A stretch of 64,000 nucleotides of DNA from Saprospiraceae bacterium (GTDB taxonomy: Bacteria > Bacteroidota > Bacteroidia > Chitinophagales > Saprospiraceae), in assembly GCA_026982695.1 (NCBI GenBank), contig JALSGS010000030.1:1-64000 (forward strand). Reading direction: 5' to 3'. Both the position numbers and the translations under genes were made by a program. Shown in pieces: positions 1 through 64,000 of this stretch; position 1 is the stretch's first letter, and each line of letters begins with the position of its first letter. The notes beneath the pieces are model-generated. The model was not told the origin of the DNA and made no database searches. It saw nothing but the letters and a program-made list of their open reading frames with translations.

Positions 1-3000
1 CAAGTCATCGTGCGCAGCTGGACGGCCACCGATGAGTGCGGCAACCAAGCTACAGCTACCCAGACCATCACGCTGACCGACAATACGGCGCCAGTGTTAG
101 TTGGCGTGCCCGACGACACAACAGTGGAATGCGACGATATCCCTCCTGCTGCCACCGTGACGGCTACCGACAACTGCGATGGCGATATAGATGTGCAGTT
201 TAGCGAGCAGACGCAGGCAGTCGATGAGTGCAGCTATTACATCATTCGGACTTGGACAGCCACCGATGCCTGTGGTAATACGACTATGGCTCAGCAGAAG
301 CTGTTCGTCATCGACACTACGCCACCTACTTTTGTCGACGCACCGGCAGATGTGACGGTAAGTTGTGACGCCGTCCCCGCACCAGCTGATGTGGTGGCTA
401 TTGATAACTGCGACGACGACGTGAGCATAGACTACTTCGAGTTTCCTCAGGATACAGCCTGTATGTATCAAATCAAGCGGGTGTGGACAGCTACCGACAA
501 TTGTGGCAACTTTAGCTCGCATACCCAAATCATTACGGTGAAGGACACCGAAGGGCCGACCATCACACCTATAGAGCCAGAATTGATCGGCTATCAGGAT
601 GGAGATACCCTCGCATTTGAATGTGATCAGGTATTGGTGTTGAGCGATTCCAGCGTAGTAGTTTCCGACAATTGTAGTGAAGTGACCGATTTGGTCTTTG
701 TCGAGCAAGTGGTAGACGGCGGCAACTGCCCTGAGGATGGTTATTTAGTACTCATGTATTGTGGCTGGGAAGCGACTGACGCCTGTGGCAATACTTCTTC
801 ACTTTATTTCTACATCAAGGTGATAGATACGACGCCACCTCTGGTAATGGATGTGCCTGCTGATGTCACCGTGGAATGCGATGCCATTCCCCCAGTGGGC
901 ACTGTGACTGTTATGGACAATTGCGACGATGAGGTAGCGGTAGTATTTGCCGAAACAATTGAACCCGGCAACTGCCCGCATAGCTATGCCATCGTGCGCA
1001 GCTGGACAGCTACCGATCATTGCGGCAATGCCACGACAGCTACGCAAGTCGTTACCGTGGAAGATACCACGCCGCCAGTTCTTAGCGGTGTGCCTTCCGA
1101 TGTTACGGTGAGTTGTGATGCAGTGCCACCAGCACCTACCGTTATCGCTACGGATAACTGCGACAGCGCACCGCAACTGACCTTTACCGAGACCCAGACC
1201 GATGGCTGCCCCTACACCATCGTGCGCAGCTGGACGGCCACCGATGCTTGCGGCAATGTGACTACGCTTTCGCAAACGCTGACGATAGTGGACGAAGAAG
1301 CACCCATACTGATCGGCGTGCCGGATGATTTGACGGTGAGCTGCGACCAGCTGCCTGCACCGGCTGCAGTTACAGCTACGGACAACTGCGACAGCGCACC
1401 GCAACTGACCTTTACCGAGACCCAGACCGATGGCTGCCCCTACACCATCGTGCGCAGCTGGACGGCTACCGATGCTTGCGGCAATGTGACTACGCTTTCG
1501 CAAACGCTGACGATAGTGGACGAAGAAGCACCCATACTGATCGGCGTGCCGGATGATTTGACGGTGAGCTGCGACCAGCTGCCTGCACCGGCTGCAGTTA
1601 CAGCTACGGACAACTGCGACAGCGCACCGCAACTGACCTTTACCGAGACCCAGACCGATGGCTGCCCCTACACCATCGTGCGCAGCTGGACGGCCACCGA
1701 TGCTTGCGGCAATGTGACTACTGCAAGTCAGTTCATCTACGCATACGATGACACACCACCGGTCTTTGTCGATGACCCGGCCGATATCACTGTAGAATGC
1801 GGGCAAGTGCCCGACCCGCAAGACTGCATTGCCATAGATAACTGTACTGACAGCGTGGCCGTAACCTTTGTAGCGCTCATAGAGCCCATGGATTCGTGTA
1901 CCTACCAGATTAAGCGCATATGGGAAGCCGAAGACGCTTGTGGTAATACGGCTGTGGTGGATCAGCTCATCACTGTCATCGATACACAGGCACCTACGAT
2001 TTCCTTTACACATCCGCTACTTGTAGGTGCACAAGATGGCGATGAGATCTTTATGGAATGCGATGAAGTAGCAGTACTTAGTGCAGCAGATGCAGTGGCC
2101 GTAGATAATTGCGATGAGGATCCCCAAGTGATGTTTGTAGAAAGCGATGTGCTCACGGGCAATTGCCCTGTCGATGGATTTATCACCTCGCTCGAATGTA
2201 CTTGGATCGCTAAAGACGCCTGCGGCAATCAGGACAGCATTACACTGACCATCACCATTGTAGATACCAAGGCACCTGAGTTTGTGTCAGTGCCAGATGA
2301 TGTAATTGTAGCGTGTGATGCGCCATTGCCACCGCTGGCCCAGCCCGAGGCTATTGACGGCTGTAGCGAGGTGGTCTATAGCGTAGACAGCACCATAGTG
2401 ACGGGCAACTGTCCGAATAACTACCAGATCATCCGCACTTGGACCGCTACTGATCAATGTGGCAATGCGACAAGTGTACAGCAGGTGATCACAGTACAAG
2501 ACACGCAGCCACCAATCTTGCCTGCACCGCCAGCTGATCTGACTGTAGACCTGACTGCAGGAGAAGTGATTCCACCAGCAGCTACGCTCACGGCTAGTGA
2601 TGGGTGTAGTGATAATGTGGACGTACTATTCGAAGAGGCTACTTATCCCGATGATTGCTTCTACGTATTGCAGCGCACTTGGTCGGCTTCAGATGAGTGC
2701 GGCAACTATACTGCCGTCACCCAAACCATCACTGTACTACAAGGACTCGATCCCATCAGTGTAGCGCTGACACCCGATAGTTGTATGGCGGGCTTGGGTG
2801 CTGCTGCCTTTGTGCCCGACAGCTATACGTACCTATGGCCCGGCCTGGTAGAAGGCGCTACGCGCAATGATCTGCTTGCTGGCACCTATACAGTTACTGT
2901 AACCAATGGCGTATGCGACACGGTGATAACCATTGTCATTGACAATGAGTGTCAGACGGTCGATTGTTTCGACCTGTTGCCCGACGAAGAAGTGGTAGAA

Positions 3001-4890
3001 GCATCTATCGACACTACAACTTATTGTCTACCTGTACCATTCGATATGATCGGCAGCTACGAAGTGTATCTCGACGGTGCACTGCTCGAATTGGCGGACT
3101 TTACGCCTTGCAACCTAGATACAGCAGTCTTTTATAGCTATGCACTCTTGCCCAACCAAGGCGCTTCTGGGCCCTATCAGGTGCAGTGGACCGTTGCGGG
3201 GCAAATCTTTGAAGCTACAGTGATGACGATGGATGAGCTAGCTGCGTGGATGTCGAGTGTCGATGCTTCGGCTACCTGGATGCACAGTGCAGCTAGCTTT
3301 GGCATCATGGGAGGTGACCCACAGGGTGGCTATGGCAATATGGAAGTGGTGCACGAACCTACGCAAGTGCCCACCACGCTGCAGCCCAATTTTGTCTTCG
3401 TACCATTGGGCGCGGAATTCGTCGTGGTCGGTGAGGGTACTCATACGGTCGTATTAGTAGATGTAGATACGGAATGTACAGACACACTTTTGCTCCACTT
3501 CCAGCTGAATGTGCAGCCACCATTGCCCGATCATATATTGACGACCACCTTCATGGCTATGGGGGTCAATTGCGATTTGGCACAAGCGACTTACTGCTTG
3601 GAAATTCCATTTACCGAATTGAGTAAGTACGAACTGGTGCTGAACGGTCAGCCCTACAGTGGCCCCATTGGCGGATGTGACTATCAGCTCCAAGTAAGTT
3701 ATTCGTGGTCGAGCCTGCCAGGGCAAGGCCAAGAAGGACCTTACGAGCTGTCGGAGTGGAGTGTCAATGGTCAGATCTTCCAGGCCGTAGTCCCCGATAT
3801 GCAGGCACTCGTCGATTTGATGAACCAGTGGGATCCTTCAGGCCAATGGGTGCTACAGTCAGCAACTATGAGCATTGTGGGTGGTAGCACGGGTAATGTC
3901 TATTCACCTATGACCATCATCCAGATTAGTACTGGTGCAGAAGCAGTCTTGGAGTTGAGCACCATTAATCTGCCACAAGCTACGCGAATCCATTTTAATC
4001 CTGGCATCAATCGACTCATCGTGCGCCGGCTTGCGGATGGCTTGACAGACACGCTAACAGTAGCTGTTGCTTGTACGACACCTGAATATTTGCAGACAGT
4101 CACGTATGTAGGGCGCGTCGATACGATTTGCCTGGATACCAGCCAACTGATGAGCACGCTCGTTTCGATTTCCAATATGTGTGAAGATCAAAGCGATTTC
4201 AGTGCCGAGTTCGAGTGGTTAGAAGGAAGCAATTGTGTCGTATGTACGGGAGTGGTATCTGGCGAAGATGAGGCTTGTCTTATCATGTGCGACGACTACG
4301 GCATTTGCGACACGGTCTATTTAAGTGTCGAAATACGTGCTGAGAGTCAACAGCCTCCTGTAACAGTATCCGATACGTTTACTACTGTGCGCAACTTGCC
4401 AGTTACTGTGTCCGTTTTAGACAATGACTTGAGGGCTTCCAGTGCCAATGTATTCCGCATTGTCACACAACCTGATCACGGCACAGTCATGGCCAATGAA
4501 GATAGCACGGTAACGTATGTGCCTGACCCCGACTACTGTAATGAAGAGGAATTTGATCTGTTTGTCTATCAGTTGTGCAACGACTACGGCTGTGATGCTA
4601 CAGCTGTATATATTCAGGTTTTGTGTGAGGAAGTAGTGATTTATACAGGCTTTTCGCCTAATGGAGATGGGGTGAACGACTACTTCCGCATTGAAGGGCT
4701 AGAGCGCTTCCAGACGCGGCGGCTGTCCATCTTCAACCGCTGGGGCACACTCGTGTACTTCAATGACCACTATGACAATAGCTGGACGGGCCAATGGCAA
4801 GGCAAGGACTTGCCAGATGGCACCTACTTCTACCTGCTCGAGTTGGATGGTGGGCGCATGCTTTCAGGCTATCTCCACATTAACCGATAA
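1..4890 (+). CDS. Giant HYR-like repeat adhesin with type IX (type B) sorting domain, 5' partial
   Basis: The reading frame is already open at base 1, so the N-terminus and signal peptide lie outside the window. The visible protein is a string of about ten to twelve immunoglobulin-like modules of 75-95 residues, each with a DTTPP start, a DVTVxCD strand, TDNCD and RSWTATDACGN; conserved Cys pairs suggest disulfide-stabilised extracellular domains of the HYR type. From about base 3019 two related copies of another module follow (see findings), then a cadherin/Big_9-like module (about 4357-4630). The last 85 residues (4636-4887) are a gliding-motility-associated CHU_C domain, with FSPNGDGVNDYF and the IFNRWGTLVY strand; this is the type B signal for type IX secretion. 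Role is inferred: secreted, surface-attached adhesin or matrix protein. It is followed by an intrinsic terminator. Confidence 0.9.
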   Translation, partial: QVIVRSWTATDECGNQATATQTITLTDNTAPVLVGVPDDTTVECDDIPPAATVTATDNCDGDIDVQFSEQTQAVDECSYYIIRTWTATDACGNTTMAQQKLFVIDTTPPTFVDAPADVTVSCDAVPAPADVVAIDNCDDDVSIDYFEFPQDTACMYQIKRVWTATDNCGNFSSHTQIITVKDTEGPTITPIEPELIGYQDGDTLAFECDQVLVLSDSSVVVSDNCSEVTDLVFVEQVVDGGNCPEDGYLVLMYCGWEATDACGNTSSLYFYIKVIDTTPPLVMDVPADVTVECDAIPPVGTVTVMDNCDDEVAVVFAETIEPGNCPHSYAIVRSWTATDHCGNATTATQVVTVEDTTPPVLSGVPSDVTVSCDAVPPAPTVIATDNCDSAPQLTFTETQTDGCPYTIVRSWTATDACGNVTTLSQTLTIVDEEAPILIGVPDDLTVSCDQLPAPAAVTATDNCDSAPQLTFTETQTDGCPYTIVRSWTATDACGNVTTLSQTLTIVDEEAPILIGVPDDLTVSCDQLPAPAAVTATDNCDSAPQLTFTETQTDGCPYTIVRSWTATDACGNVTTASQFIYAYDDTPPVFVDDPADITVECGQVPDPQDCIAIDNCTDSVAVTFVALIEPMDSCTYQIKRIWEAEDACGNTAVVDQLITVIDTQAPTISFTHPLLVGAQDGDEIFMECDEVAVLSAADAVAVDNCDEDPQVMFVESDVLTGNCPVDGFITSLECTWIAKDACGNQDSITLTITIVDTKAPEFVSVPDDVIVACDAPLPPLAQPEAIDGCSEVVYSVDSTIVTGNCPNNYQIIRTWTATDQCGNATSVQQVITVQDTQPPILPAPPADLTVDLTAGEVIPPAATLTASDGCSDNVDVLFEEATYPDDCFYVLQRTWSASDECGNYTAVTQTITVLQGLDPISVALTPDSCMAGLGAAAFVPDSYTYLWPGLVEGATRNDLLAGTYTVTVTNGVCDTVITIVIDNECQTVDCFDLLPDEEVVEASIDTTTYCLPVPFDMIGSYEVYLDGALLELADFTPCNLDTAVFYSYALLPNQGASGPYQVQWTVAGQIFEATVMTMDELAAWMSSVDASATWMHSAASFGIMGGDPQGGYGNMEVVHEPTQVPTTLQPNFVFVPLGAEFVVVGEGTHTVVLVDVDTECTDTLLLHFQLNVQPPLPDHILTTTFMAMGVNCDLAQATYCLEIPFTELSKYELVLNGQPYSGPIGGCDYQLQVSYSWSSLPGQGQEGPYELSEWSVNGQIFQAVVPDMQALVDLMNQWDPSGQWVLQSATMSIVGGSTGNVYSPMTIIQISTGAEAVLELSTINLPQATRIHFNPGINRLIVRRLADGLTDTLTVAVACTTPEYLQTVTYVGRVDTICLDTSQLMSTLVSISNMCEDQSDFSAEFEWLEGSNCVVCTGVVSGEDEACLIMCDDYGICDTVYLSVEIRAESQQPPVTVSDTFTTVRNLPVTVSVLDNDLRASSANVFRIVTQPDHGTVMANEDSTVTYVPDPDYCNEEEFDLFVYQLCNDYGCDATAVYIQVLCEEVVIYTGFSPNGDGVNDYFRIEGLERFQTRRLSIFNRWGTLVYFNDHYDNSWTGQWQGKDLPDGTYFYLLELDGGRMLSGYLHINR
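1156..1722 (+). repeat. Near-identical 228-bp tandem repeat inside the HYR-like gene
   Basis: The segment starting CGACAGCGCACCG occurs at 1161, 1389 and 1617, a period of exactly 228 bp (76 codons, frame kept). The two full units and the third partial unit are almost identical at DNA level; a single silent GCC/GCT difference was noticed, and identity ends at about 1722. Neighbouring modules of the same protein are much more diverged, so this is a recent duplication. Copy number may vary between strains or be misassembled. Confidence 0.9.
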
Positions 4891-4981
4891 GCTATGCGAA
4901 ATAATTGCAATGGAGGTGTGCTTGGGCAGCAGGAGGTTTACTTGTAGAGCACTGTAGAAATACTTGGGGAGTTTGAATGCG

Positions 4982-5017
4982 GAGCAGTGCTGGCTTTTTC
5001 CAGTGCTGCTCTTTTTT
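4982..5017 (+). terminator. Intrinsic terminator after the HYR-like gene
   Basis: Stem GAGCAGTGCTGG (4982-4993) pairs with CCAGTGCTGCTC (5000-5011), 12 pairs with two G-U wobbles, loop CTTTTT, followed by six T (5012-5017). Confidence 0.85.
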
Positions 5018-5037
5018 GTTTGCTCTTGAGAAAGCTA

Positions 5038-5071
5038 TAAAAAAATGGCTGCCACACACATCGTGACAGCC
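5038..5071 (-). terminator. Intrinsic terminator of the SdrD_B-like gene
   Basis: Read on the minus strand, GGCTGTCAC (5071-5063) pairs with GTGGCAGCC (5055-5047), nine pairs with one wobble, followed by a run of seven T (5045-5039). It lies 27 bases after the stop of the minus-strand gene. Confidence 0.85.
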
Positions 5072-5097
5072 AACCACACATCCAGGATTAGAAAAAA

Positions 5098-8000
5098 TCA
5101 GTGTGAGGGGGTAATAATCAGCTTGTACAATTGAGGGGGCAAGTTTTCAGTGGCAAGCTGGAGGAAGTATTGCCCTTCAGGCAGATCGTGGAGTGGCAGC
5201 TTGAGTACGCCTTCCGGCAACTGCCACCATCCGTATTGCCTTACTCTTTGCCCCAGTGCATTGAGCAGTACAATCTGAGCTGTTTGCTTGGCAAATTGTC
5301 CTGTGCGGACATATACCATGCCGCTAGTCGGATTTGGAAAGATAACTATATCTATAGGTGCGCTAACTTCGGAGTTAGATGGTGCAATGGGTTGCAAGCC
5401 TTGCGGAATGTTTGTCGTTATATCATTAGAAAAGTTGTTTTGCATTTGTGAGCTCCCATCAGGGACCCATCCTGCATCGATATCAGATCTGGTATTAGTG
5501 CCATCTAAGGTGAAAAAGGCAGTTTGCCCCAAATAGTCTATATCACTGTCTATTTGATCATCTGGTCCGACATCAGGGGTAGTGGGCCAATAGCCTCCTG
5601 GATTGGCAAAGCGAATGCGATAGGTGCCAGCACCGAGATTGTCAAACAGGTAGTAGCCATTGGCATCGCTAATCGTCATTGCGCCGGGAATGTCGTTGCC
5701 ATTGGCATCTTGTAAAAAGATGTATACGCCACTTAGCGGGCTTTCATTGGCTTCTTGAATGCCGTTACCATTGGCATCGACCCACACGTAATCACCTACC
5801 GATGCGCTGCCACCAGCACAACCCGGAAGTACTTCCTTGACCACGCAATTGGTCTCACCCGTAAAGATCTCACATCCTTCTCGGCGGGCGCATCGGCGAA
5901 ACCAGGTCGTTTGGGTGATGAGTCCTGGATCATATTCCGGTGCATTGGAATTGGGGATGTGATAGGCCAGATTGTCGGGGCAGCCTTCCGTAGAGGCCAA
6001 CCAAATGTATTCGATGGCGCCAGAACCACCGCTGGGCAACTCGATATTGACGATGAGCTCGGGATCGTAAGGACCACATCGACTTTCATCGTAGCCGATC
6101 AGGCCACCAGCAGTAAAGTTATCGCAGTCACCTGTCGAGCAGGGTAGAGGCTTTTGCACAGTAATGGTGGTCTGACAGCTGGGGTCATCCACATCGACAA
6201 GGGTCAAAGTGACATCACCGCCGACGATTGCGTAGGGGCCAGCAGTGGTAGTCGTGCCATACTGGCCAAACAAGGCGTAGTTGTCAGTGCGCCAGCCGTT
6301 GGTACCTGTATTTTCTCCAGTAACTAACAGATCGAAAAAGTATTGATCATCCGTTTCGTCATTAGGTGTGCCGTTGTCGTGACACATGACGTTGCTGGCC
6401 ATAGCCTGTAGCGAACAGCGCGCTTGCATGGGGGCAAATCCACCGTCAATTGTCAAATTTAGCTCATTGGGCATAAGTGTGATGCAGTCGGTGTAGGTGT
6501 TGGCATTTAGATCACTGTCTTTGGCATCATCTATACCGGCATCTTTGGGACTGACGAACAGCTGACCTCCAGGATGTGCCATTTTGATCTGGTAATTGCC
6601 TGGTGGCAAATTGGGGAAAAAGTAGAATCCGGCTGCATCGCTAACTTGGAAGTCATTCAAGTAGTTGCCGTTGCAATCGTAAAGCAATACGAAAATGCCT
6701 TCCAGGCCTGGTTCGCCTTCTTCTTGTATGCCATTTCCATTCTGATCGAGCCATACGCGATCACCTATTCCCGATTGAGCTGCCGACGAGCAGGGAGCAG
6801 GCGGAAGCACTGCTTGGTTAAGCCCACAACTTGGTTGATCACTGTCGTAGATGTTGAAGTTGAGGGTGCCGGCACTGATGAGAAACGGCCCCATGCTTGT
6901 GGAAGTTCCATAGGTGCCGCTAATGGTCTGACCTGCAAGCTCAGCGGTCCATTGGTTGCTGGTGCCTGTGCCTGAAACAGTCATTTGGAAAGTCCATGTG
7001 TCGTCCATGGGGTTGTCAGGGGTGGCCTGGTCGTCGCAGACGACATGATCTATAGCTACTTCTAATGTACACGGAGATGTTTGAGGTATCAAGCCGGCAT
7101 CTATATCAAGTCTGCTTTCATTTGCCGAAAGGCTGATGCAAGCAGACCTTCCTTCGGCATCTGCATCGCTGTCTAAGGTGCTATCGCCTTGATAAGGTGT
7201 GGTAAAGCTATACATGGCAGGCAAGATGAAATGTATGCGGTAATTGCCACTCGTAAGTTGATCAAATTGGTAAAAGCCCTCCGAATCTGTAAACGTAGCC
7301 GCAAGTACATTACCTGCGCAGTCTTCCAAGCGCACTTCTACTGAGGCTACGCCTGCTTCATCTACATCTTGTATGCCATTTCCATTGTCATCGCGCCAGA
7401 CAAAATCACCGATCCGCCCTTGTGGACCACATGCAATAGCCGTGACGTGCCAGCTAGTAGTGACCTCACAAGGAATGCACGTAAGTGGAGGAGCATCGTC
7501 GTTTGCATCGTTGGGCATGCAACTACTTCCGTCTTTAAAAGTGATGCCTTCAATGGTAATGCTGCCAAATTGATTCCCAATAGCTAATGGCTGCGAGCAT
7601 GAAGTGTGAAACTTGATGAGCTGCAGAAAGTTGCCATCGGCATCGTATAGATGTATGTAGGTGTTAGACGACAACTTGTTTTTACCAGCCTGTGCCGCAT
7701 CAATGGTAAAGTTTTCCCCCAGATTGACCCATCCAGCAAACCAGGTTTTCCCTGCATTCGGGCTCGATTTGTCATTGGCAATGATGTATACCGAGGATGT
7801 ATTGAGTGCATCTCCTATGCATTCGACTTTTGATGGATCCTGCTGATGGTCCATAGTACAACCCAATCCTGTGTAGCTCAATGTAAGTTGAGCTGACTTA
7901 GCGCCATCCTGACAGCAATTGATTGGCTCGTCGTCTCCATCGCCGTCGTCTCCATCGCCGTCATCTCCATCGTCGTCGTCTCCATCGTCGTCGTCTCCAT

Positions 8001-8880
8001 CGCCATCATCTCCATCGTCGTCATCTCCATCGTCATCGTCTCCATCGTCGTCATCTCCATCGTCGTCGTCTCCATCGTCGTCATCTCCATCGTCATCATC
8101 TCCATTATTTATACAGATGTTGCCACTTGAGCTATCTCCTTCGGGACTGTTGTTAGTAATGCGTAGTTGTACTTCATAATAACCAGATTGGGCAAAGGTA
8201 ATTTCGATAGGGCCGATGCCCGTCGTATCAGTTTGTCCATCGCCGTCAATGTCCCAGAGGTATTCTACACATGGCAGGCCTATATCTTCTGCTTGTAATG
8301 TGATAGTCTCTTCGATACACAGCGTATCGGGTAGCGGATTCCCATCAGTTGAGCTGAGTTGTGGGGTGGGGCATGTTTCTGGAATGAAACAAGAATATCC
8401 ATTTTTGAAGGATATAGCTTTGACGATGACGCTGCCAAACTGGTTGCCTACGGCGAGGGGCTGGGAGCAAGAGGTGTGAAACTTGATACTTTGTAGCCAA
8501 TTGCCATTAGTGTCGAAGATGTGAATCCAGGTGTTGCTTTTGAGTTTGTTGGCATTGGCTAAACTAGCAGAGAGGGTAAAATCTTGCCCGAGCTGTACGA
8601 GACCGTCGAACCAGATTTTGCCATTATTGGGATTTGGTTTGTCAGATGCTACGATATGTACGGTGGCAGTGGCTTGGACATCTCCGTAGCAGGCAACTTT
8701 ATCACTGTCCTGTTGGTGGTTGAGCACACATCCTTCACCGGTATAGGTCAGCGTGAGAGCAGTAATTTTGTCGCCTTCTTCGCAGCAGTCGGTTTGCCCC
8801 AGCAATGTCGTGAGTGGTGCAAGAAGCAATAGGACGGCAGTAGTCCACCGTTGGATGTGTAGGGTAGGATTTGTTTGCAT
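5098..8880 (-). CDS. Secreted SdrD_B-like repeat protein with type IX (type A) sorting domain
   Basis: 1260 residues. An N-terminal signal peptide (hydrophobic TTAVLLLLAPLTTLLGQ, residues 13-29) is followed by two copies of a beta-rich domain resembling DUF7467 (about 31-165 and 321-460, both ending in FHTSCSQPLA.GNQFGS). A PKD-like domain (about 170-255) and an Asp-rich linker (about 259-319) lie between them. Three SdrD_B-type modules start near residues 490, 705 and 1026, each with IGDxVWxDxNGNGIQ, the calcium-binding style loop of Cna_B/SdrD folds. The end (from about 1174, FPNPTSGMVYV) is a type A T9SS sorting domain. It is presumably exported across the outer membrane and anchored on the surface or released. 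The ATG at 8880 gives a proper signal peptide. Function unknown beyond a structural or adhesive role. Confidence 0.9.
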   Translation of the reverse strand: MQTNPTLHIQRWTTAVLLLLAPLTTLLGQTDCCEEGDKITALTLTYTGEGCVLNHQQDSDKVACYGDVQATATVHIVASDKPNPNNGKIWFDGLVQLGQDFTLSASLANANKLKSNTWIHIFDTNGNWLQSIKFHTSCSQPLAVGNQFGSVIVKAISFKNGYSCFIPETCPTPQLSSTDGNPLPDTLCIEETITLQAEDIGLPCVEYLWDIDGDGQTDTTGIGPIEITFAQSGYYEVQLRITNNSPEGDSSSGNICINNGDDDDGDDDDGDDDDGDDDDGDDDDGDDDDGDDGDGDDDDGDDDDGDDGDGDDGDGDDEPINCCQDGAKSAQLTLSYTGLGCTMDHQQDPSKVECIGDALNTSSVYIIANDKSSPNAGKTWFAGWVNLGENFTIDAAQAGKNKLSSNTYIHLYDADGNFLQLIKFHTSCSQPLAIGNQFGSITIEGITFKDGSSCMPNDANDDAPPLTCIPCEVTTSWHVTAIACGPQGRIGDFVWRDDNGNGIQDVDEAGVASVEVRLEDCAGNVLAATFTDSEGFYQFDQLTSGNYRIHFILPAMYSFTTPYQGDSTLDSDADAEGRSACISLSANESRLDIDAGLIPQTSPCTLEVAIDHVVCDDQATPDNPMDDTWTFQMTVSGTGTSNQWTAELAGQTISGTYGTSTSMGPFLISAGTLNFNIYDSDQPSCGLNQAVLPPAPCSSAAQSGIGDRVWLDQNGNGIQEEGEPGLEGIFVLLYDCNGNYLNDFQVSDAAGFYFFPNLPPGNYQIKMAHPGGQLFVSPKDAGIDDAKDSDLNANTYTDCITLMPNELNLTIDGGFAPMQARCSLQAMASNVMCHDNGTPNDETDDQYFFDLLVTGENTGTNGWRTDNYALFGQYGTTTTAGPYAIVGGDVTLTLVDVDDPSCQTTITVQKPLPCSTGDCDNFTAGGLIGYDESRCGPYDPELIVNIELPSGGSGAIEYIWLASTEGCPDNLAYHIPNSNAPEYDPGLITQTTWFRRCARREGCEIFTGETNCVVKEVLPGCAGGSASVGDYVWVDANGNGIQEANESPLSGVYIFLQDANGNDIPGAMTISDANGYYLFDNLGAGTYRIRFANPGGYWPTTPDVGPDDQIDSDIDYLGQTAFFTLDGTNTRSDIDAGWVPDGSSQMQNNFSNDITTNIPQGLQPIAPSNSEVSAPIDIVIFPNPTSGMVYVRTGQFAKQTAQIVLLNALGQRVRQYGWWQLPEGVLKLPLHDLPEGQYFLQLATENLPPQLYKLIITPSH
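7121..7133 (+). repeat. Iterated motif TTTGCCGAAAGGC, copy 1
   Basis: Perfect copy preceded by A. It lies antisense within the SdrD_B-like gene, where its complement is read as Leu-Ser-Ala-Asn. Confidence 0.85.
7924..8105 (-). repeat. 15-bp minisatellite coding an Asp/Gly linker
   Basis: On the coding strand the units are GATGGAGATGAYGAY-like, giving GDDDD and GDGDD pentads for about 60 residues between the PKD-like and second DUF7467-like domains. Third-position T/C changes and rare GAT/GGT changes interrupt an otherwise perfect 15-base period. The peptide is extremely acidic and could bind divalent cations or act as an extended spacer. Slippage would change length by five residues without breaking the frame. 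Confidence 0.9.
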
Positions 8881-9221
8881 AATGTTTGTTTTAGTGTAAA
8901 AAAATTAGATAACTACAGTGCTGTACTGACTGTACATGTGCCAATCCTTCCTACTTTGCTATGATGCCAAAGGGCTTGCACTAGAAAATGGTGATGTGCA
9001 GACAACACGGGGGGGCGTTGATTGCTAAAAAGTAATCAATTGTTGAGATATAGCCAATCTTGTAATAACGTGATGTGAGACCCTAAGAAGAAACTCTGCC
9101 GATAGTCAATGAGGGCATTGTAGCTCAAAGTTAAAAGATTAACCGGTGGTATTCAAACAGATAAGGGAAGCAGTGCCCTGTCTAGATCTACCAGATTGTG
9201 GTCCTTGATATTTGTGTGGTA
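8881..9221. other. Intergenic stretch between two minus-strand genes
   Basis: No convincing gene is visible in these 341 bases. The only clear structure is an inverted repeat at 9018-9039: TTGATTGCT, loop AAAA, AGTAATCAA, with one G-U pair. It lacks a T run, so it is at best a weak terminator for the PKD gene upstream on the minus strand. No clear TAnnTTTG promoter was found for the SdrD_B-like gene. Confidence 0.5.
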
Positions 9222-11057
9222 TTATTTTTTAATAAATTGAGCATTGGCTGTCATGTGTTTGTTAGTGAATTGGATAATCCATAGGCCAGTGGATAGCTGA
9301 TTGAGTTCAAGGGCAAATTTTTTTTGTCCTTGTGGCCAGAGAAGCTGCCAGACTTCTTTTCCATCTGGCGAATAAATGGAAATGGTAGTAGGTGATGGCG
9401 GTGTTGTAGGCCATTCAATCCAGAGCGTTTGTGTAGTGGGATTGGGGTAGAGGACTATATTTGCCGAAAGGCGAAGCTCATCTGTATGGGTGAGGCAGCT
9501 GTAATTGGGGTCTATGACTACAGTAAGTGCAAAAGTACTATAGCAGCCAGTGCTGGTATCTGTGGCCATTAGTGTGTAAGTACCGAATTCGGTAGCACAA
9601 AGTACGGTATCGCCCGGCGTGCCAATCGGTTGATCATTCAAAAACCACTGGAGTGCATAGTTGCTAAGAGCCGTTGGATAGTACATGCGAAGTAGGTTGT
9701 GCTCATTGTAAAAGAGGGGTAGGGGTGGAGGGGACACTTCTTCTATCTGCACGGTATCCGAACGGACTTGGCAGCCATCGGGCGAGGTGTACTGTTGCCA
9801 ATAATATCCACCTTGATTTATAGTGAGCAGCGAGTCGGTTTGCCCTACGAGCAAATTAGAGTCGCGGTACCACTGGATCTGCTGCCCGTATTGCGACCAC
9901 AGCTGGAGCGTGCTGCCCGTACACAGCCAGCCTGGCGCCTCGACTTGCAATTGCGGCCTGGCGGGCAATGGGTAGACCACTACGGTATCGGCCGACTGGA
10001 TGTGTTGTACGGGGTGGACGATGTGCAAAGATACCTGTAGTGCATCATGGATCATCAGTCCGTTGCTGTCGCGCGTAAATAGAATTTGGCCACAACTTTC
10101 GCTGCCAATCAGTTCTTGGTCGCGCACTTCGAGGGTGTATACACCTGGATCGAGCAATAGCTGAGGGCTAAATGCAATGGGTGGATTGGCATTTTGCACT
10201 GCTTCTGATTCGTACACCAGCTCGCCATTAGGACCGTACAGTCGTACGAACAGATCAGGCGCACCGTTGAAAATGGGCGGTATGGAGACATCCGTACATC
10301 CCACTTCGTCTATGGTAAGTGCAGACAAGATGAAGCCCACGGTGTCGATAAGTGCTTCATAATGGACGGGGTATATGCCGGCAGTATCATATATCTGAGG
10401 AGGTGGATGCTCATCAGTACTGGTATGGCCATTGCCAAAGTCCCACCACCACGAAATACCTGATTGCCCATTAGCAGGGATGTTGTTGGAAAAAGTAACT
10501 GTGGTCTGACCACAGCCGCTCGCATTAACCATCGTGAATCCTTCGGTCTGAACGGTTGCCGGAGCGATGTAGATCGGAAAGGTGAAAGAAGAAGATTGGG
10601 TGACAATGGCTACCTGTGCAACAACTACTACGCTGACGAGGTACAGACCGGGTTGTAGCGGGGTGCCACAGAGTTTGGCACAGCCATCTGTTTCACCTTG
10701 ACTCACATCAAAGGTCATTTGACTGGCTTGCCAATTGAGTCCAGGAGGAAGATTGACCACTGCCTGGATGCTAATTTGGTTGATGTTGAGCCCGGGCAAT
10801 ACAGTAGAATCAGTGGCGGCTACGGGAGTAGTCGTGATGGGCAGACGAAAACTCAAGTCTGCCTCGTAATATTGGCCAGCTTCGCCATCAGGAGCAGTAC
10901 TGATGTAGATGGTATCGGTGCTCAACGAGTCTGGAAGCGTAATCACACAACCAGGGCAGCCCAGCTGTGCATGTCCCGCAGTGACCATGCCCCAAAGGGG
11001 CAAGGATAGCCACAGATGTGCAAAAAAATTCCGCATGCGTGTGGGTTTGTGCGTCAT
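9222..11057 (-). CDS. Secreted PKD-domain protein with type IX (type A) sorting domain
   Basis: 611 residues. The signal peptide (about residues 8-30, ending in GHAQ) is followed by a CPGCVI segment and a beta-rich region with PDGEAGQYYEADLSFRLP, seen in other secreted Bacteroidota proteins. A PKD domain lies around residues 185-240 (WWWDFGNGHTS, typical WxFGDG variant), and more beta-sandwich modules follow. The C-terminal about 80 residues (VLYPNPTTQTLWIEW, then ISIYSPDGKEVWQ and GLWIIQFT) form a type A T9SS sorting domain. Met8 is an alternative start. The product is exported; no enzymatic motif is visible, so an adhesive or structural role is inferred. Confidence 0.85.
   Translation of the reverse strand: MTHKPTRMRNFFAHLWLSLPLWGMVTAGHAQLGCPGCVITLPDSLSTDTIYISTAPDGEAGQYYEADLSFRLPITTTPVAATDSTVLPGLNINQISIQAVVNLPPGLNWQASQMTFDVSQGETDGCAKLCGTPLQPGLYLVSVVVVAQVAIVTQSSSFTFPIYIAPATVQTEGFTMVNASGCGQTTVTFSNNIPANGQSGISWWWDFGNGHTSTDEHPPPQIYDTAGIYPVHYEALIDTVGFILSALTIDEVGCTDVSIPPIFNGAPDLFVRLYGPNGELVYESEAVQNANPPIAFSPQLLLDPGVYTLEVRDQELIGSESCGQILFTRDSNGLMIHDALQVSLHIVHPVQHIQSADTVVVYPLPARPQLQVEAPGWLCTGSTLQLWSQYGQQIQWYRDSNLLVGQTDSLLTINQGGYYWQQYTSPDGCQVRSDTVQIEEVSPPPLPLFYNEHNLLRMYYPTALSNYALQWFLNDQPIGTPGDTVLCATEFGTYTLMATDTSTGCYSTFALTVVIDPNYSCLTHTDELRLSANIVLYPNPTTQTLWIEWPTTPPSPTTISIYSPDGKEVWQLLWPQGQKKFALELNQLSTGLWIIQFTNKHMTANAQFIKK
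9460..9472 (+). repeat. Iterated motif TTTGCCGAAAGGC, copy 2
   Basis: Perfect copy preceded by A, antisense within the PKD-protein gene. The coding strand reads Leu-Ser-Ala-Asn at the start of the sorting domain. Confidence 0.85.
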
Positions 11058-11169
11058 GCGGATGTCCTATAGTGTAGTTGGGTAGCCAAGAGCAATGACA
11101 AAGATAACCATCGGTGCAAAGCGGACAAGGAGTGCGCATTAAAATGTACAGTAGGCGTCAGATTCTGGC

Positions 11170-12123
11170 TTAAAAGTACATTTTAAAACCCACCAGAGGG
11201 AGGGGATACCAAATAGCAGGCGAGTTGGGCAACAAAAATGGGTTAAGCGGTAATAGTCGGAATGTGTGTACCAGTGCCGCGCTGAATTCTTTCCCCTTTT
11301 TGACACGCCGCCAACCCATGATCAACACCTTTTCACCTACGAGCTCGACGTACAATGAAGCGTATTGACCTACTGGATAAGTGCCAGCGGCGGTAAATGT
11401 CCAGAATCGGCGGGGCTGGCCGTCGTTGAAAAAAGCACTACTCGCTCCGCCATAGAGGAGCCCTGTGCTGAAGTAGTGCTGCTCATCGCCAAAAGTAGCT
11501 ACACTACCTACCATCCATGCGGACAAGTCGGAGGAAAAAAATACCAGCCCACCCTTTGCTATTGCTGCAGCATATAGTTGGGGCGCGAGGCGATAGCTGT
11601 ATTTCGCAGAAATGCCGCCACCCAATAGGATGCCAGCCGTGGCTACTGTGCCACTCCAATGCGTGCCAAACTGCCATTGAATCTCGTTAAAGTAGATCAT
11701 TACATTGTGATAGGCTGCTGATTTATGTGGCATAGGGCGAGCCGAAGGCAGCAAAAAGTGATGAGCTGCAGCTGCCAGCCTATAGATGTGGCTTTGTTGC
11801 TTGCTACTGACTACTTCAATGAGTTTTATCTGATCGATGGGTAGAGCAAGGGTGTCCCCTTGCCGCCGTAGCAGCAGTCGTTGGCCGTTCATGGCCAGGA
11901 TGTGTCCCTTTAGCTTGCCTGCACCTTGCGATAGCGTGATGAGATGCAAGGCAGAAGTGTCAGCTAGTGAGAGATCGCCCTTGACGCGTTGTGCCATGAG
12001 CGGTTGGTAGCATAGGAACGCGCATAGATACACGCCTACCCATAAGCTGCATGCATGAAAAAGCGATGAGCCGGCTTTCGCCAAAAAATGGAAGGAAGTT
12101 GAGTAGCTTTTTGAAAAAATCAT
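11170..12123 (-). CDS. Probable outer-membrane or periplasmic protein of unknown function
   Basis: Not recognised as a named family. From the ATG at 12123 the product is 317 residues with a long signal peptide (hydrophobic SLWVGVYLCAFLCYQPLMAQ, cleavage after AQ near residue 45). An upstream ATG at 12183 would add 20 charged residues before it and is less likely. The first 60 mature residues (GKLKGHILAMNGQRLLLRRQGDTLALPIDQIKLIE pattern) look like a small beta domain. The rest alternates hydrophobic and polar residues and ends in KMYF, an aromatic C-terminus typical of outer-membrane beta-barrels. It is transcribed divergently from the queuosine transporter. Type and location are inferred. Confidence 0.7.
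   Translation of the reverse strand: MIFSKSYSTSFHFLAKAGSSLFHACSLWVGVYLCAFLCYQPLMAQRVKGDLSLADTSALHLITLSQGAGKLKGHILAMNGQRLLLRRQGDTLALPIDQIKLIEVVSSKQQSHIYRLAAAAHHFLLPSARPMPHKSAAYHNVMIYFNEIQWQFGTHWSGTVATAGILLGGGISAKYSYRLAPQLYAAAIAKGGLVFFSSDLSAWMVGSVATFGDEQHYFSTGLLYGGASSAFFNDGQPRRFWTFTAAGTYPVGQYASLYVELVGEKVLIMGWRRVKKGKEFSAALVHTFRLLPLNPFLLPNSPAIWYPLPLVGFKMYF
12073..12087 (-). repeat. Sister iterated motif TTTTTGGCGAAAGCC, copy A
   Basis: Perfect 15-mer on the minus strand, read in the outer-membrane protein gene as Phe-Leu-Ala-Lys-Ala within the signal region. It is a stem-swapped version of the main iterated motif (GGC-GAAA-GCC instead of GCC-GAAA-GGC). Confidence 0.7.
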
Positions 12124-12150
12124 ATCCTTGTAGGGCCTAATGAGAGGCAG

Positions 12151-12191
12151 TTGGGCGCCATAAAAATGGAGATTTAAAAGCAAACGCCCAG
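12151..12191 (+). other. Structured segment upstream of the queuosine transporter
   Basis: TTGGGCG (12151-12157) pairs with CGCCCAG (12185-12191), seven pairs. Inside it, directly stacked, CCAT (12158-12161) pairs with ATGG (12166-12169) around AAAA, leaving an A-rich strand (12170-12184). It ends 28 bases before the transporter start. It does not match preQ1-I or preQ1-II consensus features that I know, so any regulatory role is speculative. Confidence 0.35.
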
Positions 12192-12219
12192 TTGGTCATT
12201 TCAAAAAGAGCCATAGATC

Positions 12220-13008
12220 ATGAGCTACGTCCTCTCACACAAGCCCTTTCGCCTCTTTCTGGTATTGGGCGGTTTTTTCGTCGCCAATGCGTTGGTAGCC
12301 GAATTTATCGGAGGCAAAATCTTTTCACTGGAAGCCACCATGGGCTGGGAGCCCTTGCGATGGAAGCTACTGGGCGTAGAGGGCACACTACAATTTTCTT
12401 CGGGCGTGTTGCTGTGGCCCATCGTCTTTGTCATGACTGACGTGATTAATGAGTATTACGGTCGTAAGGGCGTGCGCCTGCTCACCTTTATGGCGGTAGC
12501 ACTCATCAGCTACGCCTTTCTGATGATCTTTGCCGCCATCGAGCTGGCACCAGCCGACTGGTGGCGCACACTCAACAGCCCACACGGCGTGCCCGACATG
12601 CAGCGCGCTTTCGAAAAAGTATTTGGCCAAGGGCTGATCATGATCATCGGTTCGCTAACGGCTTTTCTGCTCAGCCAGCTACTCGACGTGCTGGTCTTCC
12701 ACCGCATCAAGCGCGTCACAGGTGAACGCCTCGTCTGGTTGCGCGCTACTGGCTCTACCATCGTGTCGCAGTTCATCGACAGCTTCGTCGTGCTCTATAT
12801 CGGCTTTGTGGGCGGCCCCATGCTCGTGGGCAACTTCGAGCCCATGCCGCTCAACGAGTTCTTCGCCATCGGCCTGGTCAACTACAGTTACAAGTTTGCC
12901 ATGGCCATCTTACTTACCCCACTTATCTACTTGGCCCACTATGCCATCGACGCCTGGCTCGGACATGAGGAAGCCGCACGCCTGCGCGCCGAAGCTATGA
13001 GACATTAA
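12220..13008 (+). CDS. yhhQ: Queuosine precursor transporter, VUT/DUF165 family
   Basis: 262 residues, an integral inner-membrane protein with about six hydrophobic segments. The family signature is visible: an N-terminal ANALVAEFIGGKIF segment, VFVMTDVINEYYGRKGVR (the conserved TDxINExYG loop) and a C-terminal SQFIDSFVVLYIGF helix. Members of this family import preQ0/preQ1, precursors of the tRNA base queuosine. Length is slightly above the E. coli protein (about 220) owing to a longer loop around residues 105-125. The ATG at 12220 gives a short polar N-terminus before the first helix. No other queuosine genes are visible nearby. Family assignment is strong; the exact substrate is inferred. 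Confidence 0.88.
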   Translation: MSYVLSHKPFRLFLVLGGFFVANALVAEFIGGKIFSLEATMGWEPLRWKLLGVEGTLQFSSGVLLWPIVFVMTDVINEYYGRKGVRLLTFMAVALISYAFLMIFAAIELAPADWWRTLNSPHGVPDMQRAFEKVFGQGLIMIIGSLTAFLLSQLLDVLVFHRIKRVTGERLVWLRATGSTIVSQFIDSFVVLYIGFVGGPMLVGNFEPMPLNEFFAIGLVNYSYKFAMAILLTPLIYLAHYAIDAWLGHEEAARLRAEAMRH

Positions 13009-13038
13009 CTAATAACAAAACTTCACCCATTTCAATCC

Positions 13039-13935
13039 ATGCCTATACTGAAGATTTTGCCATGTTGGGATGCTGATGAGCAGTTTGCTGCGCGCAATCG
13101 CCAGTTGCGCATCTCGCATGCGCATGCTGCGGCCTTGGGGCATTCGGCGGTGCAAGCCGCTCGAAAGGGTTACTATACGAGTGCACGTGGGCAGCGCGTC
13201 GATTGGGAGGCTTTTGTAGAAGCAGCATGTACAGCTAAGGTGAGTATTCCGCCCAATGCGGCTTTGCCAAAGTCCGAACGCTCCCCTTACGCTGAGATGT
13301 ACGTCCAGGTGACGGGCGAGACGACACTTGCCGCGGCATGGCGGTTGGTGGAGCAGGGCTATCGGCCTGTGGCGTTGAACTTTGCCAATGGGGTGGAGCC
13401 TGGCGGTGGCGTCTTTCGCGGTGCGCTAGCTCAAGAAGAGTCGCTATGTCGTTCGAGTGCGTTGTACTTGACCCTAATAGGCGACCCCATGTACGACTAC
13501 CACGAGCAATACTGTGGGCCTGAGTTTAGCGACTGGGTTATCTACTCGCCAAAGGTGCCCGTATTTCGCAACGACGCGGGCCAAGCACTGGAAAAGCCTT
13601 GGCTTCTGAGCTTCATCACTTGTGCTGCACCCATTGCCCCTTTGGTTGGACAACCCCGATCGGCCGAATTGCTACGGGCGCGTATTCATCGCGTGTTGGC
13701 CATCGCACAGGCCTATGCCCACGAAGCCATCGTGTTGGGTGCCTGGGGCTGTGGAGCCTTTGGCAACGATCCCTATCAGACAGCTATAGACTTTCGGCAT
13801 GCGCTAGAGACAGTGTTCAATGGTGCTTTTCGAGAAGTGGTTTTTGCCATCACTGATTTGTCGGAGACGCAGCGCTTCTTGCGGCCTTTTTGCGAGGTGT
13901 TTGCTCCCTATACCGACGACGCACCAGCACCTTAG
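13039..13935 (+). CDS. TIGR02452-family protein, microbial PARG-like ADP-ribose glycohydrolase
   Basis: 298 residues. It has the architecture of the bacterial-type poly(ADP-ribose) glycohydrolases: an N-terminal helical DUF2263-like part (residues 1-90) and a macrodomain. The catalytic signature is clear: NFANGVEPGGGVFRGALAQEESLCRSS is the family's GGG followed by Q-E-E, whose glutamates perform hydrolysis, here around residues 112-138. The downstream LGAWGCGAFGNDP loop is also typical. It should remove ADP-ribose from proteins or nucleic acids in the cytoplasm. It lies 30 bp after the queuosine transporter on the same strand and may be cotranscribed, but no partner ADP-ribosyltransferase is seen in the window. 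Confidence 0.88.
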   Translation: MPILKILPCWDADEQFAARNRQLRISHAHAAALGHSAVQAARKGYYTSARGQRVDWEAFVEAACTAKVSIPPNAALPKSERSPYAEMYVQVTGETTLAAAWRLVEQGYRPVALNFANGVEPGGGVFRGALAQEESLCRSSALYLTLIGDPMYDYHEQYCGPEFSDWVIYSPKVPVFRNDAGQALEKPWLLSFITCAAPIAPLVGQPRSAELLRARIHRVLAIAQAYAHEAIVLGAWGCGAFGNDPYQTAIDFRHALETVFNGAFREVVFAITDLSETQRFLRPFCEVFAPYTDDAPAP

Positions 13936-14041
13936 GTGATTATGTGATAGATCGCTTGGATGCTTTATGGCGCTGCCCTTTGGTAGCTCTACAGTACTTC
14001 CATCAGCTCCCATGAGTGTAACAGCCACTCTATGCATGTCT

Positions 14042-15001
14042 TCATATGGATCTGGGCCCCAAAGGTTTGATCTCCACTTTTCGACTATTGGGCTTTTTTT
14101 GCAGTGCAGCAGGCACTACCTTTTTGATCGCCTCTTCGAGTGCCTGCAACAACCGCTCGCGCGCAAAGTACCGCCACGTAACCAGGCTGATCTCACGCAC
14201 AGGCGCAGGTGGCTTGAAAAAGCGCAATCGCTCGTATTCCTCTTCATCCAACTCGGCAATGGCCATCTCAGGCAAAATGGTGATGCCATGTCCCATATCG
14301 ACCAGCTTCTTCAACGTCTCGATACTACCTGCAGCATAGGCCAATTGCCCGCTTTCAGGGCTATTGCGTTGTAGCTCACACAAGTTGATGATCTGGGTGC
14401 GCAGGCAGTGCCCTTCTTCCAAAAGCCATAGTTGGTCCAAACGAATGTCTTCGGGCAATACAAATTGCTTTTCTAAAAGCGGCTGATTGGGCGAGGCATA
14501 CACTACAAACTCTTCGTAGTATAGAGGACGTTCTTGTAGGCTGGTATCGTGAAGCGGCGTAGCCAGAATGGCAGCATCGAGCTGGTGATGCTTGAGGCGA
14601 ACAACCAACTCTTCAGTAGTCAACTCTGTGATGTTGAGCTGAATGTGAGGATATGTAGTCAAAAAATGAGGTAGAAGTAGAGGCAACAAGTAGGGGGCTA
14701 CGGTGGGTATAATGCCCAGCTCCAGTGTTCCTTTCAACTCACCCCGAAGTTCTGCACTTAGGTCTATGAGCCGACGTGCTTCGCCCACCACACGCCGTGC
14801 TTGTTGTATGATAGCTTTCCCATCTTCTGTGGGAATTACCGGCTTGCGCCCTCGATCGAAAATCTTGATACCCAGTTCTTCTTCCAGCTTCTGAATCATA
14901 GTACTGAGTGTGGGCTGCGTCACATGGCAATGTCGAGCTGCTTCTGCAAAATGCCGGTATTGATCCACTGCTAAGATGTATTCGAGTTGTTGAAGTGTCA
15001 T
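14042..15001 (-). CDS. oxyR: LysR-family peroxide sensor OxyR
   Basis: 319 residues from the ATG at 15001, the normal LysR start (MTLQQLEYILAV). A longer frame to 15079 would add 26 unlikely residues. Residues 1-60 form the winged helix-turn-helix (AEAARHCHVTQPTLSTMIQKLEEELG) and the rest the substrate-binding fold. The motif GHCLRTQIINLCEL places cysteines at residues 199 and 208, the same positions as the redox pair of E. coli OxyR, so peroxide-driven disulfide switching is expected. It is divergent from katG with an inverted repeat in the shared 129-bp promoter region, the classical arrangement for a regulator and its target. Confidence 0.92.
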   Translation of the reverse strand: MTLQQLEYILAVDQYRHFAEAARHCHVTQPTLSTMIQKLEEELGIKIFDRGRKPVIPTEDGKAIIQQARRVVGEARRLIDLSAELRGELKGTLELGIIPTVAPYLLPLLLPHFLTTYPHIQLNITELTTEELVVRLKHHQLDAAILATPLHDTSLQERPLYYEEFVVYASPNQPLLEKQFVLPEDIRLDQLWLLEEGHCLRTQIINLCELQRNSPESGQLAYAAGSIETLKKLVDMGHGITILPEMAIAELDEEEYERLRFFKPPAPVREISLVTWRYFARERLLQALEEAIKKVVPAALQKKPNSRKVEIKPLGPRSI

Positions 15002-15023
15002 CTGATTGATGGGGTCTATTAGA

Positions 15024-15038
15024 TGATAAATACTATCA
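15024..15038. promoter_or_regulatory. Candidate OxyR operator
   Basis: Perfect inverted repeat TGATA-AATAC-TATCA, matching the LysR T-N11-A style and one half of the four-element ATAG/CTAT OxyR site. It lies just upstream of the katG -33 element and just before the oxyR start, suited to activation of katG and autoregulation. Confidence 0.5.
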
Positions 15039-15039
15039 C

Positions 15040-15071
15040 TTTGACAAATGTAGTAAATCCAGTCAATTTTG
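15040..15071 (+). promoter_or_regulatory. Candidate katG promoter
   Basis: TTTG at 15040-15043, 20-nt spacer, CAATTTTG at 15064-15071, one base off the Bacteroidota TAnnTTTG -7 element. Transcription would begin near 15078, about 50 nt before the katG ATG. Confidence 0.45.
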
Positions 15072-15124
15072 CCATGCAATTGGAGGGATTACAGGAATCA
15101 CCTGACTTTTTTTAAAAAAAATGA

Positions 15125-17365
<2,241 letters not shown>

Positions 17366-17398
17366 TGTAACGGAGTTTTCAAGATGGTTTATCAGGTA

Positions 17399-17430
17399 CG
17401 GCTACCCGCTACGGGTGGCCGTTTTTTTTT
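17399..17430 (+). terminator. Intrinsic terminator of katG
   Basis: CGGCTACCCG (17399-17408) pairs with CGGGTGGCCG (17412-17421), ten pairs with one wobble, then nine T. Confidence 0.9.
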
Positions 17431-17471
17431 GAGCCATGCCTGCACAGCGCGTAGTGGCGTATATTAGAGCT

Positions 17472-19121
17472 ATGAAATTGCACGTATTGCTGCATAGTAG
17501 AGGGCTGGTTCTGTGGGCCTTGTTAGTAGGGCTTTTGCCAAATGTTGTGGCCCAAACACTCGAAAGCACTAACTTGCCCGTATTGGTCATTAATACCGAC
17601 GGCCAACCCATCCCCGACGAGCCCAAGATTATGGCTCGGCTGGGTGTGAACTGGAGCCCCGATGATAGCCTCAACAGCTTTCAGGGCCCTTTCAACCACT
17701 ACGACGGGTGGGCCGGTATTGAGATCAGGGGATCTTCTTCACAGCTATTTCCCAAAAAGGGGTATGCACTTGAGCTGCGCACCGAAGTAGGTGCAGACTT
17801 CAATTTTCCATTACTCGGCATGCCCGCAGAGAGCGATTGGGTGCTGCATGGCCCTTATTCGGACAAAAGCTTGATGCGCAATGCACTGGCTTACTGGATT
17901 GCGGGGCAAGTTATGCAGTGGGCACCACGTACCCGCTTCTGCGAGCTAATAATCAATGGTGATTATCGGGGGGCATATCTAGTGGTGGAAAAAATTAAGC
18001 GAGGGCCAGCACGCGTGCCTGTGAGCAAACTGCAACCCGATGAGGTGAATGGCGATGCGCTTACGGGTGGATACATTCTAAAAATTGACAAGAAGGAAGG
18101 TGCCGAAGTAGGTGGATGGTGGAGCCCGCATCCGCCCCCCATGAGCAGTGGGCAACGCATCTTTTTTCAATATCACTACCCCAAACCTTCTGTGATCAGT
18201 TTGCCCCAGCAAATGTACATTCAGGAAGCTGTGGCCCAGTGGGAAGAAGCCCTTTTAGCGCCTGATTTCGACGATACGTTGGCCGGCTGGCGCCAATACA
18301 TGGACGAAAGTACACTCATCGATTTTTTCTTGGTCAATGAGATGGCCAAAAACGTGGATGCTTATCGCCTTAGTACTTTCTTTTACAAAGACAGAGACAG
18401 CAAGGATCCTCGCTTCTTTATGGGGCCTGTTTGGGACTTCAACCTCGCCTTTGGCAATGCAGACTATTGCGATATGGGATCTACTGCTGGTTGGGTGGCT
18501 GCGACCTTCAATAGCGTTTGCAGCGACGACTCATGGCTCGTGCCCTTTTGGTGGAATCGCTTGTTTGCAGACCAGCACTTTATGCGGCGAGTGGCCCGGC
18601 GATGGCGTGCATTGCGCCAAGGCGTACTTCGCGACGAGTTGTTGCATAGCTGCATCGACTCGTTAGCTCAACTTTTGGCGCAAGCTCAAAAGCGCAATTT
18701 TGAGCGATTCCCTGTCTTGGATCACTACGTGTGGCCCAACAATTACGTGGGCGGAAGCTACGGGGCTGAGCTGACTTATCTCAAAAACTGGCTGTGGGCG
18801 CGACTAGCTTGGATGGATCAACAGCTGGCTCTCTTTGAACAGCCACCCTACGTGGCTGAAGATTATTTCGATCCGTGGGTAGCCCCTAATCCGTCGGCAG
18901 GCCAATTTGTATTTCACTACTACGTGCGTCAAACAGAGCAAGTACGAGCTTACATATACGACCGTTTAGGACGGCGTGTAGCGCTGTGGCAAGACGACGC
19001 ACATGATAATGGCGCTCACAGCTATGAGTGGCACGGTGCTTTGGCGCCAGGCATCTATTTTTACGCACTGTTTTTCAACAGCGAGCTGCGCACTACCGGC
19101 AAGCTCGCAATTATTCGATAA
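17472..19121 (+). CDS. CotH-kinase family secreted protein with type IX (type A) sorting domain
   Basis: 549 residues from the ATG at 17472, which gives a clean signal peptide (LVLWALLVGLLPNVVAQ). The central domain has CotH features: GIEIRGSSSQLFPKKGYALEL, SDWVLHGPYSDKSLMRNALAY, INGDYRGAYLVVEKIKR and the WDFNLAFGNAD loop. CotH proteins are atypical protein kinases in spore coats and occur widely in secreted Bacteroidota proteins, where targets are unknown. The C-terminal 85 residues (PNPSAGQFVFHYY, then AYIYDRLGRRVALWQ) are a type A T9SS tail. It is probably surface-located. A frame from 17436 adds 12 residues before the signal peptide and was not chosen. Confidence 0.85.
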   Translation: MKLHVLLHSRGLVLWALLVGLLPNVVAQTLESTNLPVLVINTDGQPIPDEPKIMARLGVNWSPDDSLNSFQGPFNHYDGWAGIEIRGSSSQLFPKKGYALELRTEVGADFNFPLLGMPAESDWVLHGPYSDKSLMRNALAYWIAGQVMQWAPRTRFCELIINGDYRGAYLVVEKIKRGPARVPVSKLQPDEVNGDALTGGYILKIDKKEGAEVGGWWSPHPPPMSSGQRIFFQYHYPKPSVISLPQQMYIQEAVAQWEEALLAPDFDDTLAGWRQYMDESTLIDFFLVNEMAKNVDAYRLSTFFYKDRDSKDPRFFMGPVWDFNLAFGNADYCDMGSTAGWVAATFNSVCSDDSWLVPFWWNRLFADQHFMRRVARRWRALRQGVLRDELLHSCIDSLAQLLAQAQKRNFERFPVLDHYVWPNNYVGGSYGAELTYLKNWLWARLAWMDQQLALFEQPPYVAEDYFDPWVAPNPSAGQFVFHYYVRQTEQVRAYIYDRLGRRVALWQDDAHDNGAHSYEWHGALAPGIYFYALFFNSELRTTGKLAIIR

Positions 19122-19138
19122 GCATGTAAAGAGGGGGA

Positions 19139-20035
19139 ATGGAGCATTTGGACCAGATTCGCATCAACTTCAGCAGCGATCAGGTATCGTGGCTCAACAT
19201 TTTGTTGGCTTTTATCATGTTTGGGGTAGCGCTTGACCTTCGCTTGGAAGATTTTCGGCGCGTATGCACCCAACCGCGTTTGCCGATTGTGGGCTTGGTG
19301 AGTGAGTATCTCGTATTGCCATTGCTCACCTTATTACTTGTCTGGGGATTTCGGCCTGCACCGAGCTTGGCCTTGGGAATGGTGCTTTTGAGTGTATGCC
19401 CAGGCGGCAATGTGTCCAATTTTATGGTACACATGGCACGGGCCAATTCGGCCCTTTCTGTCATTCTGACCACCATCACTACGATTGGCGCAATAGTGAT
19501 GACGCCTCTGGCTTTTGGATTTTGGGCCCAGTGGGCTCCTGATACCGCCAGACTATTGCGTCAAGTACAGGTGGATCCCTTGGCAATGGTTGGTGCTATT
19601 GTTCAGCTGGTGGGAATTCCCGTAGTGCTGGGCTTGTGGATTCGGCGGCAATGGCCCGAAGTGGCTCGGCGCTTGCGCAAGCCCGTGAGTCGACTGTCGC
19701 TTTTCATTTTTTTGGCCTTTATTTTAGGGGCACTCTATGCCAATTGGGAGCACCTGCACCGCTATGTACACATCGTCTTTGGGCTGGTGTTGGTACATAA
19801 TGGCTTAGCGCTTTTGAGTGGGTATTACGTGGGCAAGTGGGGAGGTTTGGCACTTGCCGAACGTCGAACTATTGCCATAGAGACGGGCATCCAGAACTCA
19901 GGCTTGGGCTTAGCTTTGGTCTTCAACTTTTTTCAGGGGTTGGGCGGCATGGCTTTGGTATTGGCATGGTGGGGCATATGGCACCTGATCAGTGGCTTTG
20001 CTTTGGCGATGTGGTGGCGACATCGGACCCAATGA
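19139..20035 (+). CDS. Bile acid:sodium symporter (SBF/BASS) family transporter
   Basis: 298 residues with about nine membrane segments. Family marks are CPGGNVSNFMVHMARAN (discontinuous helix motif) and ETGIQNSGLGLALVFNFF (the second crossing helix with the conserved E-G-Q-N sodium site). Bacterial members carry organic anions such as pantoate, 2-keto acids or sulfated compounds with sodium across the inner membrane; the substrate here is unknown. It begins 17 bp after the CotH-like gene, with a purine-rich GAGGGGGA before the ATG, so the two are probably cotranscribed. Confidence 0.88.
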   Translation: MEHLDQIRINFSSDQVSWLNILLAFIMFGVALDLRLEDFRRVCTQPRLPIVGLVSEYLVLPLLTLLLVWGFRPAPSLALGMVLLSVCPGGNVSNFMVHMARANSALSVILTTITTIGAIVMTPLAFGFWAQWAPDTARLLRQVQVDPLAMVGAIVQLVGIPVVLGLWIRRQWPEVARRLRKPVSRLSLFIFLAFILGALYANWEHLHRYVHIVFGLVLVHNGLALLSGYYVGKWGGLALAERRTIAIETGIQNSGLGLALVFNFFQGLGGMALVLAWWGIWHLISGFALAMWWRHRTQ

Positions 20036-20059
20036 GTAGAGCTTTTTCACAAGAAAAAC

Positions 20060-20084
20060 AAAAAAGGCAAGCTCACGTGCTTGC
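20060..20084 (-). terminator. Intrinsic terminator of tRNA-Leu
   Basis: On the minus strand GCAAGC (20084-20079), loop ACGTGA, GCTTGC (20072-20067), then C and a T run down to 20060. It starts 23 bases after the tRNA 3' end. Confidence 0.75.
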
Positions 20085-20106
20085 AAACTTGCCCCTTGCC
20101 GGTAGG

Positions 20107-20191
20107 TACCCACGACTGGACTCGAACCAGCACGGCCTAAACGGCCACCAGGCCCTCAACCTGGCGCGTCTACCAATTCCGCCACGTGGGT
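20107..20191 (-). tRNA. tRNA-Leu (anticodon GAG)
   Basis: 85-nt class II tRNA. The acceptor stem ACCCACG/CGTGGGT, the D arm TGGCGGAATTGGTAGACGC typical of tRNA-Leu, anticodon stem CCAGG/CCTGG with loop TTGAGGG (anticodon GAG), a long variable arm with GGCC/GGCC pairing and a TTCGAGT T-loop are all visible. The discriminator is A; CCA is not encoded (ACCT follows). The first pair is A-U rather than the common G-C. Confidence 0.96.
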
Positions 20192-20244
20192 AGGTAGTGC
20201 TCAGAAAAGAGTGTGCGAAGTAAGCCCTTTCGTTTAAGGCGGTG

Positions 20245-20275
20245 CAAATTTATAAGCATCTAATGATATGTGCAA
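20245..20275 (-). promoter_or_regulatory. Promoter of tRNA-Leu
   Basis: On the minus strand TTG (20275-20273), 20-nt spacer, TAAATTTG (20252-20245), a perfect Bacteroidota -7 element. The start point would be near 20238, about 47 nt before the mature tRNA. Confidence 0.6.
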
Positions 20276-20470
20276 GGCCTTTGCGCGAAAAGCTGCCAAT
20301 CACCTTAACCTGCTGTAGATTGGCAATGCTTTCGGTAGTGAGCGCCTATGTGTAGACATTCACTCACTTTGTTGTGGACATACGCGCGCATGGGCTAGTG
20401 GGCATTTTGGGTACATGTGGTAAAAGTGCTTTTTTTGAGCTCATTTTGGAAATCACCCGATACTGTGATT

Positions 20471-21007
20471 ATGATCAAGCAACAAGTCGTCTGGTTGCGA
20501 AGCTTGCGCAAATGGCACCGCCGAATCGGCCTTGCACTCGCTGTATTCTTGAGTATTAGTGCGGTTTCGGGGCTGTTGTTGGGCTGGAAGAAGCAGCTCG
20601 CTTGGCTACAGCCACCCACGCAAAAAAGTGAAAGGGCACCTCTGTCTCAGTGGTTGCCATTGGATTCTTTAGCACAAGTGGCTGTACGGGCTTTGCGCGA
20701 TTCGGTACCTGCACTTGGCGATTGGCGCATTGCCAGAATGGACGTACGCCCTGGAAAAGGCATAGTGAAGGTCCGTTTTGAAAGTGGATGGTGGGAAGTG
20801 CAGCTGGAAGGCACGACTGCCAAAGTGCGGAGTGTCGCACGCCGTCATGCCGACTGGATAGAGCACATTCATGATGGCAGCATAGTTTCTGAAGGGTTTA
20901 AGTTGTTGTCTATGAATGTTTTAGGTGTATGCGTGCTGGCTCTACTGGCAACCGGATGGTGGTTGTGGTGGAGCCCACGGCGTATACGTGCACGTAAAAG
21001 GCGGTAA
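20471..21007 (+). CDS. PepSY-associated transmembrane protein
   Basis: 178 residues from the ATG at 20471. It has two membrane helices: RKWHRRIGLALAVFLSISAVSGLLLGWK (near residues 12-39) and LLSMNVLGVCVLALLATGWWLWW (near 146-168), with a soluble extracytoplasmic domain between them. The conserved WHRRIG and WIEHIHDG elements are those of PepSY-associated TM (iron-regulated) proteins, often linked to ferric reductase or siderophore functions. It is shorter than typical four-helix PepSY proteins but resembles the small two-helix form common in this phylum. Function is inferred only at family level. Confidence 0.8.
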   Translation: MIKQQVVWLRSLRKWHRRIGLALAVFLSISAVSGLLLGWKKQLAWLQPPTQKSERAPLSQWLPLDSLAQVAVRALRDSVPALGDWRIARMDVRPGKGIVKVRFESGWWEVQLEGTTAKVRSVARRHADWIEHIHDGSIVSEGFKLLSMNVLGVCVLALLATGWWLWWSPRRIRARKRR

Positions 21008-21071
21008 GAGATTGAGGTGCTTGGAGATCGTAACTGCATGGCGGACAGGTAGCATTTTTTTAGCAGTTGCT

Positions 21072-21102
21072 TTTGAAAAAAACTTCTGAACGCGTACGTT
21101 TG
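21072..21102 (+). promoter_or_regulatory. Promoter of the Phe/Tyr biosynthesis operon
   Basis: TTTG (21072-21075), exactly 19 nt, then TACGTTTG (21095-21102), a full match to the Bacteroidota TTTG-N19-TAnnTTTG promoter. Transcription would start near 21109, about 29 nt before the first leader peptide. Confidence 0.75.
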
Positions 21103-21137
21103 TACCGCAACCATTACCCAGCGAAGCATCTCTACTC

Positions 21138-21200
21138 ATGGCGTACCGCTCAGCATATTACTTTTACTTTTTTTGCTTTTTCAGTTCCTGCCGGGGCTGA
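21138..21200 (+). CDS. Leader peptide 1 of the aromatic operon (Tyr/Phe sensor)
   Basis: A 20-codon frame reads MAYRSAYYFYFFCFFSSCRG then TGA. It holds four Tyr and five Phe codons, nine of twenty residues, with seven of them within the run YYFYFFCFF. Its stop lies on the upstream strand of a predicted antiterminator (21189-21198). This is the layout of a ribosome-sensing leader peptide: a ribosome waiting for Tyr- or Phe-tRNA stops upstream and leaves that strand free, while one that reaches the stop covers it. The frame is too short for routine gene finders. Expression is inferred, not shown. Confidence 0.85.
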   Translation: MAYRSAYYFYFFCFFSSCRG

Positions 21201-21245
21201 GGCGAGCGCATGTGTAGTGCAGAGCTTCGTTTTAAAGTCCCGGTA
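21189..21245 (+). promoter_or_regulatory. Antiterminator 1
   Basis: TGCCGGGGCT (21189-21198) pairs with AGTCCCGGTA (21236-21245), ten pairs including two G-U. The 3' strand includes almost the whole 5' arm of terminator 1, so the two structures exclude each other. Confidence 0.75.
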
Positions 21246-21262
21246 AACGGGACTTTTTTTTT
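21234..21262 (+). terminator. Attenuator terminator 1
   Basis: AAAGTCCCG (21234-21242), loop GTAAA, CGGGACTTT (21248-21256), continuing as a nine-T run (21254-21262). It lies 34 nt after the leader 1 stop. Confidence 0.9.
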
Positions 21263-21290
21263 GCCCAATGCCCTGATCAAGAAGAACCAG

Positions 21291-21362
21291 ATGAACTGCA
21301 TGGGATACACGTATTACTATTTTTTTAGCCTAATGGACCATCGGCGCCTATGGGTTGTGTAG
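21291..21362 (+). CDS. Leader peptide 2 of the aromatic operon (Tyr/Phe sensor)
   Basis: A 23-codon frame starts at the ATG at 21291, preceded by purine-rich AAGAAGAACCAG, and ends at TAG (21360-21362). Its core reads MGYTYYYFFSLMD, with four Tyr and two Phe codons at 21306-21326. A ribosome held there would cover to about 21332, leaving the antiterminator strand at 21335-21346 free. A ribosome at the stop would cover that strand and let the terminator form. It follows terminator 1 by 28 nt, so it is only transcribed after readthrough of the first attenuator. Confidence 0.87.
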   Translation: MNCMGYTYYYFFSLMDHRRLWVV

Positions 21363-21388
21363 CACATTTCCATACTTGCTGATGGTCC
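21335..21388 (+). promoter_or_regulatory. Antiterminator 2
   Basis: GGACCATCGGCG (21335-21346) pairs with TGCTGATGGTCC (21377-21388), twelve continuous pairs with two G-U. It takes up the first three bases of the terminator 2 stem. Confidence 0.85.
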
Positions 21389-21407
21389 CGCTACGGCGGG
21401 ATTTTTT
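21386..21407 (+). terminator. Attenuator terminator 2
   Basis: TCCCGC (21386-21391), loop TACG, GCGGGA (21396-21401), then six T. The C(UACG)G cap is a UNCG-type tetraloop, known to be unusually stable. It lies 24 nt after the leader 2 stop and 24 nt before pheA. Confidence 0.92.
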
Positions 21408-21431
21408 GTTTGACCTGATAACGATGATCCG

Positions 21432-22346
21432 ATGAACACTACATCTACACCTGTGTCGCCACAAGTCGCTACTCAATCGGCAGTATTGCCTGTGCTCATA
21501 CAGGGAGTGCGCGGCGCGTTCCACGAGTTGGCAGCGCGTCGTTTTTTTTCCAAGCAATCCATACAGATTGTGCCTGCCGACACCTTTGCCGAGCTGGTAG
21601 CACGGGTAGCTGATCCACAGGCGCAGGCAGTAGGTGTGATGGCTATAGAAAACTCTTTGGGAGGTACTTTGCTCCAGAATTATATGCTGTTGCAAGAGAG
21701 CAACTTGCATATAACTGGCGAGGTGTATTTGCGCATTAGCCAGCACTTGATGGCCTTGCCTGGGACCACTTTGCGGGATTTAGAAGAAGTGCATTCTCAT
21801 CCCATGGCTATTGCACAATGCCGCGAGTTTTTCCACCAGTATCCTCATATCCGTTTGGTGGAAGCTTCCGATACTGCACTGAGCGCGCAGCAAATTGCCC
21901 AACAGCAATTGTGCAAAGTAGGAGCTATTGCGAGTACTTTGGCAGCTGAGTTGTATGGCTTGGAGATACTGGCTGCCGAGATCGAAACACATAAACTCAA
22001 CTATACCCGATTTCTAGTTATTGGTAAGGAGCCTCTTCAGCAGCTCGAGCAGGAGTTTAAAGTATCCATTTCGTTTGCGCTCACTCACGAGGTAGGTAGC
22101 CTACATCAGGTGTTAGCTGTCTTGGCAGCTTATCAACTCAACCTGACGAAAATCCAATCTGCTCCCATATTGGGTAGGCCGTGGGAGTATCGATTTTTCA
22201 TCGACTTTGTCGCAAGTGGCTCTTTGAGCTGGCAGCAAGGCCTTGATGCCATCAGACCGCTAGTCAGTGAGTTGCGCCTGCTGGGTGCCTATCCTTGTGG
22301 ACAGATCGACGGGTTCGCTACATCAACGGATAAAAAACATAGGTGA
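21432..22346 (+). CDS. pheA: Prephenate dehydratase
   Basis: 304 residues. It converts prephenate to phenylpyruvate, the committed step to phenylalanine. The catalytic domain (about 20-200) shows AIENSLGG, HSHPMAIAQCREF and NYTRFLVIG, the Thr-Arg-Phe active-site signature. The C-terminal ACT domain (about 212-295: ALTHEVGSLHQVLAVLAAYQLNLTKIQSAPI) is the usual phenylalanine-binding regulatory module. It is a stand-alone dehydratase; the chorismate mutase activity is on the last gene of the operon. First structural gene after the tandem attenuators; its last base overlaps the next start. Confidence 0.93.
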   Translation: MNTTSTPVSPQVATQSAVLPVLIQGVRGAFHELAARRFFSKQSIQIVPADTFAELVARVADPQAQAVGVMAIENSLGGTLLQNYMLLQESNLHITGEVYLRISQHLMALPGTTLRDLEEVHSHPMAIAQCREFFHQYPHIRLVEASDTALSAQQIAQQQLCKVGAIASTLAAELYGLEILAAEIETHKLNYTRFLVIGKEPLQQLEQEFKVSISFALTHEVGSLHQVLAVLAAYQLNLTKIQSAPILGRPWEYRFFIDFVASGSLSWQQGLDAIRPLVSELRLLGAYPCGQIDGFATSTDKKHR

Positions 22347-23569
22347 TGATCATTCGACCGGCACGGCGCCTTGGGCAGGTGCACGAGTACTACTTTTCGC
22401 GCAAGCTGAGCGAAATTGCCCAGATGAATCAGCAGGGAGCACCTGTGCTGAACTTAGGCATTGGCAGTCCCGATCTGCCACCCCCACCGCAAGTTGTGGA
22501 TGTATTGAAACGCCATAGTAACGATCCACATGCCCATAGCTATCAGAGCTATCGCGGATTGGCCGAGTTGAGAGCGGCTTTTGCCAAGTGGTACGAGCGT
22601 CATTTTGAGGTGGCACTCCATCCTGATAGGGAAGTGTTGCCATTGATAGGCTCTAAAGAGGGCATTATGCATCTGGCCATGACGTGGCTGGAAGCGGGCG
22701 ATGAAGTATTGGTGCCCGACCCGGGTTATCCTGCTTATGCAGCGGCGTCGCGTCTGGCAGGTGCGAAAGTGCGTACTTATCCATTGTGTGCGTCGCATGG
22801 GTGGTTGCCCGACTTGGATCAGCTTCAGCGCACTGACTTGAGTCGTGTCAAGCTCATGTGGGTGAATTATCCACACATGCCTACTGGTGCACCTGCTACT
22901 GCGGAGCTTTTTGCTGCGTTGGTGGCTTTCGCCAAAAAGCACCACGTGCTGTTGGTCAACGACAACCCTTATAGCTTCATCCTCAACGATCGTCCTTTGA
23001 GCATTTTATCAGTAGCAGGAGCCAAGGAGGTAGCTGTAGAGCTCAACTCGCTCAGTAAATCGCACAATATGGCCGGATGGCGCATTGGCCTGTTGGCGGG
23101 TAAGGCTGAATACCTGAGCGAGGTATTGCGTTTTAAAAGCAATATGGATTCGGGCATGTTCAAACCCGCCCAGCTGGCAGCAGTAGCTGCATTGGAAGCT
23201 GAAGATGCGTGGTACGAGGCACTCAATGCCGAGTATCGGCATCGCAAGGCGTGGGCTCAACGACTATTGACGGCACTTGGCTGCACCTTTGATACCTGCC
23301 AGGTAGGTATGTTTGTTTGGGCACGTGTACCAGCGCGCTGGCCCGATGCCTTTGCCATGTCGGATGATCTGTTGCAAAGGGCACGCCTGTTCTTAACGCC
23401 AGGTGGCATTTTTGGTCAGCAGGGGCAAGCATGGATACGTGTGTCGTTGTGTAACCCTCCTGCTGTGTGGCGCGAAGCCATGAAGCGCCTCGAACGTGCT
23501 GGACTTATCACCCCTGCAACGCAGGCAGATTGCCCAGCTCCTTGTTTGCCGAAAGGCCAAGTACATTAA
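22346..23569 (+). CDS. Class I/II aminotransferase (aromatic branch)
   Basis: 407 residues from the ATG at 22346, which overlaps the pheA stop as TGATG. A GTG three bases earlier is possible. It is a fold-type I PLP enzyme: LNLGIGSPDLPPP near the N-terminus, DPGYPAYAAASRLAG, VNYPHMPTGAPA (the NPTG equivalent is NYPHMPTG), NDNPYSFI, and the Schiff-base lysine in NSLSKSHNMAGWRIG. Given its place between prephenate dehydratase and prephenate dehydrogenase it most likely transaminates phenylpyruvate and 4-hydroxyphenylpyruvate to Phe and Tyr. Similar enzymes also make LL-diaminopimelate or alanine, so substrate is inferred from context. Confidence 0.88.
   Translation: MIIRPARRLGQVHEYYFSRKLSEIAQMNQQGAPVLNLGIGSPDLPPPPQVVDVLKRHSNDPHAHSYQSYRGLAELRAAFAKWYERHFEVALHPDREVLPLIGSKEGIMHLAMTWLEAGDEVLVPDPGYPAYAAASRLAGAKVRTYPLCASHGWLPDLDQLQRTDLSRVKLMWVNYPHMPTGAPATAELFAALVAFAKKHHVLLVNDNPYSFILNDRPLSILSVAGAKEVAVELNSLSKSHNMAGWRIGLLAGKAEYLSEVLRFKSNMDSGMFKPAQLAAVAALEAEDAWYEALNAEYRHRKAWAQRLLTALGCTFDTCQVGMFVWARVPARWPDAFAMSDDLLQRARLFLTPGGIFGQQGQAWIRVSLCNPPAVWREAMKRLERAGLITPATQADCPAPCLPKGQVH
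22924..22938 (-). repeat. Sister iterated motif TTTTTGGCGAAAGCC, copy B
   Basis: Perfect copy on the minus strand in the aminotransferase gene. The coding strand reads Ala-Phe-Ala-Lys-Lys. Together with copy C it shares 18 bases, GGTGGCTTTCGCCAAAAA. Confidence 0.7.
23545..23557 (+). repeat. Iterated motif TTTGCCGAAAGGC, copy 3
   Basis: Perfect copy, the only one preceded by G rather than A, at the 3' end of the aminotransferase gene where it encodes Leu-Pro-Lys-Gly. Confidence 0.85.
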
Positions 23570-23586
23570 CTTCAAAAAAGATCTCG

Positions 23587-24486
23587 ATGAAGCATATGGA
23601 GCGATCGCAGGTGGTAAGTGTTGTAGGGCTTGGCCTAATTGGTGGATCGATGGCGATCACCTTGAAGGAAAACGGCTTTGCCCATCACGTGATTGGTGTC
23701 GACAAACAACGGGAAAGTGAGGAAAAGGCATTGCGGCGTTGCATTATCGATGAGGCTTTGCCGTTGGAAGAGGCTGTAGCTCAGTCCGATGTGGTATTGT
23801 TGGCTACGCCCGTAGATGTATTGGTCAACTTGTTGCCACAAGTGCTCGACATAGTGGATCGACAAGTCGTTCTGGACATGGGGAGCACAAAGTTTCCGTT
23901 GGTACGTGCCGTAGCCACTCATCGGCGCCGGGGGCGGTACGTGGCGGCGCATCCAATGGCTGGTACTGAGTTTTCGGGCATTGAGGCTGCACAGCCCCAT
24001 CTGTTCGACCACAAGGCTATGGTACTGTGCGACCTTGAGAAGAGCGACCAAGACGCTGTAGCCCTTGCTTATGCTTTGTGTGCCTCTATCCCCATGCAGC
24101 CCGTAAAGCTCGAGGCTGAGGCTCACGACCTGCATGCAGCTTATGTATCGCATATATCTCACATAAGCTCTTTTGCCTTAGCGCTCACCGTATTGGCTAA
24201 AGAGAAGGACGAGCAGCGCATCTTTGAGCTGGCCAGTGGTGGTTTTAGCTCTACGGTGCGTTTGGCTAAGAGCTCGCCCGATATGTGGGTGCCCATCTTT
24301 CGGCAAAACCGCGATTTCGTGCTCGACGTATTGGACGAGCACATCAACCAATTGGCGCGTTTTCGCAGCTTGCTCATCAAAAAAGACTTCGACACCTTCT
24401 ACCGCCTCATCGAAGAGGCTAACGACATCAAGCGCATTCTCGACAAGCCCAAAATGCCTATGGCTGTGCCTCAAAAACTTACTTGA
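23587..24486 (+). CDS. tyrA: Prephenate dehydrogenase
   Basis: 299 residues from the ATG at 23587; a longer frame overlaps the aminotransferase and lacks family similarity. It oxidises prephenate to 4-hydroxyphenylpyruvate for tyrosine synthesis. VVGLGLIGGSMAITLK is the NAD(P)-binding Rossmann loop, followed by VVLLATPVD, LDMGSTK and the substrate-site HPMAGTEFSGI. The C-terminal half is the helical dimerisation domain. No ACT domain is fused. Gap to the aminotransferase is 17 bp. Confidence 0.94.
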   Translation: MKHMERSQVVSVVGLGLIGGSMAITLKENGFAHHVIGVDKQRESEEKALRRCIIDEALPLEEAVAQSDVVLLATPVDVLVNLLPQVLDIVDRQVVLDMGSTKFPLVRAVATHRRRGRYVAAHPMAGTEFSGIEAAQPHLFDHKAMVLCDLEKSDQDAVALAYALCASIPMQPVKLEAEAHDLHAAYVSHISHISSFALALTVLAKEKDEQRIFELASGGFSSTVRLAKSSPDMWVPIFRQNRDFVLDVLDEHINQLARFRSLLIKKDFDTFYRLIEEANDIKRILDKPKMPMAVPQKLT

Positions 24487-24521
24487 TTGTTCATGAACTA
24501 AAAAATAAAATCATCTCCACT

Positions 24522-25613
24522 ATGGATATCCGACCAGTCTTTCCCAATTTTCAACGGCCCGTGCTGATCGCAGGCCCTTGTAGTGCCGAGACGGAAGCTC
24601 AAGTACTGAGTACCGCTCATGCCTTGGCCGAACAAGACATTGATCTGTTTCGAGCAGGCATATGGAAGCCGCGTACGCGACCCGATTCTTTCGAAGGTGT
24701 AGGGGCTAAAGGTTTGGCATGGTTGCGGCGCGTCAAAGAAGAGACGGGCTTAAAGGTAACTACCGAGGTGGCCAACGCCAATCACGTATACGAAGCTTTA
24801 AAGTATGGCATAGATGTGCTTTGGGTAGGTGCACGTACTACGGTCAACCCTTTTAGTGTACAAGAAATTGCCGATGCCTTGCGCGGTGCCGATGTGCCCG
24901 TATTGGTAAAAAACCCCATCAACCCCGATTTGAAGCTGTGGATGGGTGCCATAGAGCGCCTCTACAAAGCAGGCATTACGCGCCTTGCAGCCATTCATAG
25001 GGGCTTTTCCTACTTCGGCGAGACGCGCTATCGCAACGTGCCACGCTGGCAGATTCCGCTCGAGCTCAAACGCCACTTTCCCGACATGCAGCTCATCTGC
25101 GACAATAGCCACATCTGTGGGCGGCGCGATTTATTGCTCGAAGTAGCCCAAAAAGCTTTGGATCTCAACTTCGACGGCCTGATGACCGAGGTGCATCCTA
25201 CACCTGACAAAGCCTGGAGCGATGCAACCCAACAACTGACTCCAGTAGATTTCGTCCATATGGTCGATCAGCTCGTCGTGCGCCAGCCAACAACTGATGA
25301 CACGGACTTTCTCGAAACACTCGACAACTTGCGCCACCAGATCGATGAGCTCGATGAAGAGCTGTTTCAAATATTGGGTCAGCGCATGCAGGTAGCTGAG
25401 CGCATTGGTCTGTATAAAAGGCGCAACAATATTTCCATCTTTCAACCCCACCGTTGGGCACAGATTATCGAAAAGGCGGTGATCAAGGGCAGACAGTGGG
25501 GCCTAAGCCGAGAATTTGTCGAAGTGCTATTCAAAGCCATACATGACGAGAGCATTAACCACCAAGAGCGGGTGATGAAAGCTGCTAATAATGAGCTAAA
25601 CGTCGAAAGATAG
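24522..25613 (+). CDS. Bifunctional DAHP synthase / chorismate mutase
   Basis: 363 residues from the ATG at 24522. Residues 1-265 form a type I-beta DAHP synthase (LIAGPCSAETEAQ, FRAGIWKPRTRPDSFEG, KNPINPDLKLWMGAIERL, ICDNSHICG, MTEVHPTPDKAWSD), which condenses PEP and erythrose-4-phosphate at the entry of the shikimate pathway. Residues about 275-355 form an AroQ-class chorismate mutase (LRHQIDELDEELFQILGQRMQVAERIGLYKR). In this fusion the mutase domain often acts as the feedback sensor for prephenate or chorismate. Last gene of the operon: entry enzyme, mutase and both terminal branches are thus under one attenuator control. Confidence 0.94.
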   Translation: MDIRPVFPNFQRPVLIAGPCSAETEAQVLSTAHALAEQDIDLFRAGIWKPRTRPDSFEGVGAKGLAWLRRVKEETGLKVTTEVANANHVYEALKYGIDVLWVGARTTVNPFSVQEIADALRGADVPVLVKNPINPDLKLWMGAIERLYKAGITRLAAIHRGFSYFGETRYRNVPRWQIPLELKRHFPDMQLICDNSHICGRRDLLLEVAQKALDLNFDGLMTEVHPTPDKAWSDATQQLTPVDFVHMVDQLVVRQPTTDDTDFLETLDNLRHQIDELDEELFQILGQRMQVAERIGLYKRRNNISIFQPHRWAQIIEKAVIKGRQWGLSREFVEVLFKAIHDESINHQERVMKAANNELNVER

Positions 25614-25669
25614 CATTACTAAATGCCCTATGGAAAGGCGTACGTGCCGCATCAATTGTACTGAGGGGA

Positions 25670-25696
25670 TGGTGGGTGATTCACCCACCAATTTTT
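25670..25696 (+). terminator. Terminator of the aromatic operon
   Basis: TGGTGGGT (25670-25677), loop GATTC, ACCCACCA (25683-25690), then ATTTTT. It overlaps the stop codon of the convergent moaA. Confidence 0.75.
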
Positions 25697-26670
25697 GCCA
25701 TCGATTCAGTAGAACTATGTAGCGACCGGCGACGTTCGGCTTCGAAGCCATTGGCTGCACGCATGGATACAGCCTCTGCGATGGTGTCGAGCAGTTGTGC
25801 ATCGGTAGCGCCAGCACGCATGACATCGCGCAAGTTGAATATGCCCTCATCGTATAGGCAAGTGCGCAACTTGCCCAGTGGCGTGATGCGCAAGCGGTTG
25901 CAGCTTCCGCAAAAAGTGCGGCTATAGGCGGGAATTACCCCTACAGTTCCTTTGTAGCTCGGTACCTGATAGTTGAGCGAAGTGCTGTGGGGCGGATCGG
26001 GAATTTTTTGCATCGTGGGAAAGTGTGCTTGTAGCGTTTGCAAGATGCGGCGATAGTCCCATTCGAGCGTCGTCTGCCTGCCGTCGCCATTGAAAGGCAT
26101 CTCTTCAATAAAACGCACGCCTACGGGCAACTCGCGTGTCAGTTCGGCCAGTGGAATGAGGTCGTCCGCGTTATGGGCAGCCATGACCACACAGTTAATC
26201 TTCACTTCAAAACCCAACTCCAGCATGCGCTCTAAGCAATGTAGTACAGCGGGTAGCTCGTCGCGGCGGGTGATTTGTGCAAAGCGTTGCCGGTCAAGGG
26301 TGTCCAGGCTTAGGTTAATTGCTTTGATGCCTAGGGATTTAAGCTCAGGCAAAAAAGGCTCGGTGCGTACGCCATTGGTCGTAATACGCACAGATTCGAT
26401 GCCATCGATAGCTACAAGCTGACGCAGAAATTCCATTAAATCGCGTCGTAGAAATGGCTCACCACCCGTAATGCGCACTTTGTGCACCCCAACACTAGCC
26501 AATACACGTACGATTCGAAGCATTTCCTCGTAGGTTAGCAGTTGCCGTTGGGGCACATAATCAATGCCTTGAGCCGGCATGCAGTAAAAACACCGCAGAT
26601 TGCATCGGTCGGTGACAGCCAGGCGTAGATATGTGATCGGACGGCCGAATTTGTCGTGTAGATAGTTCAT
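25681..26670 (-). CDS. moaA: GTP 3',8-cyclase MoaA
   Basis: 329 residues, radical-SAM enzyme that starts molybdenum cofactor synthesis from GTP. The N-terminal cluster CNLRCFYC (variant of CxxxCxxC within TDRCNLRCFYCM), the ITGGEPFLRRD SAM segment, the C-terminal second cluster CGSCNRLRITPLGKLRTC and the C-terminal Gly-Gly tail (AKIGG), needed for activity, are all present. It stands alone here but about 6 kb from a large molybdopterin enzyme that would need the cofactor. A CRP-like palindrome lies upstream. Confidence 0.96.
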   Translation of the reverse strand: MNYLHDKFGRPITYLRLAVTDRCNLRCFYCMPAQGIDYVPQRQLLTYEEMLRIVRVLASVGVHKVRITGGEPFLRRDLMEFLRQLVAIDGIESVRITTNGVRTEPFLPELKSLGIKAINLSLDTLDRQRFAQITRRDELPAVLHCLERMLELGFEVKINCVVMAAHNADDLIPLAELTRELPVGVRFIEEMPFNGDGRQTTLEWDYRRILQTLQAHFPTMQKIPDPPHSTSLNYQVPSYKGTVGVIPAYSRTFCGSCNRLRITPLGKLRTCLYDEGIFNLRDVMRAGATDAQLLDTIAEAVSMRAANGFEAERRRSLHSSTESMAKIGG

Positions 26671-26793
26671 AGCGCGTCCCCTCCCAAATTTTATTTGTGT
26701 CAGATAATGAAATGCATATGTGCATCTGAGGCCTTCGCCTTATGCTACAACAATGATAGTGGGTAAAGAGATGAAAAACGGGAAAATATCACT

Positions 26794-26817
26794 ACAAAGT
26801 GATCTTGATCACTTTGT
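26794..26817. promoter_or_regulatory. Perfect CRP/FNR-type palindrome
   Basis: ACAAAGTGATC (26794-26804), TT, GATCACTTTGT (26807-26817): an 11-bp perfect inverted repeat with the core GTGATC..GATCAC, close to the CRP consensus TGTGATC-TA-GATCACA. It sits in the 247-bp space between divergent moaA and the oxidoreductase gene, centred 113 bp before the latter's ATG and 135 bp before moaA, so it could control both. Confidence 0.65.
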
Positions 26818-26844
26818 GTCCGTGTGTATGAGAGGCCTGCTACT

Positions 26845-26852
26845 TACCTTTG
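26845..26852 (+). promoter_or_regulatory. -7 element of the oxidoreductase promoter
   Basis: TACCTTTG matches TAnnTTTG. No TTG is seen at the proper -33 distance, which would fit an activator-dependent promoter with the palindrome centred about 53 bases before the start point. Confidence 0.4.
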
Positions 26853-26917
26853 TCGCGTTCGATGTGAAGTTTTTGTGCTTCATACTACCTCTATGCGACT
26901 TAGGAAAAAAAGATCCG

Positions 26918-27883
26918 ATGCCAATTCGTTGGGGAATTTTGGGGCTGGGAAAGATTGCCAAAAAATTCGCTTCGGACTTGCAGTACGTGCCTGATGCACA
27001 GCTCTATGCGGTGGCCTCGCGCTCGAAAAGCAAAGCTGAAGCATTTGCTCGTAGCTTTGGTGCGATGCAGGCCTTTGGCAGTTATGCCGATTTAGCGCTG
27101 TGCCCCGAAGTAGAGGTAGTCTACATCGCTACGCCCCATACTATGCATGCAGTGCACAGTCTTATGTGCATAGAAGCAGGGAAACACGTGCTATGTGAAA
27201 AACTTTTTACTACAGATGCAGACGCCGCACACGCGTTATGCCATGCAGCACAAACCCAACAGTGCTTTATCATGGAAGCTATGTGGACTCAGTTCTTGCC
27301 TGCCTTTCGGCAAATGCTTGAATGGGTCCGCGACGGACAAATAGGACAGATAGTAGCTGTGCAGGCGGACTTTGGCTTTAGAGCTCCCCGTAATCCACAT
27401 CATCGCTTGTGGCAACCACAGTTAGGTGGTGGCGCCCTATGGGATATTGGATGCTACCCCTTGTTTTTGGCACTGCGCCTATTTGGGACTACACCCAAGT
27501 GGTGTGTGCAAGCACATTACATGGATTCACAACAAGTCGATGTGCAAACTACTATCGCAGCACAATGGCCAAATGGCGCTTTGGCGAATTTACATTGCTC
27601 TATAGTGTATCCCATGTCCTGCAGGGCATGGATATATGGCACTCAGGGGCGTGTTTTGCTTCGGCCCCGGTGGCACGAATCGCGTAGCCTCCGCCTTGAG
27701 CAATGGGACGGTACCTCACATTCGGCTACTTTCCAATGGCCCGGTTTTGGCTATCAATTTGAAGCCATGCATGTACAACAATGTATCGCGCAAGGGAGGA
27801 TTGAAAGCCCTGAACTGCCGCACACCCTCAGTATACAACTAGTAGCATGGCTGTGTGCTGTCCAGTGTCGCATCGCAGCTTAA
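26918..27883 (+). CDS. Gfo/Idh/MocA-family oxidoreductase
   Basis: 321 residues from the ATG at 26918 (MPIRWGILGLGKIAKKFA); the open frame back to 26720 covers promoter DNA and a hydrophobic translation with no family similarity. Residues 1-120 are a Rossmann fold, with GILGLGKIA and ATPHTMHA. The catalytic lysine motif reads CEKLF where most members have CEKP. The second half (GGGALWDIGCYPL, with the usual D-x-G-x-H/Y segment) is the dimeric beta-sheet domain. It resembles trans-1,2-dihydrobenzene-1,2-diol dehydrogenase-like members, acting on sugars or related polyols with NAD(P). Substrate unknown. Confidence 0.88.
   Translation: MPIRWGILGLGKIAKKFASDLQYVPDAQLYAVASRSKSKAEAFARSFGAMQAFGSYADLALCPEVEVVYIATPHTMHAVHSLMCIEAGKHVLCEKLFTTDADAAHALCHAAQTQQCFIMEAMWTQFLPAFRQMLEWVRDGQIGQIVAVQADFGFRAPRNPHHRLWQPQLGGGALWDIGCYPLFLALRLFGTTPKWCVQAHYMDSQQVDVQTTIAAQWPNGALANLHCSIVYPMSCRAWIYGTQGRVLLRPRWHESRSLRLEQWDGTSHSATFQWPGFGYQFEAMHVQQCIAQGRIESPELPHTLSIQLVAWLCAVQCRIAA
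27302..27314 (-). repeat. Iterated motif TTTGCCGAAAGGC, copy 4
   Basis: Perfect copy on the minus strand, preceded by A in its own direction, in the Gfo/Idh/MocA gene; the coding strand reads Ala-Phe-Arg-Gln. Confidence 0.85.
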
Positions 27884-28058
27884 AGCTTATTATAGGCTCG
27901 TGTAAGCAAGCTGTCTATATTGTAGCGTTATTTGATTATGTAGTACTGAAAATTTGGCTTTTGAGCTAATATGCAGGAAAAAATTCGTTTAACCTATTAA
28001 CAAATGAACATTTTTTCATAAATTACAGCCGTAATTGTTCACTAAAACTCTCGCACCT

Positions 28059-29474
28059 ATGGTTATCGAGCAAATCTATACCGGTTGTTTGGCCCAAGGG
28101 GCTTACTATATCGAAAGTGAAGGTGAAGCGGCTGTGATTGATCCGTTGCGGGAGCCGGATCCCTACATTGAGCGTGCAGCGCGTAGTGGTGCAAAGATCA
28201 AGTACATTTTTGAGACGCACTTCCACGCAGATTTCGTATCAGGGCATTTGGATTTGGCCAAGAAAACGGGAGCGACGATAGTATACGGTCCAGGTGCACA
28301 GACGGAATACGAAAAATACGAGGCTAAAGATGGTGAGAAGTTTCAGATCGGCAAGCTCACTATTGAGTTGTTGCACACGCCGGGGCACACATTAGAGAGC
28401 TCTTGCTACCTGTTGTATGACGAAAGCGGCAAGCCACATGCCCTGTTCTCGGGCGATACGCTCTTTATTGGCGATGTAGGCCGACCCGACTTAGCCCAGA
28501 AAAAGGGCTCGCTAACCAAGGAAGACCTGGCTGGCATGATGTACGATAGCCTGCACAACAAGATCATGCCTTTGCCCGACGATGTAATTGTCTATCCTGC
28601 CCATGGTGCGGGCTCGGCCTGCGGCAAAAACATGAGCAAAGAAACGTGGGACACCTTGGGCAATCAGAAGCGAACCAATTATGCCTTGCAGGCTCAGACG
28701 CGCGAAGAGTTTATTCAAAAAGTGACGGAAGGCTTGTTGCCGCCACCAGCTTATTTTGCGAAAAATGCACAGATCAACAAGAAGGGCTACAAGAGCTATT
28801 ACGAAGTGATGGCACAAGCTAAACCCCTGTCGGTGGAAGCATTTGAAACGGCTGCCAATGAGACGGGAGCAGTGGTGCTGGATGTGCGCGACAAATACGA
28901 GTTTGCCAAAGGCTTTATTCCCAATTCTATTTTCATTGGGCTAGATGGGCAGTTCGCTCCTTGGGTAGGAGCGCTCATTCCCGACTTGATGCAGCCCATT
29001 TTAGTGGTGGCACCCAAGGGTCGTGAGGAGGAAGCCGTGCGGCGCCTCTCGCGTGTTGGTTTCGACAACACTATTGGCTATCTGGAAGGTGGGTTCGAAG
29101 CTTGGCAAGCAGCAGGTAAAGAAGTAGACAGCCTTGAGTACGTAACGGCAGCAGCATTTGCCGAAAGGCTTAAAGAGGGAGTTGTCAAGCAGATCTTAGA
29201 CGTGCGCAAGCCTACAGAGTTTCAAGGAGAGCACGTGGAAGGTGCAGTGAACTTCCCACTCGACTTCATCAGCCAACGTATGAATGAAGTGAGCCCTAAT
29301 GAGGAATACTACTTGCACTGCCGGAGTGGCTATCGGAGCACGATTGCCTGTTCCATACTCAAGTCCAGAGGCTTTGACAAGGTCATTGACGTGATCGAAT
29401 CTTTTGACAAAATCAAAGAGGCAGGAGTGCCCGTGACGGATTATGTGTGCCCCTCTACAGTGAAGAAGGAATAA
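28059..29474 (+). CDS. Persulfide dioxygenase-rhodanese fusion (CstB-like MBL-fold protein)
   Basis: 471 residues from the ATG at 28059. The N-terminal metallo-beta-lactamase domain (about 1-250) has THFHADFVSGH near residue 53, the mononuclear iron site form found in persulfide dioxygenases, followed by HTPGHTLES, FSGDTLFIGDVGRPDL and VYPAHGAGSACG. Two rhodanese domains follow. The first (about 265-360) has no active cysteine (VVAPKGREEEA); the second (about 370-460) has Cys421 in HCRSGYRS. The layout resembles S. aureus CstB, which oxidises persulfides to sulfite and passes sulfur to give thiosulfate. It is the first gene of a sulfur-oxidation group. Exact products are inferred. Confidence 0.88.
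   Translation: MVIEQIYTGCLAQGAYYIESEGEAAVIDPLREPDPYIERAARSGAKIKYIFETHFHADFVSGHLDLAKKTGATIVYGPGAQTEYEKYEAKDGEKFQIGKLTIELLHTPGHTLESSCYLLYDESGKPHALFSGDTLFIGDVGRPDLAQKKGSLTKEDLAGMMYDSLHNKIMPLPDDVIVYPAHGAGSACGKNMSKETWDTLGNQKRTNYALQAQTREEFIQKVTEGLLPPPAYFAKNAQINKKGYKSYYEVMAQAKPLSVEAFETAANETGAVVLDVRDKYEFAKGFIPNSIFIGLDGQFAPWVGALIPDLMQPILVVAPKGREEEAVRRLSRVGFDNTIGYLEGGFEAWQAAGKEVDSLEYVTAAAFAERLKEGVVKQILDVRKPTEFQGEHVEGAVNFPLDFISQRMNEVSPNEEYYLHCRSGYRSTIACSILKSRGFDKVIDVIESFDKIKEAGVPVTDYVCPSTVKKE
29157..29169 (+). repeat. Iterated motif TTTGCCGAAAGGC, copy 5
   Basis: Perfect copy preceded by A in the persulfide dioxygenase gene, encoding Phe-Ala-Glu-Arg at the start of the second rhodanese domain. Confidence 0.85.
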
Positions 29475-29500
29475 CATAAGTGCAGCAATAAACTGAGGCA

Positions 29501-29529
29501 GGGGAAAAGGTTTTTCAGGTCTTTTCCCC
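29501..29529 (+). terminator. Hairpin after the persulfide dioxygenase gene
   Basis: GGGGAAAAG (29501-29509) pairs with CTTTTCCCC (29521-29529), nine perfect pairs, then CACTTTT. The T run is short, so it may be a partial terminator or an mRNA-stabilising hairpin that separates the first gene from the rest of the group. Confidence 0.5.
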
Positions 29530-29561
29530 CACTTTTAAGGACCTTTTTTGCTAAAGGATAT

Positions 29562-30764
29562 ATGGATCGCTATTGGGAAATCTTCGTAAATGGCTATACG
29601 GGTTACGCCCGTTATATGTGGCATGAGATCACGCATCCCAGCTGGCACAACTATTTTTATTGGCTCATTGGGGTATCATTGATCTTTTTTGTGCTCGAAG
29701 TGGTCATCCCTTGGCGCAAGAATCAGCCTATTCCGAGGAAGGACTTTTGGCTCGACGCCTTCTACATGTTCTTTAACTTCTTTCTCTTTTCCCTGGTGAT
29801 CTATAATGCAGCCTCTGATGTAGTCGTCAATCTATTCAACGACGCCATCAAATGGCTCAGTGGAGGTTTCAATTTGCAGGCTGTCAATCCGTTGCGCACT
29901 TGGCCTTATTGGGCTGTGTTGCTGGTGGGATTTGTGGTGCGCGACTTTATCCAATGGTGGACGCACCGGTTGCTGCATGCTAGCGAGTGGTTGTGGCAAT
30001 TTCACAAGGTACACCACTCGGTAGAGCAAATGGGCTTTGCTGCTCATTTGCGCTATCACTGGATGGAAAACGTAGTGTATCGCACGATTGAATACATTCC
30101 CTTGGCCTTGTTGGGCATTGGGCTGTACGACTTTTTCGTCATACACATCTTTGCCCTTACTTGGGGCCATTTCAACCATGCCAACATCAGCGTAGATGGG
30201 CGTGTTACCGGTGGTATTGTAGGGGCGCTGATCGGTATTGTGTTGAGTCAGGGGCTGCTGGATGTGCAGTTGTTTGATGGGCTTACGGTAGCAGGGCAAT
30301 TAGGGGTGTGGGGCGTGTCGGTGGCTGCAGGTGTGTGGCTGTTGGGCCCTTTCATGAAGGTGTTGTTCAACAGCCCAGAGATGCACATTTGGCATCATTC
30401 ATATGACCTGCCACCCGATATGCCCAAAGGTATCAATTTCGGCCTGACGCTGGCCATTTGGGACTACCTCTTTGGCACGGCCTATGTGCCGTGGTGCGGC
30501 CGAGACATACGCTTGGGCTTTCCAGGTGTGGAACAGTTCCCAAAGGACTTTGTACATCAAAACCTCTATGGCATTTGGTTACAGCCCAAAGAGGAGATAC
30601 GCCTGACTCCCAACCCACTGCCCCTAAAGGCTTCACTGAAACAGCCCGTACATTTGCCTGTAGATACTACTTGTGAGGCGCCTTCTGATGTCCAACCCCA
30701 ACAGACCAATCCGAAAGAGCAATCGAGATCTGACGTACATCAAAGCGTAGACTCAACTATTTGA
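29562..30764 (+). CDS. Sterol desaturase/fatty acid hydroxylase family membrane enzyme
   Basis: 400 residues with four or more membrane helices. The diiron histidine boxes of the superfamily are complete: HRLLH (about 137), HKVHH (about 150) and HIWHH (about 276), with extra His near residues 164 and 200. Such enzymes hydroxylate or desaturate lipids with molecular oxygen. The C-terminal 50 residues are polar, Gln/Ser/Thr-rich and probably disordered. It lies inside the sulfur gene group, 24 bp before the Fe-S subunit gene, yet has no obvious sulfur role; a link to sulfonolipid or membrane modification is only speculation. Confidence 0.85.
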   Translation: MDRYWEIFVNGYTGYARYMWHEITHPSWHNYFYWLIGVSLIFFVLEVVIPWRKNQPIPRKDFWLDAFYMFFNFFLFSLVIYNAASDVVVNLFNDAIKWLSGGFNLQAVNPLRTWPYWAVLLVGFVVRDFIQWWTHRLLHASEWLWQFHKVHHSVEQMGFAAHLRYHWMENVVYRTIEYIPLALLGIGLYDFFVIHIFALTWGHFNHANISVDGRVTGGIVGALIGIVLSQGLLDVQLFDGLTVAGQLGVWGVSVAAGVWLLGPFMKVLFNSPEMHIWHHSYDLPPDMPKGINFGLTLAIWDYLFGTAYVPWCGRDIRLGFPGVEQFPKDFVHQNLYGIWLQPKEEIRLTPNPLPLKASLKQPVHLPVDTTCEAPSDVQPQQTNPKEQSRSDVHQSVDSTI

Positions 30765-30788
30765 CCAACCAATCAAAGGAGACGTGCA

Positions 30789-32417
30789 ATGAGATATGGA
30801 TTTATCATCGACAACCGAAAGTGCATTGGTTGTCATGCCTGTACAACCGCCTGTAAGGCGGAGCATCAGGTGCCCATTGGGGTCAACCGTACATGGGTGA
30901 AATACACGGAAAAGGGCACCTTCCCCAATTCTAGGAGGGTTTTCAGCGTCATGCGGTGCAATCACTGCACGGATGCACCTTGCGTGGAAATTTGCCCAGT
31001 GGAGGCCTTATTTATACGTGACGATGGCATTGTCGATTTTGACAATCGCCGCTGTATTGGCTGCAAGTCGTGTATGCAGGCCTGCCCCTACGATGCGCTG
31101 TACATTGACCCTGAGACCAATACAGCTGCTAAATGCAACTACTGTGCACACCGCATCGATATCGGTTTGGAGCCAGCTTGCGTCAATGTTTGTCCTGAGC
31201 ATGCCATCATATCTGGCGATATGGACGATCCCAACTCGGAGATCTCTATCCTTTTGGGACGCGAGCAGGTGGTAGCGCGTAAAGTGAGCAAAGACACCAA
31301 GCCCAATTTGTTCTACATTGATGGCGACGAAGCGGCACTCGACCCATTGGAAGCACCTCGCGAAACCGATTACATGTGGAGCGAGCAGGCTACAGGTGTG
31401 GGCCATTACGCCAAAGCTGCTGAAGCACTGGCCTGGAGCAACGACAATGTGGTGGCAGCAGTGCTGGAAGCCTCGGGCTTGGATGAAGCAGAAGATGCGC
31501 CCAAAAAGTCTATTGATGTATTGTTAGGGGCTCACGGTCCAGAAAAAGCACGGCGTGCTTATGACGCTCCAGACAAAGGTATTTTGTGGGGTTGGGAAGT
31601 GTCGGGCTACGTGTTGACAAAAGCTATTGCGGCTGGTGCTTTTCTTATCGCTTTTCTGGGCTGGCTGACGGGCAAAAGCACGGCATTGGCAGCAGAAAAC
31701 CAATGGTGGACGCTGGGCCTTTCATTGGGCTTCCTCGGTGCTACAGGTCTGTTGTTGATCAAGGACTTAGATCGCCCCGACCGTTTCCTCTACGTATTGT
31801 TGCGGCCTCAGTGGCGCAGTTGGTTGGTCAAGGGCGGATATTCGATTACGCTCTATGGTGGCTTGCTCACACTTTGGGGCTTGAGCCTCTATTTTGGCTG
31901 GGAACAACTGATGCAACCGTTAATGTGGGTTACTGCCATCATGGCAGTGATAGTAGCCATTTATACGGCCTTTCTCTTTGCGCAAGCAAAGGGGCGCGAT
32001 TTCTGGCAGAGCCCTTCGTTAGCCTTGCACATGCTAGTGCACAGTGTGATGGCTGGTGCTGCGGCTTTGGCAATAGTAGGTTTACTATTGGGCGATGGTT
32101 CTGAGTGGATGGCCTTTTTGCGCAATGTGTTATTTGCCGCTATCGGCTTAAACCTGTTTACCATTGCCACTGAACTGATGACGACGCATCCCACTAAGGA
32201 AGCCCACTTCACCGTGACGATGATTACCAAGGGGCGCTATGGCAATCGCTTCTGGTGGGGCGCTATCGTCTTTGGCAATATTGTACCACTAGCTTTGCTC
32301 ATCTGGGGTGGTACCAATGCTTCTATCATGGCTGTAGCAGGGCTTATCGTGCTGATAGGCATTTACCTGACGGAAACCATTTGGGTAGAGGCGCCACAGC
32401 GCGTGCCATTGAGTTGA
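30789..32417 (+). CDS. Fusion of four-cluster ferredoxin subunit and NrfD-type membrane subunit (SoeB-SoeC-like)
   Basis: 542 residues. Residues 1-150 carry four [4Fe-4S] cysteine motifs (CIGCHACTTAC, CNHCTDAPCVEIC, CIGCKSCMQAC, CNYCAHR..CVNVC), the electron-transfer subunit of DMSO-reductase family complexes. After a charged linker (about 150-255), residues 270-535 contain about eight membrane helices of the NrfD/DmsC type with LLIKDLDRPDRF, the conserved quinone-site region. In most organisms these are two proteins, so this is a fused electron-transfer/anchor subunit. There is no export signal, pointing to a cytoplasm-facing enzyme as in SoeABC sulfite dehydrogenase. A real Shine-Dalgarno-like AAAGGAG precedes the ATG, uncommon in this phylum. 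Confidence 0.88.
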   Translation: MRYGFIIDNRKCIGCHACTTACKAEHQVPIGVNRTWVKYTEKGTFPNSRRVFSVMRCNHCTDAPCVEICPVEALFIRDDGIVDFDNRRCIGCKSCMQACPYDALYIDPETNTAAKCNYCAHRIDIGLEPACVNVCPEHAIISGDMDDPNSEISILLGREQVVARKVSKDTKPNLFYIDGDEAALDPLEAPRETDYMWSEQATGVGHYAKAAEALAWSNDNVVAAVLEASGLDEAEDAPKKSIDVLLGAHGPEKARRAYDAPDKGILWGWEVSGYVLTKAIAAGAFLIAFLGWLTGKSTALAAENQWWTLGLSLGFLGATGLLLIKDLDRPDRFLYVLLRPQWRSWLVKGGYSITLYGGLLTLWGLSLYFGWEQLMQPLMWVTAIMAVIVAIYTAFLFAQAKGRDFWQSPSLALHMLVHSVMAGAAALAIVGLLLGDGSEWMAFLRNVLFAAIGLNLFTIATELMTTHPTKEAHFTVTMITKGRYGNRFWWGAIVFGNIVPLALLIWGGTNASIMAVAGLIVLIGIYLTETIWVEAPQRVPLS

Positions 32418-32485
32418 TATTGGATTTTGCAAAAACTTGGAATTGATCACATTTTGGGCTTTTGCCATAAAAAAATAGCTGCCTC

Positions 32486-35374
32486 ATGAATAAAAAGAAA
32501 GTATCCTTTATAGAGCGCATGGCGGAAAAGTTGGGCATCATCCCTGACTTGCATAAGGGCGAGGAGGATGCACCTTTGCCACGCCTTACTGAGCCAGGTA
32601 AACTTACTCAATTTCCCGACCGGCTCGATGACTGGGAAGAATACGAGGCCAAAGCTTGGCCTGTGCGCAAAAAAAGGCGCTACACCATAGTGCCCACCAC
32701 CTGTTTCAACTGCGAGAGTGCCTGTGGCCTTACGGCCTACATCGACAAAGAAACCATGGAGGTACGCAAGCTGGAAGGAAACCCCTTCCATCCGGGCAGT
32801 CGCGGTCGTAACTGTGCCAAAGGGCCTGCTACCATTAATCAGCTCACTGATCCCGATCGCATCCTCTATCCCTTGAAGCGCGGAGGCAAGCGTGGCGAAG
32901 GAAAATGGGAACGCGTCAGTTGGGAAGAAGTTTTGGAAGACATTGCAGGTCGCATCCGGAAGGCTTTGCAAGAGAACCGCCACAATGAAATTGCCTATCA
33001 CGTAGGGCGCCCTGGGCACGAAGGTTACATGGATCGCGTGTTGAAAGCTTGGGGCATAGATGGCCATAACTCGCACACGAATATCTGTTCGTCAGGTGCG
33101 CGCTTTGGCTATAGCATCTGGTATGGCTATGACCGCCCCTCGCCTGACCATGCCAACGCCAAGTTCATCCTATTGGTGTCGGCACACCTGGAGAGTGGCC
33201 ACTACTTCAACCCGCATGCCCAGCGCATCATTGAGGGCAAAATGAAGGGGGCCAAGCTAGCAGTAATGGATCCACGCTTGAGCAACACGGCCAGCATGGC
33301 CGATTACTGGATGCCTACTTATCCGGGCTCCGAAGCTGCAGCCCTTTTGGCTATGGCCAAAATCATCATTGATGAAGGGCTGTATAATCGCGAGTTTTTG
33401 GAAGACTGGGTCAACTGGCAGCAATACCTCAAGGCGCGCCATCCAGATGTGGAGGTGACTTTTGAAAACTTCATCGCTAAGATGAGCCAGGAGTATGCCG
33501 AGTTCACGCCTGAATTTGCTGAAAAGGAAACAGGTGTGCCGGCTGAAACGATTGTTGAAGTAGCTCGGGGTATTGGACAGGCTGGCACGCGCTTCGCTTC
33601 ACACAACTGGCGTAGTGCTGCTTCGGGTAACCTCGGCGGTTGGTGTGTGAGCCGTGCGCTTCACTTCTTACAGGTACTCACGGGCAGTGTAGGAACACCT
33701 GGCGGTACCTCGCCTAATGCTTGGAACAAGTTCAAGCCTACTTTCTTTGACAATCCGCCTCCACAAAAGTGGTGGAATGAGCTGCACTTCCCCAAGGAGT
33801 ATCCGTTGGCTTTCTTCGAGATGAGCTTCCTGTTACCACATATGCTCAAGGAAGGCCGTGGTAAGCTCGATGTGTACTTCACGCGTGTGTTTAATCCCGT
33901 GTGGACTTATCCTGATGGCTTTAGTTGGATTGAAGTCTTGCAGGACGAAAGCAAAATCGGCTTGCATGTAGCTTTAACGCCTACTTGGAACGAGACGGCG
34001 TTCTTTGCCGACTACGTCTTGCCCATGGGCTTGGCTTCCGAACGCCACGACATCAATAGTTATGCGACGCATGGTGGTACGTGGGTGGCCTTCCGTCAGC
34101 CTGTCTTGCGCGAAGCTGCACGACGCATGGGCAAGCAGGTGACGTTCACCTACGAAGTCAATCCAGGCGAGGTATGGGAGGAAGATGAATTCTGGATTCA
34201 GCTCAGCGCGCGCATTGATCCCGATGGCTCAATGGGCATTCGCAAGCACTTTGAATCGCCCTATCGCAAGGGTGAGATCATTAACATCGACGAGTACTAT
34301 CAGTACATCTTCGAGCACACGCCTGGCTTGCCAGAGGCAGCCAAGAAGGAAGGGCTAAGCGAACTGGAATACATGCGCAAGTATGGTGCTTTTGAAGTGG
34401 AAAAACACAGCTACCAAAAGCACTTGCGCGAGCTGACGCCTGAAGAGCTCGAAGGCTCCGAAACGAATCCAGAAACTGGCGTGATCACTAAGAATGGCAA
34501 GGCCATTGGTGTAGTGGTGCGTGGAGTGGCGCGCGTAGGCTTCCCCACGCCATCGCGCAAGAACGAGTTTTACTCCCAGACAATGGTCGATTGGGGATGG
34601 CCCGAGTACGCCATTCCGTGTTACATCAAAAGTCACATACACCCCGAACGGCTCGACAAAGAGAAGGGAGAATACTGCTTGGTACCCACATTCCGCTTGC
34701 CTACACTCATCCACTCGCGTTCGGGTAATGCCAAGTGGCTGGCCGAAATCTCGAACCGAAATCCCATTTGGATGCACCCCAAAGATGCCGCGCGCTGGGG
34801 CTTCAAAACAGGTGACTTGGTGCGCATCAATACTGATATCGGCTACTTTATCGATAAAGTGTGGGTTACTGAGGCCATCCGACCCGGCGTCGTGGCCTGT
34901 TCGCACCACTTAGGGCGCTGGCGCCGCAAGCAAGATCAAGGAAACCGATGGGCTACCAGTGTAGTGCATATAGAAAATGACGGAAAGGGAGGCTGGAAGA
35001 TGAAGACCATAGAAGGTATCAAGCCCTTTGAGAGCTCCGATCCCGACTCGAAACGCATCTTCTGGCGCGATGGAGGCGTACACCAAAATATTACACATGC
35101 TGTGCATCCCGATCCCATTAGTGGTATGCACTGCTGGCATCAGCGCGTGCGTATCGAGCGACCGCGGCCTGGCGATGAGTACGGTGATATCTTCGTGGAT
35201 ACCAAAAAGTCGTTTGAGAACTACAAAGAATGGCTCAAGATGACGCGCCCGGCACCAGGCCCGGGGGGATTGAGACGCCCATTATGGATGCCACGTGCTT
35301 TGCGACCCCGCGACGAAGCTTTTTATGTAGATTGGGATCCCGTGGCAGAAAAGCGCACGGGCAAGATAGACTGA
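32486..35374 (+). CDS. Molybdopterin oxidoreductase catalytic subunit (SoeA-like sulfite dehydrogenase candidate)
   Basis: 962 residues, DMSO reductase superfamily. Cys73, Cys76, Cys80 and Cys110 (CFNCESACG and GRNCAKG) form the N-terminal [4Fe-4S] site. The likely Mo ligand is Cys201 in TNICSSGAR. MGD-binding segments such as VMDPRLSNTASMADYWMPTYPGSEAA and the C-terminal molydopterin-dinucleotide domain (WMHPKDAARWGFKTGDLVRINT) follow. No twin-arginine signal is present, so it works in the cytoplasm, as in SoeABC. Together with the fused partner just upstream it probably oxidises sulfite to sulfate and reduces quinone. Thiosulfate, tetrathionate or polysulfide chemistry is possible for this superfamily; the persulfide dioxygenase and SulP neighbours favour sulfite. 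Confidence 0.87.
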   Translation: MNKKKVSFIERMAEKLGIIPDLHKGEEDAPLPRLTEPGKLTQFPDRLDDWEEYEAKAWPVRKKRRYTIVPTTCFNCESACGLTAYIDKETMEVRKLEGNPFHPGSRGRNCAKGPATINQLTDPDRILYPLKRGGKRGEGKWERVSWEEVLEDIAGRIRKALQENRHNEIAYHVGRPGHEGYMDRVLKAWGIDGHNSHTNICSSGARFGYSIWYGYDRPSPDHANAKFILLVSAHLESGHYFNPHAQRIIEGKMKGAKLAVMDPRLSNTASMADYWMPTYPGSEAAALLAMAKIIIDEGLYNREFLEDWVNWQQYLKARHPDVEVTFENFIAKMSQEYAEFTPEFAEKETGVPAETIVEVARGIGQAGTRFASHNWRSAASGNLGGWCVSRALHFLQVLTGSVGTPGGTSPNAWNKFKPTFFDNPPPQKWWNELHFPKEYPLAFFEMSFLLPHMLKEGRGKLDVYFTRVFNPVWTYPDGFSWIEVLQDESKIGLHVALTPTWNETAFFADYVLPMGLASERHDINSYATHGGTWVAFRQPVLREAARRMGKQVTFTYEVNPGEVWEEDEFWIQLSARIDPDGSMGIRKHFESPYRKGEIINIDEYYQYIFEHTPGLPEAAKKEGLSELEYMRKYGAFEVEKHSYQKHLRELTPEELEGSETNPETGVITKNGKAIGVVVRGVARVGFPTPSRKNEFYSQTMVDWGWPEYAIPCYIKSHIHPERLDKEKGEYCLVPTFRLPTLIHSRSGNAKWLAEISNRNPIWMHPKDAARWGFKTGDLVRINTDIGYFIDKVWVTEAIRPGVVACSHHLGRWRRKQDQGNRWATSVVHIENDGKGGWKMKTIEGIKPFESSDPDSKRIFWRDGGVHQNITHAVHPDPISGMHCWHQRVRIERPRPGDEYGDIFVDTKKSFENYKEWLKMTRPAPGPGGLRRPLWMPRALRPRDEAFYVDWDPVAEKRTGKID

Positions 35375-35505
35375 ATGATCGTATGAGTTTCGGATAAGTG
35401 CGAGGTGACAGTGTAACTACTGTCACCTTTGCGTTTTGTGGCAAAGTTTCATTTTTGCCCAAAGGCAGTGCCGCCATTTTTTGTTTACTTCTGCACCTCA
35501 AGACT

Positions 35506-37281
35506 ATGGCTACTTCTACAGGTGTTTCTCTGAAGCGTTTTTTCCCATTTCTCACATGGTTGCCCCAGGTTAACCGCCAAACTTTGCGTGATGATCTAAT
35601 TGCGGGCCTGACGGGCACAATTATCAGCCTGCCACAAGGTGTGGCTTTTGCCATTATTGCGGGTATGCCGCCCATTTATGGGCTGTACAGCGCTATGGTG
35701 ATGCCGATCATTACGGCACTATTTGGTTCGTCTTGGCACATGATTACGGGGCCTGCTACAGCTATTTCCATAGTCGTTTTTTCGGCCATCAGCCCACATG
35801 CCGAACCGGGTACACAGGCCTTTGTGGAGTTGGCCTTTGTGTTGACCTTTGTGGTGGGTGTCATTCAGCTGGTGATGGGTGCTGCCCGCTTGGGTACGCT
35901 TGTCAACTTTGTTTCGCATACGGTGGTGATTGGCTTTACCGCGGGGGCAGGGGTACTCATTGCGGCTAAGCAGCTGAAAAACGTCTTTGACCTGCCAGTA
36001 CCGCAAGGTGCTTCTTTTTTTGGCATTTTGCAACAGGTGATCGGCCAGATTGGCCAGTCGAACTGGTATGCCTTTGCTATTGCAATGATCACGCTGTTTA
36101 GTGCCATTCTGCTCAAGCGTTTTTGGCCTAAACTGCCACATATGCTGTTGGGCATGATTATCGGCAGTGTAGCAGCTTACTTCATAGGTATTGAATCACA
36201 TGGAATTAAGGTAGTAGGCAAGATGCCTGCACACTTACCCCCTTTCCATATGCCCCAGCTGAGCTGGAGTAACATTCAGCTGTTGGCACCCAACGCCTTT
36301 GCCTTAGCACTGTTGGGGCTGATCGAGGCGGTAGCTATCGCGCGGGCTATAGCCTCTTATTCACATCAACGCATTAATGCCAATCAGGAATTTATAGGGC
36401 AAGGTTTAGCCAATACGATTGGCAGTTTCTTCAGCTCGTTTGCGGGCTCGGGCTCTTTTACTCGTTCAGGTGTCAACTTTCAGGCGGGCGCGCGTACACC
36501 TTTAGCAGCCATTTTTGCAGCTGTGTTTTTAGCACTCACCTTGATGTTTGTAGCGCCTCTGGGTGATTACTTGCCCATTTCGGCAATGGGAGGTATCATC
36601 TTGCTGGTAGCTTACAACCTTATTGATGTAAAGCACATCCGCACGATCTTACAGGCCAGCAAGACCGAAACAGCGGTATTGTTGATTACGGCGTTGTCTA
36701 CGATCTTCCTCAACCTGGAATTTGCCATTTATGTAGGGATCATATTTTCACTCTTCTTCTATTTGATGCGCACCTCTTCACCGCATATTACTCGATTGGC
36801 ACCTGATCCAAAAGATGGGCGGCGACTGGTCAATATCAAGCGTTTTCCTCAGGTTAAGGAATGTCCTCAAGTAGCTATTGTGCGTATCGATGGATCGTTG
36901 TATTTTGGAGCAGTGGAGCGCGTAGCTGACTACTTTCAGGAACTTGCAGAAGAGGGTGTGCGTGTAGTGTTGTTAGTCGCGCAGGGTATCAACTTTGTCG
37001 ACTTGACCGGTGCGGAGTGGTTGGAGCGCGAGGTGCACAAGTGGCAGCAGCGCGGCGGGGATTTCTTGATCATGGGGCTCAAACAAGTGGCTCAGGATGT
37101 ATTAGTCAAAGGTGGCTTTCGCCAAAAAATTGGGGAATCTCGGTTTTTGGCCACCAAAAAGGAAGGTATTGCAGCATTGTTTGAGCGAGGATTAATAGAT
37201 GCTGGAGTGTGTAAATGCTGTACGGCACGTGTGTTTGAGGAATGTGCCGATATGCCGGCCCCTGCTGCAACAACTTCTTGA
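35506..37281 (+). CDS. SulP-family anion transporter with STAS domain
   Basis: 591 residues from the ATG at 35506 (MATSTGVSLKRFFPFLTWL); an upstream frame covers the intergenic region. Residues 1-430 contain the SulP membrane domain (AGLTGTIISLPQGVAFAIIAGMPPIYGLYSAM signature, GSGSFTRSGVNFQAGARTP loop). Residues about 450-560 are a STAS domain (VAIVRIDGSLYFGAVERVADYF, FVDLTGAEWLE). SulP proteins carry sulfate, bicarbonate or related anions. Next to a sulfite-oxidising complex, sulfate export is a reasonable inference. An unusual Cys-rich tail (CKCCTARVFEEC) follows STAS. Confidence 0.9.
   Translation: MATSTGVSLKRFFPFLTWLPQVNRQTLRDDLIAGLTGTIISLPQGVAFAIIAGMPPIYGLYSAMVMPIITALFGSSWHMITGPATAISIVVFSAISPHAEPGTQAFVELAFVLTFVVGVIQLVMGAARLGTLVNFVSHTVVIGFTAGAGVLIAAKQLKNVFDLPVPQGASFFGILQQVIGQIGQSNWYAFAIAMITLFSAILLKRFWPKLPHMLLGMIIGSVAAYFIGIESHGIKVVGKMPAHLPPFHMPQLSWSNIQLLAPNAFALALLGLIEAVAIARAIASYSHQRINANQEFIGQGLANTIGSFFSSFAGSGSFTRSGVNFQAGARTPLAAIFAAVFLALTLMFVAPLGDYLPISAMGGIILLVAYNLIDVKHIRTILQASKTETAVLLITALSTIFLNLEFAIYVGIIFSLFFYLMRTSSPHITRLAPDPKDGRRLVNIKRFPQVKECPQVAIVRIDGSLYFGAVERVADYFQELAEEGVRVVLLVAQGINFVDLTGAEWLEREVHKWQQRGGDFLIMGLKQVAQDVLVKGGFRQKIGESRFLATKKEGIAALFERGLIDAGVCKCCTARVFEECADMPAPAATTS
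37114..37128 (-). repeat. Sister iterated motif TTTTTGGCGAAAGCC, copy C
   Basis: Perfect copy on the minus strand in the SulP gene; the coding strand reads Gly-Phe-Arg-Gln-Lys, a different frame from copy B. Confidence 0.7.
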
Positions 37282-37296
37282 TTTTTTGGGCCTGTA

Positions 37297-37731
37297 ATGG
37301 CTCCATACACCTTCACACAACAAGCCACAACAAGCATCATCGCTATGGATCGCCGACGAGATAAAGCATGTGGTGTGAGTCGATGGGAACGGCTCAAACA
37401 GCAGATCGACCACCTTTCGCCTGCAGCTTTTGCGCAGATGATGCGCCGATCTGATGTTGTCTTGCTCGATGTACGCCGTCCTGATGAATTTGCTTCGGGT
37501 CATTTGCCCCATGCACGCAATCTGGACTATTTGGGTGAACCCTTTATTGATGAGTTAGAGCAGCTCGATCGAACTGCTACCTATTTGGTTTATTGCAACA
37601 GTGGTCGCCGCAGTTTGCGCACTTGCGTATTAATGTGCAATAGTGGTTTTCAAAAAGTATACAACTTGGATGGAGGCTTGCGCCGCTGGTTGGCTGCTTC
37701 AGACATACCTAAGCCCGAGTTGGTAGGCTAG
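37297..37731 (+). CDS. Single-domain rhodanese
   Basis: 144 residues (or 128 from Met17 at 37345). LLDVRRPDEFASGHLPHARNL and the active loop YCNSGRRSLRTC define a rhodanese with catalytic Cys near residue 100, followed by LDGGLRRW. It moves sulfane sulfur as a cysteine persulfide in the cytoplasm. It starts 15 bp after the SulP gene and closes the sulfur group, where it may hand persulfide sulfur to the dioxygenase. No signal peptide. Confidence 0.9.
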   Translation: MAPYTFTQQATTSIIAMDRRRDKACGVSRWERLKQQIDHLSPAAFAQMMRRSDVVLLDVRRPDEFASGHLPHARNLDYLGEPFIDELEQLDRTATYLVYCNSGRRSLRTCVLMCNSGFQKVYNLDGGLRRWLAASDIPKPELVG

Positions 37732-37789
37732 TTTTTGATACTGGATCTGGAATAATATAGATAAAAAAGTGGCGTATAACGCAATCAAA

Positions 37790-37819
37790 AGCGAGCTGCC
37801 CATTTTTAGGCAGCCCGCT
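37790..37819 (-). terminator. Weak terminator of the lipoprotein gene
   Basis: AGCGGGCTGCC pairs with GGCAGCTCGCT (one mismatch) around a TAAAAATG loop on the minus strand; followed only by TTTTGATT. Confidence 0.45.
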
Positions 37820-37853
37820 ACGGACTTGCTGGTGAGTGCGGCTTGAACCTCAT

Positions 37854-38672
37854 TTAGTTGAACCACCAATGCAGGTTGATTTCTTTTGTTTCGCCATTGG
37901 GTAGGGTGAGGGTGGCTTGTCGGTCACAGGTGCCGTCACCAAAGTCGATGCTAAAGGTTTCGTCGCCTTTGGTCACTTGCTTGACACCGGATACGATCCA
38001 GAGGCAGACGCGCTTTTTGATGAGCGGTTCGATAATTTCGCTCGAGAAGGCTACACCGTTTCGGTTGACCCCACTGGCACTACCTGTTATGGAAAACACG
38101 TCGTCCATCCAAAAGTCGGTATCGAAGCCTTCGGTCCATGTACGCGTCCAGCTGGCATCGAGCGAGCTGCTGGTGCCATCGGGGTAAGTGATCACTAGGC
38201 CGGATACCTCGCGTGTGAATGAAGATTGCCCTTCGTCGTTTACTCCGTTGTTGGTCAGGGTTTTGCTACCATCGATTTGTGCGCCATTGATGGAGAAGTT
38301 CTGAAAGGTAATGGTGCGTTGTGCACCTGCTTCATACATGGGTGCTGTTTGTGTGACGATGATCTGTCCGGCGCGTACTTTGCCAAATGGGCCTTCGCAG
38401 CTGTCGCCAAAGTCGATGGTTATTGTTTTGGGAAAGGATCCATCTTCGGGATCTACGGTTACCGTGGGGCAGTCATCGTCGCCACCTGAGCGAAAATCTA
38501 CGTTGTAATCTACTTGGGTTTCAATGTCGGCGATGACGTCTTCCATTGTAGCGTCATCTTGGGCGGTCATGGTGATCGACTCTGTGTCGGCCAATTGGTT
38601 GGATTGTTTGTCGCAGGCAGTGAAGGCTACTATGCCCAACAATGCACTCAGCACGCCAACATACTTCTTCAT
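37854..38672 (-). CDS. Hypothetical lipoprotein
   Basis: 272 residues, not recognised. The N-terminus MKKYVGVLSALLGIVAFTAC ends in a lipobox with Cys20, so the mature protein is lipid-anchored, probably at the outer membrane. The rest is beta-rich with TITIDFGDSCEGPFGKVRAGQI and SIDFGDGTCDRQATLTLPNG, two similar strands each holding a Cys, suggesting an internal repeat. It ends in HWWFN. It is followed by a 140-bp gap from the next minus-strand gene and is probably a single-gene unit. Function unknown. Confidence 0.8.
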   Translation of the reverse strand: MKKYVGVLSALLGIVAFTACDKQSNQLADTESITMTAQDDATMEDVIADIETQVDYNVDFRSGGDDDCPTVTVDPEDGSFPKTITIDFGDSCEGPFGKVRAGQIIVTQTAPMYEAGAQRTITFQNFSINGAQIDGSKTLTNNGVNDEGQSSFTREVSGLVITYPDGTSSSLDASWTRTWTEGFDTDFWMDDVFSITGSASGVNRNGVAFSSEIIEPLIKKRVCLWIVSGVKQVTKGDETFSIDFGDGTCDRQATLTLPNGETKEINLHWWFN

Positions 38673-38814
38673 AAGTTCAAAATTTTTTGGGATTAATTAA
38701 AAAAAGGAAAAATATCTTAATCTTACCGTCCTTGCTGTAAGCACGCTTTATAGATGTACTTGGGAGGTGAAAGGTTTAGCCCATTTGCAAGTCTGACCCA
38801 GATTTGACATTATC

Positions 38815-39915
38815 CTACGACTGGCCTGAAATCCTCCATTGATCGAATACAATACTTTGCTTGAATTCTTTTTGCAGTAGCAGGCGTAGGTTGGTCAACA
38901 CGATTTCGCCCATGGTTTGGCATCGCAAGAAAGCAGCATTTTGATGGTGATCGGCTAATTCGTGTTTAAGCTGCCATACTTTGTCGGGTTGGCTTAGCTC
39001 TTCGGTGACCATCACATCGAATAGCTCTTTCACCTGTGTCACTGAGGCCTTAATACGGGCTGCGATGAGGCTGCGTTCTTCGAGTTGGTATTGTCGTACA
39101 GTTTCGTGCGACATGTGTTGGATGCCCAAAAAGATGATGGGGTTGTTTTCTTTGAAATATTGAGGTAGGTAGAAATTTTTCCTTCCCTCATAGCTTTGTT
39201 GGTCGAAGTCAATGGCGCGCATACGGTACTGGTATCCTTCGATGTCGGGCGTGATGTCGATGACGTAGTTGTAGGAGCGCATGTCGCCCAGCAAGCGCAC
39301 AAAACAACGCTCATTGAATTTGACAAATTCTTTGGCGATGCGGATCTGGTTGAAAGTGGAGGTGTCCAGTTCGGTGTTCATGAAGTCGTCGCCAGGGATG
39401 CCGGCAATGTGCTCTTCGATGAGGGTATCGTCGTGTACCAGATACATTACGCGATTGGGCGAGAGTAGATCTTCTAGCTCGAGCCCGTACACGCGCGATG
39501 CATCGGCTTTTTTGATGTAGAAGTGGTCGTAGTTGTCGTTGAGGCGGTTGATGATGCGCACGCGAAAGGGTTTACTGTTCCCGAAGGTGCAGTAATCGAC
39601 GCGAGCTACTTGGAGGTGCTCCATGACACCAGTGTCGCCATCGGTTTTAAGTAGTGCATAAATTTCGGTAAGGGCATGGTGTAGCTCGGCTTGTTCGTTA
39701 GGGGAGTAGTACACCGTTTCCCAAAGGGTGTCGTTGCCATTTTGGTCGAGCAATACGAGCGAAGTGTCGTAGTGTAGCAAGTCGTCGTAGGTAAGTGGCA
39801 GCTTGCGATAGCGGTTGTGGCGCTTGAGGTATTGTTTGAAAGGGTCAGAGATGGGAAACATGACCTTCTTGCGCGAAGGCACGTTGCGTTTCATGATTTT
39901 GCGCTGCTGCTTCAT
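38815..39915 (-). CDS. Conserved-looking hypothetical protein, possibly kinase-like
   Basis: 366 residues, basic N-terminus (Met8 at 39894 is an alternative start), no signal peptide or membrane helix. I do not recognise the family. Several stretches recall a protein-kinase-like fold: LIEEHIAGIPGDDF resembles a hinge, LLGDMRSYNYVIDI a catalytic-loop D-xxxx-N, and MRAIDFDQQ a DFG-like metal site. This is a weak, motif-only reading. The second half is helical and charged. It stands alone between a lipoprotein and a CPBP protease. Confidence 0.65.
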   Translation of the reverse strand: MKQQRKIMKRNVPSRKKVMFPISDPFKQYLKRHNRYRKLPLTYDDLLHYDTSLVLLDQNGNDTLWETVYYSPNEQAELHHALTEIYALLKTDGDTGVMEHLQVARVDYCTFGNSKPFRVRIINRLNDNYDHFYIKKADASRVYGLELEDLLSPNRVMYLVHDDTLIEEHIAGIPGDDFMNTELDTSTFNQIRIAKEFVKFNERCFVRLLGDMRSYNYVIDITPDIEGYQYRMRAIDFDQQSYEGRKNFYLPQYFKENNPIIFLGIQHMSHETVRQYQLEERSLIAARIKASVTQVKELFDVMVTEELSQPDKVWQLKHELADHHQNAAFLRCQTMGEIVLTNLRLLLQKEFKQSIVFDQWRISGQS

Positions 39916-40158
39916 AGTGGCATTGTCGATATGTAAGGCAATTCAATTAAGTAGGTAATGCAAAAATACCATGCTTCACTCCATCAATATGCTTTTGCCG
40001 TAATGGGGAAACAGCGACAATTTTCTTTACACGCGCGGTATTGCGCCGTCAAGCTCATTGAGGGATGATAGGTAGTTGGTTGCAATGGATTGTGAGGTAC
40101 TGACGGACCACCCTTGGTGTGATGCAAAGGACTAATAAAAAGCAACGCGGCTATCGAG

Positions 40159-40938
40159 TTAGGGCACTTTCGCTTCTGAGCTGTTTATCAGCAGGTTGTT
40201 TTTATTGATGTAGCGCCCTCTGTCGTGGTGGTAAAAAAAGGTGAGAATAATGGAGATGGCTATGGTAAGTGTTCTGAGTAGGTTTGCGTAGAGATCGCCT
40301 AAAGCATTGTGGCTCGTATCGAAAAAAGCCCACGAAAAGTTCATCAGGCTGTGGAGGAAAATGGGTACCCAAAGGTTGGCATCCCATTCGATGTAAAGCC
40401 ACGAAAACCAAAGGGCGCCCAGGGCGGTAATGAGGAATATACCCACTGTTTCAGCTGTCGTAGCCCCTTGGTACAGGTGGCCCAGCCCGAAAAAGAAGCT
40501 ACCCATCAGGGCGGCGGGAAGGAAGCCCCATTTGAGCTTTCGAAAAAGCAGGCCAAAGAGAAAGCCTCTGAACAAATATTCTTCGAAAAAGCCGGCAATG
40601 AACGTTTGGTGCAATAAAGCCGTCCAGTCAATGGGTGTAGCGATCTGCCCAGCACTCGCGCCACCGAGCCACATGGGAGCGGTACAGATCAATGCGACTA
40701 CCAGCCCCGTCTTGGGACTTCGGTTTAGGCCTAAGCAATCAGGTGTTTTTCTGAGGCTCCAGCAGGTGGCGAGTAGGAGTATAGGAGGTAGGGCCCACCA
40801 TAGGTAGAAGTAGCCTATGCGCAAATATGGCGATGAGAGAGAGCAGCTCCAAAACGCGTCGAGCAGAGATTTCCCGTAAAACGAGATGATAAAAGTGAGT
40901 AGCACGGCAATGGTTTGGATGATGTGTGTGCATTTCAT
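40159..40938 (-). CDS. CPBP-family intramembrane metalloprotease
   Basis: 259 residues from the ATG at 40938; a longer frame to 41043 adds a basic stretch without a helix. About seven membrane segments. The three CPBP (Abi/Rce1-type) motifs are clear: FFEEYLFRGFLFG (EExxxR), FFFGLGHLYQG (FxxxH) and FLHSLMNFSW (HxxxN). Members cleave prenylated or peptide substrates within the membrane, or confer bacteriocin self-immunity. Target unknown, no bacteriocin genes nearby. Confidence 0.86.
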   Translation of the reverse strand: MKCTHIIQTIAVLLTFIISFYGKSLLDAFWSCSLSSPYLRIGYFYLWWALPPILLLATCWSLRKTPDCLGLNRSPKTGLVVALICTAPMWLGGASAGQIATPIDWTALLHQTFIAGFFEEYLFRGFLFGLLFRKLKWGFLPAALMGSFFFGLGHLYQGATTAETVGIFLITALGALWFSWLYIEWDANLWVPIFLHSLMNFSWAFFDTSHNALGDLYANLLRTLTIAISIILTFFYHHDRGRYINKNNLLINSSEAKVP

Positions 40939-41109
40939 TATTTGGCCCAAGTTGTGGTAATGTAGACGGATCAGGATGCGCTTCTGAAGGTATAGACGCC
41001 TATGAGGCGGATTGAAGATCCCACATTTGCTCGGCGGGTGCAAGTGTATGAGGTGGCACTGCCCGACATTGGGTTATCTTTATGGCCGATTTAGCTAAAA
41101 TGGACTGTT

Positions 41110-41691
41110 ATGCTTGGACTCAAACTGCCCACAGACCCCCGTTGGGTAAACCTTGCAGAGAAATCGCTCGAGGAAATACTGACAGATCACGCCTATTGTG
41201 AGCAAAAAGCAGCTACTTCCTGTATCTCACTCATTCAGGCTTATCCCGACAAAGAAGAGCTCGTGCGGCGCTTGGCCCCTGTAGTCACCGAAGAATGGGG
41301 CCACTTCAGAATGGTGTTGGCCGAGCTCGATAAGCGCGGTTTGAAGTTAGGGCGACAGCGCAAAGACGTGTATGTGAATGCCTTGCTCGACTTCCAGAAA
41401 AAGGGTGGTAGCCGCGAGGAGCGCTTGTTGGAGAAACTGCTGACGTGTGCCCTGATCGAGGCACGCTCGTGTGAGCGTTTTCGGCTCTTATCGCTTCACA
41501 TTTCTGATGAGTCGCTGCGCGAGTGGTATCACAAATTTATGGTTTCTGAGGCAGGGCATTACCGCTTGTTTATTGATCTGGCGAAAATGTATTGTGGTGA
41601 AGCGGCTACGCGCAAGCGCTGGCAAGAGTATTTGGCCTATGAGGCTGAGGTAATGCGTCAGCTCGAGCTACGAGGTGACCGCATGCATTGA
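41110..41691 (+). CDS. miaE: tRNA-(ms2io6A)-hydroxylase MiaE
   Basis: 193 residues, ferritin-like diiron enzyme that hydroxylates the isopentenyl group of ms2i6A37 in tRNA using oxygen. The metal ligands appear as two E..ExxH-like sets: EEILTDHAYCEQKAA with EEWGHFRM, and IEARSCERF with SEAGHYRLF. Length agrees with the family. It is followed 36 bp later by a FkbM methyltransferase on the same strand. Confidence 0.92.
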   Translation: MLGLKLPTDPRWVNLAEKSLEEILTDHAYCEQKAATSCISLIQAYPDKEELVRRLAPVVTEEWGHFRMVLAELDKRGLKLGRQRKDVYVNALLDFQKKGGSREERLLEKLLTCALIEARSCERFRLLSLHISDESLREWYHKFMVSEAGHYRLFIDLAKMYCGEAATRKRWQEYLAYEAEVMRQLELRGDRMH

Positions 41692-41727
41692 TCGCCTTTT
41701 TGCCTGTGAGGCTGGAGTTGAGTTTTT

Positions 41728-42687
41728 ATGAGGACAGACTTAGCAGTAGATGAGCAGCGTAGCCACCTGTTAGCTCAGCTTGCTGAGGTGGAGCGCCTGG
41801 CTCGTGCCAGCAGGTGGCGGCGTTTGTGGGCGGCTCCTAAGCGCTATGTGTGCGGTATGTGGTGGCGTTGGGTGGGATATAGGCTGATGCATCGGGGCCA
41901 GCTAGTCGATACGCGTACGTTTTTCGGTGCTCCTATGCTCGTGATGCTTCCAGCAGGCATGGACTTGTTCTTGTTAGGGGCTAAGACGCATGACTCTGAA
42001 ATTCGACTGGCACGCTTGTTAGTAAATCATTTGCCGAAAGGCACTACAGTATTGGACGTAGGTGCGCACTATGGTTATTTTTCCTTGTTGTCGGCGCACT
42101 TAGTGGGGCAGCAAGGGCAGGTGCATGCTTTTGAGGCCAGCCCCAGTACTTTTGAGTTATTGCAAGCCAACAAGGGTAAAGGGGTATGGCCTCAACTGCA
42201 CGTACATCACTTGGCCTGTGCTGACAGGCGAGCAAAGGTGGCTTTTTACGAGTTTCCCGTCGCTTTTTCTGAGTACAACACTTTGCGCCCCGAACAATAT
42301 GCACGTGCCGAATGGCGGGGACCTATTAGACCGCAACGCGTAGTAGTGCCTGCTATCGCATTAGACGAGTGGGCTGCTGCATGCGGATGTGTCCCCCAGT
42401 GGGTCAAAATCGATGTAGAAGGAGCTGAGCTACAAGTGATACAGGGCATGCGTCGGTTGTTGGAGGAAGCTGAACCGATAATTGTGATGGAGTTTCAATC
42501 AGAGATGACGCAAAACGGCGTGCATCGGCAAGCTACCGCATTGCTGTGCGCACAAGGGTATTGCCCCTATCTCATCGATGAGCATGGCCGTTGTGTGCCC
42601 ATAGGGGGCGATGTGGCGCAAGCTGTACAGCATAGCGGACTGGTGTCGGAGAATGTCGTCTTTTTGCCTTCGGGCAAATCGCTGTAG
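41728..42687 (+). CDS. FkbM-family SAM-dependent methyltransferase
   Basis: 319 residues. After an Arg-rich N-terminal 60 residues, the SAM-binding core reads TTVLDVGAHYGYFSLLSAHLVGQQGQVHAFEASP (motif I and the acidic ribose-binding strand) and the family mark VKIDVEGAELQVIQGM lies near residue 230. FkbM enzymes methylate hydroxyl groups of glycans or natural products. The context gives no specific substrate, though a surface polysaccharide is likely. It converges with the DUF4249-like gene, 9 bp away. Confidence 0.87.
   Translation: MRTDLAVDEQRSHLLAQLAEVERLARASRWRRLWAAPKRYVCGMWWRWVGYRLMHRGQLVDTRTFFGAPMLVMLPAGMDLFLLGAKTHDSEIRLARLLVNHLPKGTTVLDVGAHYGYFSLLSAHLVGQQGQVHAFEASPSTFELLQANKGKGVWPQLHVHHLACADRRAKVAFYEFPVAFSEYNTLRPEQYARAEWRGPIRPQRVVVPAIALDEWAAACGCVPQWVKIDVEGAELQVIQGMRRLLEEAEPIIVMEFQSEMTQNGVHRQATALLCAQGYCPYLIDEHGRCVPIGGDVAQAVQHSGLVSENVVFLPSGKSL
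42030..42042 (+). repeat. Iterated motif TTTGCCGAAAGGC, copy 6
   Basis: Perfect copy preceded by A, in the FkbM gene just before SAM motif I, encoding Leu-Pro-Lys-Gly. Confidence 0.85.
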
Positions 42688-42696
42688 TACTTTTAC

Positions 42697-43713
42697 TTAT
42701 TGAAAGTTGAGGTGGTGCGTATAGATACCCTGTGCGAGCGAGTCGCGCGACTGGGGCGTGAGGACCAGGCCGTTTTTGCGTAGCACAATACGCGAAGAGA
42801 ATATGCCGACTCCTTCCGATAGGTTAGTGTATGTAGGGAGCTCCTGAGCACCTGTAATGCCTACATTGGCTTGTGATATGTCGAGCAGCTCCTTGAACTC
42901 AGTACCAGCACCTACTACTTCCAAATCGATGCTTTTGAAGTTGCGTATTACGGCCGACTTTTCTGGGATGTTGTTGGCCATAAACTGATAGAATTCTAAG
43001 CCTGGAAATTCGACTAGTACCGAAGCGACGGGTTGGCCGCCACTTACTTCGCGCTCGATGCCTTTGCGCACCTTCCACGTCAAGGTTTTGTCCAGAATCT
43101 GGCCTGGGTTATCTGGATTTGTTTCCGCATAATGGATGTACATGATCAGGTCGAAGACCCAGGCATTGGGTCCGGGTATCCAAGCCACGCGTGTGTCGGA
43201 CGTATATCGAAACGATAGCTTGTCACCAGGTAGGCCAGTGGCAAAATGCATGTCTTCCAGTATGTAGGTAGTAGCCGTAACTGGGGCGTCGTCGGCTTCA
43301 TGACGCATCACGATCAATTGAAGCAGTTCGCCACCTTGTAGGTCGATGAGATCAGCTCGAATTTTGTAGAGATAGTTGGGAACTTGGGCAAAGATACCTG
43401 TCTGTCGTACGTACCCTTCCTGGTTGCCGTCAACCATTTCGAGCGTATAGGTTTCGCCAGTAGTTACTTTTACCAGCTGTACTTCTGCCTGATCGTAATA
43501 GAGTGAATCGGCAATTTGCGCAAGGGTAAAGGCATCGGTTTGGGGGTCGAGGAAGGCTTTTTCCACGCGGATGTAGTGGGCTGTATCTTGTTGGTTGATC
43601 AGTCCGTATACGACGGGAATATCTTTCCAAGGGGCAGCAAGCTCCAGATCGTTATTACAGCTGGCAAATAGTGCTACCAGCACTACAAGTAGGTAGGTCC
43701 GATTACTTTCCAT
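42697..43713 (-). CDS. DUF4249-like outer-membrane lipoprotein
   Basis: 338 residues. The signal sequence YLLVVLVALFASC is a lipobox with Cys19. The VVYGLINQQDTAHYIRVEKAFLD strand and beta-rich body resemble DUF4249 lipoproteins, which in Bacteroidota are usually paired with a TonB-dependent receptor; none is present in this window. Family assignment is from memory of the motif and therefore moderate. It may be a surface or periplasmic ligand-binding protein. Confidence 0.7.
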   Translation of the reverse strand: MESNRTYLLVVLVALFASCNNDLELAAPWKDIPVVYGLINQQDTAHYIRVEKAFLDPQTDAFTLAQIADSLYYDQAEVQLVKVTTGETYTLEMVDGNQEGYVRQTGIFAQVPNYLYKIRADLIDLQGGELLQLIVMRHEADDAPVTATTYILEDMHFATGLPGDKLSFRYTSDTRVAWIPGPNAWVFDLIMYIHYAETNPDNPGQILDKTLTWKVRKGIEREVSGGQPVASVLVEFPGLEFYQFMANNIPEKSAVIRNFKSIDLEVVGAGTEFKELLDISQANVGITGAQELPTYTNLSEGVGIFSSRIVLRKNGLVLTPQSRDSLAQGIYTHHLNFQ

Positions 43714-43792
43714 AGCTGCAAATGTAGCGTAGCCCTTAGTTTCTTCACCAGTAGAAAATGAAGCTTTGTCTGCCAGCTGGTAGTTTGGTTGT

Positions 43793-44644
43793 TCACAGGC
43801 CGAGGCGTTCTACTTCGAGGATGGCTTGTACGTGTGCCTCTGCAATTTTTTGGCGCACTTCATCTTTGATTAATTCTCGGGCTTGCTGTTTGTTGTTGTA
43901 GAAGCCATTTTCTGTGAGAATGGCTGGCATGTGTGTTTTTTTGAGTACGTAAAACTGGCGTTGGGGCTGCGACTTGATGTGGCGGTTTTTCCAGCCGGTA
44001 GCTCGTACTAAGTGACGCTGAAAGATGGCTGCCAGCTTTTTGCCCTTGGCGCTGTTGTGGTAGAACCACGTTTCAATGCCACTAATGGCAGGATCGCACC
44101 ATGCTTCGGGCGAGGCTGCAGGCGCTGCATTGGCATGTACGGAGACGAACAGCTTGGATAAATCGGTAACCAATTCGTTGGCGCGACGCACGCGTTCCTC
44201 AAGTGCGTTGCCGACTTGCTCCACTTCGGGCATTACTTCGAAGAAGGCGACGCCTTCCTCTTGGAGGCGCTGCGCGATGCGCTGTACCACGTCGCGGTTG
44301 AATTCATACTCGAACAGTCGCGTCTGGCCATCGTCGAAGAGGGGGGAGCGCTTGCCTTGCGACAATTTGCCGTGACCGTTGTCGAGGCACCACATATATC
44401 GAGGCTGTCGGATAGGTAGCGGTTGGGGAGGGCGCACTGCCTCGGGGCCAATATCAGGGCCTAATGGCGGGTGATCTACATCGCTGTCGATCACTTCTGC
44501 TTCATTGATTACAACTACGACGGTGTCGGCTGGCATTTCCTGAGCATCGCCAATAGGTGGTCCATTCGGAGTAGAGTAGGGCGTTTTTTTGCCGAGCAGG
44601 CGCGTGAAGAGTTGTTGGATCCAAAGGATGAGGCGCTTCCACAT
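43793..44644 (-). CDS. N-acetylmuramoyl-L-alanine amidase
   Basis: 283 residues from the ATG at 44644 (a TTG two codons earlier is unlikely). After a basic N-terminal stretch and a Pro-rich linker, residues about 85-280 form an Amidase_3 domain. The zinc ligands and catalytic Glu are in DNGHG, FEYEFNRD, SVHANA and TENGFYNN. It cleaves the amide between muramic acid and the stem peptide in cell-wall turnover. The N-terminal WKRLILWIQQLFTRLL segment is amphipathic and not a classical signal peptide, so export is uncertain. Confidence 0.88.
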   Translation of the reverse strand: MWKRLILWIQQLFTRLLGKKTPYSTPNGPPIGDAQEMPADTVVVVINEAEVIDSDVDHPPLGPDIGPEAVRPPQPLPIRQPRYMWCLDNGHGKLSQGKRSPLFDDGQTRLFEYEFNRDVVQRIAQRLQEEGVAFFEVMPEVEQVGNALEERVRRANELVTDLSKLFVSVHANAAPAASPEAWCDPAISGIETWFYHNSAKGKKLAAIFQRHLVRATGWKNRHIKSQPQRQFYVLKKTHMPAILTENGFYNNKQQARELIKDEVRQKIAEAHVQAILEVERLGL

Positions 44645-44680
44645 GAGCAATAGTGGTTTTCAAGGGTGAATGCTATTGGG

Positions 44681-45319
44681 CTATTTTCTGCCAAAGTCAG
44701 CTGGAATTTCTCCCCAACGCTCGGTATCCCATTTCAGTATGGGGTTGCGGTAGCTATGTGTGGCTAGCCACTTTTCGGCGCGTTCGATGAGTTGGTAGAG
44801 CATTTCAGTGTGGCTGTTGCGTGGCAGGGTGGTGCGCGCCTTACCTTTCTTGACCCAGCCCAGCGCAATGCGCGAGTCGGTATACACAGGTGTGTCGTGC
44901 CGTCCTTCCTTTTGGAGCATGGCCAAAGCATGGACGATGGCTAAGAATTCACCTATATTGTTGGTACCCAGGGGAAACTTCAGGTAAAAAAGTCGGGTGC
45001 CTGTGCGAGGGTCTACGCCTTGGTATTCCATTTCGCCGGGGTTACCCGAGCAGGCGGCATCTACGGCGATGCTGTCCCAGATGACTTCCTCGTGCCGGGT
45101 CGCTTGCTCAGCAGCTGCAGGTTGTGCCTTTTTTTTCCCTTTGAGATCGATGTGGTGGCTGAAGTGCCCGTGATAGGCGGCCTCGGCCTCTTGGCGGCTC
45201 GAGAAGGCTTTGTAGCGAGCACCTGGCCAGTTTTTGATCTGTGCTTGGGCGTCTTGCCACCGCTCATAGATGCCGGGCTCTTTGCCTTCCCAAACTACAT
45301 AGTACTTTTTCTTAGCCAT
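44681..45319 (-). CDS. rnhA: Ribonuclease H with viroplasmin-type N-terminal domain
   Basis: 212 residues from the ATG at 45319 (MAKKKYYVVWEGKEPGIYERW). Residues 1-48 are the caulimovirus viroplasmin/hybrid-binding domain, which grips RNA-DNA duplexes. Residues about 80-205 are the RNase H fold, with acidic residues in IAVDAACSGNPGEMEY, NNIGEFLAIVHAL, VYTDSRIALGWV and a final WDTERWGEIPADFG. It removes RNA from hybrids at replication primers and R-loops. Lies 36 bp upstream of the amidase gene on the same strand. Confidence 0.9.
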   Translation of the reverse strand: MAKKKYYVVWEGKEPGIYERWQDAQAQIKNWPGARYKAFSSRQEAEAAYHGHFSHHIDLKGKKKAQPAAAEQATRHEEVIWDSIAVDAACSGNPGEMEYQGVDPRTGTRLFYLKFPLGTNNIGEFLAIVHALAMLQKEGRHDTPVYTDSRIALGWVKKGKARTTLPRNSHTEMLYQLIERAEKWLATHSYRNPILKWDTERWGEIPADFGRK

Positions 45320-45390
45320 GCGTACAGGGGTTTCCTCGTCCAATATAGGTATTTGTCCAATGAATAACGAGATAAGCCTGAAGAGAGGTT

Positions 45391-45403
45391 GCCTTTCGGC
45401 AAA
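45391..45403 (-). repeat. Iterated motif TTTGCCGAAAGGC, copy 7 (intergenic)
   Basis: Perfect copy on the minus strand preceded by A in its own direction. It lies in the noncoding gap between the E2 gene and rnhA, so protein coding cannot explain it. Confidence 0.88.
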
Positions 45404-45499
45404 TGTGGCTTAGGTGTTGGTCAAAAATATGACGGGTGGCCACCAGATGATAGCTACCTGCAGTGCTTCGGCGCACCTTAAGTATAGCCGTCCTGGATT

Positions 45500-45569
45500 G
45501 GTTTAGAGAAACCCGGCCAAAAGTGAGTCCGGGATTGTACGGTTTGGGCGGCGAAAGCTGCCTAAACCG
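45500..45569. other. Structured intergenic RNA/DNA element
   Basis: Three hairpins in 70 bases: GGTTT-AGAG-AAACC (45500-45513), CCCGG..CCGGG (45512-45533) and a 13-pair stem CGGTTTGGGCGGC-GAAA-GCTGCCTAAACCG (45540-45569, two wobbles, GNRA loop). GGTTTAG (45500-45506) can instead pair with CTAAACC (45562-45568), so alternative folds exist. On the minus strand it lies between the E2 gene and rnhA. It lacks a T run in either direction. Confidence 0.5.
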
Positions 45570-45585
45570 CTTCGTTGTTTATACT

Positions 45586-46872
45586 TTACACCAGCAGGCG
45601 AATGGGGTTTTCAAGTATAGCCTTGAGAGTTTGCAGAAACTGTGCGCCGGTGGCGCCGTCCACCACGCGATGATCACATGAAAGGGTAACCTTCATCATG
45701 TGGCCAGGTTTGATGGTGCCGTCTTTAACTACAGGCTTTTCAATGATGCTACCCACAGCAAGGATACAGGCGTCGGGCGGGTTGATAATGGCCGTAAACT
45801 CCTCGATGCCAAACATGCCCAAGTTGCTGATGGTGAATGTGTTGCCTTGCATTTCTTCTGGCTGTAGCTTGCGTGCGCGTGCTTTTTCGGCTAAGATGCG
45901 CACCTCGCTGTTGATTTGCGAGAGCGATTTCATGTCGGCATGGCGCACGACCGGCACGAGCAGGCCATCTTCTACAGCTACTGCTACACCGATGTGTACA
46001 GCCTTATATCTTCGGATTTTATCGCCTAACCAGGAAGCGTTGACGGCGGGATGTTGCTTGAGTGCCAGTGCACTGGCTTTGATCACTAGGTCGTTGAAGG
46101 AGATTTTTTGAGGTGCTACTTCATTGATTTGTTTGCGCCATTCAATGGCTTTGCCCATGTCGATCGCTACAGTGAGGTAGAAATGCGGTGCTGAGAACTT
46201 GCTTTCGCTGAGGCGACGGGCAATGGTTTTGCGCATTTGCGATACGGGTAGCTCTTCGTAATCTCGATTTTCCGTCATAGTAGCAAAGGCGGCAGGTGCT
46301 GTTGTAGTAGTGGAGGTTGACGCTGGCGTGGGTGTGGCAGGTGGGGGGGTAATAGTGGGCTGCGATTGTTTTTGTTGTAAGTAGGCTTCTACGTCGCGCT
46401 TGACAATGCGGCCATGTTCACCGGTGCCTTTTATCTGGCTAAGATCGATACCAGCTTGGCGAGCCATGCTGCGCGCCAAGGGCGAGGCTTTGATGCGCCC
46501 TGTAGTCGGTGTATCAGTAGATGTGGGGCTTGTGGTTGCCGTGGGCTGCGGAGTAGCTGCTTGTGGGGGAGCTGTGGAAGGGGCAGAGCTTAGATTGCTA
46601 CTTGCTTCTGCTTCGATAGCGGCTTTCCAATCTTCTCCTTCTTCGCCGATGACGGCAATGACGCCATTGACTGGCACGGGCCCTTCCTTTACGGCAATAT
46701 GTAGCAAGACCCCTTCCCATAGGCTTTCAAACTCCATAGTTGCCTTATCGGTTTCGATTTCGGCCAGCAGGTCACCGCGTTCTACTTTGTCGCCCTCTTG
46801 TTTATACCAGGCCACAATATTGCCTTCTTCCATGGTATCACTCAGGCGGGGCATGCGTATCACTTCTGCCAT
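45586..46872 (-). CDS. pdhC: Dihydrolipoamide acetyltransferase, E2 of pyruvate dehydrogenase complex
   Basis: 428 residues. Residues 1-80 are a lipoyl domain with the modified lysine in ETDKATMEFES. A Pro/Thr/Ser-rich linker follows, then the E3-binding domain (about 128-164, KASPLARSMARQAGIDLSQIKGTG), a second linker, and the catalytic domain (about 200-428) with CDHRVVDGATGAQFL, whose His and Asp are the acyltransferase residues. It transfers acetyl from E1 to CoA. Similar proteins serve branched-chain 2-oxoacids; the sequence type (single lipoyl domain, MAEVIRMPRLSDTMEEG) suits pyruvate. E1 and E3 genes are not in the window. Confidence 0.92.
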   Translation of the reverse strand: MAEVIRMPRLSDTMEEGNIVAWYKQEGDKVERGDLLAEIETDKATMEFESLWEGVLLHIAVKEGPVPVNGVIAVIGEEGEDWKAAIEAEASSNLSSAPSTAPPQAATPQPTATTSPTSTDTPTTGRIKASPLARSMARQAGIDLSQIKGTGEHGRIVKRDVEAYLQQKQSQPTITPPPATPTPASTSTTTTAPAAFATMTENRDYEELPVSQMRKTIARRLSESKFSAPHFYLTVAIDMGKAIEWRKQINEVAPQKISFNDLVIKASALALKQHPAVNASWLGDKIRRYKAVHIGVAVAVEDGLLVPVVRHADMKSLSQINSEVRILAEKARARKLQPEEMQGNTFTISNLGMFGIEEFTAIINPPDACILAVGSIIEKPVVKDGTIKPGHMMKVTLSCDHRVVDGATGAQFLQTLKAILENPIRLLV

Positions 46873-47105
46873 TGGTCTGTTCGTTTTTTGAAGATAATCA
46901 ATTGTGCCGAATGTATGGCAAAGGCCTCACCCCTTTACCCCAAGACTTTCGGCCCGAGCCCCGAATTGCACTGATCAGTTCGGGAGGGGATGCTGAAGAG
47001 CGCTGCAAATTTGCAACATTTTCCCTTATCTGCGCCGAGGCGTTTTGTGGGGGTGTTTGAGGGGGGCTGGATTAGCCATTAGGTGGCAAAGTCGCAATCT
47101 GGTTC

Positions 47106-47113
47106 TAACTTTG
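47106..47113 (+). promoter_or_regulatory. -7 element of the recR promoter
   Basis: TAACTTTG matches TAnnTTTG 54 bp before the recR ATG; no good -33 element at the usual distance. A palindrome TGCAAATTTGCA lies further upstream at 47004-47015. Confidence 0.4.
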
Positions 47114-47167
47114 CACGCTTACCGTAGTGGTAGGGGTGGGTGTAGTGCCAACATTATACTGAAGGTT

Positions 47168-47794
47168 ATGAGCTATTCCTCGAAATTGATCGAACAGGCG
47201 GTAATGGCATTGGCCAATTTGCCGGGCATTGGGCCCAAGACGGCCTTGCGTTTGGTGCTTCACCTCGTGAAGCAACAGCCAGAGCAGACAGAAGCGTTGG
47301 CGCAAGCACTGCTGCAAATGCGCCGACAGATTCGCTCGTGCCGCATTTGCCACAACATTTCAGATACAGAGGTGTGCAGCATCTGTGCAGACAAGCGGCG
47401 CGATACATCGATCATCTGTGTAGTAGAGGGCATACGCGATGTAATGGCTATAGAGGAGACGGGCCAATATCGAGGGTTGTACCACGTGTTGGGGGGGCTT
47501 ATCTCTCCCATTGAGGGGATTGGCCCTTCTGATTTGCATATCGATTCGTTGGAATCGCGGGTGGCCCAGCCCGAGGTTGAGGAGGTGCTCATGGCGTTGA
47601 GCCCTACCATTGAAGGTGAGACTACGCAACACTATTTGGCACGGCGTTTATCTTCTTTTTCTGTACGACTGACCACCATTGCGCGGGGCGTGTCGTTTGG
47701 CGGCGAATTGGAATATGCTGACGAGCTAACCTTGGGCCGATCTATTGTGGGGCGATTGCCTTTGCAGTGGGGTGAGGGTCAGAACAATACGTGA
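47168..47794 (+). CDS. recR: Recombination protein RecR
   Basis: 208 residues from the ATG at 47168; a longer frame from 47045 crosses the promoter. The helix-hairpin-helix LANLPGIGPKTALRLVLHLV, a four-cysteine zinc finger (CRICHNISDTEVCSIC), and the Toprim domain (VVEGIRDVMAIEE, VLGGLISPIEGIGP) are complete. RecR loads RecA at gaps with RecO. Confidence 0.95.
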   Translation: MSYSSKLIEQAVMALANLPGIGPKTALRLVLHLVKQQPEQTEALAQALLQMRRQIRSCRICHNISDTEVCSICADKRRDTSIICVVEGIRDVMAIEETGQYRGLYHVLGGLISPIEGIGPSDLHIDSLESRVAQPEVEEVLMALSPTIEGETTQHYLARRLSSFSVRLTTIARGVSFGGELEYADELTLGRSIVGRLPLQWGEGQNNT

Positions 47795-47824
47795 TTTAGT
47801 GTGCCTATACACCACTGCTTGCTT

Positions 47825-49795
47825 ATGAAGCTGTCTATTATTATCGTCAACTACAATGTGTGCTATTTTCTCGATCAGGCATTGCGATCGGTACGCAAGG
47901 CTTCTGAGGACTTGGAAGTGGAAGTATTTGTAGTGGACAACAATTCTGTAGATGGCTCTGTAGAGATGGTTCGCCGGCATTTTCCCGAAGTGCATCTCAT
48001 TGTCAATGATCACAATCCGGGTTTTGCCAAGGCTAATAACCAGGCAATACGGCTGGCACGTGGTGAATACGTCTTGTTGCTCAACCCCGACACAGTAGTA
48101 GAGGAGGATACCTTTCGCAAGTGCATCGCCTTTATGGATGCGCATCCCGAGGCCGGAGGGTTAGGAGTACGCATGATTGATGGTGCGGGCAAGTTTTTGC
48201 CTGAGTCGAAGCGGGGATTTCCCTCGCCGTGGGTGGCTTTTTGCAAAACTTTCGGTCTGTCTCGCTTGTTTCCCCGATCGCGTTTGTTTAACCACTACCA
48301 TTTGGGTTATCTGAGCGAGCACGAGGTGCATGAGGTGGAGGTGTTGGCAGGCGCATTCATGTTTTTGCGCAAGCGTGTACTAGACGAGATAGGACTGTTG
48401 GATGAGTCCTTCTTTATGTACGGCGAAGACATTGATCTATCGTGGCGCATTGTACAGGCAGGCTACAAGAACTATTATTTTCCGCATACGTGCATCATTC
48501 ACTACAAAGGCGAGAGCACAAAAAAGGGTAGCCTCAACTATGTGCGTGCTTTCTATCAGGCGATGATCGTTTTTGCACGCAAACATTTTCAGGGGCAAAA
48601 GGCTCGTCTGTTCATTTGGATGTTGCAAGTGGCTATTTACTTTCGCGCAGCGTTGACATTGTTGACTCAGATAATCAAGCGGCTGTGGTTGCCCCTGCTC
48701 GATGCAGCACTTATAGTGAGTGGAATGTTGGTATTGAAAACCTATTGGGCAACCCATTACTTTCACAATCCCAATTACTATCCGCCTTCTTTCGTGTGGT
48801 TTAACATTCCGCTGTACACCTTGGTATGGTTGGGCAGCCTTTTTTTTACTGGTGCCTACGACGAGCCTTTTCGCTTGCGACGGCTGGTACGAGGTATGCT
48901 GACAGGGACGTTGTTTTTGGCCGCCATTTACGGTTTTTTGCCTTTGCAGTATCGCCCTTCTAGAGCTTTGGTCTTATTAGGGGCAGTATGGACCACAGTC
49001 AGTATGGCGGCGTTGCGCACTTGGGTGTATTTTTTCCAAACGGGGCGCCTGGATGTGGGGCGCGATTGCGATAAGAATTTGGTCATTGTAGGGCGACAAG
49101 ACGAAAGCCAACGCGTGCAACAACTACTGCAAAAAGCGGGTGTTCAGGCGAATATTATTGGCACGGTAGCGCCTGAGCCACAGGCCGATTTGCACCATTA
49201 TCTCAGCACTATAGACAAGCTCGATGAGGTGGTGCACATTTTCAAAGTGCACGAGCTGATTTTTTGTGCGCGCGACGTGTCTTCGAGTAGCATCATGGAG
49301 TGGATGACACAATTGGGGCCTCATGTGCAATACAAGATCGTGCCACAAGACAGCTTGTCGATCATTGGCAGTCATTCACGCGACAGCGTCGGCGAGCTGT
49401 ATACGATCGAGATACGCTATCAGATTGCACATCCTACGGCACGACGTGCCAAACGCTTGTTTGATTTGGCCTTGTCATTTGTGCTGCTGGGGCTTTATCC
49501 ACTTGTTGTGCTAGGCGTTGCACGACCTGTAGGCTTGTGGCGCAACTTGTGGCAGGTGATAAAAGGGCGCTATAGCTGGGTGGGATATGCTACGGCTACA
49601 GGGCGCCTTGGCAAGCTGCCACGCCTTCGGCCAGGAGTGCTTACGCCTTTAGATGCTCTGCAAATAGCTACCCCTGATGAGTTGACCACTCAGCGCATCA
49701 ATTTGTTGTACGCAAAAGACTATCGCTTGTCCGATGATTTGGACATTGTGTGGAAAGGTTTTCGACAGCTGGGGCGCCAAGTGGATCTGCACTGA
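47825..49795 (+). CDS. Family 2 glycosyltransferase fused to a WcaJ-like membrane region
   Basis: 656 residues from the ATG at 47825. Residues 1-255 are a rhamnosyltransferase-like GT2 domain (LSIIIVNYNV, VFVVDNNSVDGS, LLLNPDTVV, FFMYGEDIDLSWRI). Residues about 275-420 hold several membrane helices. Residues about 420-535 form a Rossmann-like domain as in polyprenyl glycosylphosphotransferases. A last piece (RAKRLFDLALSFVLLGLYPLV, then VIKGRYSWVGYATATGRLG) recalls a bacterial sugar transferase but lacks its usual catalytic KFRSM-type segment. It likely acts in surface polysaccharide assembly. Confidence 0.85.
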   Translation: MKLSIIIVNYNVCYFLDQALRSVRKASEDLEVEVFVVDNNSVDGSVEMVRRHFPEVHLIVNDHNPGFAKANNQAIRLARGEYVLLLNPDTVVEEDTFRKCIAFMDAHPEAGGLGVRMIDGAGKFLPESKRGFPSPWVAFCKTFGLSRLFPRSRLFNHYHLGYLSEHEVHEVEVLAGAFMFLRKRVLDEIGLLDESFFMYGEDIDLSWRIVQAGYKNYYFPHTCIIHYKGESTKKGSLNYVRAFYQAMIVFARKHFQGQKARLFIWMLQVAIYFRAALTLLTQIIKRLWLPLLDAALIVSGMLVLKTYWATHYFHNPNYYPPSFVWFNIPLYTLVWLGSLFFTGAYDEPFRLRRLVRGMLTGTLFLAAIYGFLPLQYRPSRALVLLGAVWTTVSMAALRTWVYFFQTGRLDVGRDCDKNLVIVGRQDESQRVQQLLQKAGVQANIIGTVAPEPQADLHHYLSTIDKLDEVVHIFKVHELIFCARDVSSSSIMEWMTQLGPHVQYKIVPQDSLSIIGSHSRDSVGELYTIEIRYQIAHPTARRAKRLFDLALSFVLLGLYPLVVLGVARPVGLWRNLWQVIKGRYSWVGYATATGRLGKLPRLRPGVLTPLDALQIATPDELTTQRINLLYAKDYRLSDDLDIVWKGFRQLGRQVDLH

Positions 49796-49816
49796 GTGAT
49801 GCTCAGCAACGGTGTG

Positions 49817-52800
49817 TTAGTTACCGCTTTTGCCCTTTTTGTCCTTCTTGCCAAAGGGATTCCACTTCTCGAGTTTGTCTTTAATTTCTTCCACTTCTTT
49901 GGGAGGATTGGTGCCGATCACTTCTTTAGCAGTTTCTTCTACTCGCTTGCTTACTTCTTTTCCGGCTTTTTCCTTCACTTCTTCGATGGCTCGTTGAGCT
50001 TTCTGATCGGCTATGCGTTGCAGGGAGTCTAAGGCTTTTTGTTGTTGTACTTGTACTTGTTGCAAAAGGGAATCTTTTTGTGCGTGCACTTCCTCTGCAA
50101 GCGCTTCCTTTTGATCAGCTATTGCTGTCTTTGCCATGTGCTGGGCTTGCTGGCTCACTGAAGTGGTCGTATTGGCACCTTCAAAGCCAAGAAATTTGAC
50201 TTGTACTTTCGGTTGCTTGATGGGGCCGCTCAAGGTGATGCGGACTTTGACAATTTGGCCAGTATCGAAGGGCAAGCCACGTGCGGCGGCTTGTTGCTCC
50301 AGCCAGCTCAAACCGGCATTAGCTTGGGCCCCAATGGGATTGGTTTCAAATTTATCGCGTGGGATGCGTGCTATGATGACATAATCCATCATGCCATCGA
50401 GGCGATGTTTGCCTTTGATTTGCATGGCAATGTCTTGCCATTGGTAGTTTATAGGTTTGATCTCTGCGGTGCCGTCCTGGATCTCGAACCAAACTTCTAC
50501 TTGGTCGAGAGGCAGTTGGCGGAAGAGCGGTACGTTGAGTTGTTGGCTGATTTGTTCAAGTGGTGGATAGCCTTTGATGAGGGCATCTACGGTTTTGAGA
50601 AAGCCCTGGGCATCCAAGGTGGAAAGTACAGGGAACATCTCCTTGTTCAATAGCCCTTCGACGATGAGCTCGCTTTGGAACTTGCCTTCGATAAATTGGG
50701 CAATAGGTGCCAGAGCGCGGAAGGTGGCTACCTTTTTAAATACTTCCTGAAATCGCAGGTTTTGCAGTTTGTACTTGATGGCAAATGCAGGTTGATCTAT
50801 GTTTTGCGTGCTGTATTTACCCGATAGGACCATTTGGCCTCCCATGGTAGTTGCTTTGAAGTCTTCGAATAGTAATTCGCCATCGTTTGTCGATAGCTTT
50901 CCACTGACTTGTTCGAGTGGTATACCTGAGTAGATGAGTTTTTCGATGCGGGTTTGGATGTCGAAGGCAAATGCTTTGGGCACTTCTACCACAGCACTTT
51001 CTTCAGTAGAAGTGGGCGCACTGGAGGGCTCACTGGTCATGAGTTGATCGGCATCCAGCAGTTGGGAACTCAACGCCAGCGTGCCTTGCACGGGTTCGTC
51101 GAGGTAGATGTACTCGAGGTAGTTTCTGACAGTTCCATGACCAGAGAGGTCACTACGGCCAATTTTTGTGTCAAATTGGTCGATTTGTATAGCTTGCTCA
51201 GTAATACGTGCAGTGCTGCGCAGGTCGCTGAGTAGATAGGCATCGTATTGAAATTGTGCGATGTGCCCTTTCAGTGTCAGATCGTAACGGATGTTAGGTA
51301 TACTTGGTGTGGTTTGATCAGTGTCGGATGGGATGGCTTGGGTGGTTTCGGGTAGTAAGTCGGCATAGTCCATAAATTGAGAGAAGAATTCGATCTGTCC
51401 ACTCAGCGGCACGTTGTAATTGACAAAGTCCATTAGGTGGAGCAACTGACCTTTGCCCTCAAAGTCGGATCGACCTAAACGGCCCGTGAGGCGATCGAGC
51501 TGTAGGCGTTGGGGGGTTAGTGTGCCTGTAGCTTGAAGCTGACGCAAGTCGTAGAGGTCGTAGAGGAGCTGCTGGATCGACAAGTCGAAGGCGAAGTGCC
51601 AATTTTCTGTTTGTGTGGTAGTGGATGTGGTGGGCACAGGCGTAGGCATCTGGGGGGTGGAGGGCTCATCCGATTCGCTCATCCATTCGTTTAAGTCTAA
51701 TTGTCGTGATTGGAGTGCGATACGCCCTGAGCGTTGTTGGTCAGCGGCAAACCAGCCTAGTAGATCGTTGAACATGGCTTTTCCTTGTAGATCGCTGCGT
51801 CCCAACTTGCAGTTGAAGTTGTCGATGCGCAATTTGTTGGGCTGTAGTGTGCCGTGCAATTGGACAATCTGCACGGGTGGCATATCGTCGGCGATATAGG
51901 TTAGGTCAGTGAATTGAAAAGATCCTCTCATTGCTGCTTGGTCGTAGCGGCCTGTTTCGAGTTGTGAGCGACGGGCGTGGGCATTGAGGTCGCACTGTAG
52001 TGATCCGCTTAAGCTGCGTACACCTTCCATGGGAAAAGCTTTGACCCAATCGTCGAGTTGTAGTTGAGCTTGTAACTGGGCATTGAGGTCGGGATCGCTT
52101 AGCGGTGTGCGCAAGTGGAATTTTCCAGCAAGTGTGCTTTGGCCTACTTGCAGGTCAAAAGTAGGCATGTCTATCTGTATGAGGTCGGGAGCGCCACCTG
52201 GATGGGTGATGTGCAGTTGTGTGTGCACTTGGCTGATACCTAATGGCATGCCAGGGTAGTGGATGGCTCCATCTTGTGCTTTGAGTTCGAATTGGAATGC
52301 GGGCCACGATGTGGCTTTTGTGTCGTAAGTGCCTTGTAGGGCAAGGCTGAGCGTAAAAGTGCCACCAGCGCGTACTTGCTCGTATCCTTCGATGAAGGCG
52401 CCAGGTACGAGTGAAAAGAGCTCAGCAAAGGAGTTGTTGGGTGCACGCAAGGCGAGATCCATCTCGATTTGATCATCGGCAAGGCGCGACCAGCCTTCAG
52501 CTTGTAATTTTAGTGCATTAATGGACAGTTCGTTGTCCTTTATCTCGAAGCGCATCTGGTTGAGGTCGATACCCAGCGTAGCTTGCAGGTCGAGGCGCAC
52601 TTGGTCTAGCCATGTGATGCTGCCAGATTGTATGCTGAGCTGATCGATATGTGTGCGTGTATTCAAGTCGAAAAGCGATTCGGTAAAGTGGCCTTTGCCA
52701 CTATGGTCGAGGTTTTCGGCTATTACTAGTAAGTCGCTCGTATGATCTTCATAATGGATGCGTCCTTTGGAGATGGCGTAGCGGCTCAGTGCTATAGCAA

Positions 52801-53248
52801 AGGGAGTAGTTTCGCCATCAGCCGTCTGGCTCGTATCGGGCAAGACAATGTCGTAGTTGGCTTGTCCGTCGGCCAGTACCAATACATTGAGTGCAGGTGC
52901 TTCTATGAGAATCGATTCTATGGTGAGCGGGCGGCGGCTGCTGAACACTGAGCCCAAATCGATGCGTAAGCGGACGGATTTGGTTTGTGCTAAGGGGACG
53001 CCTTCGAAAGTGCCTTTCCCAGTGATGCTGAGATCCAAGATGTGCACACTTAAGTCGGGAAATTGGCGCAATAGGGACAACTCGACGTCGGAAAAATCTA
53101 TTTGCGCGTTGAGTTGTTGGTTAGCTACGCGCTTGATTTGCGCTATGATTTCGTCTTTGAAGAAGTAGGGTAGGCTGATGAGCAGCAATAGTAAAAGAGC
53201 GATAAATCCGCCTATTGCTTTAAGGATGGTCTTTTTCTTGATTTGCAT
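49817..53248 (-). CDS. AsmA-family inner-membrane protein
   Basis: 1143 residues from the ATG at 53248 (MQIKKKTILKAIGGFIALLLLLLISLPYFF), giving one N-terminal membrane anchor. A frame to 53317 adds 23 residues before it. The AsmA N-terminal domain follows (IDFSDVELSLLRQFPDLSVHILDLSITG), then long repeats of beta-strands with LRIDNFNCKLGRSDLQGKAMFNDLLGW-type units, four times or more, typical of repeating beta-groove lipid-transfer proteins. A C-terminal coiled coil rich in Gln, Lys and Glu spans about residues 1045-1130. Probable role: phospholipid movement between membranes. Converges with the glycosyltransferase gene. Confidence 0.86.
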   Translation of the reverse strand: MQIKKKTILKAIGGFIALLLLLLISLPYFFKDEIIAQIKRVANQQLNAQIDFSDVELSLLRQFPDLSVHILDLSITGKGTFEGVPLAQTKSVRLRIDLGSVFSSRRPLTIESILIEAPALNVLVLADGQANYDIVLPDTSQTADGETTPFAIALSRYAISKGRIHYEDHTSDLLVIAENLDHSGKGHFTESLFDLNTRTHIDQLSIQSGSITWLDQVRLDLQATLGIDLNQMRFEIKDNELSINALKLQAEGWSRLADDQIEMDLALRAPNNSFAELFSLVPGAFIEGYEQVRAGGTFTLSLALQGTYDTKATSWPAFQFELKAQDGAIHYPGMPLGISQVHTQLHITHPGGAPDLIQIDMPTFDLQVGQSTLAGKFHLRTPLSDPDLNAQLQAQLQLDDWVKAFPMEGVRSLSGSLQCDLNAHARRSQLETGRYDQAAMRGSFQFTDLTYIADDMPPVQIVQLHGTLQPNKLRIDNFNCKLGRSDLQGKAMFNDLLGWFAADQQRSGRIALQSRQLDLNEWMSESDEPSTPQMPTPVPTTSTTTQTENWHFAFDLSIQQLLYDLYDLRQLQATGTLTPQRLQLDRLTGRLGRSDFEGKGQLLHLMDFVNYNVPLSGQIEFFSQFMDYADLLPETTQAIPSDTDQTTPSIPNIRYDLTLKGHIAQFQYDAYLLSDLRSTARITEQAIQIDQFDTKIGRSDLSGHGTVRNYLEYIYLDEPVQGTLALSSQLLDADQLMTSEPSSAPTSTEESAVVEVPKAFAFDIQTRIEKLIYSGIPLEQVSGKLSTNDGELLFEDFKATTMGGQMVLSGKYSTQNIDQPAFAIKYKLQNLRFQEVFKKVATFRALAPIAQFIEGKFQSELIVEGLLNKEMFPVLSTLDAQGFLKTVDALIKGYPPLEQISQQLNVPLFRQLPLDQVEVWFEIQDGTAEIKPINYQWQDIAMQIKGKHRLDGMMDYVIIARIPRDKFETNPIGAQANAGLSWLEQQAAARGLPFDTGQIVKVRITLSGPIKQPKVQVKFLGFEGANTTTSVSQQAQHMAKTAIADQKEALAEEVHAQKDSLLQQVQVQQQKALDSLQRIADQKAQRAIEEVKEKAGKEVSKRVEETAKEVIGTNPPKEVEEIKDKLEKWNPFGKKDKKGKSGN

Positions 53249-53431
53249 ATTGAGGTGATTTGGGGTGAGTAGTTGCGAAAATCCAATCATAAGATTAGAA
53301 AACCGCTCAAAAGTCACTATAATAGAGATTGGGTTTTTTGCTAACGGTTTGCAAGCGGTAGTTGTTTTGCAGCACCAAACAGCGTTTTCCTATCTTTAGC
53401 GCTTCAGAGCTTCCCCAAAATTGCGCTGCCA

Positions 53432-54616
53432 ATGACTTCGCAAATGTACCATTATAGTCTCATCAGAACGGCTGATGAGTTGCGCGATTTTTCCGAAAGT
53501 CACAAAAGCCTATCCTGGTTGTGCTTCGACACTGAGTTTATTGGAGAGAAGCGTTTTCATACCCAGTTGTGTCTCATACAGGTAGCGTCGTCGGAAGGTT
53601 TGTTCCTCATAGATCCATTGGCACTACAAAACTTGGACCCTTTTTTGGAATTGATATGCAGCTCGGATATTCAGAAAATCACGCATGCTGGCGAGAATGA
53701 CTATCGCCTATTGTACGAGCTGTATGGAATCTTACCTTCCAATGTAGTGGATACGCAAGTGGCAGCGGGTTTTGTGGGGTATCGCTATCCGGTATCGTAT
53801 CGGGCATTAATTGAAGAAGAGACTGGTGTGCACTTGACCAAGAGCTATGCAGTGGCCGACTGGGAGCAGCGTCCTTTGCGCAAGAAGCAGATCAAGTATG
53901 CGTTGCAAGACGTTTTGTACTTGCCTCAGGTGTGGGTGCGCTTGCGCGAGAAGCTGGAAGCCATGGGGCGAATGCCTTGGCTTAGGGAGGAGTGTCGCAG
54001 TTGGGAGCATGCCGCGTATTATGCTAAAGATCCATGGCGCGAGGTGCTCAGTAGCCGTCTGATACATAACGTAGGGCCACGCCAACAGCTCTTTTTGCTG
54101 CGCTTGTACAAATGGCGCGAAGAGGAGGCGCGCCGTCGCAACCATTCACGCGAGATGGTATTGCCTCATAAGCTCATCTCGCACATTGTGCGTAGTATTA
54201 GTTCGGGCAAAGATGCCTTGGCACAAAACCGGCGGATTCCCGATAAGCTGGTACGCGAGTTTGGGGAAGCCTTTGTCGAATTGTTCGACAAGCCACCTAC
54301 AGAGGAAGAACTAGAAGTGCTTGACAGGCTACCAGGGCGTACTGCCGTGCAGTCGCCTCAGCAGGAGATCATTGTGGAAATGTTGGTATTGCTAATTCGC
54401 TATCGTTCTTTGGAAGCACAAATTGCACCTGATTTGGTGGTGCCGCCACCCGTCATGAAACTGATGAAATTAGATTCGGATTTTTTTGATCCTATTTTTG
54501 AAAACAGCTGGCGCAAAGCCTTTCTCGGTCCCGAGCTGTTGAAGTGGCTCAAATGCCGGAGAAAGCTCGAGCTCAAGTTCGCTCATGGCAGCTTCAGCAT
54601 GCATCTGGATGAATAA
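53432..54616 (+). CDS. rnd: Ribonuclease D-like 3'-5' exonuclease
   Basis: 394 residues. The DEDDy exonuclease domain (about 10-195) has CFDTEFIGEKRF (Exo I), KITHAGENDYRLLYELYG (Exo II) and YALQDVLYLPQVW (Exo III with Tyr). The HRDC region (about 215-300, including RRRNHSREMVLPHKLISHIV) supports RNase D, which trims tRNA 3' ends. Similar in length to E. coli Rnd (375). Confidence 0.92.
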   Translation: MTSQMYHYSLIRTADELRDFSESHKSLSWLCFDTEFIGEKRFHTQLCLIQVASSEGLFLIDPLALQNLDPFLELICSSDIQKITHAGENDYRLLYELYGILPSNVVDTQVAAGFVGYRYPVSYRALIEEETGVHLTKSYAVADWEQRPLRKKQIKYALQDVLYLPQVWVRLREKLEAMGRMPWLREECRSWEHAAYYAKDPWREVLSSRLIHNVGPRQQLFLLRLYKWREEEARRRNHSREMVLPHKLISHIVRSISSGKDALAQNRRIPDKLVREFGEAFVELFDKPPTEEELEVLDRLPGRTAVQSPQQEIIVEMLVLLIRYRSLEAQIAPDLVVPPPVMKLMKLDSDFFDPIFENSWRKAFLGPELLKWLKCRRKLELKFAHGSFSMHLDE

Positions 54617-54695
54617 TTATTGACTGTAGGTGGTTGCAGCTTTTCGGCAAATAACGGATAGGATGAGCTGCGCTGAGTCTATTGAATACTTGCAT

Positions 54696-56324
54696 ATGCC
54701 TTTACTGGAGATAAATGGATTGACCATCTCTTGGCAAGCTGGTGCCCAGCGGCAGGAGGTAGTCCACCAGTTGCACTTGCGCATTGATCAGGGACAGACA
54801 GTGGCCTTGGTAGGTGAGTCGGGATCGGGCAAGACGACTACGGCGCAAGCCATTGTCGGTTTGTTGCCCGAAGAGGCACATTGCGACAGTGGTACGATTC
54901 TTTGGCATATGCAGGGGCAAAAGCTCGAGTTGAGTACATTATCCGCTGATGAATGGACACAAGTGCGGGGGCGGCATATAGGTTTTGTGTTTCAGGAACC
55001 GATGAGTGCCCTCAATCCCGTGCTGCGTTGTGGCGATCAGCTACAAGAAACCATTCACCATCATTTGGGGCTTGATAAGGAACGAGCTATGCAGCGCGCC
55101 TTGGAATGGTTGCAGCGCGTGCAGTTGGCTGATGCCGAGCGTATTTATCGCGCCTGGCCTCATCAGCTTTCTGGAGGGCAGCGTCAGCGCGTCATGTTGG
55201 CTATTGCGCTGTGTGCCGAGCCTGAGCTGCTCATTGCAGATGAGCCCACTACTGCACTTGACTTGTTGCGCCAACGCGAGTTGTTGGCTCTGTTCAAGGA
55301 GCTGAAAGCCTCTTTGGGCTTTAGTTTGCTATTTATTTCTCACGACTTGAAAGTAGTGCGGCAATTGGCCGACTATATCTACGTGATGCAGCAGGGCCAA
55401 GTCGTAGAAAAAGGGCCAGTGAGTCGGTTGTGGGCTCATCCGCAACACTCGTACACGAGGGCTTTGCTCGAGGCCATACCTCATGTGTCGATGAAGCCTT
55501 GGGTGCGGACTGAGCCAGACAAGGCACAGCCTGTATTGCGTGTGCAACGTTTGCAAGTGGCATTTGCCGAAAGGCGAGGTTGGTGGTGGCGCCGCACGCG
55601 ACCTTTTGTGGCAGTGCACGATGCTTCCTTTGAGTTATATGCACACGAAACACTTGGCATAGTAGGGCCTTCGGGTTGCGGCAAGACGAGCTTGGTGCGA
55701 GGTTTGTTGCGCTTGGTGCCTGCGCGCGGTGAGGTGCGCTTAGGACGTACCAACTGGATGGGCCTACAGGGAGAGGCGCTGCGTCGGGTACGTAGGCATG
55801 TACAACTCATCTTTCAGGATCCGGGGGCGGCTCTGAACCCGCGTTTGCCTATTGGTGAGGCCATTCTAGAGCCCATGCGGGTACATGGCCTTTTTGCCGA
55901 TGAGGAGGAGCGCTTTGCCCAGATGCAGCAGCTACTCGAAGAGGTAGGGTTGCCTGCTCATTGGCACGAGCGCCTGCCTCGTCAGTTGTCGGGAGGCGAG
56001 CGTCAGCGCGTATGTATTGCGCGAGCATTGGCATGTCAGCCACGCGTACTCATTTGTGACGAGTGTGTAGCGCAGCTCGATCTGACAATCCAAAAGCAGA
56101 TCTTGGAATTGCTTATTAGCTTGCAGCAAAGGCACAAGTTGGCCATGCTTTTTATTGCACACGACTTGTCAGTGGTGCGCCTGGTGTCGCATCGTTTGCT
56201 GGTAATGGACAGTGGGCGTATTGTAGAGCGGGGCCCTACGGAAACCGTTTTTTCGACACCGCAATCAGCTATGGCGCGAGCTTTGGTAGCTGCGGCTGCA
56301 GAGGGGTTAGGTGAGAAAGGATGA
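54696..56324 (+). CDS. Duplicated ABC ATPase, peptide/nickel type (GsiA/DppDF-like fusion)
   Basis: 542 residues from the ATG at 54696 (MPLLEINGLTISW). Two ABC domains in one chain. First: Walker A GESGSGKTT, signature LSGGQRQR, Walker B LLIADEPTTALD. Second: Walker A GPSGCGKTS, signature LSGGERQR, Walker B VLICDECVAQLD, with an unusual Cys-Val-Ala-Gln in place of Pro-Thr-Ser-Ala after Asp-Glu. Homologues power oligopeptide or glutathione importers, but no permease or binding protein is nearby, so its partners are encoded elsewhere. Follows rnd by 79 bp. Confidence 0.9.
   Translation: MPLLEINGLTISWQAGAQRQEVVHQLHLRIDQGQTVALVGESGSGKTTTAQAIVGLLPEEAHCDSGTILWHMQGQKLELSTLSADEWTQVRGRHIGFVFQEPMSALNPVLRCGDQLQETIHHHLGLDKERAMQRALEWLQRVQLADAERIYRAWPHQLSGGQRQRVMLAIALCAEPELLIADEPTTALDLLRQRELLALFKELKASLGFSLLFISHDLKVVRQLADYIYVMQQGQVVEKGPVSRLWAHPQHSYTRALLEAIPHVSMKPWVRTEPDKAQPVLRVQRLQVAFAERRGWWWRRTRPFVAVHDASFELYAHETLGIVGPSGCGKTSLVRGLLRLVPARGEVRLGRTNWMGLQGEALRRVRRHVQLIFQDPGAALNPRLPIGEAILEPMRVHGLFADEEERFAQMQQLLEEVGLPAHWHERLPRQLSGGERQRVCIARALACQPRVLICDECVAQLDLTIQKQILELLISLQQRHKLAMLFIAHDLSVVRLVSHRLLVMDSGRIVERGPTETVFSTPQSAMARALVAAAAEGLGEKG
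55563..55575 (+). repeat. Iterated motif TTTGCCGAAAGGC, copy 8
   Basis: Perfect copy preceded by A in the ABC ATPase gene between its two domains, encoding Phe-Ala-Glu-Arg. Confidence 0.85.
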
Positions 56325-56336
56325 GTTAGTGTTGGC

Positions 56337-56810
56337 TCAGTCGTTGTGATAGGGCTGACCACGCATGATAGTGAAGGCGCGGTATAACTGTTCGACAAAG
56401 AACAAGCGCACCATTTGGTGTGAAAAGGTCATGGGTGAGAGTGATACAAGGGCGTTGGCACGCAGCTTGAGTACGGGTGCTGCACCCCAAGCTCCAGCAA
56501 CGACGAAGATGATGCGTTTGGCAGAGTACTGTAGCCACTGTTCCAACTGGCGGGCAAATTTGCGAGAAGTATAGCCCTGTCCATTTTCGTCGAGTAAGAC
56601 GAAAAAATCGCCTGGCTGGAGGCGTGACAATACCAATTCTGCTTCCTTTTCCATGAGTTGTTCAGAGCTTAAGCGGTGACCACCTTTTACTTCAGGCAGG
56701 GTGACTATTTCAAAGGGATTGTAGCGCTTGAGGCGTTGTTCGTATTCAGCAATACCTTGCAGTAGCCACTTATCAGCACTTTTGCCGATCTGCCATAATT
56801 CGATCTTCAT
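56337..56810 (-). CDS. rlmH: 23S rRNA (pseudouridine1915-N3)-methyltransferase RlmH
   Basis: 157 residues from the ATG at 56810 (MKIELWQIGKSAD), the usual family size. The SPOUT knot shows FFVLLDENGQGYTSRKFA, IIFVVAGAWGAAP and the C-terminal LSPMTFSHQMVRLFFVEQLYRAFTI..PYHND signature. It methylates helix 69 of 23S rRNA. Its start overlaps the hemJ 3' end by 38 bp, suggesting translational coupling. Confidence 0.95.
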   Translation of the reverse strand: MKIELWQIGKSADKWLLQGIAEYEQRLKRYNPFEIVTLPEVKGGHRLSSEQLMEKEAELVLSRLQPGDFFVLLDENGQGYTSRKFARQLEQWLQYSAKRIIFVVAGAWGAAPVLKLRANALVSLSPMTFSHQMVRLFFVEQLYRAFTIMRGQPYHND

Positions 56811-57369
56811 GATTGGTTTTTCTTTGTTTTGTTCGGCTAGCCTGCTTTCGAGCAAAATACCAGACTACAGCGGCCAATCCCCCCCATGCAAAAATAAACC
56901 AACCCAAGTGTAGTTGATGGCGGAATACGGCTAAGGATACAATGGCAATTAGGAGAAAGGTGGGTACTTCGTTGTATAGCCTGAGGCCAAGGCTACTCAT
57001 AGGGCGCTGTGCTTGTTGTAGAGCACGTGCCAGCCATCCGCACGAGAAGTGATAGGCTGTTAAGAGCACCAGTAGTACAAGCTTGATGTGAAGCCACTGA
57101 TTTTGTGCCAACCAAGACAGGCCATGCCACCCGATCATACTCAGGCCGGCCAGCCAGGTAAGCCCCATGGCCGGCGTAGTGATGATGCGGTAAAGGCGCT
57201 GGGCCATCAAGCTGAGTTGCTGTAGGAGAATGGAGCGTTCGGGTTCAGGGCGAGCAAGTGCTTCCACTTGATAGATAAACAGACGCACCAAGTAGAACAA
57301 GCCGGCAAACCAGGATACAAACCCAATAATGTGAAGCGTTTTGAAAAGCAGTAGCCAGCTCATGCTCAT
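56773..57369 (-). CDS. hemJ: Protoporphyrinogen oxidase HemJ
   Basis: 198 residues, four or five membrane helices. The family elements LFKTLHIIGFVSWFAGLFYLVRLFIYQVEA (with the conserved His and the RLF-Y region), LYRIITTPAM and HIKLVLLVLLTAYHFSCGWL are present. HemJ oxidises protoporphyrinogen IX in haem synthesis. Residues after 165 form a basic tail. Operon with MCE gene upstream (35 bp) and rlmH downstream (overlap). Confidence 0.9.
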   Translation of the reverse strand: MSMSWLLLFKTLHIIGFVSWFAGLFYLVRLFIYQVEALARPEPERSILLQQLSLMAQRLYRIITTPAMGLTWLAGLSMIGWHGLSWLAQNQWLHIKLVLLVLLTAYHFSCGWLARALQQAQRPMSSLGLRLYNEVPTFLLIAIVSLAVFRHQLHLGWFIFAWGGLAAVVWYFARKQASRTKQRKTNHEDRIMADRQKC

Positions 57370-57404
57370 TTGCAGGATTTGGAAGCTGTTTTTTGCAAGT
57401 GCAC

Positions 57405-58412
57405 TTAGTGCTGTTTATCTGGGCCTACATAGGGCACTTCTTTCTTCGAAAAGATGCGCGTATAGCGCTTGGGGTGTAGGCGCAAATCTTCGAGTAGGAG
57501 GGCTGCTTGATGGGTAGTTCGTTGCAATTCTTCGTACAGTGCAGGGTCAGCAGCCAGCTTGCCCAAAGTTCCTTGTCCGCTGTTGATGTTTTCCAGCAGT
57601 GTGTGGAGTTGTGTGAGTGTTTGTTGGGTAGTGTGTAACGTGTTTTGCAAGCTGACTAATGCACCGTTGGCTTGACCTATGGTTTGGCCTAGATCGGCTT
57701 GTTTGAGCTGTTCACTTAGGGCAGCAAGATTGGCTAAACTCTGTTGGATGTCTTGTTGGCTGGCTTTCAGCGTATTGGTCATTTGGTGAGCATTGTCGAG
57801 TGTGCCAGCAATGGCAGGGGCGGTGCGTGCCATCAGGCCGTCGAGGCGGCCGGTGAGCGAGCGAATGTGTGCTGCAGTTTGTGTTAGATCAGCCATGGGG
57901 CCTGTGTCGCCTCCCATTTGGCTGGAGAGGCTGTCGATCAATGCAGTAATTCCTGACTGCAATAGCTCTAGGTACTGTGCTACTTCGTCTTGTGGTAGCA
58001 TGGAAGCCAGCAGACCTTTGCTTTCAGCACGAATGAAGTCGCCACTTTTGAGGCAGTCTTCATCTGAGCAGTGCCCTTCGAATTGCAGTACGATCGCTTT
58101 CCCGCCCATAGGATTGGAAGTGATTAGTTCGGCTACGGCATCTTTGGGCAGCTTGACGTGTTTGTCGATGTCGAGCACTACGACAATTTTGTCCAATTCG
58201 TCGGGTTTTTGATACAGCTTGGTTACTAAGCCTACTTGATATCCGTGTAGCCAAACGGGTGCCGAGGGCTGTAGCCCATTGACATCGTCATATACGGCAT
58301 ACAGAATCAGGGAGCGCGACAGGATGTTTTTGCCATTGAGATATTTGAAGCCCCAAATGGCCAAGAACAGGGAGATGATAGCTAAAATGCCGATTTTAGT
58401 TTCTCTTCGCAT
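57405..58412 (-). CDS. MCE/MlaD-family lipid-transport protein
   Basis: 335 residues with one N-terminal membrane helix (IGILAIISLFLAIWGFKYL). The MCE domain (about 35-115: YAVYDDVNGLQPSAPVWLHGYQVGLVTKLYQ) is the lipid-binding ring module of Mla-type transporters. Residues 150-300 are helical, Gln-rich heptad-like sequences that could form a tunnel or needle. It likely works with an ABC permease/ATPase encoded elsewhere. Confidence 0.88.
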   Translation of the reverse strand: MRRETKIGILAIISLFLAIWGFKYLNGKNILSRSLILYAVYDDVNGLQPSAPVWLHGYQVGLVTKLYQKPDELDKIVVVLDIDKHVKLPKDAVAELITSNPMGGKAIVLQFEGHCSDEDCLKSGDFIRAESKGLLASMLPQDEVAQYLELLQSGITALIDSLSSQMGGDTGPMADLTQTAAHIRSLTGRLDGLMARTAPAIAGTLDNAHQMTNTLKASQQDIQQSLANLAALSEQLKQADLGQTIGQANGALVSLQNTLHTTQQTLTQLHTLLENINSGQGTLGKLAADPALYEELQRTTHQAALLLEDLRLHPKRYTRIFSKKEVPYVGPDKQH

Positions 58413-58536
58413 TGGCTGTCAATTTCTTATTTGGTTTTCGGTTTGCAGTTGAGCACAAAAGTAAGGCTAAATTTGTTTCGAGGGTGTGTGATGCTCTATG
58501 CTAAATTTTTCTTTGGTGTGTATAGTCGGTGGTTTA

Positions 58537-58566
58537 TTGGTCAGCTACTCAGCTGAAATACCTTTT
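58537..58566 (+). promoter_or_regulatory. Candidate panB promoter with spacer palindrome
   Basis: TTG (58537-58539), 19-nt spacer, TACCTTTT (58559-58566, one base off consensus). The spacer contains the inverted repeat TCAGCT-ACTC-AGCTGA (58541-58556), a possible repressor site. Confidence 0.4.
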
Positions 58567-58653
58567 CTTTGCAGCCAGTGTTTGCCCAAGGGGACTGATG
58601 GTTTTTTGCCGAAAGAGTGAGTGTTATTCTATAGGCAAACAAAGGAAAAAATT

Positions 58654-59469
58654 ATGTCGATACACAAAGAAGTAAAACGCATTACTACCCATGTGTTGCA
58701 GGCGATGAAGGCGCGTGGCGAGAAGATTACGATGCTGACGGCTTATGATTACTCCATGGCGCGCATTTTGGACGAGGCAGGGGTAGATGTACTATTGGTA
58801 GGCGATTCAGCTTCCAATGTCATGGCGGGTCACGAGACGACTTTGCCCATCACCCTTGACCAGATGATCTATCATGCAGCGGCGGTAGTGCGTGCGGTAA
58901 AGCGCGCGTTAGTCGTAGTGGATTTGCCCTTTGGCTCCTATCAGGGCAATTCGCGCAAGGCGCTCGAGTCGGCCATTCGCATTATGAAAGAGTCTGGGGC
59001 ACATGCAGTAAAGTTGGAGGGTGGCTCAGAAGTGGCCGAGTCGGTAGCACGCATTCTGTCTGCTGGGGTGCCTGTCATGGGGCACTTGGGACTGACGCCA
59101 CAGTCGATCTATAAATTTGGTACCTACAAGGTACGTGCGCGCGAGGAAGAAGAGGCGCGCAAGCTGAAGGAAGATGCCCAATTGCTCGAAGAGCTGGGGT
59201 GTTTTTCTTTGGTACTCGAAAAAATTCCCGCTACGTTAGGCAAGGAGGTGTCCGAGCAATTGTGCATACCTACTATTGGCATCGGTGCTGGCCGTTTTAC
59301 TGATGGTCAGGTGTTGGTTACACACGATTTGTTGGGCATTACCAAAGACTTTCAACCTCGCTTTTTGCGGCGCTATTTGGACTTGTTCGAGGTCATCAAA
59401 GGTGCTACGCAGCAATATATTCAGGATGTGCGCTCGGGAGATTTTCCTAATGAGTCTGAACAGTATTGA
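58654..59469 (+). CDS. panB: 3-methyl-2-oxobutanoate hydroxymethyltransferase
   Basis: 271 residues from the ATG at 58654. It makes ketopantoate from 2-oxoisovalerate and methylene-THF in pantothenate synthesis. Signature segments [72 protein letters not shown] and TIGIGAG match PanB, including the metal-binding Asp residues. A partial copy of the iterated motif (58605-58615) lies in its 5' leader. Confidence 0.95.
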
Positions 59470-59574
59470 TGAGCTGGCTGTCAGAATGCTAAAAGCCAAA
59501 GAAGTAGTGTGATGATTGGCTTGCGATTCAGCTGTATAGAGTAAGTTTTTTGGATGCATAATTGCATTAGGACC

Positions 59575-60630
59575 ATGACGCGTAAAAAGAAGCACTTTTA
59601 CAGTCGGATGATATGGGGGGCACTGTTGTTGGTGGGGGTGTCTATAGGTATGGCTTATTTGCTCGAGTATGCTCATTATTTCAGGAAGAACGTACCTGAA
59701 AACTTGTCGCAGCGCTATGTGTATATTCCTACAGGTGCTTCGTTTGAACAGGTGGTGCAGTTGTTGTATGAGGGAGGCTTTTTACTAGACACAACATCCT
59801 TTGTGCGTACGGCTCGAAAGATGCGTTATGCTCGTGCGCAAATGCGCTCGGGCCGCTTTGAGATTCAGCCTGGATGGCGCAATTATCAGTTGGTGCGCCA
59901 TTTGCGTGGTGGCGCACAGGCACCTGTGCGCGTTGTGTTGACTGATGAACGCTTGCTGGAGGATGTAGCGGCAAAGGTGGCAAGTTTTATAGAGCCCGAT
60001 TCGGCAGCTCTGATGGCAGCTTTTACTCACGACAGCTTGTTGGCTTCGCTTGGTGTGACGCAGGCAACGCTCATGACACTGTTTATCCCCAATACTTATG
60101 AGTTTTTCTGGAATACTAGCCCGGAGGGCTTTCTCCGACGTATGAAAAGAGAGCATGATCGCTTTTGGCAGCAACACGACCGTTTGGCAAAAGCCAAAAA
60201 AATTGGGCTGAGTCCTGCTGAAGTCTATACCTTGGCATCTATTGTAGAAAAAGAGACATTGCGGAAGGATGAGCGGCCTCGTATTGCAGGCGTATATCTG
60301 AATCGCTTGCGCCAGGGGATGTTATTGCAGGCCGACCCTACTGTGGTCTTTGCTACACGTGATTTTAATACGCCACGCGTATTGGAGCGACACCTCAAGT
60401 TTGATTCTCCCTACAATACTTATTTGTACAAGGGATTACCGCCTGGACCTATTGCAATGGCGAGTATTTCTTCGATCGATGCGGTGTTGAATGCCGAAGT
60501 GCATGATTACATTTTCTTTTGTGCGCGTGGTGATGGGTCGGGCTATCACGAGTTTGCTAAGACATTAGCCGGGCACAATCGCAATGTACGCAAGTATCGG
60601 GAGAACTTGCGCAGGCGACGGCTTCGTTAG
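59575..60630 (+). CDS. mltG: Endolytic transglycosylase MltG
   Basis: 351 residues from the ATG at 59575 ([15 protein letters not shown]), with a single membrane helix. The YceG domain contains [62 protein letters not shown] (catalytic Glu within VEKET) and [18 protein letters not shown]. It cuts nascent glycan strands and sets chain length in the periplasm. Its stop lies 7 bp from the convergent curlin-like gene. Confidence 0.93.
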
Positions 60631-60637
60631 GCATTTT

Positions 60638-61237
60638 TCAATGCACGATCTTAACTGCGGGTGCTTTGCCCGATTGCTGCACTTTAATGGGCTTGTCGGT
60701 GGGGTTGGGTTTGTTGCGCAAGATCACTTCCGCGCGATTGCCTTTGCCGCGTTGGTGTACAATGACGGGAGGCTGCCCTGCCTGTTGCGATACGATTCGC
60801 GCTTGGTTGTCCACACCGCGTTGAGTAGCCACTACTTGATTGAGTGCGCCATCTTGCATGAGTAAAATAGCGTTCTCTTGGCCTGCTTGTTGGGTAGTGG
60901 CAATATTGGCTGTGCCTCGTTGAGCGCCTACCACTACTTGCTTTTCGCCTCCTTGAGTGGCGGAAAGGTGGTTACCTGGTGCACCTTCGGGTGATAATTG
61001 TTGCACGCGTACGGCATTGTTCTTACCCTGTTGGTTGAGTTCGATGGTGTTTTGTGTTTCTTGTGCCCCGTCGATCTTCATACGTGCTTGTTCTTGCAAA
61101 ATGATATCGGGTGTTTTACTGCCTTTTTGTGCTTGTACCATTACACTGCAAAAGATAAACAGAGCGGCTATTAGCCATTGCCAAAGGGGAGCCCTGGTCT
61201 CTTGCTTCAATCGGTGTACTACGATCATTGTTGCCAT
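60638..61237 (-). CDS. Minor curlin-like (CsgB-like) protein
   Basis: 199 residues from the ATG at 61237 (Met4 also possible). Signal peptide LWQWLIAALFIFCSVMVQAQ, then several degenerate curlin repeats such as NTIELNQQGKNNAVRVQQ, NIATTQQAGQENAILLMQDG and NQVVATQRGVDNQARIVSQQ. The pattern N-x5-Q-x-G-x-x-N-x-A matches curli subunits, but the repeats are less regular than in the next gene and Lys-rich at the C-terminus, as in nucleators. Role as amyloid nucleator is inferred from that pairing. Confidence 0.75.
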   Translation of the reverse strand: MATMIVVHRLKQETRAPLWQWLIAALFIFCSVMVQAQKGSKTPDIILQEQARMKIDGAQETQNTIELNQQGKNNAVRVQQLSPEGAPGNHLSATQGGEKQVVVGAQRGTANIATTQQAGQENAILLMQDGALNQVVATQRGVDNQARIVSQQAGQPPVIVHQRGKGNRAEVILRNKPNPTDKPIKVQQSGKAPAVKIVH

Positions 61238-61360
61238 GATGCCTCTGATTTTGAGGAGCGAAACTGATAAATAGGGCGGGGAGAGCTGAATCAAGGGGGT
61301 AGGGTAGATGTGTTTTTTACAGCAAAAATCGGGCCTTATTGGCATGTCATTCTTGATATA

Positions 61361-61393
61361 GGACAGGCCGAACCTTTTCAGGTTCGACCTGCC
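61361..61393 (-). terminator. Hairpin between the two curlin-like genes
   Basis: On the minus strand GGCAGGTCGAACC pairs with GGTTCGGCCTGTC around TGAAAA (about 13 pairs, two wobbles). No T run follows, so it may protect the major subunit mRNA or reduce expression of the downstream gene rather than end transcription fully. Confidence 0.5.
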
Positions 61394-61447
61394 GCGTGTT
61401 CATAGTGTAGTAATTTGGTGCGTGTGTGTGCATATCTCGTAGTGGGG

Positions 61448-62554
61448 TTACATGCCTTTTTGAGTCACCTTTGCGGTGTTTTTGTTGCCACTTTGCAAGA
61501 TGTGGCTCTGGTTGTTGAAACCGGTTTGGTAGGTTTGCGCCTTGTTCAAATCGCCCGTCTGTTTGATGACACTGGTGACTGTTTTGGCCTCTTCTTGTGC
61601 AATAGTGGCCGTGTTCTTGTCGCCGGGTTGGACGATGGTGGCGTGCGCTTTTGTACTTTTTAATTGCTTAATACTTGCGCTGTTGTTGTCTCCTTCTTGA
61701 TAGATGCCGGCGGTGCTATAAGTGGTTTGGCTCTGCTGCGCAGTAGCTGTGTTCTTATCACCGCTTTGTGCAATGTGCGTTTGCGTATGACTGCTTTGTG
61801 TTTGGCTGATCGTTGCTTTGTTCCAATCACCCGACTGGGCCACATTGATTACCGTCTGCTTTGTGCGACTCTGACTGATGCCCGTCGTGTTGTTGTCGCC
61901 TGACTGTGTGATGTTGATCTTGTTTTCTTCAGCTTCGACTTGTTGCGACACGGTGCTGAGGTTGCGGTTGCCTGTCTGGTCAATGTTGATGGTGTTTTTG
62001 CGAATGGTGCCTGACTGGCTGACTTTGGCCGTGTTGATGTCGCCCAATTGGCTGACGTTGATGAGGTTGTGTGTGACGCGGCCCGATTGATTCGCGGTGC
62101 TGAGGTTGCGGTCGCCTTTTTGTTCGATATTAGTTTGGTTGAAGCGTACATTGCTACCTTCTTCGTTGAGCTTGGCGGTATTTAGATCGCCCGACTGCAA
62201 GATGTGTGCTTTGTTGTTGCCGGCCTGATTCTGTAGGGCTGTCGCCGTATTCGAGTCACCTGTCTGAGTAATGGCTATCTGGTTTTTGGCCGCACCATTG
62301 AGTTGGCTAATAGCTGCTTTGTTGCGGTCGCCTGACTGATTGACGTTGGCTAGGTTGTCCTTAGCCATTGTTTGGCTCACAGTAGCCGCGTTCTTGTCGC
62401 CGCTTTGTAATTGGTTGGTCGTGTTGTTCTTGCCGCTTTGCGTGACTACTGAGCTGTTTTCGCTGCCAGATTGGATTGTGTTGTTTTTGTTTTGCCCCAT
62501 GGCAAAGGTCGAGAATAGCAGTATGATAGCGCTAAAAAAGAATACTTTTTTCAT
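61448..62554 (-). CDS. Major curlin-like amyloid repeat protein
   Basis: 368 residues with a signal peptide (MKKVFFFSAIILLFSTFAMGQ). The whole mature part consists of about fourteen curlin-type repeats of 22-25 residues: (I/V)xQSGDxNxAxxxQ, with regular Gln, Gly and Asn that stack in the curli amyloid. E. coli CsgA has five repeats, so this is a long version. No csgG, csgE or csgF is in the window. It likely polymerises on the cell surface in biofilm, after export through a CsgG pore encoded elsewhere. Family is clear, the assembly route is inferred. Confidence 0.88.
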   Translation of the reverse strand: MKKVFFFSAIILLFSTFAMGQNKNNTIQSGSENSSVVTQSGKNNTTNQLQSGDKNAATVSQTMAKDNLANVNQSGDRNKAAISQLNGAAKNQIAITQTGDSNTATALQNQAGNNKAHILQSGDLNTAKLNEEGSNVRFNQTNIEQKGDRNLSTANQSGRVTHNLINVSQLGDINTAKVSQSGTIRKNTINIDQTGNRNLSTVSQQVEAEENKINITQSGDNNTTGISQSRTKQTVINVAQSGDWNKATISQTQSSHTQTHIAQSGDKNTATAQQSQTTYSTAGIYQEGDNNSASIKQLKSTKAHATIVQPGDKNTATIAQEEAKTVTSVIKQTGDLNKAQTYQTGFNNQSHILQSGNKNTAKVTQKGM

Positions 62555-62731
62555 GGTTGTGATGTTTTTTTGGTGTGTTATTACCCTGATTGCAATGCAA
62601 AGATGGGGGCATACAGTCCCCTTGCACCAGCGTGCAAAGGCGTAAAATGCAGCTGTGCAAAAACACGTAGCTATTACGCCATTTTGCGTAGGGGAATGCA
62701 GGGAAAAGTCATGTTACACAGGAGGTTGGAC

Positions 62732-63685
62732 TCACTCTTCTTCTTGGGCCAAAAGCGCTCGATTGACGACAATGGCAGCGTTGAGCTCAAAGCCTACCAA
62801 TAGAAAAAGTACGTTAAACTTGATCCATAGCATGAGTACAATGATAGCACCAATCGAACCGTACAACTTGTTGTAGGTGTCGAAGGCATCGACGTAGGCT
62901 GAAAAGATGAGCGAACTGGCTACAATGAGACAAGTGGCTACTAAGGTGCCCGGCATGAGCCATTCAAAGGGGCGTTGTACAGGTACACCATAGCGAAAAA
63001 TCAGTGCGATGCCACTGTATATGAGTACGATTGTGGTAAGCCATCGGAAAGCATTGAGCAATTGTTCGGATGCTGTGCTAAGGTGCAGCCAGCCTGTCAG
63101 CAAGCTCAGCAGGTGACTGCCCAATACGATAAATAGCACAGAGAGGAGCAACAATAGGCCCATCTGGATAGTCAGCGCAATGGCGATGAGCTGCTTTTTC
63201 CAACCAACCCGTTTCTTAAAAGTCGTCTTGAGGTAAGATTTCTCAAAGCCTTCCATGAGTGCCAGCATGCCATTGGAAGCAAAGTAGAGCGTCAACAGCA
63301 AGCCTAAAGAGAAAGCACTGCCACTGGGCCGCGTGATAGCGTGTATGAACGATTTGAGCTCTATGCCCGCTGTGGTAGGCATGATCTGATCGATGTAGCT
63401 ATCTACTGCCTGAATGAGTGTGTCGTAAAATGGCAGCCATAAGGCCACGTGGAATAGAAAAATAATGGCAGGAAAAAGGGCCAGAAAAAAGCTAAATGCG
63501 ATGGCATTAGCGCGCATGTTAAGGCTTTGGCGCTGCAGCTCGCCTGCCACAAACCAACCTACGTTGTATAGGGACACACCGCCCGAGCCGGGAAAGGTCG
63601 TTCGATTGGCCCAAGCTACAAGGCCTTTCAGCCACGCAGAGCGTTCGATACGCTTTCGCCATTCTTTAACTCTCAACCATTGCAT
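62732..63685 (-). CDS. YihY/BrkB-family membrane protein
   Basis: 317 residues, about six membrane helices. Family segments include MRANAIAFSFFLALFPAIIFLF, YFASNGMLALMEGFEKSY and the C-terminal YNKLYGSIGAIIVLMLWIKFNVLFLLVGFELNA. The family was once called RNase BN by mistake; the true function is unknown, possibly transport. Ends in an acidic LLAQEEE tail. Confidence 0.88.
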   Translation of the reverse strand: MQWLRVKEWRKRIERSAWLKGLVAWANRTTFPGSGGVSLYNVGWFVAGELQRQSLNMRANAIAFSFFLALFPAIIFLFHVALWLPFYDTLIQAVDSYIDQIMPTTAGIELKSFIHAITRPSGSAFSLGLLLTLYFASNGMLALMEGFEKSYLKTTFKKRVGWKKQLIAIALTIQMGLLLLLSVLFIVLGSHLLSLLTGWLHLSTASEQLLNAFRWLTTIVLIYSGIALIFRYGVPVQRPFEWLMPGTLVATCLIVASSLIFSAYVDAFDTYNKLYGSIGAIIVLMLWIKFNVLFLLVGFELNAAIVVNRALLAQEEE

Positions 63686-63743
63686 CTACTAACTTTTTCA
63701 CTGCTTGCGCAATTGCATGCTTGATCACGTAGGCAAGGGGCAT

Positions 63744-64000
63744 CTAATGAATATCTTCAAAAAAAGGACGTAGTCGCTGGAGTAACACTTCAGGTGGACC
63801 TATTCGCTTGCCGCTGTCCATATCGACAAAGCACAGTCGGACGGTGGCGCTATTGATAAGCTGTGCCTGTTCATTGAACAGCTCTACGTGGAAGGTGATA
63901 TAGTCGGTGGGTAATTTGCGCAGCGTAGTGCATATAGTAATCAGATCGTCGTATCGGGCTGGGCGCAAGTAGCGCACCTGCATGGCTACTACGGGCATCA
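63744..64000 (-). CDS. Acyl-CoA thioesterase (YbgC/4HBT hotdog family), 5' partial
   Basis: The gene runs off the right edge; about 85 C-terminal residues are visible. PVVAMQVRYLRPARYDDLITI, then TFHVELFNEQAQLINSATVRLCFVDMDSGKRIGPPEVLLQRLRPF, is typical of the hotdog strand pattern of YbgC-like thioesterases, which release fatty acids from CoA or ACP. The catalytic Asp near the N-terminus would lie outside the window. Separated by 58 bp from the YihY gene and probably cotranscribed. Confidence 0.8.
   Translation of the reverse strand, partial: MPVVAMQVRYLRPARYDDLITICTTLRKLPTDYITFHVELFNEQAQLINSATVRLCFVDMDSGKRIGPPEVLLQRLRPFFEDIH

Follow-up and report, generated by a model that had tools for sequence, protein, structure and literature searches.

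Transcription attenuation in its textbook form places one gate before each operon, and it has been studied mostly in Proteobacteria. The pheA, trp and his leaders of E. coli are ribosome-mediated attenuators of amino-acid operons which share with the locus described here a short, amino-acid-rich leader, mutually exclusive antiterminator and terminator structures and a cognate operon downstream. Our locus departs from them in that two complete units follow one another, each leader contains both amino acids, the promoter is of the Bacteroidota type and no Rfam family scores above threshold. A comparative study by Lopatovskaya and colleagues from 2010 reportedly may describe single attenuators in Bacteroidota.

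Naville and Gautheret (2010) knew of leader-peptide systems, ermC aside, only from Proteobacteria and Actinobacteria, and they added a case from the Firmicutes (PMC2965389). The B. thetaiotaomicron map includes short ORFs described as reminiscent of leader peptides (PMC7366714). The F. psychrophilum transcriptome study, whose authors wrote of strong clues for leader-peptide attenuation before amino-acid biosynthesis operons, reported in 2021 that pheA of Flavobacteriaceae is preceded by a structured 5' element (PMC9723704). That element resembles ours in gene and phylum, but the description of it that we draw on, unlike ours, contains neither a tandem pair nor an analysis of Phe/Tyr codons (PMC9723704).

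Tandem regulators of other kinds have also been described. As presented in the sections on its leader, the Salmonella mgtCBR mRNA carries tandem attenuators that respond to ATP and proline; as we propose for our locus, two leader ORFs within one mRNA leader act independently, but there the signals differ and are additive, whereas here the same two amino acids are read twice and each unit has an intrinsic terminator of its own (PMC3641672). The account of the mefA/msrD macrolide operon likewise has two leader-peptide attenuators, one operon and one signal; unlike the present case, the signal is a drug, and the first attenuator controls mefA and msrD but the second msrD only (PMC10314930). Tandem riboswitches and tandem T-boxes are similar in that full sensor-plus-terminator units are repeated for the same signal, although, in the descriptions we draw on, they sense by binding of ligand or tRNA to the RNA and not by a translating ribosome (PMC9481103, PMC12452182). 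A steeper dose response is described for the tandem same-ligand, or "pseudo-cooperative", riboswitches (PMC9481103). Our literature search for tandem Phe/Tyr or Bacteroidota leader-peptide attenuators, with most subscription papers outside its reach, returned no tandem same-signal ribosome-mediated pair before an amino-acid operon. The tandem form and its spread therefore appear undescribed, and to this extent the novelty suggested in the preliminary description holds; the presence of a structured element before pheA in this phylum had already been noted (PMC9723704).

The leader of the Phe/Tyr operon

The operon lies on the forward strand of a 64,000-nucleotide stretch of DNA, which we call the window, from a Saprospiraceae genome of 3.84 Mb in 61 contigs. 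Its four genes are pheA, a prephenate dehydratase with an ACT-like C-terminal part (21432..22346; PRK11898.1, 203.9 bits, cut-off 219), an aminotransferase whose best model is an LL-diaminopimelate aminotransferase subfamily (22343..23569; PRK09276.1, 382.8 bits, cut-off 507), tyrA, a prephenate dehydrogenase (23587..24486; PRK08507.1, 340.6 bits, above the cut-off of 295), and a DAHP synthase fused to a chorismate mutase domain (24483..25613; PRK12595.1, best stretch residues 24-265). NCBIfam matches back all four, with the curated cut-off passed by tyrA only. Chorismate mutase models match about residues 275 to 373 of the DAHP synthase fusion, all of them below their cut-offs. The start codon of tyrA is tentative; the ORF finder gives 23467. 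This fourth gene is the DAHP synthase that the preliminary description placed in the controlled unit, and the same gene order was seen in 45 of 80 fetched Saprospiraceae stretches, many of the others being too short to hold all four genes. An Rfam search of the whole window at gathering thresholds found no T-box or other leader family, its single match being a tRNA gene on the reverse strand at 20107-20191.

A Bacteroidota-type promoter is found at 21072..21102 on the forward strand, with a -33 element TTTG at 21072-21075 and a -7 element TACGTTTG at 21095-21102, judged against a consensus that we take to be TTTG / TAnnTTTG. Transcription would start near 21109. Just 5' of the promoter region, about 28 bases at about 21008-21036 recur elsewhere in the genome (L002, G000:C9:20381-20408) at 93% identity. 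In the window, no second promoter-like site was scored in the interval from leader 1 to leader 2. The 30 relatives with tandem units, whose identification is given below, follow the same pattern: a promoter-like site stands 5' of leader 1 in 27, where base shuffles would give 1.3, and only 1 genome has such a site between its leaders, where 4.0 would be expected. Because such sites occur before leader 1 and scarcely between leaders, both gates are probably carried on one transcript, and the sequence of the window, with its single promoter as originally claimed, probably has both of its units on one transcript too.

Leader peptide 1, MAYRSAYYFYFFCFFSSCRG, is encoded at 21138..21200 and has the 20 codons, 4 Tyr and 5 Phe first ascribed to it; its counterpart in G028, a genome of the same genus, is MTNHAQYFFYGYFFFSSPRD. 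Antiterminator 1 (21191..21242) is predicted to pair strand 2 at 21191-21210 with strand 3 at 21224-21242 at -21.2 kcal/mol. It was rightly recognised in the preliminary description, but it extends beyond the limits given there (21189-21198/21236-21245). Intrinsic terminator 1, AAAGTCCCG-GTAAA-CGGGACTTT with a T tail, lies where it was first placed, at 21234..21262, with a 9-bp hairpin at 21234-21256 and Ts to 21262.

The second unit repeats this layout. Leader peptide 2, MNCMGYTYYYFFSLMDHRRLWVV, occupies 21291..21362 and, in agreement with the earlier reading, has 23 codons with the run YTYYYFF (4 Tyr and 2 Phe overall). Its frame is also open upstream to an ATG at 21210, just past the stop of leader 1, and runs through terminator 1 (21210-21362). 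This long extension is probably due to chance; the corresponding ORF in G028, MNRMTCFAYWYYYFF..., has in common with leader 2 the MN.M start that lies closer to the Tyr/Phe codons. Antiterminator 2 (21334..21389) is predicted to pair strand 2 at 21334-21355 with strand 3 at 21368-21389 at -28.3 kcal/mol, so that the helix first drawn at 21335-21346/21377-21388 exists but is longer. Intrinsic terminator 2, GGTCCCGC-TACG-GCGGGATT with a T tail (21384..21407), has the UACG cap reported for it, on an 8-bp hairpin at 21384-21403 with Ts to 21407; two of its 8 pairs are G-U. Leader 2 of G028 ends so close to the terminator that its stop codon either adjoins or overlaps it, which we count against a two-gate model.

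The region thus contains Phe/Tyr-clustered leader ORFs, intrinsic terminators between them and the genes, antiterminators that exclude these terminators and the cognate operon downstream, as attenuators do, and it contains them as two complete same-signal units on what promoter-like sites indicate is one transcript. We consider it very probable that two complete ribosome-mediated transcription attenuators in series gate the Phe/Tyr operon. The basis for this is computational and consists of anatomy, conservation, genome-specific pairing, dependence on ribosome position and a single promoter. In such a system a ribosome on leader 1 would trail RNA polymerase and, when charged tRNA-Phe or tRNA-Tyr is scarce, would halt on the Tyr/Phe cluster. 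The next downstream strand, left uncovered, would pair with the 5' arm of terminator 1 and so bring about antitermination. With charged tRNA plentiful, the ribosome would move on and mask that strand, and terminator 1 would form. Polymerases past gate 1 would face an independent second copy of the identical test, so that transcription of pheA, the aminotransferase gene, tyrA and the DAHP synthase gene would require both gates to be open and read-through would be roughly the product of the two gates. Leader translation, stalling, termination and the product rule are all steps that we infer. By analogy with tandem riboswitches, two gates may give a steeper response and a lower leak.

Recurrence in Saprospiraceae and other families

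We searched upstream of pheA in related genomes with a strict detector, which accepted as a leader an ORF that opens with ATG, spans 8-45 codons and holds 5 or more Phe/Tyr in a stretch of 8 codons, and as a terminator a hairpin of -8 kcal/mol or better 3' of the leader with a T-rich tail. Among 120 genomes searched, 81 of the family had a pheA match; 79 of these together with G149 made up 80 loci. With the fragments G039 and G005 omitted and too little upstream sequence in G104 and G099, the sample comprised 78 Saprospiraceae genomes, duplicate loci (L033, L035, L162, L163 and L166) having been removed. Two units were found in 30 of the 78 genomes, one in 39 and none in 9. Both units are present in G028, the one further genome in our collection from the same genus as the window, and a further Saprospiraceae contig (L034), one of the seven loci L033-L039 scanned for units from a separate contig search, also has two. 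Some assignments are less clear-cut: G106 is single in the strict tally and tandem in the tree tally, its second unit having been found by our first detector only, and G031 has a second leader for which no terminator was detected. The upstream-placed unit is the sole one detected in G098 and G018.

Order and class searches extended the survey to 87 genomes of other families with enough upstream sequence (fragment matches G205 and G250 were omitted, and G140 had too little), of which 5 had two units, 43 one and 39 none. The five tandem genomes belong to three families, two to f70, two to f12 and one to f58. The f12 pair (L228 and L230) has a very divergent PheA, yet two Phe/Tyr-rich units, and its sequences suggest that doubling arose independently outside Saprospiraceae. 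In G114, G003 and G068 the DAHP synthase gene lies 5' of pheA, and here a unit was found 5' of DAHP synthase in all three (first detector; L316, L317 and L318), with none directly before pheA by the strict detector.

Pairing, folding and alternative explanations

In the window, antiterminators 1 and 2 each beat shuffled strands with p of about 0.01, the floor of 100 shuffles, and among the relatives the antiterminator was better than shuffled strands (p<=0.05) in 25/30 first units, 28/30 second units and 34/39 single units. Measured from the first base of the last Phe/Tyr codon, the 5' strand begins at a median distance of 14-15 nt, a value taken without a control from a search region that began at that codon; this is about the expected edge of a stalled ribosome. 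When the antiterminator pairing and the terminator pairing of each genome were compared with those obtained from strands of other genomes, both were weakened by the exchange, with 0/5000 permutations as good in the first, second and single classes alike, and for both antiterminators the result was still 0/5000 within GC bins.

Alignments A1 and A2 take in 19 of the 30 tandem genomes. In A1 the core helix of antiterminator 1 is paired in 95.6% of cells, with 4 pairs changed on both sides, a count reached by 4/500 shuffles; its covariation score was reached by 0/500, and the same was true of the scores of terminator 1 (0/500) and terminator 2 (0/500). Antiterminator 2 gave no covariation on the MAFFT alignment of the 19 tandem genomes. 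We attribute this to a one-base misregister of strand 2, since a one-column slide scores higher in that alignment, and the alignment-free tests support a predicted antiterminator 2 pairing. Apart from this failed alignment test, the relatives retain Tyr/Phe codons, terminators and antiterminators together, which is what the preliminary description had led us to look for.

The leader ends have a feature of their own. Many leaders (27/99 units) end in FYGxP before the stop, a consequence of a palindrome in the DNA over the last Tyr codon and the stop, for example TTATGG-TCA-ACCATAA; L012 and L315 are among the relatives with such leader ends. A leader-end stem of at least 6 bp occurs in 52/99 units as against at most 12/99 at six shifted positions. 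The small hairpin that the palindrome can form adjoins strand 2; by eye, it is not in unit 1 of the window.

Snapshot folding, with the ribosome placed at successive codons and the last strand of the terminator (strand 4) still untranscribed, gave a mean sequestration of strand 3 of about 0.7 with the ribosome on the Phe/Tyr cluster (99 units). Past the last Phe/Tyr codon the mean fell to 0.58, 0.38 and 0.25 at the first, second and third codon, and farther on it was about 0.22, the sample shrinking from 99 units at the start to 95 at three codons past. In these snapshots the antiterminator melts within 2-3 codons of the last Phe/Tyr codon, and both window units show the expected switch as the ribosome is moved codon by codon. 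With strand 4 present, terminator 1 of the window rises from 0-0.26 on the cluster, the last Phe codon excepted, to 1.0 past it, and terminator 2 from about 0.3-0.7 to about 0.95. At the last Phe codon of leader 1 the terminator is already favoured, a point that we count against the model. On the naked window leader with strand 4 present, terminator 1 stands at 1.0 and terminator 2 at 0.29. In most relatives, equilibrium folding with strand 4 favours the terminator although the ribosome is stalled (class means 0.73-0.79), and a switch above 0.3 was found in only 4/39 single, 8/30 first and 6/30 second units, so the model depends there on co-transcriptional kinetics. By computation, the position of the ribosome on the Phe/Tyr codons would decide between the structures in the snapshots and, with strand 4 present, in the window. 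Sequence and folding tests together support the earlier interpretation of the locus as an attenuator.

It is improbable that only one unit is active and that the other is the decaying relic of a duplication. Single units are indeed common (39/78), the upstream-placed unit stands alone in G098 and G018, and the two units of one genome are alike beyond GC-matched cross-genome pairs (69.5 vs 59.3, 0/5000), as after duplication or conversion. Such within-genome likeness is consistent with either process, and genome-specific biases other than GC may contribute to it. Against it, genome-specific antiterminators and terminators are kept in both unit classes (0/5000 each), and both window units switch in the folding snapshots. 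The tandem state also clusters on a quick maximum-likelihood PheA tree of 78 genomes, where it requires at least 17 changes against a shuffled mean of 24.5, with 2/1000 shuffles as low. The tandem state is labile but inherited; its inheritance argues against a relic, and its lability we count against the two-gate model.

Still less probable is a coupling of the units, in which strands would pair across them and the opening of gate 1 would help gate 2 to open. Energetically, the window would allow arm 4 of terminator 1 to pair with arm 3 of terminator 2 (-12.0 kcal/mol), but across the relatives this pairing has no significant advantage within genomes over between genomes (710/5000, and 2341/5000 in GC bins), and we rejected an arm 4/arm 3 relay as a conserved mechanism. 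The two cross antiterminators, in which strand 2 of either unit would pair with strand 3 of its partner, have a slight advantage when both strands come from one genome (15 and 29 of 5000 permutations); in GC bins this advantage shrinks (256 and 125 of 5000), and the pairings fit shared ancestry. Two gates acting independently in series remain our preferred reading.

That the mini-ORFs and hairpins arose by chance in an AT-rich leader, as ordinary terminators unrelated to translation, is extremely unlikely: Phe and Tyr codons are T-rich and the reverse complements gave one unit in 2/78 (two units in none), but the strict detector found 0/78 in each of two dinucleotide shuffles, genomes with DAHP synthase 5' of pheA carry the unit ahead of DAHP synthase, and His-, Trp- and Ile/Val-rich leaders with terminators stand before many hisG, trpE and ilvD genes of the same genomes (scans made without a shuffle control). 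Coding sequences also gave 0/78 by the strict detector. At the level of sequence comparison, these results confirm that the double unit is real and not a chance feature.

Gate number and its variation

In the 30 tandem genomes we also scanned the his, trp and ilv operons, where counts of "none" are upper bounds because contig ends shorten some loci. One Trp-rich attenuator precedes trpE in 27 genomes and two detector matches do so in 3; from sequence and place we judged one match of each of these three pairs to be spurious, and the doubling is not convincing. HisG was found in 28/30 genomes: 21 have a lone His-rich unit before it, 2 have a pair (L335 in G029 and L344 in G016), and in 5 no unit was detected. 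For ilvD there is one Ile/Val-rich unit in 12 genomes, two in 2 (L399 in G095 and L408 in G016) and none detected in 16. G016 is thus tandem at three operons, Phe/Tyr, his and ilv. In the window's genome, hisG is preceded by just one His-rich attenuator, MNRTHRHHHHVHASPKGRW, and trpE by just one Trp-rich attenuator, MNFTFVHTNNWWWPRPSPTCRVR (L324 and L367 are its his and trp loci). In these genomes, themselves selected for it, doubling is mainly a feature of the Phe/Tyr operon.

The median hairpin energy of Phe/Tyr terminators is -13.6 and -13.75 in tandem units and -16.1 in single units (Mann-Whitney p=0.004, relatedness ignored). For his the corresponding median is -21.1 (23 units) and for trp it is about -25.5, the latter from 30 values with the three spurious matches left out and both from scans with a slightly wider search range. 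As a reading of these energies and not a test, two weaker gates may be said to replace one stronger gate.

On balance we lean, by a little, towards viewing serial attenuation as a recurrent design of the Saprospiraceae, in which two weaker gates in place of one strong terminator, set before the operon at the head of the aromatic pathway, would provide pseudo-cooperative control by charged tRNA-Phe and tRNA-Tyr, copies would be repeatedly duplicated and lost while staying alike within each genome, with sporadic doubling at his and ilv, and the number of gates would be an evolvable setting of steepness. Within the family, the same operon is preceded by no, one or two gates for the same signal, and the single-gate trp operons of the same cells provide an internal comparison. 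This variation would allow one to test directly if gates in series make amino-acid control sharper or deeper. Sharpening has been argued for tandem riboswitches, in the treatment we draw on (PMC9481103), and in the literature we searched we did not find it argued for ribosome-read attenuators with one amino-acid signal. For the Bacteroidota, whose amino-acid metabolism is poorly mapped, the tandem leader supplies a further piece of regulation.
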